A stretch of DNA of 64,000 nucleotides, from positions 496,001-560,000 of the forward strand of contig NZ_QFGA01000003.1 in the NCBI RefSeq assembly GCF_004369205.1, given 5' to 3'. The notes beneath the pieces are model-generated. The model was not told the origin of the DNA. It saw only the letters and a list, made by a program, of their open reading frames with translations, and did not search any database. The position numbers were made by a program, and so were the translations under genes. Positions 1-64,000 of this stretch are shown here, one piece after another. Source of the stretch: Pelotomaculum schinkii. Lineage in GTDB: Bacteria; Bacillota; Desulfotomaculia; Desulfotomaculales; Pelotomaculaceae. Positions within the stretch are counted from its first letter, which is position 1, and the number at the start of each line of letters is the position of its first letter.

Positions 1-35
1 GTGAAGTTGCGTTGGTATCCATCATGCAACTTCAC
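1..35. terminator. Perfect inverted repeat downstream of coaD
   Basis: GTGAAGTTGC at 1-10 is the exact reverse complement of GCAACTTCAC at 26-35, with a 15-nt loop. It lies just past the coaD stop on the minus strand, so it could end that transcript. The window edge hides any T-tract, so terminator function is inferred. Confidence 0.4.
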
Positions 36-65
36 CGCTGGCGTATCACTTTCTTATTGTGCGGG

Positions 66-557
66 TTAACCCTCACGGTAACGTTTGAACTTTTCTTTTA
101 TTCTCTCCTCCACAAGCGGTGGTACCAGGCTCCGCAAGGAACCGCCAAAGGAGGCTACCTCCTTCACTGTAGTGGAACTGATATAAGAAAACTCCGCCTT
201 GGTCATCAAAAAGACTGTTTCGATATGGCAGGCCAGCTTTTGATTTGTCAGGGCCATCCGGAACTCGTTCTCAAAATCCGAAATCACCCGTAAGCCCCGT
301 ACAATAGCTTTTGCGTTGCACTCAAGGGCCACATCAACAATAAGGCCTGTAAATGCCTTCACTTCTATATTAGGATAGTTGGAGAGAACACTTTGCAGCA
401 GTTCAACTCGCTCTTTAATCGTAAACAGCTGATTCTTTGCCGGGTTGCAGGAAACTACGACGATCAACTTGTCAAAGATCATAGCAGCTCTACTGATAAT
501 ATCCAGGTGACCGTAGGTTACCGGATCAAAACTTCCCGGGCAAATTGCGGTTCGCAT
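66..557 (-). CDS. coaD: Phosphopantetheine adenylyltransferase (CoaD)
   Basis: Penultimate step of coenzyme A synthesis: transfers AMP from ATP to 4'-phosphopantetheine, giving dephospho-CoA. The N-terminus reads MRTAICPGSFDPVTYGHLDI, with the nucleotidyltransferase motif around TxGHxDI, and the C-terminal part has the ISSTTVKE motif of the family. The length, about 163 residues, is normal. I chose the ATG at 557 because GGGGTG lies about 7 nt upstream; an upstream in-frame GTG at 566 is possible. The usual neighbour rsmD is absent. Cytosolic housekeeping enzyme; confidence is high. Confidence 0.97.
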   Translation of the reverse strand: MRTAICPGSFDPVTYGHLDIISRAAMIFDKLIVVVSCNPAKNQLFTIKERVELLQSVLSNYPNIEVKAFTGLIVDVALECNAKAIVRGLRVISDFENEFRMALTNQKLACHIETVFLMTKAEFSYISSTTVKEVASFGGSLRSLVPPLVEERIKEKFKRYREG

Positions 558-616
558 GCTAATCACCCCAGTGCTTCATTTGCTAGCCAGAAGAAGCGTC
601 AAGGAAAGGAGCCTCC

Positions 617-856
617 TCAAACATCCTGTAGGGTTGATGTTTGGAAATTCCTTTCCCGCGCTTCAGATTTGTGATGGATTTGCGTAACCACCAGGATAAT
701 CCCGGCCAAATTAAGAATGTATGCTCCGATCGCTTTTATTGCCAGGCCTAATGGCTTGACCGCTTACGCATTATGAAAATCATTAATACAGCGGTAGATG
801 ATGTGAGCAGATGTGAAAGCCAGTAAAATGATGAATGAAAAAAGACCATTATTCAT
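617..856 (-). pseudogene. Small membrane-protein reading frame interrupted by an in-frame TAA
   Basis: From an ATG at 856 a frame runs 30 codons (hydrophobic start MNNGLFSFIILLAF), meets TAA, then continues in the same frame for about 48 more codons through a second hydrophobic segment (IKAIGAYILNLAGIILVV) to TGA at 617. The continuation has the look of a two-helix membrane protein broken by one base change. There is no clear ribosome-binding site and I do not recognise the family. The rest of the 558-923 gap shows nothing else. Confidence 0.3.
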
Positions 857-923
857 GTTTAAAAATTAGCAGCCCCACGAGGCAGTGAAGAACCATACTT
901 TTATGAATATTCTTTTACAGGTA

Positions 924-1874
924 TTAAGGTAAGGGAATTGCAGTAAACAAGCCTAGAGCAGCACAAGCCACGCTAATGGTTGTCACGCTCCAAATTGCAG
1001 CTGCCGGCGGGTCTATATAGGTGTCGGCATGTATCGTAAATAGACACGCCCAAAATTGACCTGCGAAAGCCGATAGAACCCCAAAAATGAGACCCCATAT
1101 GAGACTGTGACTAGCTAAGGCAGCGACGGCTGCATTAACTGATATGTGGTGGGTGACAGGCATTTTGGTGCCGAACTGCAAAAATACAAGACTCAGACCG
1201 GAAATACCAAATCCAATAATTGCGCCACCATGGTCCGCTCCTAAAAGCATCGCAAAGTAACTTGATAACAGACCAACCCCTGCACCGATAACAAAAAGCT
1301 CTTTCCACGACATCTGCCATGGCAACCAAAGGGTGCTTTTTTCAGTGGGGTTGAAGCGGCTTTCTCCCTCAGCTACCTGACCAAAGAAACCTTTCTTCAT
1401 GTCAAACAATAGGCGTCCGATAAGATGCATAACAAAGATGGTTATAGCGACTCCATCAGTCCAGAGCATACCGCCCCATTTCATTGGCAGCGCAGTTATG
1501 AAAAGCCAGTTCAGGATAACGCTGAGAGAGCCAAAAAGTCCGCCAATCAGCAGGACATCCATGCTTTTAGTGCCCATCAGTCCTGCTGTAATATCTCTTC
1601 CCGGTGACAGACCTTTCTTATGCGCGTACATATGAGCAACAACTGCCGCTCCAAAGCATACCTGGGGCCCAAATGTAAACCCAAAGCCAAAGGTGTTCAG
1701 AAAATCCGGTCCTGCTCCGGCAATCATTAAAACCGCGCCAATGAATACGAAGAAACCGCATAAAATGAATGCCGGCAGCGCTCCGACGGCAGCTCCGAAT
1801 ATTCCACCCACAAAAGCTATGCAAAGGTGAAGAAAACTAATACCACCTATTGGCAGCAAAAGAGAGCTTGTCAT
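924..1874 (-). CDS. Polytopic membrane protein, permease-like, unknown substrate
   Basis: 316 residues, almost entirely hydrophobic, with about nine to ten predicted membrane segments and glycine-rich helices. A short hydrophilic loop near residue 165-185 separates two halves. I do not recognise a named transporter family. It has a strong ribosome-binding site (AGGAGGGGG) before the ATG. It follows the alcohol dehydrogenase gene in the same direction, but a terminator at 1921-1964 lies between them, so it is either expressed by read-through or from its own promoter. The context (AOR, alcohol dehydrogenase) makes transport of a small organic acid or alcohol possible, but that is inference. Confidence 0.75.
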   Translation of the reverse strand: MTSSLLLPIGGISFLHLCIAFVGGIFGAAVGALPAFILCGFFVFIGAVLMIAGAGPDFLNTFGFGFTFGPQVCFGAAVVAHMYAHKKGLSPGRDITAGLMGTKSMDVLLIGGLFGSLSVILNWLFITALPMKWGGMLWTDGVAITIFVMHLIGRLLFDMKKGFFGQVAEGESRFNPTEKSTLWLPWQMSWKELFVIGAGVGLLSSYFAMLLGADHGGAIIGFGISGLSLVFLQFGTKMPVTHHISVNAAVAALASHSLIWGLIFGVLSAFAGQFWACLFTIHADTYIDPPAAAIWSVTTISVACAALGLFTAIPLP

Positions 1875-1920
1875 AATATTACCCCCTCCTAATTTTGAAA
1901 ATTCCGTTAATTAGTTAAAA

Positions 1921-1964
1921 AAGAAAAAAATAACAGGGAGTAACTCTTTAAGTCACCCCCTGTT
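1921..1964 (-). terminator. Rho-independent terminator after the alcohol dehydrogenase
   Basis: On the minus strand AACAGGG...CCCTGTT forms a stem-loop, followed by ATTTTTTTC and a second T-run. It lies between the alcohol dehydrogenase stop (2038) and the start of the membrane protein gene (1874). Confidence 0.75.
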
Positions 1965-2037
1965 TCCGGCAAGACCACACTATGGGGCGAGCGTGTACTA
2001 CACGGTATTTATTTGAGAGGTGATAGCCGGGATTAAG

Positions 2038-3195
2038 TTACATAGCAGCCGCAAAGAGGTTAACGATGTCTTTATGAGTTCCGACAATCGGGTTGCATCC
2101 GGCGTTACCATCTTCCAGAGCCGTCTTAGCCATTTTATCAAAGTCTTCTTCCTTAACACCCATTTCAGCCAAACCGGACGGAATTCCAACATCCTTGGAA
2201 AGAGCGACGATAGCGTCAATGGCTTTGTACGCAGCGTCTCTAACGGAGAGCCCTTCAATATTTTCGCCCATAAGTACGGCGATGTTAGCAAACTTCGGCA
2301 GGTTGCTGATGAGGTTGTATTTTTCAACGTGCGGCAGCAGGATAGCGTTCGCTACACCGTGCGCCATATCATAATAGCCGCCTAACTGGTGCGCCATAGC
2401 ATGTACATAACCCAGGCCGGCGTTGTTGAATGCCATACCTGCCAGCACTGAGGCGTAAGCCATATTTGTCCTGGCTTCAACATTATCACCATATGCTACA
2501 GCCTGACGCAGGTTGTTGGCGGTAAGCTTAATTGCTTGCTCGCACAACGTGTCGGTCACAGGGTTGGCGGCCAGGGTAACATAGCATTCTACAGCGTGGG
2601 TTAAAGCATCCATACCGGTGGCTGCAGTTAATCCTTTTGGCTTTTTCAGCATAAGCAGCGGGTCGTTGATGGAAACCAGCGGGAGGTTTCTCCAGCTTAC
2701 GATAACAAACTTAATTTTAGTTGAAGTGTTTGTAATAACGCAGTGGCGGGTAACTTCACTGCCGGTTCCTGCTGTAGTGTTAACGGAAACTATTGGCGGC
2801 AGAGGATTGGTAAGTTTCTCAATCCCGGCATAATCCTTATACAAATCTCCGGGGTGAGTAGCTGCAATGCCGATACCTTTTCCACAGTCATGAGCGCTTC
2901 CTCCACCGACGGTGATAATCATGTCACATTTTTCTTCTTTGAATAACTTAAGACCGGCGAAAATATTTTTGTCTTTAGGGTTGGGTTCTACGCCGTCAAA
3001 GACGACAGTTTTTAATCCGGCTTCCTGAACATATCCTATTGTTTGCGCTACAGGGCCGCCTTCCATTTTAGCCAAAAACGGGTCAGAAACTACTAAAGCT
3101 TTTTTCCCACCTAAAATTTTACACCTTTCGCCAACTACCGAAACACAGCCCGGCCCGAAGAAGTTAACACTCGGATTTAAAAAGTCGTAATACAT
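2038..3195 (-). CDS. Iron-containing alcohol dehydrogenase
   Basis: Group III, Fe-dependent NAD(P) alcohol dehydrogenase, 385 residues, the usual length. Visible motifs: the nucleotide-binding GGGSAHDCGK segment near residue 97, the metal ligands D and H in GMDALTHAVE near residue 195, and the C-terminal HAMAHQLGGYYDMAHG block, whose two ligand histidines are 14 residues apart as in the family. It lies downstream of the tungsten aldehyde oxidoreductase and a MoaD-like gene in one direction, which suggests interconversion of alcohol, aldehyde and acid with electrons going to NAD(P) and ferredoxin. RBS AAGGGGG. A 10-bp perfect palindrome TACGGCCGTA lies about 60 nt upstream. The physiological substrate cannot be read from sequence. 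Confidence 0.93.
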   Translation of the reverse strand: MYYDFLNPSVNFFGPGCVSVVGERCKILGGKKALVVSDPFLAKMEGGPVAQTIGYVQEAGLKTVVFDGVEPNPKDKNIFAGLKLFKEEKCDMIITVGGGSAHDCGKGIGIAATHPGDLYKDYAGIEKLTNPLPPIVSVNTTAGTGSEVTRHCVITNTSTKIKFVIVSWRNLPLVSINDPLLMLKKPKGLTAATGMDALTHAVECYVTLAANPVTDTLCEQAIKLTANNLRQAVAYGDNVEARTNMAYASVLAGMAFNNAGLGYVHAMAHQLGGYYDMAHGVANAILLPHVEKYNLISNLPKFANIAVLMGENIEGLSVRDAAYKAIDAIVALSKDVGIPSGLAEMGVKEEDFDKMAKTALEDGNAGCNPIVGTHKDIVNLFAAAM

Positions 3196-3313
3196 GAATA
3201 CATCCCCCTTTAATTAATTTGTTCTTGGTTTAAGTGCGCATTGTGCATACGGCCGTACACAACAAAATTTGCAATTTAGAAATCCTTCAATACAGAAGTT
3301 AGAAATATAAAGC

Positions 3314-3556
3314 TTACCCGCCAGCAACTACGGGACTTACTGTAATGATGTCTCCCTCGCTCAATGCTGTATTTTTGTCAACATTTTTACCGTTTTTTAA
3401 GATGACATGGATTTGCTCGGGAGAAACATTTAATTTGTTTAGGACATCCGCAATTTTGGCGCCTTTATCGACTTGCAGCCGGTGTTCTTTTCCTCTGTCT
3501 TTTGGACACCACATTAAATAGCCTAATAAGTTGACTGTGATATTGAGCTTTTCCAT
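3314..3556 (-). CDS. MoaD/ThiS-family sulfur-carrier-like protein
   Basis: A ubiquitin-fold protein of about 80 residues ending in Gly-Gly, the tail that is activated as a thiocarboxylate in MoaD and ThiS. It carries the typical segments LNVSPEQIHVILKNGK and EGDIITVSPVVAGG. It begins only a few bases after the AOR stop codon and is clearly co-transcribed. Small MoaD-like genes commonly sit beside AOR genes and are thought to help build the tungstopterin cofactor. I prefer the ATG at 3556 (GGTGGG upstream); the ATG at 3568 is possible. Confidence 0.85.
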   Translation of the reverse strand: MEKLNITVNLLGYLMWCPKDRGKEHRLQVDKGAKIADVLNKLNVSPEQIHVILKNGKNVDKNTALSEGDIITVSPVVAGG

Positions 3557-3571
3557 TAAACCCACCATGCT

Positions 3572-5428
3572 TTATAGTGTATCCAACCCTAGCTCTTGCT
3601 TCTTCTCTTCGGTAATAATTCCCTCGGCGTTCCACTTGCGATAGTCATACAAATCTTTCATGATCCTGCTGTAATAAGGAAGACTGCCAGCTGCCGCGCC
3701 TGTCTGGCGATCATGCAGCAGCATCCTTTGCGGAAGCACATCATCTTTACGGCTTAAGCCCAGCCTGTTGTTGTACATGCGCTTGATATTAAACAACCTG
3801 TCTCCTGCAAGCTCAACATCTTTACCCGTCAAGTTCCATCCTGTGGCTGCATTAATCCATTGACTAGCCATTTCCGGAGTAATTTGACCCAGCATGATAA
3901 ATTTACACAAGCCCAAAGAATTGAATACAGTCATGAAATTCATCAACCTAACCGCATATTCAGCCTTGTTTTCATAGCCATGTGGCTCAGACGGTTTGGT
4001 GAAGTCTACACATTTGGCAGGATAAGCTCCGCCTTCAGAGAAGTAACCTAAACATTCAAGGTGGCAACCGCCTCTGTTGCAGGTTGCATAGTCAACTACC
4101 ATGGTGGTGTAAGCGCGGGGATCGTGCATAGCAAAGGCCTGCCCCTTGGATTGGATGGCAAATTCGGGGGCGATACCGCCGATTTCTTCTGACGCTCTTT
4201 TTACGCCTTGCGCAAGCAATCTGCCTAACCCAACTTTGTTGTTGGCCATTTTTTCCAGAACTTCTAACAATTCTTCCTTCATGCCCCACTTGAATTCAAT
4301 ACCTTCAGTGTCTCTTTTAGTTAACAAGCCGTTTTCATATGCTTCGATGGCCATGGCGATAGTGCTTCCTGCTTCAATCGTGTCCATGCCGTATCTGTTG
4401 CAGAGGTCGTTGCAGGCAGCGATAATATTAAGGTCATCATTTAAGATGTTGGAACCAAAAGCAGCGCCCGTTTCATATTCAGGAGCGTGACCTATAGCTC
4501 CTTTATAGGGGCCTAATGGAACTTTCGCTTCCTTACCGCACCTGATAGTACAGGCATGGCATGCATGATGACCGGTTTGGATGGTCTCCGCCAGCATTTG
4601 ACCGCTGGTTTTATAAGCTCCTTCTTCCCAAGAGCCGAGAGTCCAGTTCTTGATAGGCAGATCGCCTTCAGATTCAACGCCCTGTATGGTTCCCAAGGTA
4701 CCAAAGTCATGAAGGATCGCCGCATTTGTCTTCAGAACCTGAGCGAATTCCTTTGTGAACGCCTGTAATTTCGCTTTATCGTGGAGTTCCACTTTTTTGG
4801 TGCCTTTAACAGCAACGGCCTTTACCTTTTTATATCCCATTAAGGCGCCGAAGCCGCAGCGGCCGGCTGTCCTTGTTACAGGGGCGTCCATCATTATAGA
4901 GGCCATTTTTATTTGATTTTCGCCGGCTATACCGATACATGCAATTCTCGCTTTTTCATCAGTTTTACTTCTCATCAAATCAGAAGCCTCAAAGACATCC
5001 TTGCCCCATAAATCCTGCGCATCAATAAACTGGACTTTATTATCATTTATATAAATGGCTACAGGCTTATCTGATACTCCTTTTAAAATAAAACCGTCAT
5101 AACCGGTCTTTTTAACTTCGGCGCCCCAATGACCACCAACATTGGCCTCGCCCCAGATCTCTGTCAACGGGGATTTGCCAACAACACTTGACCTTGCAGA
5201 TGACGGCGCCAATGTCCCGTTCAATAAACCCGTCATAAATATTAATGGATTCTCTTCGGACAGAGCCGGTTTTGTGTAGTCATAATTGTTATATAACAAA
5301 TATGCGGCTACACCGCTGCCACCCAAGAACTTCTTGTAAACTTCATTTTTTATGGGAACCTCTTTAGTTGTTTGGGATTTTAGATCTATTTCAAGTACTT
5401 TACCCCAATATCCAAAAGCCGTCCACAT
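3572..5428 (-). CDS. aor: Tungsten-type aldehyde:ferredoxin oxidoreductase (AOR)
   Basis: 618 residues, the normal size. Oxidises aldehydes to carboxylic acids (or the reverse with strong reductant) using a bis-pterin W/Mo cofactor and one [4Fe-4S] cluster. The cluster ligands are visible as Cys290, Cys293 and Cys297 (CHACTIRC), with the fourth in GLCKF near residue 505. The N-terminus has the family start (FGYWGKVLEIDL). RBS AAGGAGTG is 7 nt before the ATG. It heads an operon with the MoaD-like and Fe-alcohol dehydrogenase genes. Its promoter is a sigma-54 type site at 5639-5654 with an upstream palindrome, and its 5' end plus promoter region is duplicated at 15270-15705. Confidence 0.96.
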   Translation of the reverse strand: MWTAFGYWGKVLEIDLKSQTTKEVPIKNEVYKKFLGGSGVAAYLLYNNYDYTKPALSEENPLIFMTGLLNGTLAPSSARSSVVGKSPLTEIWGEANVGGHWGAEVKKTGYDGFILKGVSDKPVAIYINDNKVQFIDAQDLWGKDVFEASDLMRSKTDEKARIACIGIAGENQIKMASIMMDAPVTRTAGRCGFGALMGYKKVKAVAVKGTKKVELHDKAKLQAFTKEFAQVLKTNAAILHDFGTLGTIQGVESEGDLPIKNWTLGSWEEGAYKTSGQMLAETIQTGHHACHACTIRCGKEAKVPLGPYKGAIGHAPEYETGAAFGSNILNDDLNIIAACNDLCNRYGMDTIEAGSTIAMAIEAYENGLLTKRDTEGIEFKWGMKEELLEVLEKMANNKVGLGRLLAQGVKRASEEIGGIAPEFAIQSKGQAFAMHDPRAYTTMVVDYATCNRGGCHLECLGYFSEGGAYPAKCVDFTKPSEPHGYENKAEYAVRLMNFMTVFNSLGLCKFIMLGQITPEMASQWINAATGWNLTGKDVELAGDRLFNIKRMYNNRLGLSRKDDVLPQRMLLHDRQTGAAAGSLPYYSRIMKDLYDYRKWNAEGIITEEKKQELGLDTL

Positions 5429-5638
5429 CCATAAACACTCCTTTATTAGTCAAAAATCCACAACCTTGAAACCGGCTTCCTGAGTGCAACCTCTACTTCG
5501 TCTACGAGCCCGACTTTTTATACCGTAACTTTAACAGTTCACTGCAAAAATCAATAAAATACAGTATGTTCCATGTTTAATTTGAAGGTCGTCATTTTTG
5601 TCCCCCCTTTGTCAGAGCATTTTTATGATTTTAAATAG

Positions 5639-5654
5639 AGCAAATATCATGCCA
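5639..5654 (-). promoter_or_regulatory. Sigma-54 (-24/-12) promoter of AOR
   Basis: On the minus strand TGGCATGATATTTGCT matches the sigma-54 consensus TGGCAYRNNNNTTGCW at every fixed position. The AOR start lies about 200 nt downstream. An inverted repeat immediately upstream fits binding of an enhancer-type activator such as the PAS-AAA+-Fis protein at 29709-31448. Confidence 0.85.
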
Positions 5655-5682
5655 TTTTATTTTGGGCTGATTTGTTGTTCTG

Positions 5683-5700
5683 TTTCCGGGTTGCCGGAAA
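5683..5700. promoter_or_regulatory. Palindromic activator site upstream of AOR
   Basis: TTTCCGG-GTTG-CCGGAAA is a perfect 7-bp inverted repeat about 30 bp upstream of the -24 element. A second, weaker dyad TTCCAGACTAATGGAA lies at 5772-5787. Related versions of both elements occur in front of the acyl-CoA dehydrogenase gene (18154-18193), which suggests a common regulator. Confidence 0.65.
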
Positions 5701-5954
5701 AGGAAACAAGATACCGTTTGATATCTCATGCATTCTCATGCATTTTGTCAGATTACGAAAAACAAGAAAAATTCCAGACTAATGGAAGCACAGAGAAAAG
5801 TTTCATATCAATGCAAAAACCCTAACTTTTTGCTAACTAAAACCGCATAAACACTGCCGTTTAATGTGAAATATGGTATAATAGTAAGTAAATAGAAGTT
5901 ATCAAGCATGTTAATACCATAAGCACTCTGCTGTCTCTTCACAATACCTGCTCA

Positions 5955-6404
5955 TCAGGAGCATGTATTCCCATCACATGTATCACATGTATTCCCTTCA
6001 CATGTATTCCCTTCACATGTACCCCTGTCATGTTTATGTCTTTCTTCCCTTGTTTCCGGGTCTGCGCCATTTTCATCGGTGATAAAATCGAGATTGTATT
6101 CATCCATGAGCCGGATAGCTTCTTGGACTCTGTAACCTTTGCCACAGAACCTGGTTACTCCGGCTAATGCAACCATTTCGAATGCCGGTCTTTCTATGGT
6201 ACCGGTAATCAGGACTTCGCAGTCAGCGTTAATGATGTTTTCTGCCATTTTCAAGTCATCTGTACCATGTTGAGGGTCGTTATTCTTATATGAATCGATA
6301 CTCATATCGTCAGTTTCAATTATCAGCAGATAGGGACTATTCTCGAATGATTCCCCTACAATGCTTTTCAGATCCGGTCCATTTGCAGAAACAGCTATTT
6401 TCAT
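5955..6404 (-). CDS. NifX/NifB-type Fe-Mo cofactor-binding family protein with Cys-rich tail
   Basis: About 149 residues. The N-terminal 100 form the dinitrogenase iron-molybdenum cofactor family fold (MKIAVSANG start, ITGTIERPAF core, the motif region that binds metal clusters). The last 40 residues are a repeat-rich tail with GNTC units containing seven cysteines, likely a metal- or cluster-binding appendage. RBS AAGGAG supports the ATG at 6404 rather than 6413. It lies at the 3' side of the decaying Mo-hydroxylase cluster and is intact. One of four NifX-type paralogues in the window. Its exact role is unknown; cofactor handling is inferred. Confidence 0.85.
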   Translation of the reverse strand: MKIAVSANGPDLKSIVGESFENSPYLLIIETDDMSIDSYKNNDPQHGTDDLKMAENIINADCEVLITGTIERPAFEMVALAGVTRFCGKGYRVQEAIRLMDEYNLDFITDENGADPETREERHKHDRGTCEGNTCEGNTCDTCDGNTCS

Positions 6405-6457
6405 AGTATTCATTCTCCTTTTAAAAGAAAATTAGTGCTATTGTCAAAAATCCAAGA

Positions 6458-6860
6458 TCAATTTCCGCTCGCTTCTATCAGCAGTTCTATAATGCCACCG
6501 CAAGCCATGCCTTCCTCTTCGGCGATGTCCCCTGTCATATCGACACAGTGTATCAGATATCCTCCGCTTTTTATCACATCGCGCGCAAGAAGGGTGACCC
6601 TGCCTTCACTGCATCCCCCACCGATGCTTCCCAATGTCCTTCCGTCAGGCCATACCAACATTTTGGCTCCTTCTTTCCGCGGGGCGGAACCTTTTGAAGA
6701 TACAATTGATCTTCAAGTGTTGCGATCCCCGCCTTTATAGATGAGAACATTCCCTTGTCGTATTCGGGATTACCGACTATTCCTGTTCCGAGCCTTTCAA
6801 GTACCGGTATCAGTAAATGAACATTATAGCCTACTATTACACGGGTATCCTGTATGCGGC
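6458..6860 (-). pseudogene. Remnant of NTP-transferase (MocA-like) plus XdhC-like gene
   Basis: Two fragments in different frames. From about 6850 to 6715 is a piece of a MobA/MocA-like nucleotidyltransferase (VIVGYNVHLL, then YDKGMFSSIKAG), lacking its N-terminus and most of its C-terminus. From about 6712 to 6458 is an XdhC-type piece (SKGSAPRKEGAKM, then LGSIGGGCSEGRV and EEEGMACGG), which ends normally. Such proteins insert or nucleotidylate molybdenum cofactor for xanthine-dehydrogenase-like enzymes, matching the Mo-hydroxylase at 12170. Internal deletions and a frame change make it non-functional. Similar to what is named the DVU_1551-type NTP transferase (recalled name). Confidence 0.75.
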
Positions 6861-7594
6861 ACATAGTCGGTGGATAAAAGCACACTCTTCATCTGAGTCA
6901 ACAACGGGTGCCTGAATTCTGAATACCTCACCAACGAAAGCACCTGGACCGGTATACCGACAAGTACATTTATCCTTTCCTTTTCAATTACTGAAAGTGT
7001 TGATTCCGGGTCTGTCACAAGTCCATGTTTGACAGCGACAGCATTCATCCTGCCAAGAGCCTTATAAAGCAGATCACCTATACTGCCCGGACGCTCACCC
7101 GGAAGCAGGATCAATATCCTGTCGCCTTCTCCGGACAAATTACTCATGCCGTGGTGGAAAAAATCCATCGTCTCTTCCTGGTCACCGTCAGTCAGGAACA
7201 ACCTTTTTGGATTGCCTGTAGTTCCTGATGTTGTTACTGTTTTTATGCGTGATATCTGCTGTTGCGGGACACAGATGAAAGACAAAGGATCCTCAGTCAG
7301 ATTTTTGCTGGTTGTAAACGGAAACAGCCGGAATTCATCCAGCGAAGTAATATCAGTCGATTTGATTTTGGCAAGATGATTGCGGTAAAAACTGCTGCGG
7401 TCTTTAGCATATCGAATGAGATCATTTAATTTTTTTACCTGATATTGTTCGATCTGCTCTCTTGTAAGCGGATTATTAGTACTGCCGTTAATTTTACGGT
7501 TTATCCATGCATCGAGCGGTGTCTTTTTTATCTGCCTGTCCACTGCGTCAGCAAATGTGTTAGCTATATCTGTTCCCCTCCAAAAGCAATTCAC
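6845..7594 (-). pseudogene. Truncated AMP-dependent CoA ligase (phenylacetate-CoA-ligase-like)
   Basis: About 250 residues of an adenylate-forming CoA ligase of the PaaK-like group: it has the phosphate-binding TSGTTGNPKR motif near residue 120 and upstream helices typical of that family. A full protein would be about 420 residues. The frame runs correctly to STDYVPHT and then passes straight into the nucleotidyltransferase remnant, so a deletion removed the C-terminal half. It overlaps the end of the C_GCAxxG_C_C gene by 35 nt if GTG at 7594 is used. GGAGGGG lies 7 nt before an in-frame ATA at about 7565, so the true start is uncertain. Resembles the DVU_1553-type ligase (recalled name). Confidence 0.8.
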
Positions 7595-7964
7595 TGTCTT
7601 CCAAAAGCTGCAAAGTGTACTCGATAGTTTCAGTCATCATTTTCATACAAAAGTAAGGATTCGACTTGTTCCATTCAAGTAAGTCTGAACAATTCAAGCT
7701 ACCATACTGTTTTTTGAACCAATCTACAAGTTGAGGCGCCAAAACAATTACATAATCTACCATGTGCAGTGACAGCACACACGCAGCTGCACTTAGGATC
7801 CCGCACAGATTCTGGCAATACAGTCCCTTGCAGAGTCCTTTCATTGACTTTACAAGATCCTCATTCTCTTTTTGCAGGACTTCCAGCCCTATTGTCATAA
7901 CGATTTGTGAGCAGCAATATTTTTCATCTGCAAGTTCTGATACGCGTTCTGCAATATCGATCAT
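7560..7964 (-). CDS. C_GCAxxG_C_C family redox-type protein
   Basis: 134 residues, apparently intact. Cysteines fall in the pattern of the C_GCAxxG_C_C family: KYCCSQ near residue 17, CKGLYC and CGILSAAAC in the middle, and a cysteine near residue 109 (YFCMKM), with the GCAxxG core diverged. These proteins are thought to bind a metal cluster or carry redox thiols; no activity is established. RBS AAGGAAGTG precedes the ATG. It lies between the methyltransferase remnant and the CoA ligase, matching the DVU_1555-type member of this kind of cluster (recalled name). Confidence 0.8.
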   Translation of the reverse strand: MIDIAERVSELADEKYCCSQIVMTIGLEVLQKENEDLVKSMKGLCKGLYCQNLCGILSAAACVLSLHMVDYVIVLAPQLVDWFKKQYGSLNCSDLLEWNKSNPYFCMKMMTETIEYTLQLLEDSELLLEGNRYS

Positions 7965-8121
7965 ATATTCTATTCACTTCCTTTTTTTTCCTTACGGCAC
8001 GTCTTTTGTGGCCTTACCGCCTTCCTCCGGTGCAATTTTCGCCCTATGATCCTTCAAAAGATAAATCAGGAATTGCCGGGAATATTCTTAAATGCCATCC
8101 TCACAGCATGGGCTAGAGGGG

Positions 8122-8307
8122 TTAAATAACTACGCCTTTGCCAAAACCGCAATCAGGATACCGGCAGTCTTTACATGCCAGACATAACCCTCCGATATCA
8201 GCGAGATGTGCTCCGCTTGGGAATTGACAATACTCTACTGCATACCTCGTCAGTTCAAAACCCCCGGGGTGGAACAGCGGACCGCGGCACTTTGTATAAT
8301 AGTCCAT
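8122..8307 (-). pseudogene. Deletion fusion: methyltransferase N-terminus joined to a Cys-rich C-terminus
   Basis: 61 codons. The first 36 (LFHPGGFELTRYAVEYC, then GAHLADIG) are the start of a SAM-dependent methyltransferase up to its glycine-rich SAM loop. There the sequence switches to GLCLACKDCRYPDCGFGKG, which resembles the Cys-rich C-terminal end of molybdopterin-binding-domain proteins in related clusters. A deletion that removed the body of the methyltransferase and most of a following gene explains this. RBS GAGGTG is intact, so a short peptide may still be made. Identification of the second partner is tentative. Confidence 0.6.
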
Positions 8308-8372
8308 TTTTCACCTCAGAATATAGCGCAGGCAAAACGGCATTATTTTGCCTTCTTTATCGATATGCAGGC

Positions 8373-9574
8373 TCAATTGCGCAACCGCTCTATATCTACG
8401 TTATATGCATCCTGAAACGCCATTGCCGTGATCGTCAGGCCATGGGTCCTGAGACGGCTTAAAAAACCATCGAGCGATGTGACATCATCATTTTGACAGT
8501 TGTCGTCGCGGCGCAGCCACCTTCTTGCCACAAAATTGCGGTTCTTCTCCACTGCCGAAGCCGAGCCGGGCGTTTTGTCCATTTGTGACGAACAACAACA
8601 GGTGTTCTGTTTGGGCTGTTCCTTCGTCAGAGACATCAGTCCGTCCGGCATAACAACAAAATCTCCATGGAAACCACACATCGGATGGTCGCAGTGAGAG
8701 AACTTAAAGCAATCAGGTCCTACCCCGGCCTGTTTTTCTATCTCTCGGATAAGCTCCGGCAGCGTTATTCGCATTTCATCGGACGGCACTTTCGGATATC
8801 TCCCAAAATAGCTGACCGGCTGAAAATGCACACCGCGCACAGCAGGTGAATTCCTCACAGCGAATCTATTATGCCGCCTATGTTATCGACGTTTATGCCG
8901 GGTACCAGCGTGGGCACAAGTGCCACACCCAAATTATGCCTTGAGCAGTTTTCTATCGCTTCAAGTTTTTTTCCCAATAGCGGTACTCCGCACATCCTAA
9001 CATAAATATCGTCACGAGTACCGTCAAATTACATAAAAACAAAGGAAAGCCCGGCTTCTGCCAGCTTATTTACGAACGGCGGGTCTTCGCAAAGGCGTAT
9101 CCCGTTGGAATTTAGCTGGATGTATTGGCAGCCTGCGCGCACCGCAGCATCTACAATGTCCGGCAGATCGTCCCTCATTGTCGGTTCGCCGCCTGAAAGG
9201 TGCAAAAACGTCATACCCTTTGAAACAAATTTTTGGAACAGATCGTACAATTCACTGACGGATGGCTCTTTGGCAAGTCCATCTTCAAAGCAGTATGCAC
9301 AACTGAGGTTGCACCTTGATGTTACCTCAATCTCTATGCAGCAGGTGCTTTGCAGGTGTGAGGCACATAGCCCGCATCGGTCAGGGCAGCTGCCGGTATC
9401 TTCATGCCAGGGCGGGAATCTTAGCCAGTGTTCCAAGTCACCGCGCCATACAACTGTAGAAAAAACCCCATGTACATGGCAGTTTTTTTTAAGGTATACA
9501 TCGTTTCCTTCTATGTCGTAATGAGCCGGCACCTTCTTCAGGCATATGGGGCACAGGCTGGCAGTATCTCTCAT
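8373..9574 (-). pseudogene. Radical SAM protein (TrsS-like), broken by nonsense and frameshift
   Basis: Begins with a small zinc-type segment (CPICLKK and KKNCHVHG), then the radical SAM cluster motif CNLSCAYC near residue 92 and the LSGGEPTMR motif. After LSFVFM the frame hits TAA at about 9030, yet the same frame continues sensibly (FDGTRDDIYVRMCG). At about 8865 one T appears to be missing (GATTC where GATTTC would continue the protein), after which the frame at 8858-8373 carries the C-terminal region (GVHFQPVSYFGRYP, then FSHCDHPMCGFHGDF). Two independent lesions argue for a pseudogene. It starts at the stop of the preceding redox gene (TAATG). Name TrsS is from recall. Confidence 0.8.
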
Positions 9575-9759
9575 TATTTGTCCTCCACAGTGGTTTCGAC
9601 CTTCGCTATCTTTTCAAGGACCATTTTCTCTGACAGATACACCTGCCCGCACACCGGACATCTGGGAACTTCAGCGTCAAAAACCAGGCCCAGGTATCCA
9701 AACTTCGCCTTTTTGCTTTCCAAAGGCACATTGCATTTTGAGCATATTATCTCTTTCAT
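9574..9759 (-). CDS. Small CxxC redox / zinc-ribbon protein
   Basis: 61 residues with two CxxC pairs (ICSKCNVPL near residue 4 and RCPVCGQVYL near residue 32), a rubredoxin- or zinc-ribbon-like arrangement. RBS GGGAGAC about 8 nt before the ATG at 9759 favours this start over an upstream frame that overlaps the flavoprotein gene. It sits between the flavin/Fe-S protein and the radical SAM gene, like the DVU_1557-type redox protein of comparable clusters (recalled name). It probably binds Zn or Fe; its role is unproven. Confidence 0.8.
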   Translation of the reverse strand: MKEIICSKCNVPLESKKAKFGYLGLVFDAEVPRCPVCGQVYLSEKMVLEKIAKVETTVEDK

Positions 9760-9811
9760 AGACTGTCTCCCATGGTTTAAAGCATCTTTGCCGGTTCTCC
9801 GGATAGCCTGT

Positions 9812-12076
9812 CTATAATCTGTTTTCCTCAAGTATTTCCATACGGTGCGAATAAGAGTTTAAGAGTATATATTTGTCTTCGTTCTTCCCATACTCTACCC
9901 AATACGTTATGATACCCATTTTAAAATGACCGATATAGCAATTTTTTTCGGGGTCGTAAAGCTTGCAGCCAGTCGACTCACAATGCTCTATAGCTGCTGC
10001 AACTTCTTCTTCAAGTATCAATGAACTGTTCAGTTTTTTTACCATATGAGGTGATATTACAATTTTCATCGAGAATCCATCTTCTTTTATTTCCTCTGAT
10101 GTTTCGCCAAAGACATGCTCTAAAAGCATGTTTCTGGCAATCAACCTGTTTTTTCTGCGGGTCCCCAGTGATGGCGGAGCAAAACCGCCTCCGTTCAGTC
10201 CGAACACTATGTCCAATATATGCACACACTCTTTGCCCTCCCGTACAAACGTGTCACGGCAGTTTGTGCAATAGGTTATATACGGGTTTTCGCTTGCATT
10301 TATCCTGTTTTGGACTATGCGTTCCTCTAAATTCCGGTTAGCTTTGGCTATATGCCCGCCCCAGCCGCAGCACTGCGCTTTTTCTCCGTGAAACTGCAGT
10401 TCCTCAATATTAGCACCAGACATGTATGCCATACGGCGCACACTTCTTTGCATAGATACATTATTTCTGCTTGCGCAGGGGTCGAAGACACACATGCTTT
10501 TCCTGCCCGGCTCTGTTTTTCCCCCGGGTAATCCTTTTTCGGCCATCACCTCGTAAAGAGAAATACCGTTTGCCTCGTGAAGGAATTTTTGCAGCTGCAG
10601 TTGGCATGTCGGGCAGGAAAATATGATTGCCGGTCGTCCGAAAGAATCCCATTTTTCTTTTATGCCAGCTATGACACTATCGTTCAACTCCCTGTCCGCA
10701 CCCCAATCGGCTGGCGCGCCGCAACAACCAATCATTATTGCCGTATCCGGAAATATTTCGAGCAGATACTCGTAGGATCGTGTCACATATCGGGGGTCGC
10801 TCGCTCCAAGCTGACAACCCGGGAAGAACATATATCGGGCAGCCGTATGTCCTGGAGCAAGCCTGAAAACTGCCGCTGCACTGTTTGAAAACAGCATGTC
10901 CCGAATAAAAAAGTCGTGGAATGCAGGCGGGTAAACTTTGTCCTCGAACTTGAAATGCCTGAAATCAAAAAAGAAAGAACCCATATCTATGCCCTGCGGA
11001 CATACTTTGCCGCACAGCCCGCAAAGATTGCACGAAGACATGGTACGGGTGGAGTGCTGGCGCGTAAGCCCGCTCTTTGAAGACAACGTAGTTATGGCCT
11101 CCGCTACCATCAATTGCGGCGGTTTACTGAAATAGCTGAAAAGCTCGCAGCCTTCCTTGCATTCCGTACAGTTACAGCGCAGGCAGCGCTTTGCTTCAGC
11201 AACGGCCTCATCGCGGTCATATGCGGCACCTTGATGCGGCTTTACTGCAGCCTCGGGTGAAACATTCGACAGATCTTTTTTCAACTTGGTCTCTGTGATC
11301 ATGAACGACTCGGGCATGCCGTCCATCCTGCCTATCTTTACATACTTTTCTATAGAGTGCGCCACTACTGAGGCCTGCGCGATATCCTCGACTGGAGCCG
11401 CGCCAAGCACACCGCCTCCAATAAACACACCAGGGCGTACTGTGCCAAACGATTTTTCGTCGATACCATCCAGAAGGCCAAAATGCTCTCCGCCTTTTCC
11501 AGTAGCTATATATGCGGCATCGAACTCTATATCTTCCAAGCTGTTTATTTCCCTGTTCAATTCAATATTGCAGCGCACATATTGCATCTGCCGTTCAATC
11601 TCGGGCAAAAACACCCCGGGGTCCAGCATGTCCCACAAACGGCCGCCTACTCTGCCGCTTCGCTCGTACAGTGTCACGTCGTAGCACCTTGCGCCCAATC
11701 GCAGAGCACAGGTGAGCCCTGCAAGCCCACCGCCTATGACGGCAATGCGCTTGTTCTTTTTGGGCAGGTTGAACCGCAACGGTTCATCTGAATCGGTAAA
11801 CCGCACGCTGGCCAGTTCCAACATTCTGAGAGATATAGCCTCATCATGCCCTCCACGCACACAACGGGATCTGCACAGCTGCGAACATACCCTGCACACT
11901 ATCGCCGGAAAAACGACCTTATTCCTCAATATTTTATATGCAGCAGTAAAATTGCCCGCCTGAAGCTGTTCGGCAAATGCACGCACGTCAAGGTTCAATG
12001 GACATGCCGCACTGCAAGGAGGCAGTTTTCCATGAAGGCAATCCTTGGCAAAGTTTTCATAGTCAAATTTTGTCAT
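9812..12076 (-). CDS. Flavin/Fe-S oxidoreductase fused to heterodisulfide-reductase-like domain
   Basis: About 754 residues. N-terminal GltD-like Fe-S domain (LPPCSAACPLNLDVRAF), FAD/NAD-binding domain (GGGLAGLTCALRLG near residue 118), a ferredoxin-type Cys cluster (CNLCGLCGKVCPQG near residue 345), then CCG-type motifs (IGCCGAPADWG and AQCCGWGGH) as in HdrB/GlpC proteins, and a short C-terminal domain. Probably moves electrons between the Mo-hydroxylase encoded upstream and a soluble carrier. It follows that gene by about 90 nt in the same operon. GAGGGA before the ATG at 12076 favours it over 12088. Corresponds to the DVU_1558-type protein (recalled). Confidence 0.85.
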   Translation of the reverse strand: MTKFDYENFAKDCLHGKLPPCSAACPLNLDVRAFAEQLQAGNFTAAYKILRNKVVFPAIVCRVCSQLCRSRCVRGGHDEAISLRMLELASVRFTDSDEPLRFNLPKKNKRIAVIGGGLAGLTCALRLGARCYDVTLYERSGRVGGRLWDMLDPGVFLPEIERQMQYVRCNIELNREINSLEDIEFDAAYIATGKGGEHFGLLDGIDEKSFGTVRPGVFIGGGVLGAAPVEDIAQASVVAHSIEKYVKIGRMDGMPESFMITETKLKKDLSNVSPEAAVKPHQGAAYDRDEAVAEAKRCLRCNCTECKEGCELFSYFSKPPQLMVAEAITTLSSKSGLTRQHSTRTMSSCNLCGLCGKVCPQGIDMGSFFFDFRHFKFEDKVYPPAFHDFFIRDMLFSNSAAAVFRLAPGHTAARYMFFPGCQLGASDPRYVTRSYEYLLEIFPDTAIMIGCCGAPADWGADRELNDSVIAGIKEKWDSFGRPAIIFSCPTCQLQLQKFLHEANGISLYEVMAEKGLPGGKTEPGRKSMCVFDPCASRNNVSMQRSVRRMAYMSGANIEELQFHGEKAQCCGWGGHIAKANRNLEERIVQNRINASENPYITYCTNCRDTFVREGKECVHILDIVFGLNGGGFAPPSLGTRRKNRLIARNMLLEHVFGETSEEIKEDGFSMKIVISPHMVKKLNSSLILEEEVAAAIEHCESTGCKLYDPEKNCYIGHFKMGIITYWVEYGKNEDKYILLNSYSHRMEILEENRL

Positions 12077-12169
12077 ATCATCCCTCATAAATATTGCGCG
12101 GACTACACCTGTAACAGGTGTAGCCCGGCAAATTTATTTCTGTGAACGGTCATGCTGGTGTCATTGTGC

Positions 12170-15010
12170 TTAGAAGTTCTCTTCGTCCGGCACAGGATGT
12201 GCGTCAAGATACTCTAACTCATCGTACAGGTCCAACCCAAGGTAATATTTTTCGGGTTTGAGCTCCTTGCCTGTAGCTTTTGCTTCCATGGCTGCCTTGA
12301 CCTTCTCCGGCGTGGCCGGGAGTTCGTAAATGCGCACACCGACAGCATTATTGATGGCATTAATGATAGCTACATGGAAGGAAGACTGGAAGTTCTCCGA
12401 ACAGCCGCCAGAACCGAAAGGCCCCCATTTCCTGACGCTGTCATGCCAAATGAGCTCGATCTCATCCGGCATTTCTTCGCATTCGAGTATTCCGGCACCT
12501 CTAAGAGTAGAGTGCTTCTTGGGATCGCTGAAATCTTCCTTGAGCGCAAAGCCGACACAATGTGACATCCCGCCATATGCCTGGCCCTCAACACCCTGCA
12601 GGTTACCTATCTTGCCTATGTCAGCCACACATGTCGCCTTTAACACCTTCGTCTTGCCGGTGACAGAGTCAATTTCCACTTCTGCCATGTATATGCTGTA
12701 GAGCTTCTCGTGGTAGGCAAATCCCTGACCAGTGTTCGCATCGAGGAACTTGGTGACTCCCTGGGGTGAAGATGCATAACCTTCTACCATTGTTGGTAAG
12801 CCTTCGGCCACCATCTCGTCATAAGTACGGTATGTGCCGTCTTTCTTGCGCATAAGATCCATCAGTTTGTTCGCTGCGTCAATTGTGGCAGCTCCGGCAT
12901 AGTAATGCATGCGGCTGCCGCCTGACAAACCTGTGTCAGGAGAATATTTGGTGTCGTTCGCTTCGAGCCTGATCTTTTCCAAAGGAACATTCAAAGGCCT
13001 GAGAGCTTCATATGTGAGCATCAGGCAACTGCCTTCAGCATGTTGGCCCACGTCCTGCCAGGTGTTGTGGTTGACGAAACTGCCGTCCTTGCATAATTCA
13101 AGGGCCACACTGGCATGGTCGGTAGGATCTCCGAGGATATATGCGCCAATCGATATGCCTACGCCGCGCTTCTTCGCAAGAGTGCTCTCAGCCTTCGCTC
13201 TTTTCTTAGCCTCTTCGTATTTAGGCCGCAGCATATCCATCATTTCATGATAATAATATTCATTATACTCATGGCCAGTCGATGAGGTCTCACCAGGACG
13301 TGCAATATTCTTATAGCGGAAATCAAACGGATCTATGCCCAGCTTCTCAGCCATCATGTCAATGATAGATTCGGAAGCAGTAAACGCTTGTACAAATGAA
13401 AACGCCCTGTATGTTGTACAATAGCTAAAATTCGAGAATGCCGCCATCGACACGCCGCGGATATTCGGGATATAGTAGGGGAAGCCCATGCACACCAGGG
13501 ATTTTAGCAGCAGTATCTGCGTATATTCGACATAAGCGCCTGTCTCATAGCAAAGCTTGTATTCTAAAGCCTTTATCTTGCCGTCTTTGTCGCATGCAAG
13601 GCGCACATTGGAATTTGACGCCGAACGTTTGCCCGTCACTATCTGGTGTTCAGGATAAGTCAGTACGATCGATACCGGCCTGCCCAGCGCCAGAGCACAA
13701 ACCGCTGCATATGCCGGCGTTACAGGTGAAACGGAATATCCGAATGATCCACCTGTTTCATTTTGTATAATCCTGATATTTTCGGCCGGTACACCGATGC
13801 CGGCAGCGATCATGTTTATATTTCCATAAAGGAACTGGCTCTTGTACTGTATTGTCAGCATGCCGTCATCACCTATATATGCCTGCGCACAGTCAGGCTC
13901 CAGCGCCAGGTGAGGTTCTCTCTGCGTATAGAAGCTGCCTTCGACGACATTTTCGGCTTTCTCTACTATTTCCTTTGTATCTGCGCCCTTTTTGAGCGGC
14001 CACTTGAGGTAGATGTTGTTCGCACCCTCATGAATCTGCACAGAATCGGGCATTATCGCTTCAAGCTGATTCAGATACTGCGGCAGTTGTTCGTAATCCA
14101 CTTTGACTGCCTTTGCTGCAGCGCGTGCGTGATCGCGTGTGTCTGCAGCAACTACTGCAACAACATCACCGATCTTAAATATTTTTTCATCGCAGATTAT
14201 AGGGCGTTCAAGGCCGGTGCATTCAGCCCGCGGATGTCCTATCGGAAATGCTATGCGGTTGGTGCCTTTTACGTCCTTAGCCGTGACCACGCCCGCTACT
14301 CCTGTCATCTTGAGAGCTTCAGAATAGTCCACGCTCTTGATCTTGGCATGTGCCACATCAGGGATGACCAATGCAAGATGCAGCGTATCTTCAGGCATTT
14401 GCAGAGACATGTCATCACCATAGTTGGCAAGACCGGTTACCCTGGCTATACCGCTTTCGCGTCTTGGGAAACGCGTACCGTATATTTTTCCGTCGGCCGG
14501 AACCTTATAAGTTATATCATCCATCGTTGCTTCACCGCGCATTACCTTTGCAGCTGCCATCGTTGCATCTACCAGAGGCTTGTAACCTGTGCAGCGGCAG
14601 ATGTTCCTGTTCTTCGTGAACCATGCACGTACTTCTTGCCTTGTTGGGTTGGGGTTCTTGTCCAATAGCGCTTTTGCAGAAACGATGAATCCCGGTGTGC
14701 AGAAACCGCACTGTATTCCGCCATATGTTATCCACGCTTGCTGGAGCGGATCAAGATTGTTAGGTGTACCTATACCCTCAATTGTAGTGATTTTAGAGCG
14801 ATCAGCGATGGTCTTCATTTGCTTGACGCATGATCTGGCAAGTTCGCCATTGAGTATAACTGAACATGTTCCACACTGGCCGGCATCGCAGCCCACCTTG
14901 ACGCCAGTCAGTCCCTGCCGTCTGAGTACTCTTGCAAGAGACTCCTCAGTGTCGCAAACGACCATTCTGTCAGCACCATTGATTTTGAGCCACAGCTTCT
15001 GTAAACCCAT
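12170..15010 (-). CDS. Molybdenum-hydroxylase aldehyde oxidoreductase (xanthine dehydrogenase family, single chain)
   Basis: 946 residues, close to single-chain aldehyde oxidoreductases such as Desulfovibrio Mop. Order: plant-type [2Fe-2S] domain (CDAGQCGTCSVILNG near residue 40), second [2Fe-2S] domain (CGFCTPGF near residue 99 and NRNICRCTGY near residue 132), then the two molybdopterin-binding domains beginning at YGTRFPRRE near residue 175. Lacks the FAD domain of xanthine dehydrogenase, so electrons likely leave to the flavoprotein encoded next. RBS AAGGTGG. Its leader contains an intrinsic terminator at 15030-15072 and, further upstream, a duplicated AOR promoter. Substrate unknown; an aldehyde or hydroxylatable ring is likely. 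Confidence 0.92.
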   Translation of the reverse strand: MGLQKLWLKINGADRMVVCDTEESLARVLRRQGLTGVKVGCDAGQCGTCSVILNGELARSCVKQMKTIADRSKITTIEGIGTPNNLDPLQQAWITYGGIQCGFCTPGFIVSAKALLDKNPNPTRQEVRAWFTKNRNICRCTGYKPLVDATMAAAKVMRGEATMDDITYKVPADGKIYGTRFPRRESGIARVTGLANYGDDMSLQMPEDTLHLALVIPDVAHAKIKSVDYSEALKMTGVAGVVTAKDVKGTNRIAFPIGHPRAECTGLERPIICDEKIFKIGDVVAVVAADTRDHARAAAKAVKVDYEQLPQYLNQLEAIMPDSVQIHEGANNIYLKWPLKKGADTKEIVEKAENVVEGSFYTQREPHLALEPDCAQAYIGDDGMLTIQYKSQFLYGNINMIAAGIGVPAENIRIIQNETGGSFGYSVSPVTPAYAAVCALALGRPVSIVLTYPEHQIVTGKRSASNSNVRLACDKDGKIKALEYKLCYETGAYVEYTQILLLKSLVCMGFPYYIPNIRGVSMAAFSNFSYCTTYRAFSFVQAFTASESIIDMMAEKLGIDPFDFRYKNIARPGETSSTGHEYNEYYYHEMMDMLRPKYEEAKKRAKAESTLAKKRGVGISIGAYILGDPTDHASVALELCKDGSFVNHNTWQDVGQHAEGSCLMLTYEALRPLNVPLEKIRLEANDTKYSPDTGLSGGSRMHYYAGAATIDAANKLMDLMRKKDGTYRTYDEMVAEGLPTMVEGYASSPQGVTKFLDANTGQGFAYHEKLYSIYMAEVEIDSVTGKTKVLKATCVADIGKIGNLQGVEGQAYGGMSHCVGFALKEDFSDPKKHSTLRGAGILECEEMPDEIELIWHDSVRKWGPFGSGGCSENFQSSFHVAIINAINNAVGVRIYELPATPEKVKAAMEAKATGKELKPEKYYLGLDLYDELEYLDAHPVPDEENF

Positions 15011-15029
15011 TGATTAACCACCTTTCGTT

Positions 15030-15072
15030 TTTTAAAAAATAAAAACGGACTAAAACAAGGCCTTAGTCCGTT
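15030..15072 (-). terminator. Intrinsic terminator/attenuator directly before the Mo-hydroxylase gene
   Basis: On the minus strand AACGGACTAA (from 15072) pairs perfectly with TTAGTCCGTT, followed by TTTTTATTTTTT. The RBS and ATG of the 946-residue gene follow within 20 nt. A terminator here, in the path from the upstream promoter, implies control by premature termination. An upstream AGTCCG (about 15227-15233) could pair with the 5' arm as antiterminator. Confidence 0.75.
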
Positions 15073-15262
15073 AATACGCAAAGAAACACAGTTTGCATTA
15101 GTAAACAATTGTATCTATGTAGATACACTGTTAACCCAGCCCTTTCCAAACACGGGAGGCAAAAAAGTTTCCCTTTTCACCCAATGGTTAACTCGGCATT
15201 AACTCTCGTTGACAGCCTTGTAAACTCGGACTTATGATATTAAGTTATACGTTTTATATGTC
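15073..15262 (-). promoter_or_regulatory. Structured leader of the Mo-hydroxylase gene, candidate riboswitch
   Basis: On the minus strand GTTAACC and GGTTAAC pair to enclose about 50 nt of purine-rich, unpaired-looking sequence (GGGTGAAAAGGGAAAC, GCCTCCCGTG, GGAAAGGGCTG), then a short hairpin TGTATCTACATAGATACA, then the terminator at 15030-15072. The layout (aptamer-like fold plus terminator before a molybdopterin enzyme) suggests a Mo- or W-cofactor riboswitch, but I cannot confirm the class by eye. Confidence 0.45.
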
Positions 15263-15342
15263 TATAGACGAACCTCTTTAGTTGTTTGGGATTTTAGATC
15301 TATTTCAAGTACTTTACCCCAATATCCAAAAGCCGTTGACAT
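15262..15342 (-). pseudogene. AOR N-terminal fragment (26 codons) in the duplicated copy
   Basis: Starts at ATG (15342), preserves 24 AOR codons with one substitution at residue 2 (Trp to Ser), keeps the AAGGAGTG ribosome-binding site, then runs into unique sequence and stops at TAG. It may still be translated as a short leader peptide ahead of the Mo-hydroxylase leader. Confidence 0.85.
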
Positions 15343-15705
15343 CCATAACACTCCTTTATTAGTCAAAAATCCACAACCTTGAAACTGGCTTCCTGAGTGC
15401 AACCTCTACTTCGTCTACGAGCCCGACTTTTATACCGTTACTTTAACAGTTCACTGCAAAAATCAATAAAATACAGTATGTTCCATGTTTAATTTGAAGG
15501 TTGTCATTTTTGTCCCCCCTTTGTCAGAGCATTTTTATGATTTTAAATAGAGCAAATATCATGCCATTTTATTTTGGGCTGATTTGTTGTTCTGTTTCCG
15601 GGTTGCCGGAAAAGGAAACAAGATATGGTTTGATATCTCATGCATTTTGTTAGATTACGAAAAACAAGAAAAATTCCAGACTAATGGAAGCACGGAGAAA
15701 AGTTT
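15270..15705. repeat. Direct repeat copy 2: AOR 5' end and promoter
   Basis: About 436 bp nearly identical to 5356-5803, same orientation. It lies upstream of the Mo-hydroxylase gene cluster on the minus strand and brings the AOR promoter and operator to it. Confidence 0.95.
15551..15566 (-). promoter_or_regulatory. Sigma-54 (-24/-12) promoter upstream of the Mo-hydroxylase cluster
   Basis: Identical to the AOR site: TGGCATGATATTTGCT on the minus strand, with the TTTCCGG-GTTG-CCGGAAA dyad at 15595-15612 upstream. Its transcript would cross the AOR fragment and the attenuator-like leader before reaching 15010. Confidence 0.8.
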
Positions 15706-15935
15706 ACGTAAAGGAAATTTTTTCATAAGAACTACTAGCGCTGGAGCAATAATAAGGGCAAAAAAACCCACGCCTAAATCAGATTAAAAATTTTGGCGCA
15801 GGTTTATGATAATAGGGCAGCTTATTTAGATTAGTTGTCTTTTAATGCTATTGCCAAAAATAAGCTTTATTTGATTATATCTTATGGAAAATCAGAGATG
15901 GGAACGGATATGCACACATTAACCGCCCCAATATT

Positions 15936-16208
15936 TCAGACTCCCCAATGATATACCCGGCTTGGTTTGGTCAAAGATTGTTTTATAACTTCAATGGCCT
16001 TAAGAGTGTCTCCGCCGGCTTCTTCAAGATTTTTCCCCAGTTCTTCTGCCAAGAGTAAGGTCAATTCTTCCAAATAGTTGTCCAGGATAGCCTTAAATTT
16101 AAATATTAACTCTTTCCCTGAGGGTGTAGTTAACCATACAGGGAAGACAGTCTTTGCAACCTTGTTCGCCTCATTGACCTCGCCAGCGGTAACAGGCACG
16201 GTGGGCAT
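15936..16208 (-). pseudogene. Aldehyde dehydrogenase (MmsA-like) N-terminal fragment
   Basis: 90 codons matching roughly residues 35-115 of methylmalonate-semialdehyde-type aldehyde dehydrogenases (VFPVWLTTPSGKELIFKFK, then LAEELGKNLEEAGGD). No nucleotide-binding or catalytic Cys region remains. It still has a good ribosome-binding site (AAGGAG) and ATG and follows the CoA-transferase by 23 nt, so a peptide may be produced. It is probably a decayed operon member. The 15706-15935 stretch next to it shows no gene. Confidence 0.7.
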
Positions 16209-16231
16209 GATTTTACTCCTTAATCTTCGGA

Positions 16232-17788
16232 TTATTGATTATGTTTTATTCCCATGGGGGCAATAAGGAAGATTCTATTATCCATGGTTCGTAATGAGGG
16301 CGAAATTAATGGTTTAAAGGCCATTTGCTGTAGCACATCACGCTCAAGATCAATCCCCGGCGCTATTTCAGTAAGCATGACACCTTCCGCTGTCAACTCA
16401 AAGGTTGCCCTTTCGGTTACATAAAGCACCTTTTGACCAGTCTGGCGGGCGTAGGAACCGCTAAAAGTAATCTGTTCAACTTTTGGCACCAGTTTCATTA
16501 CTTTACCTTCGTTAATAATATTTAGCTTACCCCCGTCAAAACCAACTTTTAACTTCCCAGCTTTAAACGTACCGCAAAATACCACTTTTTTGGCATTCTG
16601 AGTGATGTTGATAAAGCCGCCGCAACCTGTAATACGTGGCCCAAATTTACTGACATTGATATTACCCTCGCTGTCCATCTCCGCCATGCCCAGGAAGGCA
16701 ATATCTACACCGCCTCCATCGTAAAAATCAAATTGATAAGGTTGGTCTAAAATGCAATAGGGGTTGGTGGTTGCGCCAAAATTAGAACCCCCGGCAGGGA
16801 CCCCGCCTACAGGTCCAGCCTCTACGGTTAGGGTCATAAAATCAGCTATTCCTTCTTCAGCGGCTACAGAAGCAATTACTTCAGGGATACCGATCCCAAG
16901 GTTGACAATAGAATCAGGATGAAGTTCAAAGGCTGACCGCCTCGCGATTACTTTACGTTCATCGAGGGGTGATTGAGGTAATTGGGTTAAAGGTATATGG
17001 ATTTCGCCATTGTAGGAGGGATTATATATTGCACCAAAGGTCTGATGGTGGTTTTGGGGTTGAGCGGTAACAACAACATCGACTAAAATGCCGGGTACTT
17101 TTACCAGACGGGGATCAATACTTCCGGCCGCCGCGATTCGTTCCACCTGGGCGATAACAATGCCCCCGCTATTGCGAGCTGCTTGAGCTATAGACAGGAT
17201 TTCTAATGTAGTAGCTTCCTTTTCAAGGCTTAGATTACCTAATTCGTCGGAACTGGTGGCACGAATTAAAGCCATATTAATAGGTAGCGAGGGGTAGAAA
17301 AGTTTCTCTTTACCTCCAACCGTAATAACTTCAACAAGGTCTTCTTTGGTAATCTCATTCAGCTTGCCACCCTCTACTCGTGGGTCGACAAAAGTTCCCA
17401 ACCCGACGTGAGTGATGACGCCCGGCCTCCCGGCTGCTATTTCCCGGAATAGTTGAGCTAAAGTACCTTGAGGCAGGTTATAGGCTTCGATTTTATTTTC
17501 AATAGCCAATTTCCCCATCTTGGGCTGCAGGTTCCAATGGCCGCCTATGACCCGTTTTACCAGACCTTCATGAGCCAGGTGGTTAAGCCCGCGGTCTTTG
17601 CCATCGCCTTGGGCCGCCGCATAAAGGAGCGTTAAATCTTGAGGTGTGCTGGTATTTAAAAAACGATTTTCCAATGCGATAACCAATTCTTCCGGGAACA
17701 AACTTCCCAAAAAACCGACGCTAGCAACTGTATCCCCCGTTTTGATTAAATTTACTGCTTCCTCTGCAGTCATAAACTTGGGTGCCAT
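16232..17788 (-). CDS. Acyl-CoA:carboxylate CoA-transferase (propionate/acetate CoA-transferase type)
   Basis: 518 residues, family I CoA-transferase with alpha and beta halves fused, like Pct/YdiF. Transfers CoA between acyl-CoA and a carboxylate through a glutamyl-CoA thioester; the catalytic Glu is Glu323 in [12 protein letters not shown]-terminal half starts [34 protein letters not shown]. It is divergent from the acyl-CoA dehydrogenase gene at 18281, sharing a control region with the palindrome at 18176-18193. In the context of acyl-CoA dehydrogenase, crotonase and FixABCX it would activate the carboxylic acid substrate without ATP. Confidence 0.92.
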
Positions 17789-18280
17789 TTTGTCCTCACC
17801 TTCTTGAATAAATTATTTGATTGTTATTGGTTTTGTAGGCTGGCCAACCCTGTACTCTGCACCAATACCAAAGTCGCTAGTTTTGAACGCAAAAAATATG
17901 CCATTCTCCGCAATGAACCTGAAGAGCAAACTAAAAAAATAAATCCTGGAATTGCCGTCATGGGGTATATAAACCTTTAAAACTAACGGCTTTAGCTTAA
18001 AATAGAAAAATTTTTATATTGCATTCGGTCTAATCAGGTATAAGTTTTGCGATAGTAAAGAACTAGTCTACCTGCTTAAAGTGACCGGGAAAACAAAATT
18101 ATTGGTGTGTATTAGCTTGAGTAAATAATTCTAAAGGGAGGTGATGCGGAAATTTCCAGACTTTCGGACAGAAATATTCCGAATTGCCGGAATACGCACT
18201 TTAGGGCAATGAACAAATGCAGGTAGACCAGTCCCACAAAAGATTTCATATCCAAGATAATCATGAAGGGAGAGATATTT
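17789..18280. promoter_or_regulatory. Divergent control region between CoA-transferase and acyl-CoA dehydrogenase
   Basis: 492 bp without a gene. Near the acyl-CoA dehydrogenase side it holds ATTCCG-AATTGC-CGGAAT (18176-18193) and TTCCAGACTTTCGGA (18154-18168), which resemble the two dyads upstream of AOR. I could not find a -24/-12 site with correct spacing in either direction; GGGCAATGAACAAATGC near 18204-18220 has the elements 2 nt too far apart. Confidence 0.55.
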
Positions 18281-19420
18281 ATGAACTTTCAACTAACAGA
18301 GGAACAGCAACTCATACGCGCCAGTGTGAGGGAATTTTGTGAAAAGTATGTGGAGCCCATTGCTGAAAAGGTTGACGCGGAAGGGTATTTCCCGATGGAG
18401 AACGTTAAAAGACTGGCGGAGCAGGAATGGACAGGCATCCCTTATCCCGAGGAGTACGGTGGGGCCGGGTCTGATTATCTGACCTTTATCATGGTAGTCG
18501 AAGAGCTATCCCGTGCTTGCGCCACTACCGGGTTTACACTTGAGTGCCACACTTCCCTGGCAAGTTATCCTATATTTAAGTTTGGTACCGAAGAACAAAA
18601 ACAAAAATACCTGGTACCCCTTTGTAAGGGAGAAGTCTTGGGGTCGTTTGCTTTGACCGAGCCCGGGGCAGGGACCGATGCTGGCGGGGCAAGTACAACT
18701 GCTGTTTTGGATGGCGACGAGTACGTTTTGAATGGTACAAAGATGTTTATTTCCAATTCTCCGGTAGCAGGCGTCTTTGTCATCTTTGCTATGACCGACA
18801 AATCAAAAGGAACAAAAGGACTTAGCGCGTTTATCGTGCCTGGAAATGCACCCGGGCTCAAAGTGGGAGAGCATTTAGACAAAATGGGCATCCGTGGTTC
18901 CGCGACAGCAGAAGTTGTTATGAAAGATTGCCGTATCCCCAAGGAGAACTTGCTGGGGAAAGAAGGTCAGGGCTTTAAAATTGCCATGATGACCTTAGAC
19001 GGCGGCAGGATTGGTATAGCTGCTCAAGCGCTGGGTATTGCCCAGGCTGCTTTGGACGAATCGATTCAATATTCCAAGGAAAGAGTTCAGTTCGGCAAGC
19101 CGATCAGTTCATTCCAGGCGATCCAGTGGATGCTGGCCGATATGGCAACTGATGTACAGGCTGCCAGGTTCCTGACTTATCACGCGGCCTGGTGTTACGA
19201 CCAGGGCTTGCCTTACAACAAGGAAGCAGCCATGGCTAAACTATTTGCGTCCGAAACAGCAGCCCGCCATACGAACAGAGCCATACAAATTCATGGCGGC
19301 ATTGGTTTCATCAAGGGACATAAAGTTGAAAGACTGTATCGTGACGCCAAAATCACTGAGATATATGAAGGTACCAGTGAAGTTATGAAAATGGTTGTTT
19401 CCAGCAACGTGTTGCGCTAA
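18281..19420 (+). CDS. Acyl-CoA dehydrogenase
   Basis: 379 residues, normal for short-chain acyl-CoA dehydrogenases. FAD enzyme that introduces the alpha-beta double bond into acyl-CoA, passing electrons to EtfAB-type flavoproteins. Motifs: FALTEPGAGTDAG near residue 128, the FAD-binding QIHGGIGF near 344, and the catalytic Glu363 in IYEGTSEV. The ATG at 18281 is chosen because AAGGGAGAG lies just upstream; an earlier ATG at 18263 lacks such a site. Partner genes fixABCX follow after an IS21 insertion. The substrate is likely butyryl- or another short acyl-CoA, inferred. Confidence 0.95.
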   Translation: MNFQLTEEQQLIRASVREFCEKYVEPIAEKVDAEGYFPMENVKRLAEQEWTGIPYPEEYGGAGSDYLTFIMVVEELSRACATTGFTLECHTSLASYPIFKFGTEEQKQKYLVPLCKGEVLGSFALTEPGAGTDAGGASTTAVLDGDEYVLNGTKMFISNSPVAGVFVIFAMTDKSKGTKGLSAFIVPGNAPGLKVGEHLDKMGIRGSATAEVVMKDCRIPKENLLGKEGQGFKIAMMTLDGGRIGIAAQALGIAQAALDESIQYSKERVQFGKPISSFQAIQWMLADMATDVQAARFLTYHAAWCYDQGLPYNKEAAMAKLFASETAARHTNRAIQIHGGIGFIKGHKVERLYRDAKITEIYEGTSEVMKMVVSSNVLR

Positions 19421-19778
19421 AGAATCTTGGAGTAAGCTCCCAGGATACCCTAACCATACTGTTTAAGTTATGTTCTTTGAGGGTAGGACTGGTTGAAAGC
19501 CAGGATTGTTCTTGTTATTTAAAGAGATCTGTGAGTAAGCTAAATCCTATCCCTCGGAACATATTTTAAAGAGCTAAAAAACACTAAGATAAATAAGCCA
19601 ACAACCGTTTCTTGAATATGCCGGGTCAAACTGAACAGTTTGACCGCTGAGATTGAACAGTGTCTCCGTTTGAAACTGGACACCCTTTCCGGCAAAGTTG
19701 AACACCGGATATGACCTTTCTGCTAAATTGAATTTATGCATCTGAAAGGTGCAAATAAATTCAAGGAGGGTCATAGAG

Positions 19779-21317
19779 ATGACCAGTTACAAAGAGATTC
19801 TGCGGCTACATAGCCTCGGAATCAACAACAGCCGCATTGCGTCTGGATGCGGATGCTCTCGAACCACGGTTATTAACGTGCTTCAAAGAGCAAAGGATCA
19901 AGGGCTAAGTTGGCAGACAGTGGCCGAAATGTCCGACAAGGAGTTGTCACAGCGCCTTTTTTCTTCGGAGAGCGCTAAGCCCGCGTACAAAATGCCGAAT
20001 TACGACTACATCCATCGTGAGATGGCGAAAAGCGGTGTGACCTTAACTCTGTTATGGCTTGAATACTGCGACCAGTGTCGCGAATCCGGGCAAGTACCGT
20101 ACAAGTCGACCCAGTTCAACAAATATTACGCTGACTATGTGAAAAGCACCAAGGCAACCATGCACATTCACCGTAAGCCTGGGGAAATCATGGAGGTAGA
20201 CTGGGCGGGACAAACCGCCAGGATCATCGACACAGACACGGGAGAGATTATCCAAGCCTATGTGTTTGTGGCTGCCCTGCCATACAGCGGCTATGCCTAT
20301 GTGGAAGCCTTCCTTTCACAAAATCAGGAGAGCTGGATTACCGCCCATATCAACGCCTATCGCTTCTTCGGTGGAATCACTCGCATTATGGTACCGGACA
20401 ACTTAAAAACCGGCGTGGAGAAGGTGACGAAAGGCGAAGCAGTTATTAACAAGACCTATCAGGAGATGGCTGAACATTATGGTACAGCGGTTATTCCATG
20501 CAGAGTTAGGGCTCCCAAAGATAAACCCACGGTAGAAGGATCGGTCGGCATCATCTCAACATGGATACTCGCTGCTCTGCGTAATCAGCAGTTTTTATCG
20601 TTACGAGAGCTGAATGCTGCCATTCGGGAAAAGCTAATGGTTTTTCTAGAGAAACCTTTTCAGAAGAAGAACGGGAGCAGAGCCACCTTGTTCGATGAGG
20701 AAAAACCCTTCTTGCTGCCGTTGCCCTTAAAGCCATTTGAATTGGCGACCTGGAAGATTGCCACTGTTCAATACAATTACCATATCAGTGTGGAGACCCA
20801 GAAGTATTCGGTGCCGTTTGAATACATCAAGCAGAAAGTTGATGTCAGGATTACCCGCAATGTGATTGAGGTCTTCTTCCAAGGCAATCGCATTTGTTCT
20901 CATCCCCGGCTCTATGGTAGGAGCAATCAATACAGCACCCTGGAAGCCCATATGCCACCAGATCATCAAAAATATGTGTCTTGGAACGGCGACCGCTTTA
21001 AATCCTGGGCAGCCAAAATCGGTGAGAATACAAGCGCTGTCATTAACCTGTTTTTAGGAAGTCACAAAGTCGAGCAGCAGGGCTACAAGGCTTGTATGGC
21101 TCTTTTGAAACTGGCCGACAAATATTCGGTGGAGCGCCTTGAATCGGCCTGCACCAAAGCATTGTCCTACACTGTACAGCCTAGCTTGAAGAGCGTTCAG
21201 GCCATCTTAAAATCCGGTCAGGACAAGCTGCCGAAAGAAACCCCGGGCCATTCCTCCTCTGAGTTTGGACTCACACGAGGAGCCGATTACTACAGCAGGA
21301 GGGATGGAAAATGCTAA
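19779..21317 (+). CDS. istA: IS21 transposase IstA
   Basis: About 512 residues. N-terminal helix-turn-helix (NNSRIASGCGCSRTTVINVL), then a retroviral-integrase-type catalytic core with the first Asp in MEVDWAGQTARI near residue 138, VPDNLKTGV near 207 and KPTVEGSVG near 247 giving the DDE triad. C-terminal region has the SVPFEYI segment found in IstA proteins. RBS AAGGAGGG supports the ATG at 19779. Looks intact, so the element may be active. Confidence 0.95.
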   Translation: MTSYKEILRLHSLGINNSRIASGCGCSRTTVINVLQRAKDQGLSWQTVAEMSDKELSQRLFSSESAKPAYKMPNYDYIHREMAKSGVTLTLLWLEYCDQCRESGQVPYKSTQFNKYYADYVKSTKATMHIHRKPGEIMEVDWAGQTARIIDTDTGEIIQAYVFVAALPYSGYAYVEAFLSQNQESWITAHINAYRFFGGITRIMVPDNLKTGVEKVTKGEAVINKTYQEMAEHYGTAVIPCRVRAPKDKPTVEGSVGIISTWILAALRNQQFLSLRELNAAIREKLMVFLEKPFQKKNGSRATLFDEEKPFLLPLPLKPFELATWKIATVQYNYHISVETQKYSVPFEYIKQKVDVRITRNVIEVFFQGNRICSHPRLYGRSNQYSTLEAHMPPDHQKYVSWNGDRFKSWAAKIGENTSAVINLFLGSHKVEQQGYKACMALLKLADKYSVERLESACTKALSYTVQPSLKSVQAILKSGQDKLPKETPGHSSSEFGLTRGADYYSRRDGKC

Positions 21318-22057
21318 ACGATTCAACCGTAGCCAAGCTTCACGAAATGAAGCTTAGTGTCATGGCTGCAGCATTCCGGGAACAGCTCAAAAACGCAAAC
21401 TTGTCTGACATGGCTTTTGAAGAACGCTTCGGTCTGCTGATCGATGCCGAATGGGCAGCCCGTAAAAACAATCGGCTGTCGCGCTTGATCAAAAACGCGG
21501 GTTTTGCCTTCAATGACGCTTGTATTGAGAACATTGAGTATCATGACGATCGCAAACTCGACAAAGCTCAAATCATCCGCTTGGCTAGCTGTAACTACAT
21601 CCAAGAAGCCCATAACATCATAATCCTTGGAGCCACGGGTAGCGGAAAAACCTACCTCTCAAATGCTTTTGGCATGGCTGCCAGCCGAAACTTTTACACG
21701 GTTAAATATGTACGGCTTCCCGATCTGCTGGGTGAATTGGCCATTGCACGCGGTGAGGGGACATACCGCAAGGTCATCAAAGCTTACAAACAGGTAAAGC
21801 TGCTCATTTTGGATGAATGGCTTCTGTTTCCGCTCAAGGAAAGCGAAGCCCGCGATCTGCTTGAGATCGTAGAATCTCGTTACAAAAAAGCTTCTACCAT
21901 ATTCTGTTCCCAGTTTGAGATCGGCGGTTGGTATCATAAAATTGGCGAACCGACACTGGCCGATGCCATTTCAGATCGCATTGTGCATGATTCCTACACC
22001 ATTTTTATCGACGGTAAAAACTCTATGCGGGAGCGCAAGGGTATTGCCAACAGATAA
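21311..22057 (+). CDS. istB: IS21 helper ATPase IstB
   Basis: 248 residues, DnaC-like AAA+ ATPase that assists IstA in target selection. Walker A GATGSGKTYLSNAFG near residue 103, Walker B LLILDEWLLFP near 165, and the C-terminal ISDRIVHDSYTIFIDG segment typical of IstB. Overlaps istA by 7 nt. Appears full length. Confidence 0.96.
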   Translation: MLNDSTVAKLHEMKLSVMAAAFREQLKNANLSDMAFEERFGLLIDAEWAARKNNRLSRLIKNAGFAFNDACIENIEYHDDRKLDKAQIIRLASCNYIQEAHNIIILGATGSGKTYLSNAFGMAASRNFYTVKYVRLPDLLGELAIARGEGTYRKVIKAYKQVKLLILDEWLLFPLKESEARDLLEIVESRYKKASTIFCSQFEIGGWYHKIGEPTLADAISDRIVHDSYTIFIDGKNSMRERKGIANR

Positions 22058-22419
22058 TTCAAAACAGCCTTACGGCTATTGAGGGCTCTGCCCTCAAACT
22101 CCCGAGGTTTATCGCTTAGTTTTCCAAAGAGAGTGATGTTATGTTGCTTTTAACAAAAAAAGAGCGACGCTCACCGGCATCACTCTCCCCGCAAAACTCT
22201 TAAGCCGCTCGGGTCACTCCTCAGTGTTGCCCTATCCTGCTTAAAAGTAAAAGCAGTTTGAGTATACCATGTGATCCTTTAGTTATCAATGTACAGCCAC
22301 TACGGAATGATTGTTCAATTTAAACGGTCTTAGTGTTCAACTTCGGCGGTCTAGGTGTTTTTTCTTAGCGGAATATACAGGTTCTAACATTAAAAGCATA
22401 GAGTTGGGAGAGTTAACGA

Positions 22420-23187
22420 ATGAAGATAGTTACTTGCTTTAAATGGGTTAACGATGAAGCAGACATCAAGGTGGCGGCAAATTCCAATGAACTCGTCTTT
22501 GACCGGGTCGGTTATAAAATTAGCGATTACGACCGTAGTGCTATAGAAGAAGCAGTTTGCCTCAAGGAGAAGCATGGCGGCAGCGTTGTTGCTGTGACGG
22601 TAGGTGAGCCTACAGCCAAGCAAAGTCTAAAAGACGCCCTTTCCCGCGGTCCGGAAAAAGCTTGCTTTATTAATGACCCGTCCTTTATTAATCTTGAACC
22701 TTCACAGACAATGGCTATTCTAGCAGATACAATTGGCAAAATGGAATATGACCTGATCATCTGTGGAGAAGGGTCCAGTGACCTTTACGCCCAGCAAGTA
22801 GGTCCTGGTTTAGCTGAAAAGCTTGGTATTCCATGTGCAACCAATGTTAACAAGTTAACCTATGTTGAAGAAGACAAAACAATCATAGCCGAACGCAGAC
22901 TTGAAGACGGTGTGGAAGTAGTAGCGATACCGTTGCCGGCTCTGGTTACGGTTCTGCCGGATATTAACACACCTAGAATACCCACATTGAAGCAGGTATT
23001 AGGGGCTGCCAAAAAGCCTGTGGAAAAAGTCACCTTAAACGAACTGGGCCAACAGTATGAGCCGCGGCTGCGAGAGATCAGCGTACGCGGGGCAACCATG
23101 GAGCGACGCCGTTTGAGGTTCGGGGCCGAACCTGTAGATATTAAAGCAGTTATTGACGCATTGTTAAAAGAAGGAATAATAGCTTAA
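22420..23187 (+). CDS. fixA: FixA / electron transfer flavoprotein beta subunit
   Basis: 255 residues. Binds AMP or FAD at the interface with FixB and accepts electrons. N-terminal MKIVTCFKWVNDEADIKV, the DYDRSAIEEAVCLKE motif near residue 38 and the C-terminal VRGATMERRR region are typical. First gene of fixABCX, directly downstream of the IS21 element. RBS GGGAGAG. In bifurcating Fix/Etf complexes one pair of electrons is split between a high-potential quinone or acyl acceptor and ferredoxin; here the acyl-CoA dehydrogenase and crotonase genes suggest a link to fatty-acyl oxidation. Confidence 0.93.
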   Translation: MKIVTCFKWVNDEADIKVAANSNELVFDRVGYKISDYDRSAIEEAVCLKEKHGGSVVAVTVGEPTAKQSLKDALSRGPEKACFINDPSFINLEPSQTMAILADTIGKMEYDLIICGEGSSDLYAQQVGPGLAEKLGIPCATNVNKLTYVEEDKTIIAERRLEDGVEVVAIPLPALVTVLPDINTPRIPTLKQVLGAAKKPVEKVTLNELGQQYEPRLREISVRGATMERRRLRFGAEPVDIKAVIDALLKEGIIA

Positions 23188-23196
23188 GGAGTTGTA

Positions 23197-24156
23197 ATGA
23201 TGTCAGGGATCTGGATATTTGCCGAAAATCGCGAACTAACTTTAGAGCTTTTAAATGCCGGCCGGAATTTAGCTGACGAATTGGGCGTCAATTTGGTGGC
23301 CTTAGCGGCTGCTGAACAATTTGCTCGGGAATACATTAAACATGGGGCTGACGAGGTTCTGCTGCTGCCATCTTTGAATAAGGAGCAGCCACTTGAAGCT
23401 TATGTTCCGGTCATGGTTGAAGCGGCCCGCAATGCTGATCCGGATGTGTTCTTGATTGGAGCAACCAGGCGGGGTAAAGAAATGGCAACCCGTATTGCGG
23501 CCAGCCTGAATACCGGACTTTGCACGGAATGTAATTCCTTTGCGTTAGATCAAGATAAGAAATTTTTGGTTATGGAACGCTTAATCTACGGGGGAAAGGC
23601 CATACAAAAAATAATTTGTTCCACCCGGCCCCAGATGGCTACCATACCTGCCCGGACTTTTGAACAAGCTCCATTACAAGAAGGGAAAGAGGGGAAAATT
23701 ACCAGACTGCCGGCGGCGCCGTCTTCTGCCGTGAAGGTCATTAACCGGACTCCGAAGGTACAGGAAGCAGTGGATATAACCGAAGCAAAAATTATTGTCA
23801 GCGTCGGCCGCGGGTTCGAAAAGAAAGAGGACATTGCTTTAGCAGAGGAACTTGCCCGTGTTTTGGGTGGTACGATAGGCTGTTCCAGGCCTGTAGCGGA
23901 AGACCTGCACTGGTTGCCTGAAGAGGTGTATATGGGCATATCCGGGAAAAAGGTTAAACCGGATCTTTACATTGGCCTAGGGGTGTCAGGGCAGATTCAG
24001 CACATAACCGGTATACGTGACAGCAAGATAATATTTGCAATCAACCGTGATGAAAATGCGCCTATATTTGATGCCGCCGACTACGGTATCGTAGGAGACC
24101 TGTACGATGTCGTTCCCAAACTGATTAAAGAACTTGGCAACGTGCTAAAAATATAA
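23197..24156 (+). CDS. fixB: FixB / electron transfer flavoprotein alpha subunit
   Basis: 319 residues. C-terminal FAD-binding signature is clear: VSVGRGF near residue 205, then YIGLGVSGQIQHITGIR and IIFAINRDENAPIF near 260-290. Pairs with FixA. AAGGAG precedes the ATG, 9 nt after the fixA stop. Same operon and role as FixA. Confidence 0.94.
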   Translation: MMSGIWIFAENRELTLELLNAGRNLADELGVNLVALAAAEQFAREYIKHGADEVLLLPSLNKEQPLEAYVPVMVEAARNADPDVFLIGATRRGKEMATRIAASLNTGLCTECNSFALDQDKKFLVMERLIYGGKAIQKIICSTRPQMATIPARTFEQAPLQEGKEGKITRLPAAPSSAVKVINRTPKVQEAVDITEAKIIVSVGRGFEKKEDIALAEELARVLGGTIGCSRPVAEDLHWLPEEVYMGISGKKVKPDLYIGLGVSGQIQHITGIRDSKIIFAINRDENAPIFDAADYGIVGDLYDVVPKLIKELGNVLKI

Positions 24157-24161
24157 TTCAA

Positions 24162-25469
24162 GTGGTGTTGGAAATGGAAGAAGAAAAATTTGCGACAATT
24201 ATCGTTGGAGCCGGTCCGGCAGGCAGTACAGCAGCCTACTTGCTGGCAAAGGAAGGCCTTGATGTGCTTCTGATCGAAAAAGGGGCAACTCCTGGCAGTA
24301 AAAACATGTTTGGGGGCCGGATGTACAGTCATGCCCTGCACAAAATCATACCCAATTTCTGGGAAGAAGCCCCGGTAGAAAGGCCCGTGGTAAAGGAAAC
24401 TATAACCATGATGAACGGAAGCCGGAGCGTTTCCATGGACTTTCAGGAGGTAAAATGGGGTACCCCTCCCTATCATTCTTTGACCCTTTTGAGGGCTGAT
24501 TTTGACGCCTGGTTGGCTGCAAAGGCTGAAGAAGCGGGGGCTATGGTTGCCTGCGGCATTCGGGTTGATGACCTCATTAGAGAAAACGGCCGGGTTGTGG
24601 GTATTCAGGCCGGCGAAGACAGGATGCTGGCCGATGTGGTCATTGCAGCCGACGGCGTAAATTCGCTCATAGCACAAAAGGCCGGCCTGGGCAAAAAGTT
24701 TAGTCCAAAGCAGGTGGCAACCGGAATAAAACAGGTTATCCAATTATCTGAGGAAACCATCAGCCAGCGTTTTCAGCTTAGCGGGAACCAAGGTGCAGCC
24801 CAACTGTTTGTTGGCGACTGTACCAAAGGTATGCATGGCGGTGGCTTTCTATACACCAATAAAAGCAGCATATCCCTGGGACTGGTTGTCACCGCGGGAG
24901 CGCTGCAGCATAGTCAATATAAGATAATAGATTTGATGGAAGATTTTAAGGAAAACCCGCATATAGCTCCCTTAATTGAAGGTGGAGAAATAGTAGAGCA
25001 TTCGGCCCACCTGGTACCTGAAGCAGGGTTGAATATGATGCCTCAACTTTTCGGAGACGGGATTTTAGTGGCAGGTGACGCCGCCGGATTTGTCCTCAAT
25101 CTGGGTTATATTGTAAGGGGCGTGGATTTCGCCATCGCTTCAGGTGAAGCTGCTGCAAAAGCCGTTTTGGCGGCCAGGGCCAACAACAATTTCTCGCGCC
25201 AAGGACTAAGCACGTACCAGCAGTTATTAAAAGAAAGTTTTGTCATGAAAGAGTTGGTGGCCTACCGTCAGGCGCCCCAATTCATGGCAAACCCGCGCAT
25301 GTTTACATCATATCCGCAACTGGTTACAGGCCTTATGGGCAAAATGTTTACCGTTGACGGCGGCCCTCCGGTACGCCTTTTGGGTAAAGTATTCAGCCAG
25401 ATCAAACAAAGCAAGATCGGCTTGACCCAACTGGCCGTGGATGGCTTGAAAGGAGCGCGACTGCTGTGA
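24162..25469 (+). CDS. fixC: FixC / ETF-quinone oxidoreductase-type flavoprotein
   Basis: 435 residues. N-terminal FAD-binding VGAGPAGSTAAYLLAKEG, the GRMYSH region, and VAGDAAGFVLNLGYIVRGVDFAIASG near residue 305 match FixC. Takes electrons from FixAB and passes them with FixX to quinone. The true start may be ATG at 24174 (MEEEKF) rather than GTG at 24162; neither has a strong ribosome-binding site. Overlaps fixX by 4 nt. Confidence 0.94.
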   Translation: MVLEMEEEKFATIIVGAGPAGSTAAYLLAKEGLDVLLIEKGATPGSKNMFGGRMYSHALHKIIPNFWEEAPVERPVVKETITMMNGSRSVSMDFQEVKWGTPPYHSLTLLRADFDAWLAAKAEEAGAMVACGIRVDDLIRENGRVVGIQAGEDRMLADVVIAADGVNSLIAQKAGLGKKFSPKQVATGIKQVIQLSEETISQRFQLSGNQGAAQLFVGDCTKGMHGGGFLYTNKSSISLGLVVTAGALQHSQYKIIDLMEDFKENPHIAPLIEGGEIVEHSAHLVPEAGLNMMPQLFGDGILVAGDAAGFVLNLGYIVRGVDFAIASGEAAAKAVLAARANNNFSRQGLSTYQQLLKESFVMKELVAYRQAPQFMANPRMFTSYPQLVTGLMGKMFTVDGGPPVRLLGKVFSQIKQSKIGLTQLAVDGLKGARLL

Positions 25470-25750
25470 AACGTATGAGCATTGAACAGTTGCTGGGAAT
25501 CAATAAATTTGCCGTTGATGATGATGAAGCACATATTATTTTAAAAAAGGATATATGCGCTGCTTGTATGGACAAGCCTTGCACTTTTGCCTGTCCGGCA
25601 GGTTTGTACACAGAAAAAGACGGTGAAATTAGTTTTGATTATGCCGGTTGCCTTGAATGCGGTACATGCAGGACTGTTTGTCCCAAAGAAGGAGCCATCA
25701 GCTGGCAATATCCCAGGGGTGGTTTCGGGATTAACTTCCGCTACGGTTAA
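25466..25750 (+). CDS. fixX: FixX ferredoxin-like protein
   Basis: 94 residues. Cysteine pattern CAACMDKPCTFACPAG near residue 32 and CLECGTCRTVCPKEG near 66, the ferredoxin-like layout of FixX, normally one [4Fe-4S] cluster. Ends with GGFGINFRYG, a family tail. GTG start overlaps the fixC stop; AAAGGAG lies 10 nt upstream. Completes the FixABCX complex. Confidence 0.93.
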   Translation: MKRMSIEQLLGINKFAVDDDEAHIILKKDICAACMDKPCTFACPAGLYTEKDGEISFDYAGCLECGTCRTVCPKEGAISWQYPRGGFGINFRYG

Positions 25751-25820
25751 ATGAAATTGTGGCTTAATGTAAGTTATTGGGAGAACATTATTTAATTAAT
25801 TAAAACAGGAGGTTTATGAA

Positions 25821-26603
25821 ATGGAGAATACTTTGATTGATTTAAAAGTTGCGGAAGGTATTGCTACTGTTACAGTTAATCGTCCCAAAAGTATGAACGC
25901 TTTAAGCCGGGAAGTTTTGGAACAAATGGAGCAAGTTATCAAGGACGTGGCAAAAAATGATCAAGTAAGGGCATTGATCATTACCGGAGCAGGCAACAAG
26001 GCTTTTGTGGCTGGAGCAGATATATCAGCTATGGTTGATATGACCGCTCAAGAGGCCAGGGAATATAGTATTGTTGCACACAATTTGTATGGTATGATTG
26101 AGCAGCTGCCAATACCCGTAATTGCTGCCATTAACGGTTATGCGCTGGGCGGGGGTTGTGAATTAGCCCTGGTTTGCGACATCCGCATCGCTGCCAGTAC
26201 AGCCAAGCTTGGGCAACCGGAAATAACACTGGGTATTATTCCAGGCTTTGGCGGCACGCAAAGATTATCCCGTCTTGTTGGCAAAGGAAAAGCCAACGAG
26301 TTGATTTTGACCGGAGGAATGATAGACGCTGAAACAGCTATGTCCATCGGCCTGGTAAATGCTGTGGCGCCACCGGAAAAACTAATCGATGCGGCAGTAG
26401 ACATGGCCAAAAAAATTATTGCTAATGGCCCCCTGGCTATAAAATACGCGAAGGAAGCAATCCATCGCGGTTTGCAAATGAGTCTGGACCAAGGGTGCAA
26501 ATATGAAATTGAACTCTGGACAGATTGCTTTACTACCGAAGATCAGGACATTGGGATGAAAGCTTTCTTGAATAAACAAAAACCGTCCTTCAAAGGCCTT
26601 TAG
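25821..26603 (+). CDS. Enoyl-CoA hydratase / crotonase
   Basis: 260 residues. Adds water to the double bond of enoyl-CoA to give 3-hydroxyacyl-CoA. Both catalytic glutamates are in place with the usual 20-residue spacing, Glu114 in GGGCELALVCD and Glu134 in GQPEITLG, and the oxyanion-hole motif AGADISAM is near residue 64. RBS AGGAGG is well placed. Follows fixABCX by 70 nt and so probably belongs to the same acyl-CoA oxidation operon as the acyl-CoA dehydrogenase. Confidence 0.95.
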   Translation: MENTLIDLKVAEGIATVTVNRPKSMNALSREVLEQMEQVIKDVAKNDQVRALIITGAGNKAFVAGADISAMVDMTAQEAREYSIVAHNLYGMIEQLPIPVIAAINGYALGGGCELALVCDIRIAASTAKLGQPEITLGIIPGFGGTQRLSRLVGKGKANELILTGGMIDAETAMSIGLVNAVAPPEKLIDAAVDMAKKIIANGPLAIKYAKEAIHRGLQMSLDQGCKYEIELWTDCFTTEDQDIGMKAFLNKQKPSFKGL

Positions 26604-26713
26604 GAATAGTACAATTGCTGAATTTCGATGCATTGTGTATACGAGGAAAACCACTATCAGAATACGAGAACGTAAATTAATTTGTATAAACAGTTATAAA
26701 GGGCAGAAGTGGC

Positions 26714-26840
26714 TATAATATAACTAGTTTAACGCTTTGGTTCTGGCAGGGCAACCAGAAAGGTATAAGGGATGACTATAAGGTCATCCTTAATACCTGT
26801 CAGAACCCAATGGTTGCTCCGGTTGCTCTTCAAAAGAGTC
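26714..26840 (+). ncRNA. Putative structured RNA with nested stems and pseudoknot
   Basis: After a TATAAT at 26714-26719 the sequence can fold as follows: outer stem GGTTCTGGCAG (26739-26749) with CTGTCAGAACC (26797-26807); inner stem GGTATAAGGGATGAC (26762-26776) with 26783-26797; and a 7-bp pseudoknot GCAACCA (26751-26757) with TGGTTGC (26811-26817). A small CTCTT-CAA-AAGAG hairpin follows. It lies upstream of an uncharacterised gene at 26941. No known riboswitch class is recognised. The rest of 26604-26940 shows nothing. Confidence 0.5.
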
Positions 26841-26940
26841 GTATCCTCCATCTACTGGCTACTTTAAGGTGAATGAAGTTAACCGTATTAACGATATATG
26901 ATTACCTTTAATAACGTAATGGTACTGAAAGAAGTGGGGA

Positions 26941-27387
26941 ATGATGAGTGATTTAGCCGATCTTTTGAGGAGAAAGAAACAATTGAAAGAGGAGTCGGAG
27001 AAAAAAGTCACTAAAATTAATAAACAATGGTGCATGAGGATAAAATTATTTTATAGGCATCTTGAGGATTGGCTATCGGATTTAATTGAAGAAAAACTGT
27101 TATTTACATTGTACGAGGATATGACTATTTATAAACAGAGCCTGGGCGCTTACTATGCAAAAAAATTCATATTGATAGCGGGAGATAAAAGAATCGAGTT
27201 TATACCAAATATAAGGTCTGCTGTTGGGACAACTGGAAACATACAATTGAAAACAAAAAAAGGGAAAATAACATTTGTGAGTGACAGGGACGGTATTTGG
27301 AAACAAGTTATTTCCCTGTCACCATTTGAAGCTAAAATCCTTACTAAAGATTATCTTAGAAATTTATTGAAAAGTTTATTAATTTAA
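26941..27387 (+). CDS. Hypothetical protein
   Basis: 148 residues, Lys- and Leu-rich, high AT content compared with neighbours. N-terminal 35 residues are a charged, coiled-coil-like helix (LLRRKKQLKEESEKKVTKINKQW). The middle is predicted mixed alpha/beta (IRSAVGTTGNIQLKTKKGKI). No membrane segment, signal peptide or known motif. A GTGGGGA site precedes the ATG. I do not recognise it. First gene of an AT-rich stretch to about 29.3 kb and downstream of the structured RNA. Confidence 0.65.
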   Translation: MMSDLADLLRRKKQLKEESEKKVTKINKQWCMRIKLFYRHLEDWLSDLIEEKLLFTLYEDMTIYKQSLGAYYAKKFILIAGDKRIEFIPNIRSAVGTTGNIQLKTKKGKITFVSDRDGIWKQVISLSPFEAKILTKDYLRNLLKSLLI

Positions 27388-27454
27388 TATATTTAATGTT
27401 TAATCATTCAAATGGTCATTCACATAAATTGATAATATCAAATAACAAATTAGG

Positions 27455-28177
27455 GTGGTAATAATTCATGAAACTAAATTGATAAATAAACAGGGACTTT
27501 CCGAGGAGCAATTCTTATTAACCTACGATGCAAGTAAATATGAGAGACTATCAGTAACAGTAGATATACTTATTTTTACTTTAACTGGGGAAGAAAAGAA
27601 TTACGAGATGTTTCCAGGGAAAGTTTTGAAACTGCTTCTGATTAAAAGGGGTGGCCATCCATATATGGGTAAATGGGCTATACCAGGGGGTTTTGTAAAA
27701 ATAGATGAAAGCTTGGATGAAGCAGCACTAAGGGAACTCAAAGAGGAAACTAATATTGATGACATATATATGGAGCAACTTTATACATGGGGAGATGTAT
27801 CCAGAGATCCACGCACAAGAGTGATAAGTGCTTCCTACATGTCACTTGTTGACAGCTCAACACTTAATATAAAAGCTGGTGATGATGCCGATGATGCTAA
27901 ATGGTTTGCTATTTCATGTGAATTGTATCAGGAGCAAAGGACTTTAACTAAAAGAGGATATATTCTACAGAAACTTTTTAAGTTGAGCTTGTCAAATGAA
28001 GGAGATAACCTTTCTGCCATTGTAAAGACCGTAAAAATAGTTGAAGGTAACGCAACCAAAACAGAAAGAACAGTTGTTGAATCAAATGGAATAGCGTTTG
28101 ACCATGCAAAAATAATTGAGTATGCACTTGAAAGGCTAAGAAACAAAATTGATACACAGATGTTGCATTTAACCTAA
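27455..28177 (+). CDS. Nudix hydrolase
   Basis: 240 residues. Complete Nudix box [24 protein letters not shown] near residues 75-98 (pattern G-x5-E-x7-REUxEExGU). N-terminal half is the ADP-ribose-pyrophosphatase-like Nudix fold; the C-terminal 80 residues could be a winged-helix domain as in NrtR-type regulators, but I cannot confirm that. The start is uncertain: GTG at 27455 is the first in-frame choice and has no clear ribosome-binding site. Part of the AT-rich accessory stretch. Confidence 0.85.
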
Positions 28178-28350
28178 TGCCAGAGATATTTACTTTGCCT
28201 GAACTTCAACAAGCCAGAGCCCCATTGCATAGCAGTTGATGTGGCTCCACCAACCCGGGTCCGTATTCCTGTGTCGGGAAGTCTTTGACAAACCGCGCGC
28301 TGTCAAAAGGGATCTCGAGTTAATGCTGACGATTGGGAGGGATTTTAGCT

Positions 28351-28560
28351 TTGGGTATATCAAAAAAGAAACATCTTACTCTCCAAGAAGTCTGCGATAT
28401 GCTGGAAGTTAGAGAAGCCCTAAAGTGGGAGAAGATTACTGAGGAAGTTAAAATCGTGATGATGACAAGCATGGACAAAGACCTTATGGAGGCTGCTAGA
28501 GCAATAGTAGATAAGGTAAAGCAGTACACTGAGCTAAAGTTTGAGCGAGGCTTGCTTTGA
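28351..28560 (+). CDS. Small hypothetical protein, possible HTH
   Basis: About 69 residues from TTG at 28351 (GGGAGGG lies 9 nt upstream). N-terminal HLTLQEVCDMLEVREAL has the spacing of a short helix-turn-helix, followed by a helical charged C-terminus. No family recognised. The preceding stretch 28178-28350 contains no convincing gene. Confidence 0.45.
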   Translation: MGISKKKHLTLQEVCDMLEVREALKWEKITEEVKIVMMTSMDKDLMEAARAIVDKVKQYTELKFERGLL

Positions 28561-28653
28561 CCATAATATCAAGGCATTATGTATTATGGAAGTTAGTACT
28601 TAGGGGTTGTAGAATCTATAGGCAGAATTTAACATGCGGAAAGGGAAAATGTT

Positions 28654-29277
28654 ATGGTACCATTTACTCCGCCACAGTATAAAAAAGATGTATTTACTTG
28701 CCCTCATTGTAATTCATATGCACAGCAATCTTGGCATCCGACAAGATATGATGTTTCAAATTATAATATTGCTTACCTTATGATATGTTTCTGCAGCAAT
28801 TGCCAAAAGTATTCTTTATGGCATTATGAAAAAATGATATATCCCGATAATGGTGGCATTATGCCACCCAACCCTGATTTGGGTGAAGAGATAATATCGG
28901 ATTATATCGAAGCAAGTTCAATCTTTAATAAATCCCCACGTGGAGCTTTTGCGTTAATACGTTTGTGCGTTCAAAAACTAACAAAACTACTTGGTGAACC
29001 TGGAAAAAATATGAATGATGATATCGCTAGTCTTGTAAAAAAAGGATTACCTCTTCAAATCCAACAGGCCCTGGATATTATTCGTGTTATTGGGAACGCG
29101 GATGTATATCCTGGGGCAATAGATTCAAATGATAATCCTGATATGGTTTTAAGCCTTTTTGAATTAATCAACATAGTTGCAGATGTTATGATAACTCAAC
29201 CTAAAAAAATTAAAGAGCTATATGATAGGTTGCCGCAAACAAAGAAAGAAGAAATAATAAAAAGGGATTCACCTTGA
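28654..29277 (+). CDS. DUF4145 domain protein
   Basis: 207 residues. N-terminal zinc-binding pairs CPHC near residue 15 and CSNC near 49, then the helical DUF4145 core (SPRGAFALIRLCVQKLTKLLGEPG). Function unknown; the domain is often found with restriction or other defence genes, but none is seen here. AT-rich. A GGAAAGGG-like site is upstream. The following 29278-29708 gap holds only an inverted repeat at 29571-29606 and the promoter region of the next gene. Confidence 0.8.
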   Translation: MVPFTPPQYKKDVFTCPHCNSYAQQSWHPTRYDVSNYNIAYLMICFCSNCQKYSLWHYEKMIYPDNGGIMPPNPDLGEEIISDYIEASSIFNKSPRGAFALIRLCVQKLTKLLGEPGKNMNDDIASLVKKGLPLQIQQALDIIRVIGNADVYPGAIDSNDNPDMVLSLFELINIVADVMITQPKKIKELYDRLPQTKKEEIIKRDSP

Positions 29278-29570
29278 TTTGTTTCTTTACTTAACTTGAT
29301 CATAGGTATTAATACTGAGAAAACGAACCCTGAAAACTTGAAGAATAAGAGAAAAATCCAATTTAGAGTAAAATGAAAAATGCTTATTTTTCGATAGCTC
29401 CTCCCGGAATCCTAATGGACAGCGCTTTATTCCACGAACTGGCTGAGTTGGCCCCGTGTGATATTGTGGTGCGGGCGATCTTAAAGGAAATGGCCATAAC
29501 TGGCTTAATGAAAAATTATATTTTTTGTGATAACATAATAATATAGATAATATAGTTTTATGGTGTCTAA

Positions 29571-29606
29571 AAATAGCCTCTTTTGTAGACTCAAAAAGGG
29601 CTATTT
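29571..29606. terminator. Inverted repeat upstream of the sigma-54 activator gene
   Basis: AAATAGCCTCTTTTG and CAAAAAGGGCTATTT pair with two mismatches around a 6-nt loop. A short T-run follows on the minus strand. It may insulate the activator gene from the upstream accessory stretch. Confidence 0.4.
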
Positions 29607-29708
29607 CTAGTAATATCAATGTGAAATTTTTAACTTTTTAGTATACTTGAGAATATTTACAATTTAAGCAATCTGTTAACAAAATCCCGTCTTAAGGAGA
29701 GGGTCTTA

Positions 29709-31448
29709 ATGCCGGGTTCAACTTCCAAAATAGAAAACGCCAATCTTATGTTAGCTGCTTTGGATGCGAGCTTTTGCGGTATTATTGTGGTTGATGTTGA
29801 TGGTCAAATTGTTTCTGTTAATGAGGCTGCTAAACGTATTTTCGGACAGAAGGAAAAAGATTTGCTGGGTTGTCACATTGAAAATGTATCTCGGGGTATG
29901 TATTTGACAAAGGTTTTAAAAACAGGTGTATGTGTAACTGGACAACGGATGTATATTGGTGAACGCTGTTATATATCAAATCATCTACCCATTACATATA
30001 ACGGTGCAATTGAAGGAGCGGTCGCTGTATTACAGGACATAACAGAGTTGCAGGAGACAACAAAAGAGTTGCAATCCACGCGCCAGGTTATGAAACTACT
30101 TGAGACGGTTCTGGATAGCGACTATGAATGCATTGTGGGAGTTGACACAGAGGCAAAAATTACTATGTTAAACCAGGCTTATTGTAAATTCTTGGGTGTA
30201 AAGCAAGAAGAAGCATTGGGACGAAATGTTCAGGATGTAATCGAAAATACCCGACTGCATATTGTTCTGCAGACAGGCCATCCGGAAATAGGGCAAATAC
30301 AGCGAATCAACGGCCATAATGCAGTATGTTCCCGTATACCGATCAAAATTGACGGGAAACTAGTGGCTGCGATTGGCAAAGTGATGTTCCAGGATGTTTC
30401 CGAACTGCGTTCACTAATAAAAAAAGTGGGGCAGTTGCAATCTGAATTGGAATATTATAAGGAAGAAATAAAATCTTATCATGAAACCAGTTACAGCCTG
30501 CAAGATATTGCAGGGAATAGTTGCTCAATGAGAGATCTGAAGAAACTGACCCTGAGGGTAGCAAAAAATAATTCTACAGTGCTAATCCGTGGCGAAAGCG
30601 GCACAGGGAAAGAACTTATTGCCCATGCCCTGCACAGCTCAAGTCCCAGGTCTTGCGGCCCTTTTGTTAAGGTTAACTGTGCCGCTATGCCGGAAGAGCT
30701 TTTAGAATCGGAGTTGTTTGGCTATCAAGACGGAGCTTTTACCGGCGCCCGGAAAGGTGGAAAGCTCGGCAAATTTGAACTTGCAAATAAGGGGACCATC
30801 TTCTTGGACGAGATAGGTGATATGCCTATGAACATGCAGGTAAAACTTTTGCGGGTTTTGCAGGAAAAAGAAGTTGAAAGGCTGGGGGGAAACCGGACTA
30901 TCAAGATAGATGTGCGGATAGTGGCTGCCACTAACCGCAATTTAGAGAAAATGGTTCAGGAACACCTGTTTCGAGAGGACTTATTTTACAGGTTAAATGT
31001 TGTAAGTTTGAATATTCCGCCGCTGCGGGAACGACCGGAGGATATTCCCCTCCTGGCGGATGCAGTAATGAAAAAACTTATCAGGCGGCTTAACTGTTGC
31101 CGGAAAGCACTTGATGTATCAGCTATAGACTGTCTCACCACTTACCACTGGCCAGGCAACGTAAGGGAATTGGAAAACGTTTTAGAGCGGATTCTTAATA
31201 TCGTTGAGGATGAGATCATCACCGAAGATCATGTTGCACCTTATCTACCTAAACACGATATGGTAAGAGTATCTAAAGATGTGCGCCCTCTGAAAGAAGT
31301 TGTGGAGCAATTGGAAAAGGATATGATCTTAAAAGCACTGGAAAAAACAAAGGGTAATTGTATAACGGCCTCCAATTTGCTACAAGTAAGCAAATCAACA
31401 TTTTACGAAAAAATGAGTAGGTATGGTATTTATAAAAAGTTCAATTAA
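29709..31448 (+). CDS. Sigma-54-dependent activator, PAS-PAS-AAA+-Fis
   Basis: 579 residues. Two PAS domains (about residues 10-115 and 130-235) replace a phosphoreceiver and probably sense a small ligand or redox state. AAA+ domain: Walker A GESGTGKE at residue 295, the sigma-54-contacting GAFTGA loop at residue 342, Walker [13 protein letters not shown] near 363. C-terminal Fis-type helix-turn-helix ([21 protein letters not shown]). RBS AAGGAG. This is the only such activator in the window and the natural candidate to act at the sigma-54 promoters at 5639 and 15551 and the related palindrome at 18176. A terminator follows at 31474. Confidence 0.95.
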
Positions 31449-31473
31449 ATGATTATAAACACCCGGCTCAAGC

Positions 31474-31497
31474 TCCTCACCACTGAGGAGTATTTTC
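31474..31497 (+). terminator. Terminator after the sigma-54 activator gene
   Basis: CTCCTCA-CCAC-TGAGGAG stem-loop followed by TATTTT. Confidence 0.65.
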
Positions 31498-31708
31498 TAA
31501 TGGGCTTCTATCCACCTTCCTCTAGCCATATGTGCAGCCAGATTATCTAAACAAGATAGCTCAATGATTTTCCTCCCTGGAAGACCTGGAGGTTATCCTG
31601 GCTGTAGCTATGAATATCATGAACAACAGTGGCGATTGCTGTTTACAAGAGCTTTCAAAGTTGATATTATGATGATATCAAATTGATATTAATAAAGGAG
31701 GTTGGCAG

Positions 31709-32551
31709 ATGGTTGAACACAAGGCTTGGAAGTTAAACGGGTTTCTGGGGGTTTTACTTGTCCTGTTACTAATTGGCGCAGCCGCTTATCTTTTTGACAG
31801 CTATAATATTGTTGCAGAGATTGCCCTCATTCTTCTTTCTTTATTGGTATTGAGCGGAATTAACGTCGTTCACCCCAATGAAGCCAAAGCTGTAACATTC
31901 TTTGGCCGTTATGTAGGCAGCGTTCGTGAAAGCGGGATATGGTTGACTTATCCAATTACTGCCCGTACCAAGATCTCATTGCGGGTTCGAAATTTTAACA
32001 GTAAAATACTGAAGGTAAATGATGTGGAAGGTAACCCTGTTGAAATTGCTGCCGTAGTTGTCTTTAAAGTGATAGATTCCGCTAAAGCAATTTTTAACGT
32101 TGACGATTATGAACAGTTTGTTGAGATTCAGAGCGAGGCTGCCCTGCGACATGTTGCTGCCAAATATCCATATGATTCCTTTGATCAAGAGGGGTACTCA
32201 TTACGTGGCAATGCTGAGGAAGTAGCTGGCGAACTGGCCAGGGAACTGCAGGAAAGGCTTAAGGATGCCGGTGTTAAGGTAATTGAAGCCCGTTTAACCC
32301 ACCTGGCATACTCTACTGAGATTGCCAGCGCGATGCTGCAGCGCCAGCAGGCATCAGCAATTCTAGCTGCCCGCCAGATTATCGTAGAAGGGGCTGTTGG
32401 GATGGCTCAAATGGCTATTGCCCAACTGCAACAAGATAATATTATTGAGCTGGATGAGGAACGGAAAGTAATGATGATTAACAACCTTCTCGTTGCAATA
32501 GTCTCAGACCGGTCTTCTCAGCCGGTCATCAATGTAGGGAGTCTCTACTAG
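31709..32551 (+). CDS. SPFH/Band-7 (stomatin-like) membrane protein
   Basis: 280 residues. Two N-terminal hydrophobic segments (residues about 10-27 and 33-50), then the SPFH domain (VVHPNEAKAVTFFGRYVGSVRE, later VIEARLTHLAYSTEIASAML with the conserved helix QRQQASAILAARQ). Likely membrane-bound with the SPFH domain in the cytosol, forming oligomeric membrane microdomain scaffolds. RBS AAAGGAGG. Paired with a small ribbon-helix-helix gene 18 nt downstream, an arrangement that recurs for this SPFH subgroup. Confidence 0.9.
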   Translation: MVEHKAWKLNGFLGVLLVLLLIGAAAYLFDSYNIVAEIALILLSLLVLSGINVVHPNEAKAVTFFGRYVGSVRESGIWLTYPITARTKISLRVRNFNSKILKVNDVEGNPVEIAAVVVFKVIDSAKAIFNVDDYEQFVEIQSEAALRHVAAKYPYDSFDQEGYSLRGNAEEVAGELARELQERLKDAGVKVIEARLTHLAYSTEIASAMLQRQQASAILAARQIIVEGAVGMAQMAIAQLQQDNIIELDEERKVMMINNLLVAIVSDRSSQPVINVGSLY

Positions 32552-32569
32552 AACCCAGGAAGGATAATC

Positions 32570-32761
32570 ATGGCTGCAAAGAAAAAATTTCCTCTGCGCA
32601 TAGACTCAATACTTTACGATGTGTTGGAACGATGGGCTGCTGACGAGTTTCGAAGTGTTAATTCCCAGATCGAATTTCTCCTGCGTCAAGCAGCTTTCCG
32701 GGCCGGGCGTGTACCAGCCGCCCGGGACGCGCAGGAAGATCAGAAACAAAACAGTGACTAA
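32570..32761 (+). CDS. Arc-type ribbon-helix-helix protein
   Basis: 63 residues. FPLRIDSILYDVLERWAADEFRSVNSQIEFLLRQA is a complete Arc/MetJ-like ribbon-helix-helix unit: beta strand, two helices and the SVNSQIE turn. Probably binds DNA as a dimer and may regulate the SPFH gene that precedes it; an antitoxin-like role has no partner toxin here. RBS GGAAGGA. Confidence 0.8.
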   Translation: MAAKKKFPLRIDSILYDVLERWAADEFRSVNSQIEFLLRQAAFRAGRVPAARDAQEDQKQNSD

Positions 32762-32816
32762 AGATTCTGTGATTTTCAATAAACTGATGCAAGTAAAAAT
32801 CATGAATGTAACTGGA

Positions 32817-32843
32817 AAAGCGTGATCTTTTGGATCACGCTTT
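32817..32843. terminator. Bidirectional terminator between convergent genes
   Basis: AAAGCGTGATC and GATCACGCTTT are perfectly complementary with a 5-nt loop and lie between the RHH gene (plus) and the NifX-type gene (minus). Confidence 0.85.
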
Positions 32844-32860
32844 CGCTCTGCTCAATCGCT

Positions 32861-33205
32861 TTAATGATGCCCGCCGCAGTTGCACTGGCCCCCTCCGGTA
32901 ACCAGTTGGCCGCTGAGAAAGTCTGCGGCTACTCTTTCTACTTCACCGGATGCGCCGGAGATCACCTGCAGGCCTGTCCGTTGAAGCGCCTCAGCCATCG
33001 GCCGGCCGATGCCCCCGGTGATGATTACTTCTACCCCTTCGGTTTTAAGCATACTAGCCAGTCCTCCATGATTGTGCAGGACCTCGTTGGTCAGTATTTT
33101 TTTGCCGGTAATCTTTCCGTTCTCTGTTTCAACTACGACAAATTCCCGGCTGGAGCCAAAGTGTGCGTTTACCTGTCCATTCAGGTAAGGCATGGCGATT
33201 TTCAT
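32861..33205 (-). CDS. NifX/NifB-type cofactor-binding family protein with Cys/His tail
   Basis: 114 residues. Family start MKIAMPYLNGQVNAHFGSSREF with the HFG motif, core IITGGIGRPMAEAL, and a metal-binding tail GGGQCNCGGHH. Stand-alone members of this family occur with Mrp/MinD ATPases in anaerobes and are thought to bind Fe-S or Fe-Mo-like clusters. RBS GGAGGAA. Transcribed from the promoter at 33312-33341, one of three related promoters in the window. Confidence 0.9.
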   Translation of the reverse strand: MKIAMPYLNGQVNAHFGSSREFVVVETENGKITGKKILTNEVLHNHGGLASMLKTEGVEVIITGGIGRPMAEALQRTGLQVISGASGEVERVAADFLSGQLVTGGGQCNCGGHH

Positions 33206-33305
33206 TTTTATAATTTCCTCCTTTGTCCTGCTTTTTTTAATTGTACTAATTAAATTGTTCCCCGGTATTAGAAGTATTAAGCCATGTTATTATGGACGTG
33301 GTTTA

Positions 33306-33341
33306 ATGATAATCATACCGGCTATAACGAACACATGTCAA
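33306..33341 (-). promoter_or_regulatory. NifX-type promoter and dyad operator, copy C
   Basis: Minus strand: TTGACA (33336-33341), 18-bp spacer, TATGAT (33312-33317). Dyad ATGATAATCAT at 33306-33316 overlaps the -10. It belongs to the same family as the promoters at 42065 and 42900; the dyad positions change in a compensating manner (ATGAT/ATCAT here, ATAAT/ATTAT there). Confidence 0.8.
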
Positions 33342-33490
33342 CAATAAATATGACGATATAAAATCCGGACCAGCTATTTTTGCGTATTTTACTTGCTGTA
33401 GCTCTTGACAGGATTATCGATGATAAATATAATTATTTTCTGTACGAAATATTAAGATGTGAAAATAATTGAGCAATGGAGGATATGGTA

Positions 33491-33928
33491 ATGGAAACCG
33501 TAAGTAAAAAGGTCGAGGTAGCAAGACTTTTTTTTGAAGTGAATAAAACTATAAAGCACAGTATGCGCAGGAGGCTTGAAGATATTGGAATAACACTGCC
33601 GCAAAGTTTAGTTATTGGCGCATTGATAAAATTTGGTGAAATGAAGATTACTGAATTAAGCAGAAAGATTAATTTATCCAATAGCACTATATCCGGCATA
33701 ATTGATAGACTGGAAAAACAACAGTTGGTTATAAGGACGAGAAGCGAAGAGGATAGAAGGATTGTCTATGTAAAAGTAACCCCGAAGTTTGGAGAAATCC
33801 ACAATGGGTTTCATAAAATAATTGAAAAAAACTTTGAAGACTTGCTTAGCGCAGGAACACCTGAAGAAATTGCAAAAATAATAGAAGGATTGGATGTCCT
33901 AAAAAAGATTTTAAACGATAAGCATTAA
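33491..33928 (+). CDS. MarR-family transcriptional regulator
   Basis: About 145 residues with the MarR winged-helix: KMTELSRKI-like helix (GEMKITELSRKINLSNSTISGIIDRLEKQQLV) followed by the wing RTRSEEDRRIVYVKVT. The start at 33491 is chosen because GGAGG lies 8 nt upstream. It precedes the two ABC exporter genes in the same direction with about 70 nt between, so it most likely regulates them in response to a toxic compound. It is divergent from the NifX-type gene and its promoter. Confidence 0.92.
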   Translation: METVSKKVEVARLFFEVNKTIKHSMRRRLEDIGITLPQSLVIGALIKFGEMKITELSRKINLSNSTISGIIDRLEKQQLVIRTRSEEDRRIVYVKVTPKFGEIHNGFHKIIEKNFEDLLSAGTPEEIAKIIEGLDVLKKILNDKH

Positions 33929-34001
33929 TAATTGCACAAACAATCTTAATTTCAATAAAGAGTTGGATAACTAACCTATTGGCATTGGAGGCGGCGTTTT
34001 A

Positions 34002-35729
34002 ATGCTAAAATTATATAGGTATTTAAACCCATTTACTGCCATGGTTGTAGGTGTGTTGGTTTTTGTGTTTTTACAAACGCTGGGAGATCTTTATCTTCCA
34101 GCTTTGATGTCGGACATAATTAATGATGGAGTCATGCAGGGTGATACGGACAAGATTATGCAACTTGGCGGACTGATGCTTCTTGTCGCTGGAGGGGGAG
34201 CTATTTGCGCGATTTTTGCAAGCTTCTTGTCATCAAAAACTGCCGTGGGTTTGGGAACAATTCTGCGAAGCAAGGTATTCAGCCGGGTTGAGAGCTACTC
34301 GTTAAATGAATTTGATAAAATGGGCGCCGCTACTCTTATTACAAGGACCACGAACGATATCAACCAGATCCAGATGGTTACCGTGATGATCATGCGTATG
34401 ATGATCAGTGCCCCGATGATGGCCATTGGTGGTATTATCATGGCCCTACGGCAAGATAAGACCCTTACTTTGGTGCTTGCAGTTGCCATACCTGTTCTTG
34501 CCTGTGTGATTGTTTTGATTTCATCGCGGATGATACCGCTGTTCAGGTTGGTTCAGGTAAAGATTGATAAAATCAATCTTGTTCTACGTGAAAAGCTTAC
34601 CGGCATTCGTGTAATTCGTGCTTTTAATACCGTAGCGCGTGAAATGAGACGTTTTGATGAAGCCAATGCTGATCTTACAAACAACTATATCAAAGTAAAT
34701 AGGATCATGGCTTTCATGATGCCTGCCATTATGCTGGTCATGAACCTCACCTCGCTGTCTGTCCTTTGGTTTGGAGGCATACGCATAAGTAACGGCAGTA
34801 TGGATCTGGGCGCGCTTGCCGCGTTTACTCAATATGCCATGCAGATTATGTTTTCCATGGTTATGCTGGCCATGATGTTCATTATGGTTCCACGGGCTCA
34901 GGCTGCCGCAGTCAGAATTAATATAGTCCTTGAAACGGTGCCTGAAATAACAGATGCCGAAGAAACAAAAGATTCTTTTACCGCAAAAGGTTATGTGGAA
35001 TTTAAGGATGTAACCTTCAGCTATCATGGCGCGGAAAAACCGGCTTTGCGAAACATTTCCTTTTTAGCGCGACCCGGTGAAGTGACCGCCATTATAGGAA
35101 GCACGGGTTCGGGTAAATCAACCCTGATCAACCTGATTCCACGGTTCTATGACGTGGATAGCGGAAGAATTCTTATAGACGGTGTGGATGTAAGAGAGAT
35201 GTCCCAGGAAATCCTCCGTTCAAAAATCGGTTTTGTACCGCAACAGGCAGTATTGTTTTCGGGGTCAATCACTGACAACATAAAATTCGGTAATGCCAAG
35301 GCAACAGACGAAGAAGTAAAGCATGCCGCTGAAGTTGCTCAAGCAGCTGAGTTTATCTCAAATATGGATGGCGGCTTTAACCATGTCATTGCTCAAGGCG
35401 GGACCAACGTGTCGGGAGGCCAGAAACAGCGGCTTGCCATCGCCCGGGCGCTGGTAAGAAAACCTGAGGTTTACATTTTGGACGACAGCTTCTCAGCTCT
35501 GGACTTTAAGACAGACGCGCGCTTGCGCGCGGCCTTAAAAAAAGAAACTACTGAAGCGACGGTAATTATTGTAGCCCAGAGGGTAGGTACCGTTATGGAT
35601 GCCGACAGGATTATCGTCCTTGATGAAGGGCGGATTGCAGGAATGGGAACCCATAGTGAGCTGTTAGGTACCTGCGGGGTATACCGGGAAATTGTGTCGT
35701 CGCAGTTGTCGGAGGAGGAAATTGCATGA
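34002..35729 (+). CDS. ABC exporter half-transporter, degenerate catalytic site subunit
   Basis: 575 residues: six-helix type-I exporter membrane domain (about 1-310) and an ATPase domain. Walker A GSTGSGKSTLI near residue 365, signature VSGGQKQRL near 471, and Walker B VYILDDSFSALD near 490, where Asp replaces the catalytic Glu. Paired with the next gene it forms a heterodimeric exporter of the BmrCD/LmrCD kind with one degenerate ATP site. RBS GGAGGCGG. Overlaps the next gene by 4 nt (ATGA). Confidence 0.93.
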   Translation: MLKLYRYLNPFTAMVVGVLVFVFLQTLGDLYLPALMSDIINDGVMQGDTDKIMQLGGLMLLVAGGGAICAIFASFLSSKTAVGLGTILRSKVFSRVESYSLNEFDKMGAATLITRTTNDINQIQMVTVMIMRMMISAPMMAIGGIIMALRQDKTLTLVLAVAIPVLACVIVLISSRMIPLFRLVQVKIDKINLVLREKLTGIRVIRAFNTVAREMRRFDEANADLTNNYIKVNRIMAFMMPAIMLVMNLTSLSVLWFGGIRISNGSMDLGALAAFTQYAMQIMFSMVMLAMMFIMVPRAQAAAVRINIVLETVPEITDAEETKDSFTAKGYVEFKDVTFSYHGAEKPALRNISFLARPGEVTAIIGSTGSGKSTLINLIPRFYDVDSGRILIDGVDVREMSQEILRSKIGFVPQQAVLFSGSITDNIKFGNAKATDEEVKHAAEVAQAAEFISNMDGGFNHVIAQGGTNVSGGQKQRLAIARALVRKPEVYILDDSFSALDFKTDARLRAALKKETTEATVIIVAQRVGTVMDADRIIVLDEGRIAGMGTHSELLGTCGVYREIVSSQLSEEEIA

Positions 35730-37885
35730 GTGAACAAAATAGACAGCAGGGACCTTTGGGCGGCAGAAGAGGTGGTTTTGAAAGGCCGGTTGAAAAAGCT
35801 AAAAATTTTAAAGAGACTTTAAAAAGGCTAATTAAATATTTAAAACCACATAGAATTAATTTAATTATCGTTTTGGTATTTGCAATTGCAAGTACAACAT
35901 TCACCATAGCCGCGCCTAAAGTAACCAGCAAAGCAATGAATAAATTGCAGGATGGTTATATGGCGAAGATGATGCTGCAGCAGATGTCTGAAGCTCAAAT
36001 TAAAGCAGTTGAACAGATAAATTATCAAGTGAATAATGTGCGGAAAGGGGATGATACGCTGCCGGCAGACCCTGAAACCATTAAGGCTGTCCAGGACTTT
36101 ATGAATCTTCCCATGCTCAATACGGTGACAGATGCGGATCAGAAGGCTGATATATGCCAGAAAATTATAGATCTGAGTAAAAGGATGCCGGATAGCGGAC
36201 AGAACGGACAGCCAAATATTAAATTGACGCAGGAACAAATTGATGGATCAATTAGGGCCATAAGGGAAACTAATGGTGGATATGATTTTCACTACATTGG
36301 TATAATTGCCTTAGTCCTATTGGGAATGTATTTGTTAAGCGCCGCTTTTAGCTTGATTATGGGACTTGTGATGTCAGGTGTCGCGCAGAAGACCGTACGT
36401 GACCTGCGCGCAGGAATAGACGATAAGCTTAACAGGTTGCCGCTGAAATATTTTGACATGCATCCGCATGGAGACATATTAAGCCGCGTTACCAATGATA
36501 TTGATACAATATCAACAACTTTGCAGCAAAGCTTGACCCAGATTATTACATCGGTCATTACAATACTCGGTTACATCGTTATGATGCTCACAATCAGCCC
36601 GTTACTTACTTTGATCATAGTTGCCACGCTTCCGTTATATATTTTGGCAACTGCCTTCATCGCCAGGAAGTCGCAAAAATACTTTGCAGCCCAGCAGAAA
36701 GAACTGGGTAAACTAAGCGGTCATGTTGAAGAAATGTATACCGGGCATAAAATAGTGAAAGCATTTGGACAAGAAAAGAATTCGATAGAAGAATTTGAAG
36801 CTATCAATAACAGGCTTAACAGTGCAGGGTGGAAAGCCCAATTTGTATCAGGCAGCATGTTCCCTCTGATGCATTTCATAAGCAATCTGGGGTATGTGTT
36901 TATCAGTATTGTTGGAGGCATTTGGATTACCAGGAATATACTCGGGTTGGGAGATATACTGGCATTTATTCAGTATTCAAGATCATTAACCATGCCGATT
37001 GTCCAAACAGCAAATATCGCCAATATTATTCAATCAACTATCGCCTGCGCGGAACGGGTATTTGAAGTGCTGGACGAACAAGAAGAAGTGCCCGACAGTC
37101 CCGCTGCAAAGGTTATCGAATTTCCAAAAGGCGGAGTTAAATTTGAACATGTGAGTTTCCGTTATAAAGAGGACGTACCGCTTATTGAGGACATGAACTT
37201 GGAGGTGAAAAGGGGCGATACTATTGCTATTGTAGGGCCGACCGGCGCGGGCAAAACCACACTTGTAAACCTTCTGATGCGATTCTACGAAATAAACGCC
37301 GGCAAGATCAGCATCGATGGTATTGACATAAAAGATATCGAGCGCAGTGAGCTGCGCAAGATGTTTGGCATGGTGCTGCAAGATACATGGCTGTTTAACG
37401 GGAGCATTAAGGATAATATAGCCTACGGAAAAGAAGGCGCTGCAATGGAGGAAATAGTACGCGCAGCTAAAGCCGCTCACGCAGACTACTTTATCAGAAC
37501 GCTGCCTGATGGCTACAATACGGTCCTTGATGAAGAAGCGACCAATATTTCTCAAGGACAGAAGCAGCTTCTTACCATAGCGCGGGCCATACTTGCAGAT
37601 CCTGCGATATTGATCCTTGATGAAGCGACCAGCAGCGTTGATACAAGGACAGAAGTGTTGATTCAAAGAGCCATGGCCAACCTTATGAAAGGCAGAACAA
37701 GTTTTGTCATTGCCCATAGACTGTCGACAATTCGTGACGCGGAACTCATTCTGGTTATGCATAAAGGTAGTATCATTGAAATGGGCGCCCATAGAGAGTT
37801 AATTGGCAAAGGCGGTTTTTATGCAGAGCTGTATAACAGCCAGTTTACCGGGGCAAACCTGAATGAAGCCGCAGGTAACATTTGA
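35726..37885 (+). CDS. ABC exporter half-transporter, catalytic subunit with large periplasmic-side insertion
   Basis: 719 residues. After a Pro/Gly/Arg-rich N-terminus and the first membrane helix (INLIIVLVFAIASTTFTIA) there is an insertion of about 130 hydrophilic residues before the second helix, as in the larger subunit of LmrCD-like exporters. Walker A GPTGAGKTTLV near residue 510, unusual signature ISQGQKQLL, and canonical Walker B ILDEATSSVD with catalytic Glu. Together with the preceding subunit exports drugs or lipids; the substrate is unknown. Confidence 0.93.
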   Translation: MSEQNRQQGPLGGRRGGFERPVEKAKNFKETLKRLIKYLKPHRINLIIVLVFAIASTTFTIAAPKVTSKAMNKLQDGYMAKMMLQQMSEAQIKAVEQINYQVNNVRKGDDTLPADPETIKAVQDFMNLPMLNTVTDADQKADICQKIIDLSKRMPDSGQNGQPNIKLTQEQIDGSIRAIRETNGGYDFHYIGIIALVLLGMYLLSAAFSLIMGLVMSGVAQKTVRDLRAGIDDKLNRLPLKYFDMHPHGDILSRVTNDIDTISTTLQQSLTQIITSVITILGYIVMMLTISPLLTLIIVATLPLYILATAFIARKSQKYFAAQQKELGKLSGHVEEMYTGHKIVKAFGQEKNSIEEFEAINNRLNSAGWKAQFVSGSMFPLMHFISNLGYVFISIVGGIWITRNILGLGDILAFIQYSRSLTMPIVQTANIANIIQSTIACAERVFEVLDEQEEVPDSPAAKVIEFPKGGVKFEHVSFRYKEDVPLIEDMNLEVKRGDTIAIVGPTGAGKTTLVNLLMRFYEINAGKISIDGIDIKDIERSELRKMFGMVLQDTWLFNGSIKDNIAYGKEGAAMEEIVRAAKAAHADYFIRTLPDGYNTVLDEEATNISQGQKQLLTIARAILADPAILILDEATSSVDTRTEVLIQRAMANLMKGRTSFVIAHRLSTIRDAELILVMHKGSIIEMGAHRELIGKGGFYAELYNSQFTGANLNEAAGNI

Positions 37886-37996
37886 TGTGTATGATATGAA
37901 CTGCTATTTATCAGGGAAACAAAGTAGGTGAGATGGAGAACTGTCCCTGTCTCACCTGCTGGAGTGGTCACGCTTTCGTTATTTTGGAATGAAACT

Positions 37997-38854
37997 TCAG
38001 TCTGCAGCTATTTTTTCGGGTATCAAGTTGGCAAAAAGGTTGCTCTCGTAATCTTCGATCCTGCCCGTATCGCAGAGTGTGGCCAGGTAGGGGTCAACCG
38101 GCATGCTTCCAAGGAAAGGGACTGAAAATTCCTCCGCGACTTCCTTACCGTGACTGCGGCCGAACAGCTGATATTCCTCACCACACTTGGGACAGATTGT
38201 ACTGCTCATATTTTCAATCAAACCCAGGAGGGGTATATTCATCTGTTTGGCCATTTTGACCGCCTTGTTGACGATCATGACTGCCAGTTCCTGCGGAGAG
38301 GTCACGACTATCAGCCCGTTTAGCGGAAGGGACTGCATCACTGTCAGGGGCACATCCCCGGTGCCGGGCGGCAGGTCGACAAAAAGATAATCCAGGTCGG
38401 TCCAAACAACATCCGTCCAGAATTGTTTGACAACCCCGGAAAGGATGGGCCCCCGCCAAATAACAGGGTCTTCTTCTTTCGGAAGCAGCAGGTTAATTGA
38501 CATCACCTTGATACCGGTCTTAGTTTCTGCGGGAAGTATTCCAAATTGAGTTCCTTCGGACTTCCCTTTGACGCCAAACATCCTGGGTACGCTGGGACCT
38601 GTAATATCGGCATCCATAATCCCGACTTCAAAGCCTTTTCTTCTAAAACCGCAGGCGAGCAGGGAAGACACTGATGATTTCCCAACGCCTCCTTTACCGC
38701 TCATAACTGCAATTACGTTTTTGACTGTGCTGAATTCGTTAACGGTAAGTTTTTCTATGCCGGTTTTGGAATTTTCAACTACCTGCTTGTCCGTCCCGCA
38801 GCTGCAGCCGGAACCTTTGTCAGAATCGCAACTGCAATTAGTATCATTTTCCAT
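37997..38854 (-). CDS. mrp: Mrp/NBP35-type Fe-S carrier ATPase
   Basis: About 285 residues. N-terminal Cys-rich segment (CSCDSDKGSGCSCG), then deviant Walker A MSGKGGVGKSSV near residue 50, DLPPGTGDVPLTV near 155, and the C-terminal CPKCGEEYQLFG (CxxC) that binds the bridging Fe-S cluster in dimers. Fe-S cluster assembly or transfer scaffold. GGGAGGG before the ATG at 38854 favours it over 38884. Last gene of the seven-gene minus-strand operon starting at 41990. Confidence 0.93.
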   Translation of the reverse strand: MENDTNCSCDSDKGSGCSCGTDKQVVENSKTGIEKLTVNEFSTVKNVIAVMSGKGGVGKSSVSSLLACGFRRKGFEVGIMDADITGPSVPRMFGVKGKSEGTQFGILPAETKTGIKVMSINLLLPKEEDPVIWRGPILSGVVKQFWTDVVWTDLDYLFVDLPPGTGDVPLTVMQSLPLNGLIVVTSPQELAVMIVNKAVKMAKQMNIPLLGLIENMSSTICPKCGEEYQLFGRSHGKEVAEEFSVPFLGSMPVDPYLATLCDTGRIEDYESNLFANLIPEKIAAD

Positions 38855-38871
38855 GATGGATTGCTCCCTCC

Positions 38872-39213
38872 CTAATGATCGCACAAGTTGGCGCCAGTCT
38901 TCAAAGTGCCGTTAAAGTATTCCTTGATGATATCTACCGGGTCATTTTCCGCGCCGGCGCCGGTGACCACTTTAATTCCGTTCTGGGCGAATAATTCCTG
39001 CGCTCGCATACCCATACCGCCGGCGATGACGAGGTTGACTCCTTTTTCCTTTAAAAGCCTGGGAAGCAAGCCGGGCTCGTGCGGTGGAGCAATCAAGGTA
39101 TCTTTCTTTAAAACTTCTCTGGTATTTTCATCAAAATCAAAAAAATAGAACTGCTGACAGTGTCCAAAATGCGCGCATAAACGGTCTCCTGCTATCGGCA
39201 TGGCAACTTTCAT
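38872..39213 (-). CDS. NifX/NifB-type cofactor-binding family protein
   Basis: 113 residues: MKVAMPIAGDRLCAHFGHCQ with the CAHFGHC motif, core LVIAGGMGMRAQELF, and a short tail ending CDH. Same family as the other three in the window. RBS AAGGAG. Lies between MinD-type and Mrp ATPase genes, fitting a role as cluster-binding partner. Confidence 0.92.
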   Translation of the reverse strand: MKVAMPIAGDRLCAHFGHCQQFYFFDFDENTREVLKKDTLIAPPHEPGLLPRLLKEKGVNLVIAGGMGMRAQELFAQNGIKVVTGAGAENDPVDIIKEYFNGTLKTGANLCDH

Positions 39214-40107
39214 CTAAAGACACTCCTTATTATTTATTTTTTTTATGATATTATCCCACGTTGCCCTGATATCCTGAGCAGCAGGCGAGTCGGGGATAGC
39301 TGCCACCGGCAGTTTTCTGACCTGGGCTAAGGTAACCGACCGGTCGTAGCGAATCCTGCCTGCTAACCGGACACCACCGGCTATGGCCTTTTTTTCTATT
39401 CCTTCGCTTATATTAAGATTAAGGTCAAACTTGTTAATGCAAAGGTAAGCAGGTATATTGAAATGACGTACCAGCTCTATGACTCGCTCCAGGTCGTGCT
39501 GGCCGGACACGCTTGGTTCAGTAACAATCAGCACGGCGTCGGCTCCTGTAACCGAGGCGATAACGGGACAGCCGATACCGGGTGGCCCGTCTACAAGAAC
39601 ATAGGCCGATTTTTCCTTTTCGGCAATCATTTTGGCTTGACTGCGTACCAGGCTCACCATTTTACCTGAATTTTCCTCGGCAATCCCAAGCCTGGCATGG
39701 ACCATGGGCCCATAGCGGGTATCAGAAATAAACCACTGTCCGTTTACAGACGGCTTATAATCAATTGCCTTTTCCGGGCAAAAATAACTGCATACGCCGC
39801 AACCTTCACAGGCTATGGAATCTATGGTGTAAACCGGCGGCTTGCTCTCATCCTTGATCACTGCCCCGAAACGGCAGAGTTGAAAACATTTTCCACAGGA
39901 GATACACTTTTCTGTTTGGATTGAGGCGGTTTTACCTCCGCTAAATGCAGCAGAGTGCTTGATTATTGGTTCAAGAACCAGGTGCAGGTCTGCCGCGTCT
40001 ACATCGCAATCCGCCAGTACCGGTCTTTCAGCCAATGCCGCCAGGGAAGCTACCAGGCTTGTCTTACCGGTGCCGCCCTTGCCGCTGATGACTACAAGCT
40101 CTTTCAA
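39214..40107 (-). CDS. MinD-superfamily ATPase with inserted ferredoxin domain (P-loop Fe-S protein) 1
   Basis: 297 residues. Deviant Walker A ISGKGGTGKTSL at the N-terminus, then a two-cluster ferredoxin domain inserted at about residues 63-110 (CISCGKCFQLC and CEGCGVCSYFCP), then VLVDGPPGIGCPV and VTEPSVSGQHDL switch motifs. TTG start with GGAGGCGATAGG upstream, overlapping the stop of the preceding paralogue. These paired MinD-ferredoxin ATPases are common in anaerobes beside NifX/DUF5320 genes; their function is not established. Confidence 0.92.
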   Translation of the reverse strand: MKELVVISGKGGTGKTSLVASLAALAERPVLADCDVDAADLHLVLEPIIKHSAAFSGGKTASIQTEKCISCGKCFQLCRFGAVIKDESKPPVYTIDSIACEGCGVCSYFCPEKAIDYKPSVNGQWFISDTRYGPMVHARLGIAEENSGKMVSLVRSQAKMIAEKEKSAYVLVDGPPGIGCPVIASVTGADAVLIVTEPSVSGQHDLERVIELVRHFNIPAYLCINKFDLNLNISEGIEKKAIAGGVRLAGRIRYDRSVTLAQVRKLPVAAIPDSPAAQDIRATWDNIIKKINNKECL

Positions 40108-40967
40108 CCTATCGCCTCCCTCTCCACGGAGGCCAGAAGCTGCTGCATGGTTTCTTTGTAGCCAGGTACGGCATAATAGGCTAATTCACCAACAGAGTAG
40201 GCTTCAGCCACCTTGCGTTCATCAGGAATTTCAGCCAAAATCCGCACTCCTCTTTCTCTGCAGAAACCATGGGCCAGGTGGTTGTATTCCGGATCCGATC
40301 TGTTTAAAACCACCGCGCCGGGGATCCCGAGTTCGCGCAGCATGTCAAGAGCAAGGCCCAGATCGTTAAGCCCGAAAGGAGTCGGCTCGGTTACCAACAG
40401 CACGTAGTCAACTCCTCTGACCGCTGCAATGACCGGGCAGGAAGTCCCTGGGGGGGCGTCGACTACGATCAGGTTGCCATGTTGCCCTGCCTTGCGGACG
40501 GCCTTGATCAGCGGCGGGCTCATGGCTTCCCCGATATTGAGCCTGCCGTGTATAAAGGAAACCCTGCCGGCGTTACCCTCTTCAATCATGCCTATGGGAC
40601 GCTCTTTTTCGGTTATGGCGCCGGCAGGGCAGACCAGTGAACAACCCCCGCAGCCGTGACACATATTGTCAAAGGTCAGGACTGTGTTACTGATTTTTAC
40701 GATGGCGCTGTACTGGCATATTTCCCCGCAGGCGCCGCATATCATGCACTTTTCTTCGTCTACTGCCGGAACGGGGATGCCGACCGGAAAGATACGGTTA
40801 ATACGGGGTTTTAAAAAGAGGTGTCCGTTTGGCTCTTCCACATCGCAATCCATGTATGCTGCTTTATGCCCTGCTTCTACCGCCGCGCAGGCAAGGTTTG
40901 CGGAAACAGTGGTCTTGCCCGTCCCGCCTTTGCCGCTGGCAACTGCGATGGTTAGATTTGTCGCCAT
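40104..40967 (-). CDS. MinD-superfamily ATPase with inserted ferredoxin domain 2
   Basis: 287 residues, paralogue of the next gene in the operon. Walker A ASGKGGTGKTTV near residue 11, ferredoxin insertion CMICGACGEICQ and CHGCGGCSLVCP at about 73-112, then VVDAPPGTSCPV and VTEPTPFGLNDL. RBS GGGAGG. Overlaps the paralogue by 4 nt. The two probably form a heterodimer that couples ATP hydrolysis to Fe-S cluster or electron handling; this is inferred. Confidence 0.92.
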   Translation of the reverse strand: MATNLTIAVASGKGGTGKTTVSANLACAAVEAGHKAAYMDCDVEEPNGHLFLKPRINRIFPVGIPVPAVDEEKCMICGACGEICQYSAIVKISNTVLTFDNMCHGCGGCSLVCPAGAITEKERPIGMIEEGNAGRVSFIHGRLNIGEAMSPPLIKAVRKAGQHGNLIVVDAPPGTSCPVIAAVRGVDYVLLVTEPTPFGLNDLGLALDMLRELGIPGAVVLNRSDPEYNHLAHGFCRERGVRILAEIPDERKVAEAYSVGELAYYAVPGYKETMQQLLASVEREAIG

Positions 40968-40995
40968 GTTTTACCTCCCTGACGTGTGACCCGGT

Positions 40996-41325
40996 TCACA
41001 CTTGTTTTTCTAGTTCCTGAATCTGCTTTTTTGCTTGCTCGAGAGCTTTTTCCAGATAACCGACCTGCTCTCTTAGGTCCTCCAGACTCGCTTCACTCTT
41101 TTCTGTTGGAGCGTACACCGCTCCGGCAAGGGTCCTGCCCTGAGTCCACCTGGCCCAGCGGGGTAGTCCGGTGGCGTAGTAACAATTCCTCCAGCCCCGC
41201 CTGCGGCCCATACCCGTCCTTCGATCAGTTTCACTATCTTGATGAAGGTAGCCTATGCAGTAGCCGCGTCCCCATCCAGTCATCGGTCCGGCGGCTTGCG
41301 GGCCCATTCCGTTAAATCCTGGCAT
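40996..41325 (-). CDS. DUF5320-like Gly/Arg-rich protein with C-terminal coiled coil
   Basis: About 109 residues. Starts MPGFNGMGPQAAGPMTGWGRGYC, the pattern of DUF5320 proteins, with a Gly/Arg/Trp-rich middle and a C-terminal heptad region (LEDLREQVGYLEKALEQAK). AAGGAGG precedes the ATG at 41325. Such proteins consistently accompany NifX and MinD-ferredoxin ATPase genes; the function is unknown. Confidence 0.85.
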   Translation of the reverse strand: MPGFNGMGPQAAGPMTGWGRGYCIGYLHQDSETDRRTGMGRRRGWRNCYYATGLPRWARWTQGRTLAGAVYAPTEKSEASLEDLREQVGYLEKALEQAKKQIQELEKQV

Positions 41326-41374
41326 AGCTGTAAGCCTCCTTATTTTTGATTTTAAATGCATGTGGTTTGAAATA

Positions 41375-41581
41375 TCAGCTTTGACGGGGTCCCCGGCCTC
41401 TTCCTTGACCTCTTCCCTGCCCCTGCGCGCCGCCTGAACCTTGACCCTGACCTTGCCGTTGACCCTGACCTTGCCGTTGACCCTGACCTTGCCCCTGTCC
41501 TTGACCGGTCCTACATGGGCCTCTACGCCTGCCGCCGGCCGGGCCCCTGCCGTCCGGGCCGGTTCCATCTCCTCTGGGCAT
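41375..41581 (-). CDS. Low-complexity Gly-Gln-Arg repeat protein with DUF5320-like start
   Basis: 68 residues. Opens MPRGDGTGPDGRGPAGGRR, like DUF5320 proteins, then becomes almost pure GQ/RQ/GR repeat encoded by an 18-bp tandem DNA repeat (41441-41494). Strong AAAGGAGG ribosome-binding site, so translation is likely. Possibly a DUF5320 paralogue whose body was replaced by repeat expansion; very basic and probably disordered. Confidence 0.7.
   Translation of the reverse strand: MPRGDGTGPDGRGPAGGRRRGPCRTGQGQGQGQGQRQGQGQRQGQGQGSGGAQGQGRGQGRGRGPRQS
41441..41494. repeat. 18-bp tandem repeat, about three copies
   Basis: Unit TTGACCCTGACCTTGCCG on the plus strand, within the Gly-Gln repeat gene; 18 bp keeps the frame, so copy number can change without breaking the protein. 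Confidence 0.85.
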
Positions 41582-41627
41582 ATTGGTACCTCCTTTCCAT
41601 GCTTTACTAATGGGCTGTCCCTGACTC

Positions 41628-41990
41628 TTATACCCAGTGGCTGTCTACATTTGCATCTGACGCCTTACTTAATTTACCCTTCTTAAACTGTTCCAGCACT
41701 TCTGCAACTGTGCCGTCAGTTCCATAGTAAACCTTAATGCCAGCGGCCATCAGAGTCCGGAAAGCTTTCGGGCCGCAGTTTCCGGTAATAAGAGCGCTTA
41801 CCTCCTGGCGGCTAACCTGCTCTGCGGCTTGGATACCGGCGCCCTGGTTTGCGTTAAGGTTTTGCTCGTTACTCACAGCCTTATAATCACCGGTATTTGT
41901 ATCAATTACCACAAACCAACCAGCACGTCCAAACCGGGGGTCGACCTTGCTTTCCAGTGTTTTCCCTTGAGATGTAACGGCAATTTTCAA
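41628..41990 (-). CDS. NifX/NifB-type cofactor-binding family protein
   Basis: 121 residues from TTG at 41990 (AAAGGGTG lies 6 nt upstream), giving the family start MKIAVTSQGKTLESKVDPRFGRA; GTG at 41999 is possible. Core VSALITGNCGPKAF. First gene of the operon that continues with the Gly-Gln protein, DUF5320, two MinD-ferredoxin ATPases, another NifX-type protein and Mrp. Promoter at 42065-42094. Confidence 0.92.
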   Translation of the reverse strand: MKIAVTSQGKTLESKVDPRFGRAGWFVVIDTNTGDYKAVSNEQNLNANQGAGIQAAEQVSRQEVSALITGNCGPKAFRTLMAAGIKVYYGTDGTVAEVLEQFKKGKLSKASDANVDSHWV

Positions 41991-42041
41991 GATTGTCACC
42001 CTTTCTGGTTTTTCCCTTGATTATTAGCATTTTTTTGTATT

Positions 42042-42094
42042 ATTATGAACATGGTTTCATAATAATTATACTGATCGTAATGAGCATATGTCAA
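42042..42094 (-). promoter_or_regulatory. NifX-type promoter and dyad operator, copy A
   Basis: Minus strand: TTGACA (42089-42094), 18-bp spacer, TATAAT (42065-42070). Dyads: ATAATAATTAT at 42059-42069 over the -10 and ATTATGAA-N6-TTCATAAT at 42042-42063 over the likely start site. Placement predicts repression. Drives the seven-gene operon. Confidence 0.85.
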
Positions 42095-42129
42095 TAATAA
42101 ATGAAAATATTTTACTACTTGCAGAAAAA

Positions 42130-42165
42130 AACAACCAGGGTATTTTAAGACCCGGTTGTTTTTTT
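42130..42165. terminator. Terminator, probably bidirectional
   Basis: AACAACCAGGG and CCCGGTTGTT stem (one mismatch), T-runs on both strands, between the ferredoxin gene and the NifX operon promoter. Confidence 0.75.
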
Positions 42166-42231
42166 GTAAAGAATGTTGCTGAATGGAAGGCTACAATTAT
42201 TTTACATAGCTCACCCATCTTGGGCGCATAC

Positions 42232-42262
42232 AAAAACTGGGGCTGATTTAAAACCCCCGGTT
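42232..42262 (-). terminator. Terminator after the ferredoxin gene
   Basis: Minus strand: AACCGGGGG...CCCCAGTT followed by TTTG, about 25 nt after the ferredoxin stop. Confidence 0.65.
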
Positions 42263-42285
42263 GTTAAGATTGGAGAACAGCATTT

Positions 42286-42612
42286 TTATGTATTTACAGC
42301 CAGTTTCTTTATTGGCAGTTCATTCTCCAGTTCATTTTGCAGTTCGTTTTCCATAAAATTGTTATCTGCCTCCGTTGTGGGAGACAGGACCGGCTGGATT
42401 GCTCCATACGGGCAAAATGCAGCGCATCTACCGCAATCGATACATCTGTCCGTAATTATATATTGCGTTTCACCCTCGATGATCGCCCCTGCCGGGCAAA
42501 CCAAACCAGTGCCACATTGAATTCTGCATGTATGTCCGTCACAGCCGGGTGTAATTGGACAGCCTTTCGAACAAGTACCACATTTAACACATTTACTCGT
42601 AATAACATACAT
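42286..42612 (-). CDS. Two-[4Fe-4S] ferredoxin with extended first cluster loop
   Basis: 108 residues. First cluster motif CVKCGTCSKGCP, then an insertion PGCDGHTCRIQCGTGLVCPAG that adds three cysteines, second motif CIDCGRCAAFCPYGAI, and a Glu/Asn-rich C-terminal tail. AAAGGAGG precedes the ATG at 42612. Low-potential electron carrier, perhaps serving the adjacent NifX/MinD system. Promoter copy B lies about 290 nt upstream. Confidence 0.9.
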   Translation of the reverse strand: MYVITSKCVKCGTCSKGCPITPGCDGHTCRIQCGTGLVCPAGAIIEGETQYIITDRCIDCGRCAAFCPYGAIQPVLSPTTEADNNFMENELQNELENELPIKKLAVNT

Positions 42613-42878
42613 AGCATAATTACCTCCTTTCATTTTTTTGAATTTTTTAATAATCATAGTAATATATAAAGTACTATTATAGACTATAGTATATAGCTAA
42701 AAAAAATTACACTTCCTATCGAATTGGCCTTTTGACATTGGTGCTTTGTTCCAGGGTACTCTCATCAATAGGGTAACATGAATGCGGGCTAGCCAGTTGA
42801 AGCATGTCAACAACAGAGTATTGGATATGAGCTAATGACCGATTTGGTAACAATTTCGCTTGTTAACGCGCACATTAT

Positions 42879-42929
42879 TATGAGCATAATTTCATAATAA
42901 TTATACTCACCCTGATGAACGTATGTCAA
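42879..42929 (-). promoter_or_regulatory. NifX-type promoter and dyad operator, copy B
   Basis: Minus strand: TTGACA (42924-42929), 18-bp spacer, TATAAT (42900-42905), dyad ATAATAATTAT at 42894-42904 and ATTATGAG-N6-TTCATAAT next to it. Nearly the same sequence as copy A over more than 50 bp. The next gene in this direction is the ferredoxin; otherwise 42613-43004 holds no gene. Confidence 0.8.
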
Positions 42930-43004
42930 TAATAATTAGAAAGAAATCTGGAAGGGGACTGTTTTTTAGAGCGGTTTTAATAACCCGTATTTACGAAATA
43001 CGGG

Positions 43005-44066
43005 TTATGTTAGAGCCTGAATAATACCCAGGATTAACTCCAACAGGATCAGAAGGATAATGACGAGTTCCAGTACCTCCGAGCGCTGGTTGACGGTACG
43101 GTTGCTGAGCATGGTATAGGTCTGGTTGATAATGTTAATTTTCCTGTCGATGCTTTCAGCCCAGCTTCTGGTACGCAGGATGGACAGGGCCGTCCCGTAA
43201 ATACGGGCATAAAACACGTCCTCGGTAACTTTCAAAGAGTTGTCTATCCGCTCGGTTATCTCGGTGATGTCGGCGATTAACTCCATCAGCTGGTTCATGA
43301 TGCGCCGGTAGTGACCCAGGCGACGGAAGCTGCCGACCCTTTCCGCCTCTTCTATGGCGTCGTACATTGTGGACAGCTCTCCTGTTAGCAAGCTGTCGTA
43401 ATACCTTAACTCCAACAGCTGGGAGTTGGCAAATTCAAGAAGATCGGGGATATCGGCGCTGCCGCTGGGGTCGTAAACCAGGGCAGAGTCCCAGGTTATA
43501 ATGGTGTGGTCATCAGGGGTATAAGAAAAAGAATTGCGCAAGGTTTCCCGCCGCACCTGTTCGCTCACCGGTTCCTGTTCGGCAAGCAATAGCGGAATAG
43601 GATCCCAGTTCTGATCCCACTCCCGGAAATAATATACGGTGAAGTCCTCTACAAAACCGCTGTATACTTCCTTAACCAAGGCCTCCGCAAGAATTTTTCT
43701 CATTTTGTCAAGTTGCTGAATGAACACTGTTTCAATGCCTTCGTCATTGTAAAGGATGGTGGCCAGTTCCACTGCGTTCTGATAAGCGGCGCCTTCCAGC
43801 AGGGGAATACGCATAATGATGGCGATAACACCCAGGTCATAAACCTTACCGGTAAATGATACATTAAGACTGCGGCCGCCGGCTGCCACCGTGTCTTCCC
43901 CCAGTTCCACCGCGATGGGGGGGTTTTTAAACTGGATGGACTTGGGCCTGATCCGAGAGAGCCTCATCCGTGCGGCCTGTCTTTGGGCAAGGATTTTTTC
44001 TACCTGCTCCAGCCTGATTTCTTCCGCTATGTCAAACAGCCGGTACACCCAAATTGAGTTTTTCAA
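43005..44066 (-). CDS. DUF155 / RMD1-YagE family membrane-anchored protein
   Basis: 353 residues. The C-terminal third is characteristic: VTEDVFYARIYGTALSILRTRSWAESIDRKINII, then NRTVNQRSEVLELVIILLILLELILGII as a single C-terminal membrane anchor. The large N-terminal part is soluble. RMD1-family proteins are membrane-associated with poorly known roles. TTG start with AAAGGGATC upstream. A stem-loop at 42981-43008 overlaps its stop codon. Confidence 0.85.
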   Translation of the reverse strand: MKNSIWVYRLFDIAEEIRLEQVEKILAQRQAARMRLSRIRPKSIQFKNPPIAVELGEDTVAAGGRSLNVSFTGKVYDLGVIAIIMRIPLLEGAAYQNAVELATILYNDEGIETVFIQQLDKMRKILAEALVKEVYSGFVEDFTVYYFREWDQNWDPIPLLLAEQEPVSEQVRRETLRNSFSYTPDDHTIITWDSALVYDPSGSADIPDLLEFANSQLLELRYYDSLLTGELSTMYDAIEEAERVGSFRRLGHYRRIMNQLMELIADITEITERIDNSLKVTEDVFYARIYGTALSILRTRSWAESIDRKINIINQTYTMLSNRTVNQRSEVLELVIILLILLELILGIIQALT

Positions 44067-44108
44067 GGCGATCCCTTTCGTATAAGATATTTAATTCTAC
44101 CCCAAAAT

Positions 44109-44190
44109 TGTGGTGCGAATTCATTCGCATAAATGCAACACTAGCAGCAACAAGTCCTGGCGCTAACGTATCGTTTGCGATTGAAATAGG
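44109..44190. repeat. Degenerate copy of a small palindromic repeat family
   Basis: TGGTGCGAATTCATTCGCA followed by GCAACAAGTCCTGGCGCTA and GCGATTGAAATAGGACC matches the reverse of the 89-bp element at 58124-58212 with gaps, so the two are related MITE-like repeats. Confidence 0.55.
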
Positions 44191-44196
44191 ACCTCG

Positions 44197-44220
44197 AAAA
44201 AACCCCGCAGGACCGGGGTT
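44197..44220 (-). terminator. Terminator after the helicase genes
   Basis: Minus strand: AACCCCG-GTCCTG-CGGGGTT followed by TTTTTC, 20 nt past the helicase stop. Confidence 0.85.
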
Positions 44221-44239
44221 GTGATATAAGTAATTTTTT

Positions 44240-45790
44240 TTAAAAGCTGAGGGCGATCTCATCACGGTCAAGCTGTCCCCGGATAGCCTGCGCTCTTTCA
44301 ATAAGAGCTGTGTTCCCGGCAGCCGCGCGCTCAATCTGTCGCAAAAGGTCTATCTCCCGCCGGAAGATTGAGAATATATCTCCTGGTTGCAGGGAAGACA
44401 TCTCCATTAACTCCGTAAAGGTGGCGCCATTGTACCAGGCGTAGGCAAGGGAACCGGGCAGGTTGGACCAAATGCAGAATCTCTCCGGTACGCCCATCTT
44501 TAGGAGCTCGTGCCTGATCAGGTAGGTCTGTTGCAAAGCGGGAAGATCCAGAATGTCAGTCCGGGTGTTCTTGCCGGGGATAAATTCAATGCCGGCGAGA
44601 ATTGCCGCAGCATCTGCCGGTTCACTATCTTCAAGCAGGCCGGAGAAGGCTATTTCGGTTACCAGTATTTCCTGTACATGCAGTTCCAGGGCAAAAATGC
44701 CGCGTGCAAAAAACTCCCTGCCCTTAACATAACCAAGTTTTTCTAAAAGATCACGTACTTCCCTGTATTCGGTGAACACGGATTCTACCTGTTGGGTGAT
44801 TGCAGCATATTCCTGCCTAAGTGTTTGGTAGTAGGTTTGGACCTCTCTCAATCTCTCTGACAGGGCCATGCATTTTTTTGAGTTAAAGCACTTTTTAGGT
44901 GTGGCAAGCGCGATCTGCTTTTGCAGCAAGTCTTTTTCCCTGTTTTTATTTTTCCAGCGTAAGCGCTTTAATTGTTTACGGGCCCTGGCCCGCTCAACAG
45001 GACAGGTCAGCGTTCCGTTTTCGGAACATAACCCGGCTTCAATTTCGGAGATTCGCCCGGTCAAGGCCTCTATTTCCTCTTTCAGGAGGCCTTGTCTCTT
45101 TTTTAATTGATACATTTTAAAGTTTTCGTTTAAAAACCGGTCGATTTCTTCGTCGGTCTTATACCTCAACAGGCTCAGTACTGTATTGGGTGAGATCACC
45201 AGCCTGCCGGAAACGGGTTCTATAGCCTTATCATCAAAGAAGCCGGTTTGCTCCGGGAAGCGGCTGTCGACACGAATGAAGGCGTGGCCGATCCGGTCAA
45301 AGCCTCGCCGCCCCGCCCGCCCGGCCATCTGAAAAAACTCCCTGTTTTGCAGAATGCGGAAGTCATGTCCGTCCCACTTTCTGGTCGAGTCGAAGACGGC
45401 GCTGGCGGCAGGGAAGTTTACACCCGCGGCAAAGGTTTCAGTGCAGAAGACCACCCAGAGCAGACGGCTGGCATAAAGGTTTTCCACCAGGTACTTGACC
45501 GGCGGCAGCAGTCCGGCGTGGTGATAGGCGATGCCCTGCAGGAGCAGGCGGCGCAGGCTTCTCCAGCCCGGCCCGCTGAAAGCGCCCGGTTGCTCAGCCT
45601 CTGCCTCCTTGATTTTGCCGCCGACTTCTTTTTTTTCCCGGGCATTTAAAAAGTCCCAGTCGCGTCCCAGGTCCTGCGCCAAAACCTCAGTCCTCCCTCT
45701 GCTGAATACAAAGAAAAGGACCGGCAATTTATCCTGAATTGCTTCAACAATTTCACTGCAGGAGACTTCTGTCAGTTCCACCTGTTTCAC
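44240..45790 (-). CDS. Ski2-like DEAD-box helicase, C-terminal half
   Basis: 516 residues. Holds helicase motifs IV-VI: LFFVFSRGRTEVLAQ near residue 25, YHHAGLLPPVKYLVENLY near 92, TETFAAGVNFPA near 117, and QMAGRAGRRGFDRIG near 153, then a long helical C-terminal region like Mtr4/Ski2 arch-and-helix domains. It lacks the ATP-binding motifs, which are in the gene immediately upstream. GTG start overlaps that gene's stop codon. Either a two-subunit helicase or one gene split by a single missing G. Confidence 0.88.
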   Translation of the reverse strand: MKQVELTEVSCSEIVEAIQDKLPVLFFVFSRGRTEVLAQDLGRDWDFLNAREKKEVGGKIKEAEAEQPGAFSGPGWRSLRRLLLQGIAYHHAGLLPPVKYLVENLYASRLLWVVFCTETFAAGVNFPAASAVFDSTRKWDGHDFRILQNREFFQMAGRAGRRGFDRIGHAFIRVDSRFPEQTGFFDDKAIEPVSGRLVISPNTVLSLLRYKTDEEIDRFLNENFKMYQLKKRQGLLKEEIEALTGRISEIEAGLCSENGTLTCPVERARARKQLKRLRWKNKNREKDLLQKQIALATPKKCFNSKKCMALSERLREVQTYYQTLRQEYAAITQQVESVFTEYREVRDLLEKLGYVKGREFFARGIFALELHVQEILVTEIAFSGLLEDSEPADAAAILAGIEFIPGKNTRTDILDLPALQQTYLIRHELLKMGVPERFCIWSNLPGSLAYAWYNGATFTELMEMSSLQPGDIFSIFRREIDLLRQIERAAAGNTALIERAQAIRGQLDRDEIALSF

Positions 45791-47922
45791 TCCTCGAGCC
45801 AGCGTTTCTTGTTCCGCAGTGCTTTGAGGTATTCGACCAACTCCTCAAGTTCACTGCGGGCTTCTTTTTCTCCGACAATCCGGCCGTTGGGCAGGATCCA
45901 TTGAGTAGAAAGAGGTACGCGCCGTTTTTTTTCCATGATGACCACGACATTGCCGCCTCTAACCGAGCTAATCCAATCTGCCATTTCGTCCGCGTTGGGG
46001 ACTGTTGCGGAAAGACCTAAAATTTTCACATGGGGGGGAGCGAACAATATGCTTTCTTCCCAGGTTGTGCCGCGCTCCGCATCGTCAAGGTAGTGGATCT
46101 CGTCAAATACCACGTAAGAAATTTTCTCCAACTGAGCGGGCTCACTTAAGCACCAGTTGCGAAATATCTCTGTGGTCATAATCAGCATCGGCGCTCCAGG
46201 ATTGATGCTGACGTCGCCGGTGACAAGCCCGACTTGCTCCTCTCCAAACAGTTTCTTGAAATCACGGTACTTCTGGTTGGAAAGGGCTTTAAGGGGGGAA
46301 GTGTAAATCATGCCAAGTCCGGCGGTCATTACGTCGCGCGCCAGCATTTCGGCAACCAGCGTTTTGCCGTTACCGGTAGGCGCTGATACGATTACCGATA
46401 GCCCTGCCTGAAGGGCTTCAGCTGCCTCAATTTGAAAATCATCCAGGACCAGGTCTTCCACAGGCGCCTGTCCTTGCTCCTTGCGGAGCGGTTTTTTCTT
46501 GGGTCTTAAGCGTTCTTCGCCCCGGGAGCCAATTTCCCCCTGACCACGCTCGTGAGGCTGTCCCCCACTGAGAGTAAGGGCAGGCAGCGCCTGGCGAAGC
46601 GCTTCAAGGTCCCTGCGCAGCAGCAATCCGGTATCAGATCCGGAAGCTTCCTTGTTAGATACGGTGGTCAGCCTTCCTTCCTGGATCAGCCGCCTGACTT
46701 GACCCGTGCTGATTCCCAGAAAAGCGGCGGCCTGGGAGATCTTCAATTTTTCATGTTGTTTGGTCAGTACACGCAGCCTGGACACGTCCCTTTTTAACTC
46801 CTGTACATCCGAATGCCACAGGCGTGTCCTTTCATCCAGAGTAAAGGAATCTAATTGCCCTGTTTTGATTAAAAAAGACAGGGTGTCTTCATCCACGCCG
46901 AGGACTGCTGCGGCTTCCTTTTCCCCCAGGGAATGTTCCCTGAGGAAGGAAGGAGCGCTGGTGGTATAAGGAGGCGCGAAATACCTGCCGCTGATTTCCC
47001 CAAGCTGTTCCACCAGAACATCACCCGGAAATTCCCGGCGCAAGCACCAGTATTTGTTATTTTCAAAGGATACGGTGAGAGAGTAGCTGTCGGCTAAGGC
47101 CGCAAATTCTTTCATGCCCAGCCCGGCTTCCCGCGGGTCAAAAAAGGGTGTCGGCAGTGTCTCGAGCATATCCCGGCAGGCTTTAATTTTCGCGCGACGG
47201 GTCAGCTCATCGCGTCCTGCCGGGCTATTCACGGTGGTAATAAGTGATTGGGGCAGCCGCACCAAAGGAGTCTGATCATTTTCAGCTGCGATTCTTTCAA
47301 CAATTTTTTTGTGTCGGCGAAACTGGCGGAGCAAATCAGAGAGGCGTCGGGGTTTCTCATGGAGGTATGTAAGGAGAAAATCCCAGGCGCCGTCACTGTC
47401 GGGCATGGTAAAACGACCGTCAGGCAGTTGGGGAAAGTAGCGCCAGACCAGAGAGTCAAGGTTTTCCAGTCCGGTTGCGGCGATTATATCAGCCTTGGAC
47501 CGGGGCTGCCCGTCTTCAAGCACTTTGCGGACGGAATCAAGCTGAGCGCTGGTTTCGTTGTCGGTTGGAGCCGCCTCTTCAGGAGGGGTATATTTTCTAA
47601 TAACTTTAAGTAATTTAGGCAGGACTTTACGCATTTGTCCCCTTCCGGTGTGCCAGGTTTCTCCTCTGGCAGGGGGCGCCAGGACGTTTTCACCAATAAA
47701 CCAACTACCTCCTGATTTGGCCCGGCCGATCCGGATTTCCTCTTTTTCTATTAGAGAGGAAAGCGCGCCGGCTAATGCGTCAGAATTACAATTGCAGCGG
47801 GAATATAGGATTTCCAAAGGAAGGGGTACTCCATCTTTGAGAAGATTGGTTACTTCTGTTATAGCTTGTTTTGTTTTGTTGCTTGCCAAGTCAGGAAACA
47901 CCTCTAGCTTCAACATTTGCAT
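45787..47922 (-). CDS. Ski2-like DEAD-box helicase, N-terminal half with HTH domains
   Basis: 711 residues. The first 480 are not helicase: they include at least two MerR/excisionase-like helix-turn-helix segments (EKEAAAVLGVDEDTLSFLIKTG and ISQAAAFLGISTGQVRRLI). Helicase domain 1 follows: Q-motif-like LDDFQIEAAEALQAG, Walker A SAPTGNGKTLVAEML near 525, DEIHYLDD near 623 and GLSATVPNADEMA near 650. Ends in RWLEE-TGA, where the next gene begins. The HTH fusion suggests nucleic-acid targeting. No strong ribosome-binding site at the ATG. Confidence 0.88.
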   Translation of the reverse strand: MQMLKLEVFPDLASNKTKQAITEVTNLLKDGVPLPLEILYSRCNCNSDALAGALSSLIEKEEIRIGRAKSGGSWFIGENVLAPPARGETWHTGRGQMRKVLPKLLKVIRKYTPPEEAAPTDNETSAQLDSVRKVLEDGQPRSKADIIAATGLENLDSLVWRYFPQLPDGRFTMPDSDGAWDFLLTYLHEKPRRLSDLLRQFRRHKKIVERIAAENDQTPLVRLPQSLITTVNSPAGRDELTRRAKIKACRDMLETLPTPFFDPREAGLGMKEFAALADSYSLTVSFENNKYWCLRREFPGDVLVEQLGEISGRYFAPPYTTSAPSFLREHSLGEKEAAAVLGVDEDTLSFLIKTGQLDSFTLDERTRLWHSDVQELKRDVSRLRVLTKQHEKLKISQAAAFLGISTGQVRRLIQEGRLTTVSNKEASGSDTGLLLRRDLEALRQALPALTLSGGQPHERGQGEIGSRGEERLRPKKKPLRKEQGQAPVEDLVLDDFQIEAAEALQAGLSVIVSAPTGNGKTLVAEMLARDVMTAGLGMIYTSPLKALSNQKYRDFKKLFGEEQVGLVTGDVSINPGAPMLIMTTEIFRNWCLSEPAQLEKISYVVFDEIHYLDDAERGTTWEESILFAPPHVKILGLSATVPNADEMADWISSVRGGNVVVIMEKKRRVPLSTQWILPNGRIVGEKEARSELEELVEYLKALRNKKRWLEE

Positions 47923-48018
47923 ATCACTTGTAGTCTAGCACATAACTGTCAATATTAACAAATAATTTTGTAAAAAGCAACAAAATCAAGTTGATATAGC
48001 TTCTTCAACTTAAATCCT

Positions 48019-48054
48019 AAATAACCCTCCTCCTGTGACGGAGAAGGGTTATTT
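48019..48054. terminator. Inverted repeat at the end of the SleB-like gene
   Basis: AAATAACCCT and AGGGTTATTT pair with further inner pairing (TCCTCC/GGAGA). T-run is weak. Confidence 0.45.
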
Positions 48055-48539
48055 TAGCAAAAGATATGCTTGCCTATTTTCAATGAAGACGGCAGCCCGT
48101 CAAGCCACCTGCTCTCAGATTGGTCCGGATTATAGAAAAAGATGCTGCCGTTGGCGGGATCCAACCCGTTTAGGGCCAGTTCCGCTGCCAAAAAAGCTTG
48201 CGCATCGGGAGTGAGTTCAATAGTACCGTCCAGGACGGGGGTAAACTGGTAATCTTCATATATAACTCCGGTTATCGTTTTGGGAAACCGGGGATCCTTG
48301 AGCCGGTTGAAAACCACAGCCCCAACTGCTACCTGTCCTTCCAACGGTTCACCTCTGGCTTCGGCATGGATTAATCTGGCCAGCAGGTAGAATTCCTCCC
48401 TGCTCAGGCAAAGACCTCTGGATACGGAGACGAATGGTTTCGCTGGCGCTGGCTCAATCGCTTCACTTGGTACGGCGGGCTTAAGGCTCAAAACCGAGAG
48501 ACCGACGGCAAAGTAGACAGCGATTTTTTTAATATTCAT
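48054..48539 (-). CDS. SleB-like cell-wall hydrolase, secreted
   Basis: 161 residues. N-terminal signal peptide (MNIKKIAVYFAVGLSVLSLKPAVPSEA). The catalytic domain carries the LIHAEARGEPLEGQVAVGAVVFNRL motif with the catalytic Glu, and ends FFYNPDQSESRW, as in the SleB/CwlJ hydrolase family. Cleaves peptidoglycan, typically spore cortex during germination. No peptidoglycan-binding domain, so possibly CwlJ-like or vegetative. No obvious ribosome-binding site. Confidence 0.9.
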   Translation of the reverse strand: MNIKKIAVYFAVGLSVLSLKPAVPSEAIEPAPAKPFVSVSRGLCLSREEFYLLARLIHAEARGEPLEGQVAVGAVVFNRLKDPRFPKTITGVIYEDYQFTPVLDGTIELTPDAQAFLAAELALNGLDPANGSIFFYNPDQSESRWLDGLPSSLKIGKHIFC

Positions 48540-48718
48540 GTTTTTATTTTACTCATTAAAATTATTTTTAAACAAACAATTTATAGAAATAGATTTAAAA
48601 GTTGGTATTAACAGATTTTTATGATATATTATATAAAAAATAATACAATATAAAATTAGCTCATTATTACAGAGTTATGGGAAATTATACGGACAATATT
48701 AAATAGTGGTGATAAAAA

Positions 48719-50320
48719 ATGATAAGGGTATATGGTGTGAAATTATCCATAGACCAGGATGCTTCAAACTTAAAAAACTCCTTAATAAAGAAGCTTAAAA
48801 TAGGTGAAAAGGATTTAGTAGGATACAAAATCTTTAAACAATCTATTGATGCCAGGAAACATGATACAATTAACTTTGTTTATACTGTAGATGTTGAATT
48901 AAAACAAGAAGATAGTTGCTTAAAGAAATTCAAAAACAAGGATATTACTATTGCTCCTGATCTGGAGTACAAGTATGTACAAACCGGTTCACAGCCTTTG
49001 CAGCACCGGCCGGTGATTATCGGGACCGGCCCTGCGGGGCTTTTTGCCGGGGTAATCCTGGCTGAAATGGGATACGGGCCTGTTGTCATGGAAAGAGGGG
49101 CGGATGTCGATACCAGGGCGGAAGCGGTCAGGAAATTCTGGGAGCATGGACTACTTGACCCCGAGTGCAACGTACAGTTTGGTGAGGGAGGGGCCGGGAC
49201 CTTTTCCGACGGCAAACTGACAACCTTAATCAGGGACAGGCGGTGCCGCAAAGTCCTGTCTGATATGACCATGGCAGGCGCGCCGGAAGAAATCATGTAC
49301 GCAGCCAAACCTCATGTCGGTACGGACCGGCTCCGGTCAGTGGTTAAAAAAATCCGTGAAAGAATTATCAGCCTGGGTGGAGAGGTCCGCTTTAACTGCA
49401 AAGTTACTGATTTAATCACAAAAGATAACCATGTGCAGGGTATAATAATTAACGGGACTGAACGGCTGGCTGCGGAGGTTGTGGTGCTCGCGCCCGGGCA
49501 TAGCGCCAGGGATACCTTTGAAATGCTGTATCAGGCGGGTGTAACCATGATACCAAAACCTTTTTCAGTCGGGGTTAGAATTGAGCATCCCCAAAAGTTG
49601 ATCGACGCTGTCCAGTATAAAAAATTTGCCGGTCACCCCAAACTCGGCCCGGCTGACTACAAACTGGCATATCACACTGCAAACGGCAGGTCTGCCTATA
49701 CTTTTTGCATGTGTCCGGGTGGAGTGGTGGTGGCTGCCAGTTCTGAAGAGGAGGGTGTCGTAACCAACGGGATGAGCGCATACTCCCGCAGTGGCGAAAA
49801 CGCCAACAGCGCCCTGCTGGTAGGGGTGGAGCCTGCTGATTTTGGCAGCAGCCATCCACTGGCTGGAGTAGCTTTTCAAAGGAAACTGGAGAGAAAGGCG
49901 TATATCCTGGGCGGAAGTGATTACAAGGCGCCGGTACAGCTGGTAGGAGACTTTCTGGAGAACAGGCCTTCCACCAGGCTCGGTCAGGTAGAGCCGTCCT
50001 ACCGCAAAGGAGTGCAGCCGGCGGCCCTCAACGAATGCCTGCCGGACTTTGTGGTAGAGACGATGAAGATGGCAATACCTGAGCTGGATAAAAAGCTTAA
50101 GGGTTTTGCCCTGCCGGATGCTGTCATGACCGCTGTGGAGACCAGGTCCTCCTCTCCGGTAAGGATCGTCCGCAATGAATTTATGGAAGCCTCACTAAGA
50201 GGTCTGTATCCGGCTGGGGAAGGAGCCGGTCACGCTGGCGGGATTGTCTCAGCGGCTGTAGACGGTATTAAGGCCGCGGAAGCCATTGCCTCCAAGTATG
50301 CGTCGCCATCAGTACGATAA
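48719..50320 (+). CDS. FAD-dependent oxidoreductase (uncharacterised dehydrogenase family)
   Basis: 533 residues. An N-terminal domain of about 95 residues precedes the dinucleotide fold (VIIGTGPAGLFAGVILAEMG near residue 99, ERGADVDTRAEAV). Further motifs GEGGAGTFSDGKLTT near 158 and VVLAPGHSARDTF near 257, with PAGEGAGHAGGIVSAAVDG at the C-terminus. This family is widespread in Firmicutes without assigned substrate. Preceded by a weak GGTGAT site. Stands just before another flavoprotein gene, about 100 nt apart. Confidence 0.88.
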   Translation: MIRVYGVKLSIDQDASNLKNSLIKKLKIGEKDLVGYKIFKQSIDARKHDTINFVYTVDVELKQEDSCLKKFKNKDITIAPDLEYKYVQTGSQPLQHRPVIIGTGPAGLFAGVILAEMGYGPVVMERGADVDTRAEAVRKFWEHGLLDPECNVQFGEGGAGTFSDGKLTTLIRDRRCRKVLSDMTMAGAPEEIMYAAKPHVGTDRLRSVVKKIRERIISLGGEVRFNCKVTDLITKDNHVQGIIINGTERLAAEVVVLAPGHSARDTFEMLYQAGVTMIPKPFSVGVRIEHPQKLIDAVQYKKFAGHPKLGPADYKLAYHTANGRSAYTFCMCPGGVVVAASSEEEGVVTNGMSAYSRSGENANSALLVGVEPADFGSSHPLAGVAFQRKLERKAYILGGSDYKAPVQLVGDFLENRPSTRLGQVEPSYRKGVQPAALNECLPDFVVETMKMAIPELDKKLKGFALPDAVMTAVETRSSSPVRIVRNEFMEASLRGLYPAGEGAGHAGGIVSAAVDGIKAAEAIASKYASPSVR

Positions 50321-50422
50321 TGATACTAGAGGATAACCCCAAGACCACTACCCCAAAGGCTTTTCGAGAACCGGTTATGACTTTCACCATTGCGATAGAC
50401 ATATATAAAAGGAGAGAATTTT

Positions 50423-51664
50423 ATGCCGGGTAGTCCTCCATACAAAGTAGCAGTGATTGGGGGAGGAGCGGCGGGAATTACAGCAGCTATAGCCGCCCGC
50501 CGCAAAGGGGCGATTGTTACCATTCTGGAAAGCAACCAGCGGATTGGCAAGAAAATCCTTGCCACCGGTAACGGAAGGTGCAACCTCACCAATATCACCA
50601 CCAGCATGGCCAACTACCATGGCAGCAATCCCAGGTTCGCTTTCTCTGTCCTTTCCCAATTTGGTGTAGAGCAGACCCTTGACTTTTTTGCAAGGCTGGG
50701 AGTGGCGCACAAAGTGAAGGAAGAAGGCAAAGTATTTCCATTCTCCTTGCAGGCTTCCAGTGTTTTAGACGTGCTTCGTTATGAATTGGAAAGGATAGGT
50801 GTTAATGTCCATTGCGGGGCGGAGGTTGCGGGTATTGCTCACAATAAGATCGGTTTTACCCTTGCTCTTAAGAACGGGGGGGAATTTCAGGCTGACCGGG
50901 TAATTATTGCTACAGGTGGTAAAGCTGCGCCACATTTTGGTTCGACGGGCAGTGGGTATGCCCTGGCGTTAAGCCTGGGCCACAGTATAGTCGAACCATT
51001 TCCGGCCCTGGTCCAGTTAAAATTGTCCTCGGGTTATCTCAAGCAGATTAAAGGTATTAAATTTGAAGGAACCGCTGAAGTAGTATTAGAGAACCAGAGC
51101 CTGCAGGCTGCCAGCGGGGAGATCCTCTTTACCGAGTACGGTATTTCCGGTCCTCCTATTTTGACTCTTAGCCGCAAGGCAGGGGAGTGTCTAAAGAAAA
51201 ATCAAAGCCCCTGGTTAAAGCTGGTTTTACTGGACTCCTTCACTGGCGGGGAACTGGAAGAGTTGCTTGCTGAGCGCTTCAGTAATAATCCCGGGAAAAC
51301 CCTGGCTTTCAGTTTTGTGGGTTTCATAAACAAACAGTTGTCGCCGGTAATACTCAAAGAGGCTGGTGTGGACCTGAATAAGGCAGCCGGGAAGGTTACT
51401 GCCTCGGAGCTGAAAAAGATTGCACATATTCTTTTAGACTGGCGCTTTCCTGTTACCGGGACGACTTCCTGGCCTGCCGCTCAGGTTACCGCCGGTGGTG
51501 TGGACGTTAATGCTATTAACAGCAAAACCTTGGAGTCAAGGATTGTGCCGACACTGTATTTTGCAGGGGAAGTCCTGGACATAGACGGTGATTGCGGCGG
51601 CTACAATTTACAGTGGGCATGGTCATCTGGCTTTATTGCAGGGGAAAGCGCGGCAGGCGCTTGA
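50423..51664 (+). CDS. HI0933-like flavoprotein (BaiN/RdsA-type)
   Basis: 413 residues. FAD-binding VIGGGAAGITAAIAARRKG at the N-terminus, KKILATGNGRCNLTN near residue 48, the IATGGKAAPHFGSTGSGY motif near 166, and C-terminal GEVLDIDGDCGGYNLQWAWSSGFIAG. Family members include a bile-acid-modifying flavoenzyme and others of unknown role. RBS AAAGGAG. Confidence 0.9.
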   Translation: MPGSPPYKVAVIGGGAAGITAAIAARRKGAIVTILESNQRIGKKILATGNGRCNLTNITTSMANYHGSNPRFAFSVLSQFGVEQTLDFFARLGVAHKVKEEGKVFPFSLQASSVLDVLRYELERIGVNVHCGAEVAGIAHNKIGFTLALKNGGEFQADRVIIATGGKAAPHFGSTGSGYALALSLGHSIVEPFPALVQLKLSSGYLKQIKGIKFEGTAEVVLENQSLQAASGEILFTEYGISGPPILTLSRKAGECLKKNQSPWLKLVLLDSFTGGELEELLAERFSNNPGKTLAFSFVGFINKQLSPVILKEAGVDLNKAAGKVTASELKKIAHILLDWRFPVTGTTSWPAAQVTAGGVDVNAINSKTLESRIVPTLYFAGEVLDIDGDCGGYNLQWAWSSGFIAGESAAGA

Positions 51665-52608
51665 TGAAAGCTGGATGATCTAGTCGAATCGTCATGTTAT
51701 TATGAGTGATTGGCTTAAAGGGGGTAGTAAAATAAAGCGTGTGCGGGTGGCGGCGTCTTTGTGAAAAAATGTACATTATTTGTCCGTATTCGCAGGATAT
51801 ACGAATTGTTGTATAACAGTTACTAACAAGATTTTTAGTTTGCGACTTTTGATAATTAAGATTTATTATTAATTCCTATTTATGAGAAATGCTGATTTAT
51901 CTGCATATCGACATAAAGGACGTTGGTATAATTTGATTAAAATCTACGTTTTTCGGCAAATAATGGCGATAAAAACTTTCGTGCAATATCGAACAAACAA
52001 TTGCTTTTTGTATCAATTATGCTATAATATTTTTTATATTCCATTCGATAATATTTTTGAAAAAACATCTATTTTAATAAAGACTACTATATGCTATAAT
52101 AGTGCTAGGATCATGTGTTAATTAACTACCGTGCGGACAATTACAGGAGATGCCATATAATTCATCAAAGTAACAGCTGCCAGTGCTTGTCCTTTGATAA
52201 CTTAGGTAATGTTTGGTTAAAAAATAGCAAACGAAAGGAGGTAATAGGTCTCAGGCTGAAGAGTGGACTTGAGTAACGGGCTTTATTATCTTTTTTTATT
52301 GCAAAAATGACAACCATTAGTTATGTGCAGGTTAGATGCTTGGGAAACAGGGAACATTAACCCTGCATTTCTTTTCTCTAAAACAGTTCTATGATCCAAA
52401 TCAAGGGGTAAAAAGCCCGTAAGCTTGGAAACCAATCATATTGCTCAATAAAATGCAATGTCCCTGAAAAGCCTGAAATTAATAACCAGATCGGGTGGAT
52501 TTTTATGGTTCTTTAAAAGAAGTAGGATTTAGGAACACACTTTTTTAAGATCGCTAAAATAAGCTGTGAAGTGCTGTTAAGCACTTAAAGCAAGGGAGGT
52601 ACAGACTC
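51665..52608 (+). promoter_or_regulatory. Long AT-rich leader/control region of the hydCBA operon
   Basis: 944 bp with no convincing gene. TTGCTT-N16-TATAAT at 52001-52028 is a likely promoter and a second TATAAT lies at 52095-52100. The leader can form ATCAAAG/CTTTGAT near 52165-52200, a long-range stem ACGGGCTTT (52276-52284) with AAAGCCCGT (52412-52420), and within it TGCAGGTTA (52326-52334) with TAACCCTGCA (52358-52367). A 15-codon frame from GTG at 52263 overlaps the long stem. A degenerate MITE-like end occurs at 52118-52145. No known riboswitch recognised. Confidence 0.5.
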
Positions 52609-53097
52609 GTGGTTGCATGTTCATGTGGTTGCGGCGAAGACGAACTGACTAAACAATTGGAAAAGATTATTGATGAGTACAGGGGTCAACCCAGTGGACT
52701 TATCCAGGTCCTGACCAAGGCCCAAAATCTCATAGGATATCTTCCGCTGTGGGTACAGACCAGAATCGCCAAGGGATTGGGAGTATCACTTCAAGAAGTT
52801 TACGGGGTGGTTACTTTTTATGCCTTCTTCTCCCTGATCCCCAGGGGCCGGCATAAAATCGCCGTTTGCGCGGGTACAGCCTGCTATGTTAAGGGAACCA
52901 AAAAGGTCCTTAAAGCACTAAAAGATACCCTTGGTATTAAAGAGGGACAAACGACTCCCGACAGCCGGTTTACCGTTGAAGTTGTGCGTTGCATTGGCGC
53001 CTGCGGATTGGCTCCGGCCATGATTATCGACGGCAAAGATGTGCACGGCCGCTTGGAGCCCGAGCAAATCCCCGAAATACTGGAGCAGTACGCATAA
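52609..53097 (+). CDS. hydC: NADH-dependent [FeFe] hydrogenase, NuoE-like subunit
   Basis: 162 residues, thioredoxin-fold [2Fe-2S] protein. Ligands in CAGTACYVKG near residue 87 and CIGACGLAP near 129. N-terminal MVACSCGCGEDE has four extra cysteines, unusual for NuoE. GTG start with GGGAGG upstream. First gene of hydCBA, matching the trimeric hydrogenases that couple NADH (and ferredoxin) to hydrogen production. Confidence 0.94.
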   Translation: MVACSCGCGEDELTKQLEKIIDEYRGQPSGLIQVLTKAQNLIGYLPLWVQTRIAKGLGVSLQEVYGVVTFYAFFSLIPRGRHKIAVCAGTACYVKGTKKVLKALKDTLGIKEGQTTPDSRFTVEVVRCIGACGLAPAMIIDGKDVHGRLEPEQIPEILEQYA

Positions 53098-53233
53098 ACT
53101 GATTTAGTATTCCACACCTATGGACTAAGAATAAACTTTACATCCATAGTAATGGGCTTGCCGAAATTAATTGTCGGGGTCTGAAGGGATAGTTTAAGAA
53201 TGGCTGGAGGATTTAAATCGGAGGTGTGATTAA

Positions 53234-54931
53234 GTGAAGTCTTTGGAAGAACTTGCAAAGGTTAGAGAAAGCAGGCGGGAAGCCCTGAAAATTCGTGAAG
53301 GTGTTCCGTCGGCGACTGAGAAAGCTCACGTGATGATGTGCGGCGGCGCCGGCTGCATTTCTTCGAAATGTCAAGATGTGGTGGAAGCCATGAAGGCGTC
53401 CCTCGAAAAGAACGGCATTGCAGACCAGGTCCAGATTGTGCTTACCGGCTGCATGGGTCCGTGCGATATGGGTCCCGTAGCAATTGTGTACCCCGAGGCA
53501 ACTTTTTACCGCAGGCTGAAGCCAAAAGACGCTGATGCCATTGTTGAAGAGCACATCATGAAGGGAAACCTCGTCCAGCGCTTGTTGTACAGGACTCCCG
53601 GAGCAAAAGAACCAACCCCGAAAGTTGATGACATCGATCTTTTTGCAAAGCAGCAGAAGATAGTTCTGCGTAACAACTTTTATATAGATCCAACTTCTAT
53701 TGAGGACTACATCGCCAATGACGGCTATGCCGCTCTAGGCAAAGCGCTTACCAAAATGACTCCTGCTGAAGTCATCGAAGAGGTTAAGAAAGCAGGGCTC
53801 CGCGGCCGTGGCGGCGCTGGATTCAATACAGGCATGAAATGGAGCTTTTGTGCTAATTCGAAAGGCACACCCAAATACGTGGTATGCAACGGTGACGAAG
53901 GCGACCCGGGCGCATTTATGGACAGGTCCGTTCTGGAGGGGGATCCCCACAGCGTTATCGAGGGCATGGCTATCTGCGGCCGCGCCATTGGCGCCGAGCA
54001 GGGCTATGTCTACGTGCGGGCTGAATACCCGCTGGCCATTGAAAGACTCAGCTATGCCATCGACAAGGCCCGTGAATACGGCCTGCTTGGAAAGGATATT
54101 TTTGGCACCGGCTTTAATTTTGACATCGAAATCCGGATCGGCGCCGGCGCCTTTGTGTGCGGCGAAGAAACGGCTCTTTTGACCTCCATTATGGGCAAGC
54201 GCGGTGAACCCAGACCCAGGCCGCCATTCCCGGCCAACGAAGGTGTTTGGGCTAAACCAACTGTGCTGAATAACGTTGAAACCTGGGCTAACGTCGCTGA
54301 AATCATCCTCAAGGGCGCTGACTGGTATTCCTCCATCGGCACGCAGGGGAGCAAGGGAACCAAGGTATTCGCCCTGGCGGGCAGGATCAACAATACAGGT
54401 ATCGTGGAAGTCCCGATGGGCACCACTTTAAGAGAAATCGTCTATGATATCGGCGGCGGCATTCCCCGCAAGAAGGCATTTAAAGCCGTCCAAACCGGCG
54501 GCCCGTCCGGCGGCTGCATCCCGGCCGGACAACTGGACACCCCGATTGACTTTGAATCCCTTACAGCGCTGGGCGCCATGATGGGTTCAGGCGGAATGAT
54601 TGTCATGGACGAAGATACCTGCATGGTGGATATCGCCAAGTTCTTTATGGACTTTATTGTGGACGAGTCCTGCGGTAAATGTTCTCCCTGCCGGATCGGC
54701 ACCAAACGGATGCTGGAAATCCTGGAGCGCATTACGACGGGCAAAGGCAAAGAAGGCGACATCGAACTCCTGCTGGAGTTGGGCACGACCATTCAGAAGA
54801 CCGCGCTCTGCGGCCTCGGCCAAACCGCGCCCAACCCCGTTTTGAGCACCATCAAGTACTTCAGGGATGAATACGAAGCTCATATCAAGGAACACAAGTG
54901 CGCTGCCAAGGTGTGCGAATTCGAGGAATAA
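53234..54931 (+). CDS. hydB: NADH-dependent [FeFe] hydrogenase, NuoF-like flavin subunit
   Basis: 565 residues. N-terminal thioredoxin-like [2Fe-2S] domain (CGGAGCISSKC, then TGCMGPCDMGP), then the NADH/FMN-binding domain (GLRGRGGAGFNTGMKW near residue 188, CNGDEGDPGAFMDRS near 216, GAGAFVCGEETALL near 302) and a [4Fe-4S] site CGKCSPCRIG near 479. Unlike Thermotoga HydB it ends without the extra two-cluster ferredoxin domain. GTG start after GGAGGTG. Oxidises NADH and passes electrons to HydA. Confidence 0.95.
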   Translation: MKSLEELAKVRESRREALKIREGVPSATEKAHVMMCGGAGCISSKCQDVVEAMKASLEKNGIADQVQIVLTGCMGPCDMGPVAIVYPEATFYRRLKPKDADAIVEEHIMKGNLVQRLLYRTPGAKEPTPKVDDIDLFAKQQKIVLRNNFYIDPTSIEDYIANDGYAALGKALTKMTPAEVIEEVKKAGLRGRGGAGFNTGMKWSFCANSKGTPKYVVCNGDEGDPGAFMDRSVLEGDPHSVIEGMAICGRAIGAEQGYVYVRAEYPLAIERLSYAIDKAREYGLLGKDIFGTGFNFDIEIRIGAGAFVCGEETALLTSIMGKRGEPRPRPPFPANEGVWAKPTVLNNVETWANVAEIILKGADWYSSIGTQGSKGTKVFALAGRINNTGIVEVPMGTTLREIVYDIGGGIPRKKAFKAVQTGGPSGGCIPAGQLDTPIDFESLTALGAMMGSGGMIVMDEDTCMVDIAKFFMDFIVDESCGKCSPCRIGTKRMLEILERITTGKGKEGDIELLLELGTTIQKTALCGLGQTAPNPVLSTIKYFRDEYEAHIKEHKCAAKVCEFEE

Positions 54932-54999
54932 AAGCCGCTCCCGCAGCTTTTGAAAATGAAAATTAGTCAAATACGGGAGTTTGGAGGGAAAATGAGAAA

Positions 55000-56733
55000 A
55001 TGATAAATTTGACAATTGATAACCGGAAAGTAGCGGTGGAAGAGGGGACAACCATCCTTGAGGCCGCTAAATCAGTGGGAATCAATATCCCGACTCTTTG
55101 TTATCTGAAAGATATCAATGTGATCGGCGCATGCCGGATCTGCCTGGTAGACGTGAAAGGCGCCAGGACGTTTATACCATCCTGCGTGGCTCCGGTTGCT
55201 GAAGGGATGGTTGTTAACACCCATACCCCGGAATTGATCAAAGCCCGCAAGCTGGTGCTCGAACTGATCCTGTCCGATCACCCCATGGAGTGTCTCACCT
55301 GCCGGCGCAACGGAAATTGCGAACTGCAAAAGCTGGCAGAGGAATATGGCTTGAGCGAGATCCGTTTTGAGGGCGCCAAAACAGACTACCCGATCGATGA
55401 CTCCAGTCCTGCCATTATACGCGACCCGCGCAAGTGTATCCTCTGCCGCCGTTGCATTTCAGTCTGCACCAACATTCAATCGGTGCAGGCTCTTACCGCC
55501 GAGAACAGGGGCTTTGACAGCCTGGTCGCCCCGGCCTTTAACGAGAGGTTGGCCAACATGGAATGCGTCCAGTGCGGCCAGTGCTCGCTGGTCTGTCCCA
55601 CCGGCGCCATCGTGGAACGGGACGATACCGACAAGGTATGGGCGGCCCTGGCCGATCCCACAAAGCACGTTGTGGTCCAGACTGCTCCGGCCACCCGGGT
55701 GCAGATTGGTGAAACCATCGGCGCCGCGCCGGGTACCATCGCGACCGGGCAAATGGTTGCGGGGTTGCGCAGCCTCGGCTTTGACAAGGTCTTCGATACC
55801 GACTTCACCGCGGACCTGACCATCCTGGAGGAAGGCAACGAGCTGCTTCAGCGTGTAACCAATGGCGGCGTCCTGCCCATGATCACCTCCTGCAGCCCCG
55901 GCTGGATCAAGTTCATTGAACACTTCTATCCCGACCTGCTGCCGCACCTTTCCACCTGCAAGTCACCGCAGCAGATGTTCGGCCCGCTGGTCAAGACCTA
56001 CTACGCCCAGAAAGAGGGCATTGACCCGAAGGATATCGTCTGTGTCTCGATTATGCCCTGCACCGCCAAGAAGTACGAGTGCCAGCGGCCTGAAATGAAC
56101 AGCAGCGGCTACCAGGATGTCGACGTGGTGCTTACCACACGCGAACTGGGCCGCATGTTCAAGCAGGCCGGCTTAGATATGACCAACCTGCCCGAAGAAG
56201 AGTACGACGCTCCGCTGGGTATCTCCACCGGCGCCGGCGAAATCTTCGGCGCTTCCGGCGGCGTGATGGAAGCCGCTCTGCGTACCGTCTACGAGGTAGT
56301 TACCGGCAAGGAGCTTGAGGACATCAACTTTACGGCCTGCCGCGGTATTGACGGGGTCAAGGAAGCCACAGTGCAAGTCGGCGACCTTCCTGTAAGTGTA
56401 GCTATAACCAACGGCCTTGGCAACGCGCGCAAGGTGCTGGACAAGATCCGTGCGGGCGAGGCAAACTACCACTTCATCGAAGTTATGTGCTGTCCCGGCG
56501 GCTGTATCGGCGGGGGCGGGTCACCCATCCCGACCAACACCGAAATTCGCCTCAAGCGGATTGACGCTACCTATACCGAGGACGAGCGTATGGTACTGCG
56601 TAAGTCTCATGAAAACCCGGCTGTTCAAGAGCTCTATGCTGAGTTCCTGGAAAAACCGCTGGGCCACAAGTCCCATGAACTGTTGCACACCCACTACACG
56701 CCAAGAAGCAATTACCCGAAGGAAGAGTGCTAA
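55000..56733 (+). CDS. hydA: [FeFe] hydrogenase catalytic subunit
   Basis: 577 residues. Order: N-terminal [2Fe-2S] domain (Cys34, Cys45, Cys48, Cys62), His-ligated [4Fe-4S] site (His94, Cys98, Cys101, Cys107), two-[4Fe-4S] ferredoxin domain (CILCRRCISVC and CVQCGQCSLVCP), then the H-cluster domain with L1 TSCSPGW at 297, L2 MPCTAKK at 352 and L3 CCPGGCIGGGG near 497. All H-cluster cysteines present. Produces or consumes hydrogen in the cytosol with HydB and HydC. RBS GGAGGG. Strong terminator follows. Confidence 0.97.
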   Translation: MINLTIDNRKVAVEEGTTILEAAKSVGINIPTLCYLKDINVIGACRICLVDVKGARTFIPSCVAPVAEGMVVNTHTPELIKARKLVLELILSDHPMECLTCRRNGNCELQKLAEEYGLSEIRFEGAKTDYPIDDSSPAIIRDPRKCILCRRCISVCTNIQSVQALTAENRGFDSLVAPAFNERLANMECVQCGQCSLVCPTGAIVERDDTDKVWAALADPTKHVVVQTAPATRVQIGETIGAAPGTIATGQMVAGLRSLGFDKVFDTDFTADLTILEEGNELLQRVTNGGVLPMITSCSPGWIKFIEHFYPDLLPHLSTCKSPQQMFGPLVKTYYAQKEGIDPKDIVCVSIMPCTAKKYECQRPEMNSSGYQDVDVVLTTRELGRMFKQAGLDMTNLPEEEYDAPLGISTGAGEIFGASGGVMEAALRTVYEVVTGKELEDINFTACRGIDGVKEATVQVGDLPVSVAITNGLGNARKVLDKIRAGEANYHFIEVMCCPGGCIGGGGSPIPTNTEIRLKRIDATYTEDERMVLRKSHENPAVQELYAEFLEKPLGHKSHELLHTHYTPRSNYPKEEC

Positions 56734-56749
56734 ACTAAAACGGTTTAAT

Positions 56750-56791
56750 AAAAATCCCCACCTGGTGGTTACTCAGGTGGGGATTTTTCTT
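56750..56791. terminator. Strong terminator after hydA, bidirectional
   Basis: AAAATCCCCACCTG and CAGGTGGGGATTTTT form a 14-bp stem with a short loop and T-run. It also overlaps the 3' end of the convergent MBL-fold gene. Confidence 0.93.
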
Positions 56792-57569
56792 TAATCAATT
56801 GGATTAGATTATCAGACCACAAGCCGGGTTCACGTGAGGGGGCGCTAGCCAGGGGAGTACCCTGCGGCAGGTTCTTCATGGCACAGTCAAGAGCCAGGCG
56901 GGGTTCATTGTCTTCTTCGCTGAGATGACCCAAAACCACCAATTTATAGTTTTGTCGCCGCATAGCCTGGAGGGCCCGCCCGCATTGCTCGTTGGACAGG
57001 TGGCCGGTTAAGCCGAGGTTGCGCCTGATCACATAGCCAGGCTTGGCTGAGCGCTTATACATATCCAGGTCGTGATTTGACTCTATGTACAGGTAATCCA
57101 GATCACGGAAGGCATTAAGGCAGCTTTCCGGTACGAATCCGGTGTCCGTTATAAATCCCAGTCTTTCGCCATCACCATGAATGATAAAACCGATTGTTTC
57201 AACATCATGCGATAGACGGAAAGGGATCACCCCCAACGTGCCTATTCTCTGTCCGGAGCACTCGCTGAGAATATTCAGCCGCGGAGGGGCAGTGAAGTGC
57301 ATACTCTGGTTAAGTTCATGCAACACCCGGATGGTCGAATAGATGGGGACGTTTTTTTCTTTTAGAAAATAGTTGAGGCCATAGACGTGGTCAATATGCC
57401 GGTGGGTTAGAATGATTGCGTCTACATCACCCGGTGATAGCCCCGCTGCCGCCAAATAAGGCCTGGTGTCCCTTTTCCTGAGGCCGCAGTCAATTAATAT
57501 ACAGGTGTGTTGATCCTGCACCACGACGCAATTGGCATAGCTGCAGGAAGAAAGGGTGCAAAATCTCAT
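56769..57569 (-). CDS. MBL-fold metallohydrolase (YycJ/WalJ-like)
   Basis: 266 residues. Starts MRFCTLSSCSYANCVVVQDQ, with metal-binding ILTHRHIDHVYGL near residue 59 and further ligands at SHDVET near 135, FITDTGF near 153 and LGHLSEEDN near 222. Related to the WalJ/YycJ phosphodiesterase-like group that acts on nucleic acids; no walRK genes are nearby. GGAGGTC upstream supports the ATG at 57569. Confidence 0.9.
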   Translation of the reverse strand: MRFCTLSSCSYANCVVVQDQHTCILIDCGLRKRDTRPYLAAAGLSPGDVDAIILTHRHIDHVYGLNYFLKEKNVPIYSTIRVLHELNQSMHFTAPPRLNILSECSGQRIGTLGVIPFRLSHDVETIGFIIHGDGERLGFITDTGFVPESCLNAFRDLDYLYIESNHDLDMYKRSAKPGYVIRRNLGLTGHLSNEQCGRALQAMRRQNYKLVVLGHLSEEDNEPRLALDCAMKNLPQGTPLASAPSREPGLWSDNLIQLIKEKSPPE

Positions 57570-57772
57570 GGTTGACCTCCAGTTGTTTTCTCTGGTTAAC
57601 TTAGACAGGTAGAGTGAGGTTTCCTGCCAAATTGCAGATTTATAATCAATACCATAATTTTGCAATTGTTGCAGTAATATTTAAAAATATTTTTAACATA
57701 TGAGGGCATATTAAAAAAAAGATATGGTTATAATGATAGTTCTTATCCTATAAAAAGGAGGCAGCGGTTGTT

Positions 57773-58033
57773 TTGACCAATAAGCTGGTATTAATTGAAA
57801 ATAAGGATCTCATTGCCAAAGACCTGCAGCAGTACATTGAGCCGGCTCTTAATCAATTTAAAGTTGAATTGGCAGCTGAACTGGGTATCCCTGACTACGA
57901 TAAAATTGATAAGGGGGAGCTTTCTTCTCGTAATAATGGAAAAGTAGGGGGTAATATGACCAAACGGATGGTTAACTTTGCCCAGGCAGTTTTGGCTTTT
58001 AACTACCGCAATCAGCTTGAGGGAACGAAATAG
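57773..58033 (+). CDS. Alpha/beta-type small acid-soluble spore protein
   Basis: 86 residues. Contains the SASP core: ALNQFKVELAAELGIPDYDKIDKGELSSRNNGKVGGNMTKRMV, with the germination-protease cleavage region FKVELA and the DNA-binding GNMTKRMV helix. Coats spore DNA. TTG start, AAGGAGG 12 nt upstream, TATAAT-like element just before. Direct evidence that the organism forms endospores. Confidence 0.93.
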   Translation: MTNKLVLIENKDLIAKDLQQYIEPALNQFKVELAAELGIPDYDKIDKGELSSRNNGKVGGNMTKRMVNFAQAVLAFNYRNQLEGTK

Positions 58034-58037
58034 AGGT

Positions 58038-58072
58038 GGGACGTGGGACGTGAGACGTGAGACGTGAGACGT
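58038..58072. repeat. Five tandem 7-bp units
   Basis: GGGACGT twice then GAGACGT three times, starting 5 nt after the SASP stop codon. Confidence 0.9.
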
Positions 58073-58123
58073 TGGTAGTTGTCCGCGCCGCCAGCGGCGC
58101 CACGTATTATGAAAACACCAGCG

Positions 58124-58212
58124 ATGTAGGTGCGATTGAAATGGCACAAGGCGTACTAGCGCCGGACTTGTGTGGCTAATTAACTTCTGTGCGGATAAAT
58201 TCGCACCTACAT
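58124..58212. repeat. 89-bp MITE-like palindromic element
   Basis: Terminal inverted repeats ATGTAGGTGCGA and TCGCACCTACAT are perfect; an inner stem CACAAG/CTTGTG and GGCG/CGCC lies between them. Related degenerate copies occur at 44109-44190 and 52118-52145. No coding capacity. The remaining 58034-58538 interval has only this, the tandem repeat and a terminator. Confidence 0.8.
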
Positions 58213-58298
58213 ATTTAGGCGACTTAAACGTCGTTTTCAGGTAAATACCAAGGGTCAAAGTACCTTCAAATGGATATTAATGAATGCTTTATCCTAGC

Positions 58299-58331
58299 AG
58301 AAAACCGGGTCACTACCCGGTTTTCTTTTTT
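58299..58331 (+). terminator. Rho-independent terminator
   Basis: AGAAAACCGGGT-CACT-ACCCGGTTTTCT with following T-run, between the SASP gene and the amidase gene. Confidence 0.9.
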
Positions 58332-58538
58332 GATATATTTACCGCAAGGGCTTAAATTTAGCTATGTTTAGCCAATTACTACAAGGCTTAGACTTTTTTT
58401 TCAGAACGAAATGAGAATGCAGGAGAAATCTTTTTATTAAAGAATATTATCCCTTGGGGACTCATGAAAAATGAGGGTCCTTGTTTTAGCTTTGCAGGTT
58501 TGTATGGTTCCAAACTCAAGCAAGGAGGGAGCCTTTTT

Positions 58539-59462
58539 TTGTCTTACCGGAAGTCGCCGAGGATTACCAACTTATGGTCAAAAGTTGCAGACGGGGAAAA
58601 AAGTGAGTGGCTTTCCAAGCTGTTTATCGAGTCTACCAAACCTTTTGATTATTCTCTTGTCCGTGTGGACGATAAAGTAATCATGCTCAGGTGCACGGGT
58701 GCTATTCTCAATATGCCCGAGGGAAAGATATCGATTAACGATGGCCTTGTACGCGAGGTATGGTTAAAACAGGAGAATTCAGATTCTACATCTGTAGAAT
58801 TATTTCTGGACCAGCCGGCCGAGGTTAAGCTGGCTGCTCTGGAGGTATTCCCGTTCAGGTTGGAAATCACCCTTGACCGTTTTTACCTGACCAAACTGTT
58901 CAGCGGTAAAACAATAATAATTGACCCTGCTCACGGGGGCAAAGACACAGGCGGCAGGGGGCCCGTCAGCCTGATGGAAAAAGATGTTGTAATGCCGATA
59001 GCAGCCAACCTGCAAAAAATATTTAAGCGGGCGGGAGCAAAAGCAGTCCTTACCAGGAGCGGGGACGAAAACATCTCGACCAAGGAAAGGCTTGAGAAGG
59101 CCCGGCTGGAAAGGGCTGATATTTATATCTCTCTTCATACGCACGCTTGTGCAGATGGCAGGGTGTCCGGCTCCGCCACGAAGTACCCGGCCGGAAGTAT
59201 TGATAGTAAAATTTTAGCAACCTATGTGCAGGAGGAACTGGTCAAGAAGATTAAGGTTGCGGACAGGGGTGTTGCAGAGGAGCGGGAGCCGGTCCTACCC
59301 TTGGACCTTCCTGCGGTCATGGTGGAGGTAGTGACTATCACCAACATCGTGGAGGAGGTTTTTTTACGGGGCTTGACCATCCAGAAGCGGGCTGCCGAGG
59401 GTATTTTTAACGGGATTAGAAATTACTTTGCCGTCAGGCAGTCTGATTTGAAGGTGAGTTGA
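58539..59462 (+). CDS. N-acetylmuramoyl-L-alanine amidase (Amidase_3)
   Basis: About 307 residues. C-terminal zinc amidase: IIIDPAHGGKDTGG with the first His, MEKDV with Glu, and YISLHTHA with the second His; the VMVEVVTITN segment replaces the usual catalytic VExGFxSN. The N-terminal 130 residues are an AMIN-like beta domain. I chose TTG at 58539 (AAGGAGGG 9 nt upstream); an ATG at 58464 lies inside a hairpin. No signal peptide is visible with either start. First gene of a three-gene operon. Confidence 0.85.
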   Translation: MSYRKSPRITNLWSKVADGEKSEWLSKLFIESTKPFDYSLVRVDDKVIMLRCTGAILNMPEGKISINDGLVREVWLKQENSDSTSVELFLDQPAEVKLAALEVFPFRLEITLDRFYLTKLFSGKTIIIDPAHGGKDTGGRGPVSLMEKDVVMPIAANLQKIFKRAGAKAVLTRSGDENISTKERLEKARLERADIYISLHTHACADGRVSGSATKYPAGSIDSKILATYVQEELVKKIKVADRGVAEEREPVLPLDLPAVMVEVVTITNIVEEVFLRGLTIQKRAAEGIFNGIRNYFAVRQSDLKVS

Positions 59463-60107
59463 ATGATAGCCGGCAGGATATCCATCAGGACTCATATTAT
59501 AACCGAAAAAGACGATATCGTAGACGTAGTTCTAAAATACACCGGGGAAATAGCGGCGCCCGGTGATATTATCGTTGTGGCAGAGAGTGTGGTAGCTATC
59601 AGCCAGGGCCGGGCCATTCTGCACGAGACGGTAAAACCGGGGTTGCTGGCGCATTTTATGTGCCGTTTTCCAGGTAAAGAAGGGAGCCTGGCCGCCCCGC
59701 ACTCCATGCAGGTGGCCATACAGGAGGCAGGTACCGGGCGCTTCTTACTGGGTGTGGCGGCTGCCGGGCTGGGCCGGTTGATTGGGCGAAGAGGCGATTT
59801 CTACCGCGTTGCGGGGCGTCAGCTGGCCCAAATTGACGATTTTGCCGGCACCATGTGGCCCTTTGACCGGCATATCGTGATGGGTCCCAGGGATCCGCAA
59901 GGGGTAGTGGACAGGATTAAAGCAGCCACCGGCGCTGAGGCGGTTATTGCAGATGTGAACGATATTGGGAAAGTTGACATTCTGGCGGCAACAGATAGGG
60001 TTGACCGGAAGATGCTCAGCAGCTACCTTAAGGACAACCCGCATGGGAACGATGACCAGCAGACGCCAATCGTGGTTCTGGTGTCAGAAGAAAATATGGA
60101 TAGATGA
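59463..60107 (+). CDS. Coenzyme F420-0:L-glutamate ligase-like protein (CofE family)
   Basis: 214 residues. Matches the F420_ligase fold: DIVDVVLKYTGEIAAPGDIIVVAESVVAISQGRAI near residue 18, and DFAGTMWPFDRHIVMGPRDPQGV near 126. No other F420 genes are in the window, and many Firmicutes have this stand-alone protein, so its real substrate may differ. The ATG directly follows the amidase TGA. Confidence 0.85.
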   Translation: MIAGRISIRTHIITEKDDIVDVVLKYTGEIAAPGDIIVVAESVVAISQGRAILHETVKPGLLAHFMCRFPGKEGSLAAPHSMQVAIQEAGTGRFLLGVAAAGLGRLIGRRGDFYRVAGRQLAQIDDFAGTMWPFDRHIVMGPRDPQGVVDRIKAATGAEAVIADVNDIGKVDILAATDRVDRKMLSSYLKDNPHGNDDQQTPIVVLVSEENMDR

Positions 60108-60145
60108 ACCATTAGACTTTAGGCAGCAATAAAGGAAGGGGATAA

Positions 60146-61597
60146 GTGTTATTGGACCAGAACAGAACCCCTCTGTTTGAGGCGGTAAAATATCATGTTA
60201 AGAGAAATGCTGTTCCTTTACAGATACCAGGCCATAAGCATGGCCACGGCTTGTCCGAGTACAGGGATTTTGTAGGTGAAAATGTCCTGAGGATGGACCT
60301 CAACCAGACCAGGGGTATTGATTTAATTTGGGACCCCACCAGGGTTATTCTGGAGTCCGAAGCCCTTATGGCCGAGGCGTTTGGGGCCGCTGACGCATAT
60401 TTTCTGATTAACGGGACGACATCCGGGGTCCAAACCATGATTATGAGCGCCTGCAAACCCGGCGCCCAGATTATCGTACCCAGGAACGCCCATAAATCCA
60501 TCTTCAACGGGTTGATCTTAAGCGGCGCTGAACCAGTATATGTACAGCCGGAGATCGATCAGGACCTCGGTATCGTCCTGGGGATAACGGAGTCAAACCT
60601 GGCTTCGGCCATACAAAAGAATCCCCGCGCCAGCGCTGTATTGACCATCAACCCCTCTTATTATGGGATTGCCGGACATCTCAACCAGATTGTTGAAGTG
60701 GCCCACCAGCACGGAATGCCGGTCCTGGTAGATGAGGCGCACGGAACGCACATGCATTTCCATCATGGTTTCCCTGTTTCCGCCATGCAGGCAGGCGCCG
60801 ACATGAGCGCGGCAAGCCTGCACAAGACTGGTGGTTCAATGACCCAAAGCTCGGTGTTGTTATTAAATAAGTCTGACTATTTCAATGCCAGCTACGTCAG
60901 GAAGGTCCTCAACCTGACCTATTCCTCCAGCCCGTCGTATGTTTTGCTCTGCTCCATGGACGTAGCCAGGAAGCAGCTGGCTACCAGAGGTGAAGAGATC
61001 CTCGGCCACCTTTTGGACATGCTGAGCTGGGCAAGAGAGGAAATAAACGGGATTGAAGGCCTGTTCGCGCCAACGTGCCAGTATTTTGCCAATAACGGGC
61101 CATTCTACCTTGATGAAACAAAGCTTCTTGTTAACGTGCATCAACTGGGTTTGACCGGTTACGAGGTGGAAGAGCTGCTGGCCAGAGATTACAATATCCT
61201 GATAGAATTGGCCGACATGTACAATATTCTGGCTATAACAGGCTTGGGTGAGCAAAGGAAGTACCTGGAGGCCTTTATCCACGCGCTTGCGGACATCGCC
61301 AGGCATGCGCAGGGCAGGAAAATCAACAAAATCCAATCAATTCAGTTTAACCCGGTTGTAACCATGCCCCCAAGGGAAGCCTTCTATAGAAATAAAAAGC
61401 CTGTAGCTCTTGAGCAGAGCGCCGGTGAGGTGTCAGGAGAAATGATTATGGTTTACCCGCCGGGGATTCCCCTGGTCAGCATGGGAGAAATCATTACAAG
61501 CGATATCATCGATTATATTAAGAAGCTTAAGGAAGAAAAATGCACTTTGCAGGGTACGGCCGATCCAAAGGTTGAGTATGTAATGGTTATTGAGTAA
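60146..61597 (+). CDS. PLP-dependent Orn/Lys/Arg decarboxylase family protein
   Basis: 483 residues. Fold-type I enzyme with PLP-lysine in SLHKTGGSMTQSS near residue 229, DEAHGTHMHFH near 199 and INGTTSGVQTMI near 89. Shorter than the large inducible decarboxylases and like the SpeA/YaaO group of Gram-positives; arginine or lysine are possible substrates and polyamine synthesis the likely role. GTG start with GGAAGGGG upstream. Followed by a terminator. Confidence 0.9.
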   Translation: MLLDQNRTPLFEAVKYHVKRNAVPLQIPGHKHGHGLSEYRDFVGENVLRMDLNQTRGIDLIWDPTRVILESEALMAEAFGAADAYFLINGTTSGVQTMIMSACKPGAQIIVPRNAHKSIFNGLILSGAEPVYVQPEIDQDLGIVLGITESNLASAIQKNPRASAVLTINPSYYGIAGHLNQIVEVAHQHGMPVLVDEAHGTHMHFHHGFPVSAMQAGADMSAASLHKTGGSMTQSSVLLLNKSDYFNASYVRKVLNLTYSSSPSYVLLCSMDVARKQLATRGEEILGHLLDMLSWAREEINGIEGLFAPTCQYFANNGPFYLDETKLLVNVHQLGLTGYEVEELLARDYNILIELADMYNILAITGLGEQRKYLEAFIHALADIARHAQGRKINKIQSIQFNPVVTMPPREAFYRNKKPVALEQSAGEVSGEMIMVYPPGIPLVSMGEIITSDIIDYIKKLKEEKCTLQGTADPKVEYVMVIE

Positions 61598-61639
61598 GAG
61601 AATTTTAAATGAAACAGATCCTGTGAATATCACAGATGA

Positions 61640-61680
61640 AAACCGGGAGCTGGTTCGCCAACCCCCGGTTTACTTTTATT
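61640..61680 (+). terminator. Terminator after the decarboxylase gene
   Basis: AACCGGG...CCCGGTT stem-loop followed by TACTTTTATTTTT. Confidence 0.85.
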
Positions 61681-61823
61681 TTTGCATTTGCACTATATCG
61701 GGACGTAATATTTTGAAAATAGGTTTTGCGTCATCTTCATCATGATTGACCATCATTAATTAAACGGATGCCCCCTAAAAAGGAGGCTGGTTGACTGGGG
61801 CAATTTCCAATCGTTGTTATAAG

Positions 61824-62063
61824 CTATATCTCTTCTTCAATATACTTCTTTAAAGCATCTTTACCGGGCACCTTGCCTACCGCCTTAATTTTGCCGTTAA
61901 TGATCAGGGCCGGGGTAATCATGATACCTGCCGCGATAATATCATCCATTTTCTCTACCTTTTTCACATCAGCCTCAATACCCATCTCACTGTTTAATTC
62001 AGTAACTCTCTTGTGCAACTCCTTGCATTTTGCACAGCCTGTTCCCAGCACTTTGATTTCCAC
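61824..62063 (-). CDS. Thioredoxin-fold redox protein (CxxC, small)
   Basis: 79 residues. Active site GTGCAKCKEL near residue 8 and the cis-Pro ITPALIINGK near 49 define the small thioredoxin-like (redox-active disulfide protein 2) family, frequently found with arsenic resistance genes. GTG start with GGGAGGTGATAAT upstream. The Acr3 gene 850 nt upstream on the same strand fits this. Confidence 0.9.
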   Translation of the reverse strand: MEIKVLGTGCAKCKELHKRVTELNSEMGIEADVKKVEKMDDIIAAGIMITPALIINGKIKAVGKVPGKDALKKYIEEEI

Positions 62064-62275
62064 ATTATCACCTCCCTATTCACAAACAAGATTTATAAGG
62101 GCTGATGACTAACTATTACTGAAATAGTTTACGATAATTACCCACAGCGTTTCTTCAAATTTAATCGTAGGAGTATTCATTCGTTTACCCTCTGAAAGTG
62201 CCTTATTCTGTGACTTTGTCTGTGTGTATTTCAATCTGACTGATAATATTATTTCCATTGCATGGCTTCAGCAGA

Positions 62276-62599
62276 TTAAGTATTTTTTTCCCCCATTTGC
62301 ATTTGCCATAACATCATCATAAACCGTAAGCCAGGATCGTCGTCATCATATGACAGACCGCCCCATCGGGAATTAGTGGTTGAAAAGCCAGATACCCCAT
62401 TGCGATCATATTGAGTCCGTTTATTATGATCCATAAGTACTTCGTAAGCTTGATTTATTTGTTTCATTTTCTCTTCAGCTTCAATATCATCATTATTAAT
62501 ATCAGGATGATATTTTTGAGCTAGCACTCGATAAGCTTTTTTTATTTGTTTGCGTGAAGCATTGTGTGCTACACCTAAGATAGAATAATAGTCCTCTAT
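62276..62599 (-). CDS. J-domain (DnaJ-like) protein, apparent ATA start
   Basis: About 107 residues. A complete J domain: [19 protein letters not shown], then KYHPDIN with the HPD motif and [16 protein letters not shown]. No Gly/Phe or zinc region; a short acidic Met-rich tail. The J domain only becomes complete if translation starts at ATA (62597-62599), which sits 9 nt after GAGGGGAG; the first conventional in-frame start (GTG at 62527) would cut off helix I and part of helix II. Probably an Hsp70 co-chaperone. Either a rare AUA start or a start-codon mutation. Confidence 0.75.
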
Positions 62600-62913
62600 G
62601 TAAAGAATCTCCCCTCAATAAATTTATAAATGCAAGATTATCTAATACAAAATTTTACACTCAATACAATGCAACAAATCTCAAGAAATTAACCAGAAGC
62701 AAATTAAAAACAATGTTATTATATGATAAAATAAGTATCGTTTCACCTTTTGGAAACAAGTATTTAAATAGAATTTTTTGAACCAGAAAATAAACCGCTT
62801 GCATTTTTTGAAGGGGCAGACTTCAGCTTTCGTCCTGCGAAACTTGAATTATCTAAAGCATATGGCATCAAACGGGAACCGGAAGTTGGTTTAAACCCCC
62901 GGTTTCACTTTAT
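62600..62913. other. Intergenic, AT-rich
   Basis: No gene found. Near 62877-62908 an inverted repeat with AACCGGGGGTTT and CCGGTT (minus strand) may terminate the Acr3 transcript; it lacks a good T-run. Confidence 0.5.
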
Positions 62914-63969
62914 TTATTGCTGTTGTACAGAAAGATATTTTCGCTGAAAAGCAAGGGCCACATTGACCAGCCCAATCATCACCGGCACTTCGATGAGGGG
63001 GCCAATGACTGCTGCAAAAGCTTGGCCGGAATTAATACCGAATACCGCCACAGCCACTGCGATGGCCAGTTCGAAGTTGTTACTGGCGGCCGTGAAAGCA
63101 AGCGTCGTGCTCTGGCCGTAATTGACATTGAACGATTTGCTGAGGAAAAAGGAGAGAAAGAACATAATCACGAAATAAACGAGCAGCGGTACGGCGATCC
63201 TAACCACGTCCACCGGTAAAGCGATAATATAGTTGCCTTTTAACGAGAACATAACGATGATCGTAAATAAAAGGGCAATCAGAGCGAGGGGACTGATTTT
63301 GGGGATGAATTTTTTCTCATACCATTCTTTGCCCTTGAACGGTATCAGGGTGAACCTGGTGATAATTCCCGCGAGGAAGGGAATACCTAGGTAGATAGCC
63401 ACACTTTTAGCTACTTCCGCCATGGAAATATGGATGGCTATCGACTTGATGCCAAGCCACTGAGGCATAAGGGTAACAAAAAAGTAGGCATATACCGAAA
63501 AGAAAAGCACCTGGAAAATTGAGTTCAAAGCCACCAGTGCCGCCGCGTACTCCGAATCCCCTTTGGCCAGAGAGTTCCATACGATGACCATGGCGATGCA
63601 GCGGGCCAGGCCGATTATTATTATGCCCACCATATATTCGGGATAATTCTGCAGAAAGAGGATAGCCAGAAAGAACATCAAGACGGGACCGATAATCCAG
63701 TTCTGAACTAATGAGAGTGCCAGGACCTTACCGTTTCTGAATACCTTACCGATTTCTTCATACTTCACCTTGGCCAAGGGTGGATACATCATCACGAGCA
63801 AACCAATGGCAATGGGGATTGAGGTGGTTCCAACCTGGAATTTTTTTAGAAGGTCCGCCACTTCAGGAATAATATAACCCAGTCCCACACCTAAAAACAT
63901 GGCCAGGAAAATCCATACGGTTAAATACCTGTCGAGCAAAGACAGCTTCGCCGACGCTTTTTCAGACAT
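62914..63969 (-). CDS. acr3: Arsenite efflux permease Acr3
   Basis: 351 residues, ten predicted membrane helices. The conserved thiol [13 protein letters not shown] near residue 129 and the [17 protein letters not shown] motif near 292 are those of Acr3 arsenite carriers in the bile acid/sodium symporter superfamily. Exports As(III) or antimonite using the proton gradient. RBS AGGGGA. A regulator (ArsR) would be expected outside the window. Confidence 0.96.
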
Positions 63970-64000
63970 GTTGTTTCCCCCTATAGTTCCTTTCTGTGAA

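Follow-up and report, generated by a model that had tools for sequence, protein, structure and literature searches.

The Moco riboswitch (Rfam family RF01055; Regulski et al., 2008, PMC2408646) has a conserved sequence and fold with the helices P1, P2, P4 and P5 and a GAAA tetraloop. It precedes genes of molybdenum and tungsten metabolism, and a terminator-based expression platform was reported for some members. A tetraloop receptor is usual though not strictly defining, as a few accepted family members lack it (PMC2408646). In its first description, the Escherichia coli riboswitch acts on the ribosome-binding site, and read-through control has been deduced for it from RNA-seq (PMC12121620). 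For RNAs without P3, Regulski et al. proposed the tungsten cofactor as ligand (Tuco or Wco variant), based on a correlation in which 17 of 19 organisms were tungsten-using (PMC2408646). An exception to this P3 rule are P3-less RNAs before sulfite-oxidase genes of S. wolfei, which might mean that a molybdenum enzyme is repressed at high levels of the tungsten cofactor (PMC2408646). Tandem Wco RNAs before Ni-Fe hydrogenases have already been published (PMC9481103), and tungsten-dependent riboswitches have been reported for transporters of Eubacterium limosum (mentioned in PMC13390469).

We analyzed the leader of a Mo-hydroxylase gene in a 64-kb stretch of the genome of Pelotomaculum schinkii, referred to as the window. 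The leader has the sequence and fold, the helices, the GAAA tetraloop, the gene context and a terminator of the reported kind in common with the Moco riboswitch and differs from it by the absence of P3, a divergent receptor and an antiterminator for which P1 and P2 are predicted to provide their 5′ strands. Properties in common with the Tuco variant are the missing P3, a genome rich in tungsten-type aldehyde oxidoreductases (AORs) and TupA/TupB-like transport genes, and many copies per genome with tandem pairs, including tandem copies before a Ni-Fe hydrogenase. In contrast to that variant, the gene in the window encodes a Mo-hydroxylase of the xanthine dehydrogenase family rather than a tungsten enzyme, and the ligand is a predicted one. 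E. limosum offers a further likeness, as this anaerobic Firmicute has a tungsten aldehyde oxidoreductase and is reported to use riboswitch control linked to tungsten (mentioned in PMC13390469). The closest published parallel are the P3-less RNAs before the S. wolfei sulfite-oxidase genes, and the case in the window is of the same shape. Since the reports on Wco RNAs before hydrogenases, on E. limosum and on E. coli read-through are in print, the novelty is limited; the leader adds a cofactor riboswitch, with a platform predicted to work by transcription attenuation, before the gene of an aldehyde oxidoreductase of the molybdenum family.

The RF01055 aptamer of the Mo-AOR leader

The leader extends on the minus strand from the start codon of the Mo-hydroxylase gene (15010) to about 15262. 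A preliminary description, made from the sequence alone, had taken it for a possible Mo/W-cofactor riboswitch and had proposed an RF01055 search and a covariation analysis of homologous RNAs, both of which bore out this assignment. When the window was screened by cmscan against all 4227 Rfam families, RF01055 (Moco/Tuco riboswitch) matched at 15243-15123 (-) with 62.9 bits and an E-value of 9.6e-13 over model positions 1-135 (gathering score 36 bits), and no other Rfam family was found in the entire 64 kb. With the leader alone as query, the E-value was 6.8e-15 and again no second family appeared. A purpose-built covariance model, R1, which includes the window copy, scored this aptamer with 69.2 bits. 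The aptamer sits directly before the gene for the molybdopterin-dependent aldehyde oxidoreductase (Mo-AOR). The coordinates of all features are listed in Table 1.

Table 1. Features of the Mo-AOR leader and neighboring genes in the window.
Feature	Position	Strand	Score or basis
Moco/Tuco riboswitch aptamer, P3-less	15123..15243	-	RF01055, 62.9 bits
P1, AGUCC (15232-15228) with GGGCU (15142-15138), compensatory C-G to G-C	15138..15232	-	
P2 with internal bulge (tetraloop-receptor position), strands 15225-15215 (5′) and 15197-15187 (3′)	15187..15225	-	Rfam alignment, pair counts
P4 with GAAA tetraloop (loop 15171-15168)	15157..15182	-	
P5, two pairs CC/GG, then conserved AAAGG running into P1	15146..15156	-	
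Predicted antiterminator 1, AGUCCG (15232-15227) with CGGACU (15070-15065)	15065..15232	-	P = 0.96, 3′ end 15060
Predicted antiterminator 2, ACAAGGC (15221-15215, P2 5′ strand) with GCCUUGU (15061-15055)	15055..15221	-	P = 0.96, 3′ end 15052
Intrinsic terminator, stem 15072-15044 and U-rich tail to about 15033	15033..15072	-	
Probable ribosome-binding site AAAGGUGG, 7 nt before ATG	15018..15025	-	inferred from sequence
Mo-AOR, 946 aa	12170..15010	-	NF045668, 1191.8 bits
Pyridine nucleotide-disulfide oxidoreductase/dicluster-binding protein (NF045663), probably next operon gene	9812..12088	-	751.2 bits
Damaged-looking downstream maturation genes	9574-8373 and 7594-6824	-	TrsS, DVU_1553-like
Tungsten-type AOR	5428-3572	-	downstream of Mo-AOR on same strand

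Covariation was determined for 49 aptamers, comprising all 19 of the genome, the window copy among them, and 30 of its relatives, with pairs counted on the structure derived from the Rfam model. The aptamers were trimmed before alignment, as a full-length MAFFT alignment misplaced the 3′ end. Standard pairs made up 90% of the pair cells, and in 23 of the 33 pairs both partners had changed. The score for covariation was 0.505 compared to 0.212 ± 0.010 in shuffles, and it was at most 0.119 when the partners were slid, a control that leans towards the fold because the structure was taken from the family consensus. Double changes occurred in 308 cells versus 110 ± 11, which is not explained by the consensus-derived structure. 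In the window copy, 28 of the 33 pairs were formed and every invariant column was kept. At columns conserved to at least 90%, it departed from the other copies in P1 only, where a C-G pair is replaced by G-C beside a U-G wobble. The P3 positions of the model were deleted in the Rfam alignment. The GAAA tetraloop of P4 was present; the receptor in P2 was divergent (GCUGUC..UAAUGCC versus the usual CCUAAG..UAUGG). The leader fold was more stable than that of shuffled sequences (z -2.66; 2 of 200 shuffles were equally good). At the level of sequence, the leader is confirmed as a genuine Mo/W-cofactor riboswitch of the known family RF01055, and its ligand would, judged from the RNA family, be a pterin-metal cofactor.

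In one respect, the architecture differed from the preliminary description, in which a GTTAACC/GGTTAAC helix closed the conserved domain. The complementarity is real, but the covariance model assigns GTTAACC (15192-15186) to the 3′ strand of P2 and places GGTTAAC (15136-15130) just outside P1, and it is P1 (AGUCC/GGGCU) that closes the domain. The covariance model led us to reject this helix as part of the aptamer; we retained it as a transient competing fold, because in the folding of truncated transcripts its probability was 0.52 with the 3′ end at 15123 and 0.03 by 15100.

Terminator, antiterminators and predicted mechanism

The terminator that had been noted before the start codon, with a perfect 10-bp stem and a T-run, was found at 15072-15044 (-). 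It reads AACGGACTAAGGCCTTGTTTTAGTCCGTT, then TTTTATTTTTT, and its perfect core is AACGGACTAA/TTAGTCCGTT. The T-run extends to about 15033, which leaves some 22 nt to the ATG at 15010. Among the 16 terminator-like sites between 8000 and 26000, a number not above that in shuffles (20.1 ± 4.5), this one had the highest number of pairs. A promoter scan revealed no convincing sigma-70 promoter upstream; the sole local minus-strand site would start within P1.

By sequence and folding, the leader combines the intrinsic terminator with a mutually exclusive antiterminator. AGTCCG, which had been suggested as an antiterminator strand, corresponds to the 5′ strand of P1 plus one base, and its partner CGGACU lies in the 5′ arm of the terminator. 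In antiterminator 2, the partner strand spans the terminator arm and the loop. Folding of 3′-truncated transcripts as a proxy for co-transcriptional folding supported the suggestion: the probability was 0.74 for P1 with the 3′ end at 15100, 0.96 for antiterminator 1 at 15060, 0.96 for antiterminator 2 at 15052, and 0.94 for the terminator at 15044. As the two antiterminators cross, they would act in succession. When the aptamer was stabilized by 14 kcal/mol in the folding model as a stand-in for the ligand, antiterminator 2 dropped from 0.96 to 0.02 and antiterminator 1 was partly suppressed, still reaching 0.88 at 15060 and 0.55 at 15052.

An exact-complement test on both helices pointed in the same direction: a complementary run of at least seven bases plus a second of at least six occurred in 0.53% of the terminator-arm shuffles and in 0.30% of the aptamer-strand shuffles. 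As the test was set up once the folding outcome was known, its result should be taken with some caution. When duplex energy was the sole measure, the 5′-strand antiterminator did not reach significance (p 0.33). Restoring the consensus P1 in the model abolished antiterminator 1 (0.009), indicating that the unusual P1 of the window copy and its terminator arm match each other. An antiterminator formed with the GGAAAGG/P1 3′ strand was rejected for the window leader, in which this strand has no complementary run of five or more bases; the tandem copies of the genome use this type (p 0.002-0.004 for four and 0.038 for one).

At equilibrium, folding favored the finished terminator with or without stabilization of the aptamer, so that the switching decision must be kinetic. 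Since both antiterminators use aptamer strands, cofactor binding should favor the terminator, and the folding model points to an OFF switch with ligand. We consider it probable that a P3-less Moco/Tuco-class riboswitch controls the Mo-AOR operon through transcription attenuation. Without bound ligand, first the 5′ strand of P1 (AGUCCG) and then that of P2 (ACAAGGC) would base-pair with the terminator's 5′ arm and its loop, which would delay formation of the terminator hairpin and allow transcription to go on. With a bound pterin-metal cofactor, the aptamer would keep P1 and P2, the terminator arm would be free, and transcription would halt about 22 nt short of the start codon. Apart from the helix discussed above, the first reading of the leader is thus supported in the main.

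The Mo-AOR operon and the other RF01055 RNAs

That a molybdopterin enzyme is the target agrees with the preliminary description. The product of the controlled gene exceeded the cut-off of NF045668 (1100 bits) and contains the Pfam domains Fer2, Fer2_2, Ald_Xan_dh_C, MoCoBD_1 and MoCoBD_2; by sequence it is a Mo-hydroxylase of the xanthine dehydrogenase family. The gene behind it exceeded the cut-off of NF045663 (530 bits). Next on this strand come a TrsS radical SAM gene, which is split into two frames with an in-frame TAA, a DVU_1555-like gene scoring just below its cut-off, and a DVU_1553-like gene without its C-terminal half, spanning residues 18-253 of a 471-aa paralogue. The damage to the TrsS and DVU_1553-like genes might reflect decay or an assembly error.

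In the 4.44-Mb genome (8 contigs), 19 RF01055 copies were above threshold (47.7-77.7 bits), located on contigs C1, C2 and C3 and including three tandem pairs; P3 was absent in all 19 by inspection. They precede a tungsten-type AOR followed by a sigma-54 regulator, TupA- and TupB-like genes, formate-dehydrogenase-type operons, an FdhE-like gene, genes for MoCF/MoeA-like proteins, an ECF-type transporter, a Ni-Fe hydrogenase, an NAD-type aldehyde dehydrogenase and two large secreted repeat proteins. Four Mo-AOR-type operons are led by such P3-less copies, that of the window and three paralogous ones, and in two of the four the Mo-AOR gene itself lies 2.7-2.9 kb downstream of the RNA. At G000:C1:1751190-1751307 (L016), a 409-aa opposite-strand ORF, by sequence appearance an IS110-type transposase, stands between the RNA and the Mo-hydroxylase operon (to C1:1748331).

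A terminator was located within 92 nt of the aptamer in 15 of the 19 copies; the other four precede two formate-dehydrogenase-type operons, a tungsten-AOR and a second Mo-AOR. For three terminator-less leaders (C2:15986, C1:2263038 and C3:46399), folding predicts that the conserved CCUCC of an unfolded aptamer is paired to the ribosome-binding site (0.81, 0.81 and 0.98, respectively). Such masking would make them ON switches; aptamer folding made the ribosome-binding site more accessible in only two of the three leaders.

Some contexts deserve mention. An intact P3-less RNA with a terminator (G000:C2:715525-715644; L018:3526-3645) precedes the NAD-type aldehyde dehydrogenase gene, which encodes an enzyme without Mo or W. 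Its orthologue in the congener G002 (L081) has mostly kept its sequence, with mutations at conserved aptamer positions, and scored 37.9 bits by R1, below the Rfam threshold. The RNAs at G000:C1:333787-333910 (L019) and G000:C1:1722711-1722827 (L015) have strong terminators. The genes behind them encode repeat proteins of very large size, one a 1490-aa subtilase/Kelch protein and the other a 1355-aa RCC1/Shr-like protein, and such neighbors are unusual for this riboswitch. The RNA at G000:C1:1740112-1740232 (L016:6113-6233, minus strand) precedes an apparent ECF-type transporter operon with a PF09819 permease component and ATPase-like genes.

Relatives contained 30 (G020, with 8% contamination), 26 (G049) and 23 (G016) RF01055 copies; these numbers and the 19 copies found here exceed the 2008 figure for S. 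wolfei, at least 15 (PMC2408646). A search for an orthologous leader of the window Mo-AOR gave none; the top match of a congener, 57% identical, corresponds to a paralogue. Paralogues and the Mo-AORs of other genomes therefore served to judge conservation. With an alignment as query, 80 Mo-AOR loci were obtained from other genomes (none with a single-protein query), several of them short upstream. The aptamers were sought by covariance model, as a strict text pattern caught just two loci. At four of the 80 loci (L149, L162, L172 and L175), an RNA with 44.7-86.3 bits lies upstream of the Mo-AOR gene, directly or across one small gene, in each case followed by a terminator-like hairpin; at a fifth, L211, two copies lie about 2 kb upstream. 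By inspection, all RNAs at these five loci lack P3. The pairing of P3-less RNA and Mo-AOR is thus recurrent but not common. Among longer RNAs taken from other genomes, those with P3 precede genes that by sequence appearance are moaA-, moeA- and mod-like, in agreement with the published P3 rule.

With regard to the nature of the leader, a chance resemblance, i.e., an ordinary terminator behind an unstructured leader, would fit the just moderately unusual folding energy (z -2.66) and the lack of enrichment of terminator-like sites as a class around the leader. Its probability is negligible: the RF01055 match reached 9.6e-13 over 64 kb on the correct strand, the RNA immediately precedes a molybdopterin enzyme gene and has 18 further copies in the genome, and the Rfam score and the covariation have already refuted this reading. 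Alternatively, the operon could be decaying and its leader be the remnant of a riboswitch that used to function, as the broken TrsS gene, the truncated DVU_1553-like gene and the degraded congener orthologue of the aldehyde dehydrogenase aptamer would suggest. The intact 946-aa Mo-AOR frame, the retention of all invariant aptamer positions, P1 changes that are compensatory or wobble, and a terminator that fits the altered P1 make this improbable, and assembly errors could account for the gene breaks.

Direction of control and identity of the cofactor

OFF control is counter-intuitive for an enzyme that uses the cofactor, which weighs against the attenuation mechanism preferred here. In a genetic ON switch, the cofactor would promote read-through and the enzyme would be made once its cofactor is present, physiologically the more intuitive direction. 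We regard such a switch as unlikely, since both antiterminators consume 5′ strands of the aptamer helices P1 and P2, so that the ligand should oppose them, and the leader revealed no helix that ligand binding would release and that could then block the terminator.

For the OFF switch, the question is which metal the sensed cofactor carries. The genome contains 14 matches to tungsten-type AORs, TupA- and TupB-like genes that are both under the NCBIfam equivalog cut-offs, and two ModA homologues. The 14 AORs and the ModA homologues suggest that both metals are probably used. As the aptamer is P3-less, we consider the tungsten cofactor, with low confidence, a somewhat likelier ligand than the molybdenum cofactor, and a P3-less, tungsten-type sensor on a Mo-hydroxylase gene is the one unusual point of the leader. 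The same riboswitch may nevertheless sense the molybdenum cofactor, if absence of P3 does not equal tungsten specificity, and feedback on free cofactor would then limit formation of apo-enzyme. This is a serious possibility to which we give somewhat less than even chances. It would suit the Mo-hydroxylase family of the controlled gene and the two ModA homologues, and the P3 specificity is based on correlation; moreover, an E. coli RNA without P3 lost regulation rather than changing its specificity (PMC2408646). Against it stand the lack of P3 in all 19 copies, including those before tungsten-AOR and TupA/TupB-like genes, and the association of P3-less RNAs with tungsten-using organisms in 17 of 19 cases (Regulski et al., PMC2408646).

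If the tungsten cofactor is the ligand, the leader could be part of a metal-isozyme switch, a tentative idea that we rate as rather doubtful: with tungsten cofactor present, the Mo-AOR would be silenced and the tungsten AORs used, and with tungsten gone, the Mo-AOR would be released. In a fuller version, the OFF copies of the terminator type may control transporters and tungsten-independent substitutes, and the terminator-less copies before tungsten-AOR and formate dehydrogenase genes may be ON switches in which CCUCC masks the ribosome-binding site until the cofactor binds. The support that the leader of the NAD-dependent aldehyde dehydrogenase gene lends to this idea is weakened by the degraded aptamer in the congener G002. 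Certain B12 riboswitches repress B12-independent isozymes. They differ from the window leader in RNA family and ligand and would, if the tungsten-cofactor reading is true, be a comparable case of a cofactor-sensing OFF switch on a substitute enzyme.

The leader adds cases to the question whether P3-less riboswitches sense the tungsten cofactor. P3-less RNAs occur repeatedly upstream of Mo-AOR operons, both in the genome studied here and in others. This leaves two explanations, a systematic exception to the P3 rule or a choice between metal-specific isozymes that these bacteria make by means of the tungsten cofactor.

What the first reader, a model, noticed from the sequence alone, without database searches (positions are those of the whole stretch)
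26714..26840. Unassigned pseudoknotted RNA element
An 11-bp outer stem, an imperfect 15-bp inner stem and a 7-bp loop-to-tail pseudoknot (GCAACCA/TGGTTGC) lie just after a TATAAT. The layout resembles a compact riboswitch or small regulatory RNA but matches no class I know. A second GGTTGC at 26821 could compete in the pseudoknot.
Basis: seen in the sequence. Interest (0 to 1): 0.6.

Follow-up and report, generated by a model that had tools for sequence, protein, structure and literature searches.

The report
Shared structured RNA of bacterial transposons
The odd folded stretch is a worn-out copy of a widespread, strongly conserved RNA structure that many unrelated bacterial jumping genes carry next to their transposase gene; an intact copy sits about 4.5 kb away in the same window, and what the RNA does is not known.

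Summary
The fold is real (z -3.4), but it is not a riboswitch, and the GCAACCA/TGGTTGC pseudoknot is private to this copy (4 of 101 relatives, window included, keep at least 6 of 7 pairs). Window 26725-26859 is a decayed copy (45.5 bits) of a structured RNA module without an Rfam 15 match at gathering thresholds. In intact elements the module lies between the transposase stop codon and the right inverted repeat of insertion sequences (IS). It follows IS256, IS3, IS21, IS110, ISLre2 and tyrosine-recombinase genes in several phyla. An intact copy (22105-22255, 77.4 bits) lies in the window's own IS21 element, one of 8 equal-scoring copies in this genome. In 101 aligned copies 31 of 35 pairs show double changes. 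Within IS256 one transposase clade carries it; the RNA tree needs at least 11 switches between recombinase families. A -10 box facing inward, folding energy and wobble counts favour transcription opposite to the transposase, as a separate small RNA; no transcript was seen. Function unproven; best guess: an IS-borne small RNA acting on a general host partner. Pairing with the transposase start was not supported. The 2010 'Transposase-resistance' motif could not be compared.

The parts
26725..26859 (+). Decayed copy of the IS-borne structured RNA module (+ is the strand of the lost transposase; the RNA is probably read from the - strand)
   Evidence: R1 covariance model 45.5 bits, E 2.8e-9 in the window; DNA relatives in 6 of 60 relative genomes, own included
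26739..26807 (+).
26751..26757 (+). GCAACCA, 5' half of the reported pseudoknot; not conserved in relatives
   Evidence: 4 of 101 rows keep 6 or more of 7 pairs
26811..26817 (+). TGGTTGC, 3' half of the reported pseudoknot; in relatives this is the P3 5' strand (mostly AGGCGC)
26714..26719 (+).
   Evidence: position against L006 and others; weak statistics; no PF00872 transposase gene is left in the genome
22105..22255 (-). Intact copy of the RNA module inside the window's IS21 element (RNA strand taken as -)
   Evidence: R1 77.4 bits, E 8.1e-17; 8 equal-scoring copies in the genome
22261..22289 (-). Candidate promoter of the intact RNA: TTGATA-17-TATACT, extended -10
   Evidence: 1 found, 0.7 expected in shuffles, so not significant on its own; conserved -10 across the family
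22060..22100 (-). Two short hairpins at the 3' end of the presumed RNA (GAGGGCAGAGCCCTC and AGCCGTAAGGCT-GTTTTG), terminator-like by eye
   Evidence: fold of window:22060-22262:- z -4.26; the pattern scan found no terminator by its own rule
19779..21316 (+). IstA, IS21-family transposase (no internal stop)
   Evidence: family from the 479-aa ORF of copy L202 (NF033546)
21311..22057 (+). IstB, IS21 helper ATPase
   Evidence: PF01695; NF038214 on copy L202
19609..22379 (+). IS21-family element carrying the intact RNA (right end fixed by 5 copies, left end by 2)

Best explanation
The finding is a fossil of a mobile RNA module. Intact modules (about 145 nt) sit between the recombinase stop codon and the right inverted repeat of insertion sequences of at least six unrelated recombinase families, and have been exchanged between those families. 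Shown: conserved structure, position inside IS, multi-copy spread, mixing of IS families on the RNA tree, decay of the copy at 26725-26859. Inferred (about 70%): it is transcribed on the strand opposite to the recombinase, from a promoter just inside the right end, as an independent small RNA with two arms (P3-P4 and P1-P2) and a conserved 3' tail GCGNUAAACUC. Inferred and weak (about 30%): because the recombinases are unrelated, the RNA's partner is a general host factor or process, and the RNA tunes expression or upkeep of the IS through it.
For: Structure: 31 of 35 pairs with double changes, 91.1% of cells paired, covariation 0.441 vs 0.157 in shuffles, 0 of 500 as high. Position: a complete IS256 element with both inverted repeats (L006); carriers L233, L239 and L243 have 196-259 nt from stop to outer IR end, non-carrier L250 has 50. 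Families next to it. Exchange: at least 11 label changes on the RNA tree of 57 rows. Strand: about 42 of 101 best -10 hexamers fall in 5 of about 76 positions; promoter z 0.83 against -0.71 at the sense side; antisense fold lower in 91 of 101 and lower z in 77 of 101; antisense-type wobbles 38 vs 21 in 32 live copies, one near-invariant pair set aside; terminator-like hairpin with a U-rich run in L122.
Against: No transcript was seen. Single promoters are mostly not significant (21% of 99 loci at p 0.05 or less). Over all 101 copies the wobble bias is not significant (115 vs 98, p 0.27). The extra helix P3ext shows more sense-type wobbles over all copies (28 vs 13; in live copies 2 vs 6), and one near-invariant U-G (96 of 101) is a pair only on the sense strand. 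In the window's intact copy the sense strand has the better z (-4.9 vs -2.4). Two IS256 non-carriers (L244, L245) also have long 3' gaps of 227-228 nt. 51 of 81 pattern loci had no recognised recombinase just upstream, some for lack of sequence.
Confidence: 0.68

Rival explanations
1. The structure works on the sense strand, as a 3' untranslated region of the recombinase mRNA that sets its stability, translation or processing.
For: It starts 1-50 nt after the stop codon in most intact copies; P3ext wobbles over all copies and a near-invariant U-G suit the sense strand; the window IS21 copy folds relatively better on the sense strand.
Against: Inward -10 box outside the element; better antisense folding in 91 of 101; wobble bias in live copies.
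Confidence: 0.2
2. The structure acts as DNA: hairpins or repeats bound by the recombinase or by replication proteins at the right end.
For: It lies close to the IS right end.
Against: The same element accompanies unrelated recombinases; loops are highly conserved; energies and wobbles favour one RNA strand.
Confidence: 0.08
3. An antisense regulator of the IS10 RNA-OUT type that pairs with the transposase translation start.
For: Orientation opposite to the transposase.
Against: In 19 IS256 copies the start region was not a consistently preferred partner (fraction of mRNA windows at least as good 0.02 to 0.84).
Confidence: 0.05
4. A CsrA sponge: GGA motifs in the P4 loop, the P3 internal loop and P1 on the antisense strand bind CsrA.
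For: GGA motifs on the antisense strand (alignment); 58 of 63 RNA-bearing genomes have csrA against 223 of 335 without the RNA, p 1.6e-5.
Against: 5 RNA-bearing genomes lack csrA, one of them with 5 copies (G236); the P4 loop is not always GGA; genome size and kinship were not controlled.
Confidence: 0.1
5. A riboswitch or leader element, as first suggested.
For: Compact fold.
Against: 3' of recombinase genes, multi-copy, no Rfam match.
Confidence: 0.01

Closest known systems
ISPpu9 small RNAs Asr9 and Ssr9 (PMC8450116; abstract and outline seen)
   Same: IS-encoded small RNAs, one antisense, one downstream of the transposase
   Different: Described for one IS, with an RNA complementary to the tnp 5' UTR; here no start-region pairing was found and the RNA is shared by unrelated IS
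IS110 bridge RNA (PMC11208160, PMC11208158; search listing only)
   Same: Structured RNA of an IS; one of our carriers has an IS110 recombinase (L229)
   Different: Bridge RNA serves its own IS110 recombinase; here most carriers are DDE transposases and equal-scoring RNAs accompany different insertion sites
IS10 RNA-OUT (recalled)
   Same: Small RNA opposite to the transposase
   Different: Lies at the transposase start and pairs with it; here at the 3' end, no such pairing found
Transposase-resistance motif, 2010 screen (PMC2864571; table line and passages seen)
   Same: Name and 'several phyla' suggest a transposase-linked motif without an Rfam number
   Different: Rated probable cis-regulatory and ambiguous as RNA; its alignment could not be opened, so identity is undecided
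Mobile/repeat sequence candidates, 2024 screen of 50 genomes (PMC11109978; passages seen)
   Same: 250 multi-copy structured motifs, often linked to transposases; this one may be among them
   Different: The one described there, MRSC-65-2, is a single long stem

Membership tests
Known Rfam families | Score at or above a gathering threshold | tested here: not met
   Window, 7 relative loci, 20 other loci with no hit at the element; permissive searches gave only weak hits
Riboswitch / cis-regulatory leader | Lies in the 5' UTR of the gene it controls | tested here: not met
   Lies 3' of recombinase genes
IS110 bridge RNA | Linked to an IS110-family recombinase | tested here: not met
   IS110 is upstream in G263 copies (L229) and 582 nt upstream in L095; IS256, IS3, IS21 and others elsewhere
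Antisense RNA of the RNA-OUT type | Pairs with the transposase translation start | tested here: not met
   19 IS256 copies, start region not consistently favoured
Intrinsic terminator | GC hairpin followed by a T run | tested here: not met
   0 found by the scan at both window copies
omega RNA of TnpB/IscB | Overlaps or adjoins a tnpB/iscB gene | tested here: inconclusive
   None among the 27 proteins scanned with Pfam, most of them flanking; not all loci were scanned
Transposase-resistance motif (2010) | Matches its published alignment | not testable with these tools
   Only the table line could be read
Independent small RNA | Own promoter and discrete transcript | tested here: inconclusive
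   Promoter-like signals; no expression data

The most novel reading that the evidence does not exclude
A free-standing small-RNA gene that behaves as a shared accessory module of insertion sequences: it is handed between IS256, IS3, IS21, IS110, ISLre2 and tyrosine-recombinase elements across several bacterial phyla and acts on a host factor common to them, rather than on any one transposase.
Probability: 0.35. Interest if true: 0.85.

Novelty: new variant of a known kind. Interest (0 to 1): 0.7.

Why it matters
IS are held to carry little beyond their recombinase. A conserved non-coding RNA that unrelated IS families keep and exchange would point to a common need of transposons in their hosts, such as control of copy number, expression or host response, and would give a directly testable handle on it. 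It would also explain many unexplained intergenic structured repeats in genomes of Bacillota and other phyla.

Tried and rejected
Riboswitch reading: rejected by position and copy number. Reported pseudoknot: rejected, not conserved. Protein-coding on the reverse strand (AGGAGG then NTG CTG GAG AGC): rejected by eye, because compensatory changes in the P4 stem remove the start codon in L020 and L046 (alignment); no formal coding test was run. Helix P0 (columns 11-15 with 254-259): 85.5% paired but only 3 double-change cells, not accepted. P3ext (170-173 with 258-260) covaries (0.454 vs 0.205) and crosses the outer P1 helix, so a conserved pseudoknot or an alternative fold is possible; not resolved. 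Start-region pairing: not supported. CsrA link: significant but confounded. blastn of one IS256 copy (L039) against plasmids, phages and E. coli genomes: no match, so no annotated record was reached. Third window hit 1891-2028 (11.8 bits, E 0.25): taken as noise. Literature searches for the core strings and for IS families with structured or antisense RNA found no description of this element in the open library; most subscription papers and all supplements were out of reach.

Full report
What is there. Rfam has no match in the window at this place. A DNA search with the element found relatives in 6 of 60 relative genomes, own genome included. A search with the clean copy of one of these (L003) found matches in 59 of 200 relatives, often several per genome.

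Where the relatives lie. In L002, L003 and L006 the element directly follows the stop codon of an IS256-family transposase (Pfam PF00872; NCBIfam NF033543 for L003 and L006). L006 is a whole IS: the repeat TTTTGTGTAAATGG lies at both ends and about 220 nt separate the stop codon from the right repeat. In a survey of 249 phylum genomes with the L006 transposase, 30 loci were scanned with the RNA model. The 14 loci with a hit in the expected place have transposase identity of 56% or more to L006; the one at 56% (L243) is weak, 25.6 bits. L240 and L241, at 79-80%, have no hit, but their alignments stop short of the transposase's C-terminus. The other 14, at 56% or less, have none. In carriers with a detectable exact repeat word (L233, L239, L243), stop to outer IR end is 196-259 nt, against 50 nt in non-carrier L250; non-carriers L249, L247, L244 and L245 gave 142, 185, 228 and 227, so length alone does not separate the groups; 9 of 17 loci gave no exact word. 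The module is most simply an addition to one IS256 clade.

Not only IS256. I examined the first 80 plus the viral one. Of these 81 loci 80 have a model hit at E 0.01 or less, L104 not. In 30 of 81 a recognised recombinase ends within 450 nt upstream on the same strand: 21 IS256, 4 IS3, 2 IS21, 1 ISLre2, 1 tyrosine recombinase, 1 other integrase core (several queries came from these same loci). In the remaining 51 there was none, in part because the stretch began too close. Families were checked by profile searches; ISLre2 (L120) passes the Pfam but not the NCBIfam cut-off. G263, with several copies, carries an IS110 recombinase (L229). In the phylum sample 63 of 398 genomes match the model at E 1e-4 or less.

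In this genome. The window holds a second, intact copy at 22105-22255 (77.4 bits) just after istB of an IS21-family element, besides the reported one at 26725-26859 (45.5 bits). The genome has 11 copies: 8 score identically (those looked at lie in the IS21 element), one adjoins a frame like the IS3 transposase of L220, one has no recognised gene, one is the reported relic. No IS256-type transposase gene remains, which suits a fossil. The relic has lost the P3 pairing, most of P4 and the inward promoter box.

Structure. The model aligned 101 hits from 100 sources. For a named structure of five helices, 91.1% of cells pair, 31 of 35 pairs have double changes, and the covariation score is 0.441 against 0.157 in shuffles and at most 0.135 when partners are slid. 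Two helices, P1o and P0, were not part of the model, so their counts do not lean on it; P1o is supported (5 of 5 pairs with double changes), P0 hardly. A further 3-bp helix also covaries and crosses P1o. The alignment was fitted to the other helices and includes relics and related copies, so the numbers are not probabilities.

Which strand. On the reverse strand a -10-like hexamer often lies just outside the element: about 42 of 101 best hexamers fall in 5 positions of about 76 scanned. With a sigma-70 matrix whose frequencies I recalled, the mean z is 0.83 in 99 copies against -0.71 at the other end, but only 21% reach p 0.05. The antisense strand folds lower in 91 of 101, and against dinucleotide shuffles in 77 of 101. 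In 32 live copies antisense-type wobbles outnumber sense-type 38 to 21 once one near-invariant pair is set aside, p 0.036; over all copies 115 to 98, p 0.27. Against this, the near-invariant U-G and, over all copies, P3ext favour sense, and the window's intact copy has the better sense z. The antisense reading is the better one, not proven.

Exchange. A tree of 57 RNA rows needs at least 11 changes of recombinase family where 5 is the least possible; a starred branch joins the window's IS21 copy with IS3 and IS256 copies. Long branches and short sequence limit it, and labels were assigned by hand.

Function. Pairing with the transposase start was not favoured in 19 IS256 copies. csrA is more frequent in RNA-bearing genomes (58 of 63 against 223 of 335), but kinship and genome size were not controlled and 5 carriers lack it. 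Because unrelated recombinases carry the RNA, and equal-scoring copies in this genome lie at different sites, I hold a site-guide role unlikely and favour a general host partner; that step is inference.

Novelty. No paper in the open library was found to describe it. Two published lists could contain it: the 2010 Transposase-resistance motif (one table line read) and the 250 mobile/repeat candidates of 2024 (passages read).

Noticed in passing
window 15123-15243 (-): Molybdenum/tungsten cofactor riboswitch, 62.9 bits, the only Rfam hit in the window.
   Followed up: no
window 20190-20215; L202, L222, L223, L225: The window's IstA reads EVDWAGQ, while copies L202, L222, L223 and L225 have a codon change giving EVDSAGQ, next to what looks like a catalytic Asp (recalled motif); the window copy may be the active form.
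   Followed up: partly
L131 (LADP01000041.1), 351-497 + and 7136-7282 -: A contig framed by two inverted IS256 ends with identical RNA scores, which may be a composite transposon or an assembly edge.
   Followed up: no
window 22081-22116; L243: The own IS21 element and an IS256 element of another genome (G187) share a nearly identical leader, GAGGGCTCTGCCCTCAAACTCCCGAGGTTTATC, a direct trace of exchange.
   Followed up: partly
window 26941-27387 (+): 148-aa ORF just after the relic with no Pfam or NCBIfam match.
   Followed up: no
window 27455-28177 (+): Nudix protein resembling the ADP-ribose-responsive repressor NtrR but far below the cut-off (94.5 of 400 bits).
   Followed up: no
window 1891-2028 (+): Third, very weak model hit (11.8 bits, E 0.25) that contains CCGGCAAGACC; perhaps an older relic.
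   Followed up: no
L087, L115, L137 (Akkermansiaceae): The element has an integrase-core gene on the opposite strand about 750 nt away, a different arrangement from Bacillota.
   Followed up: no
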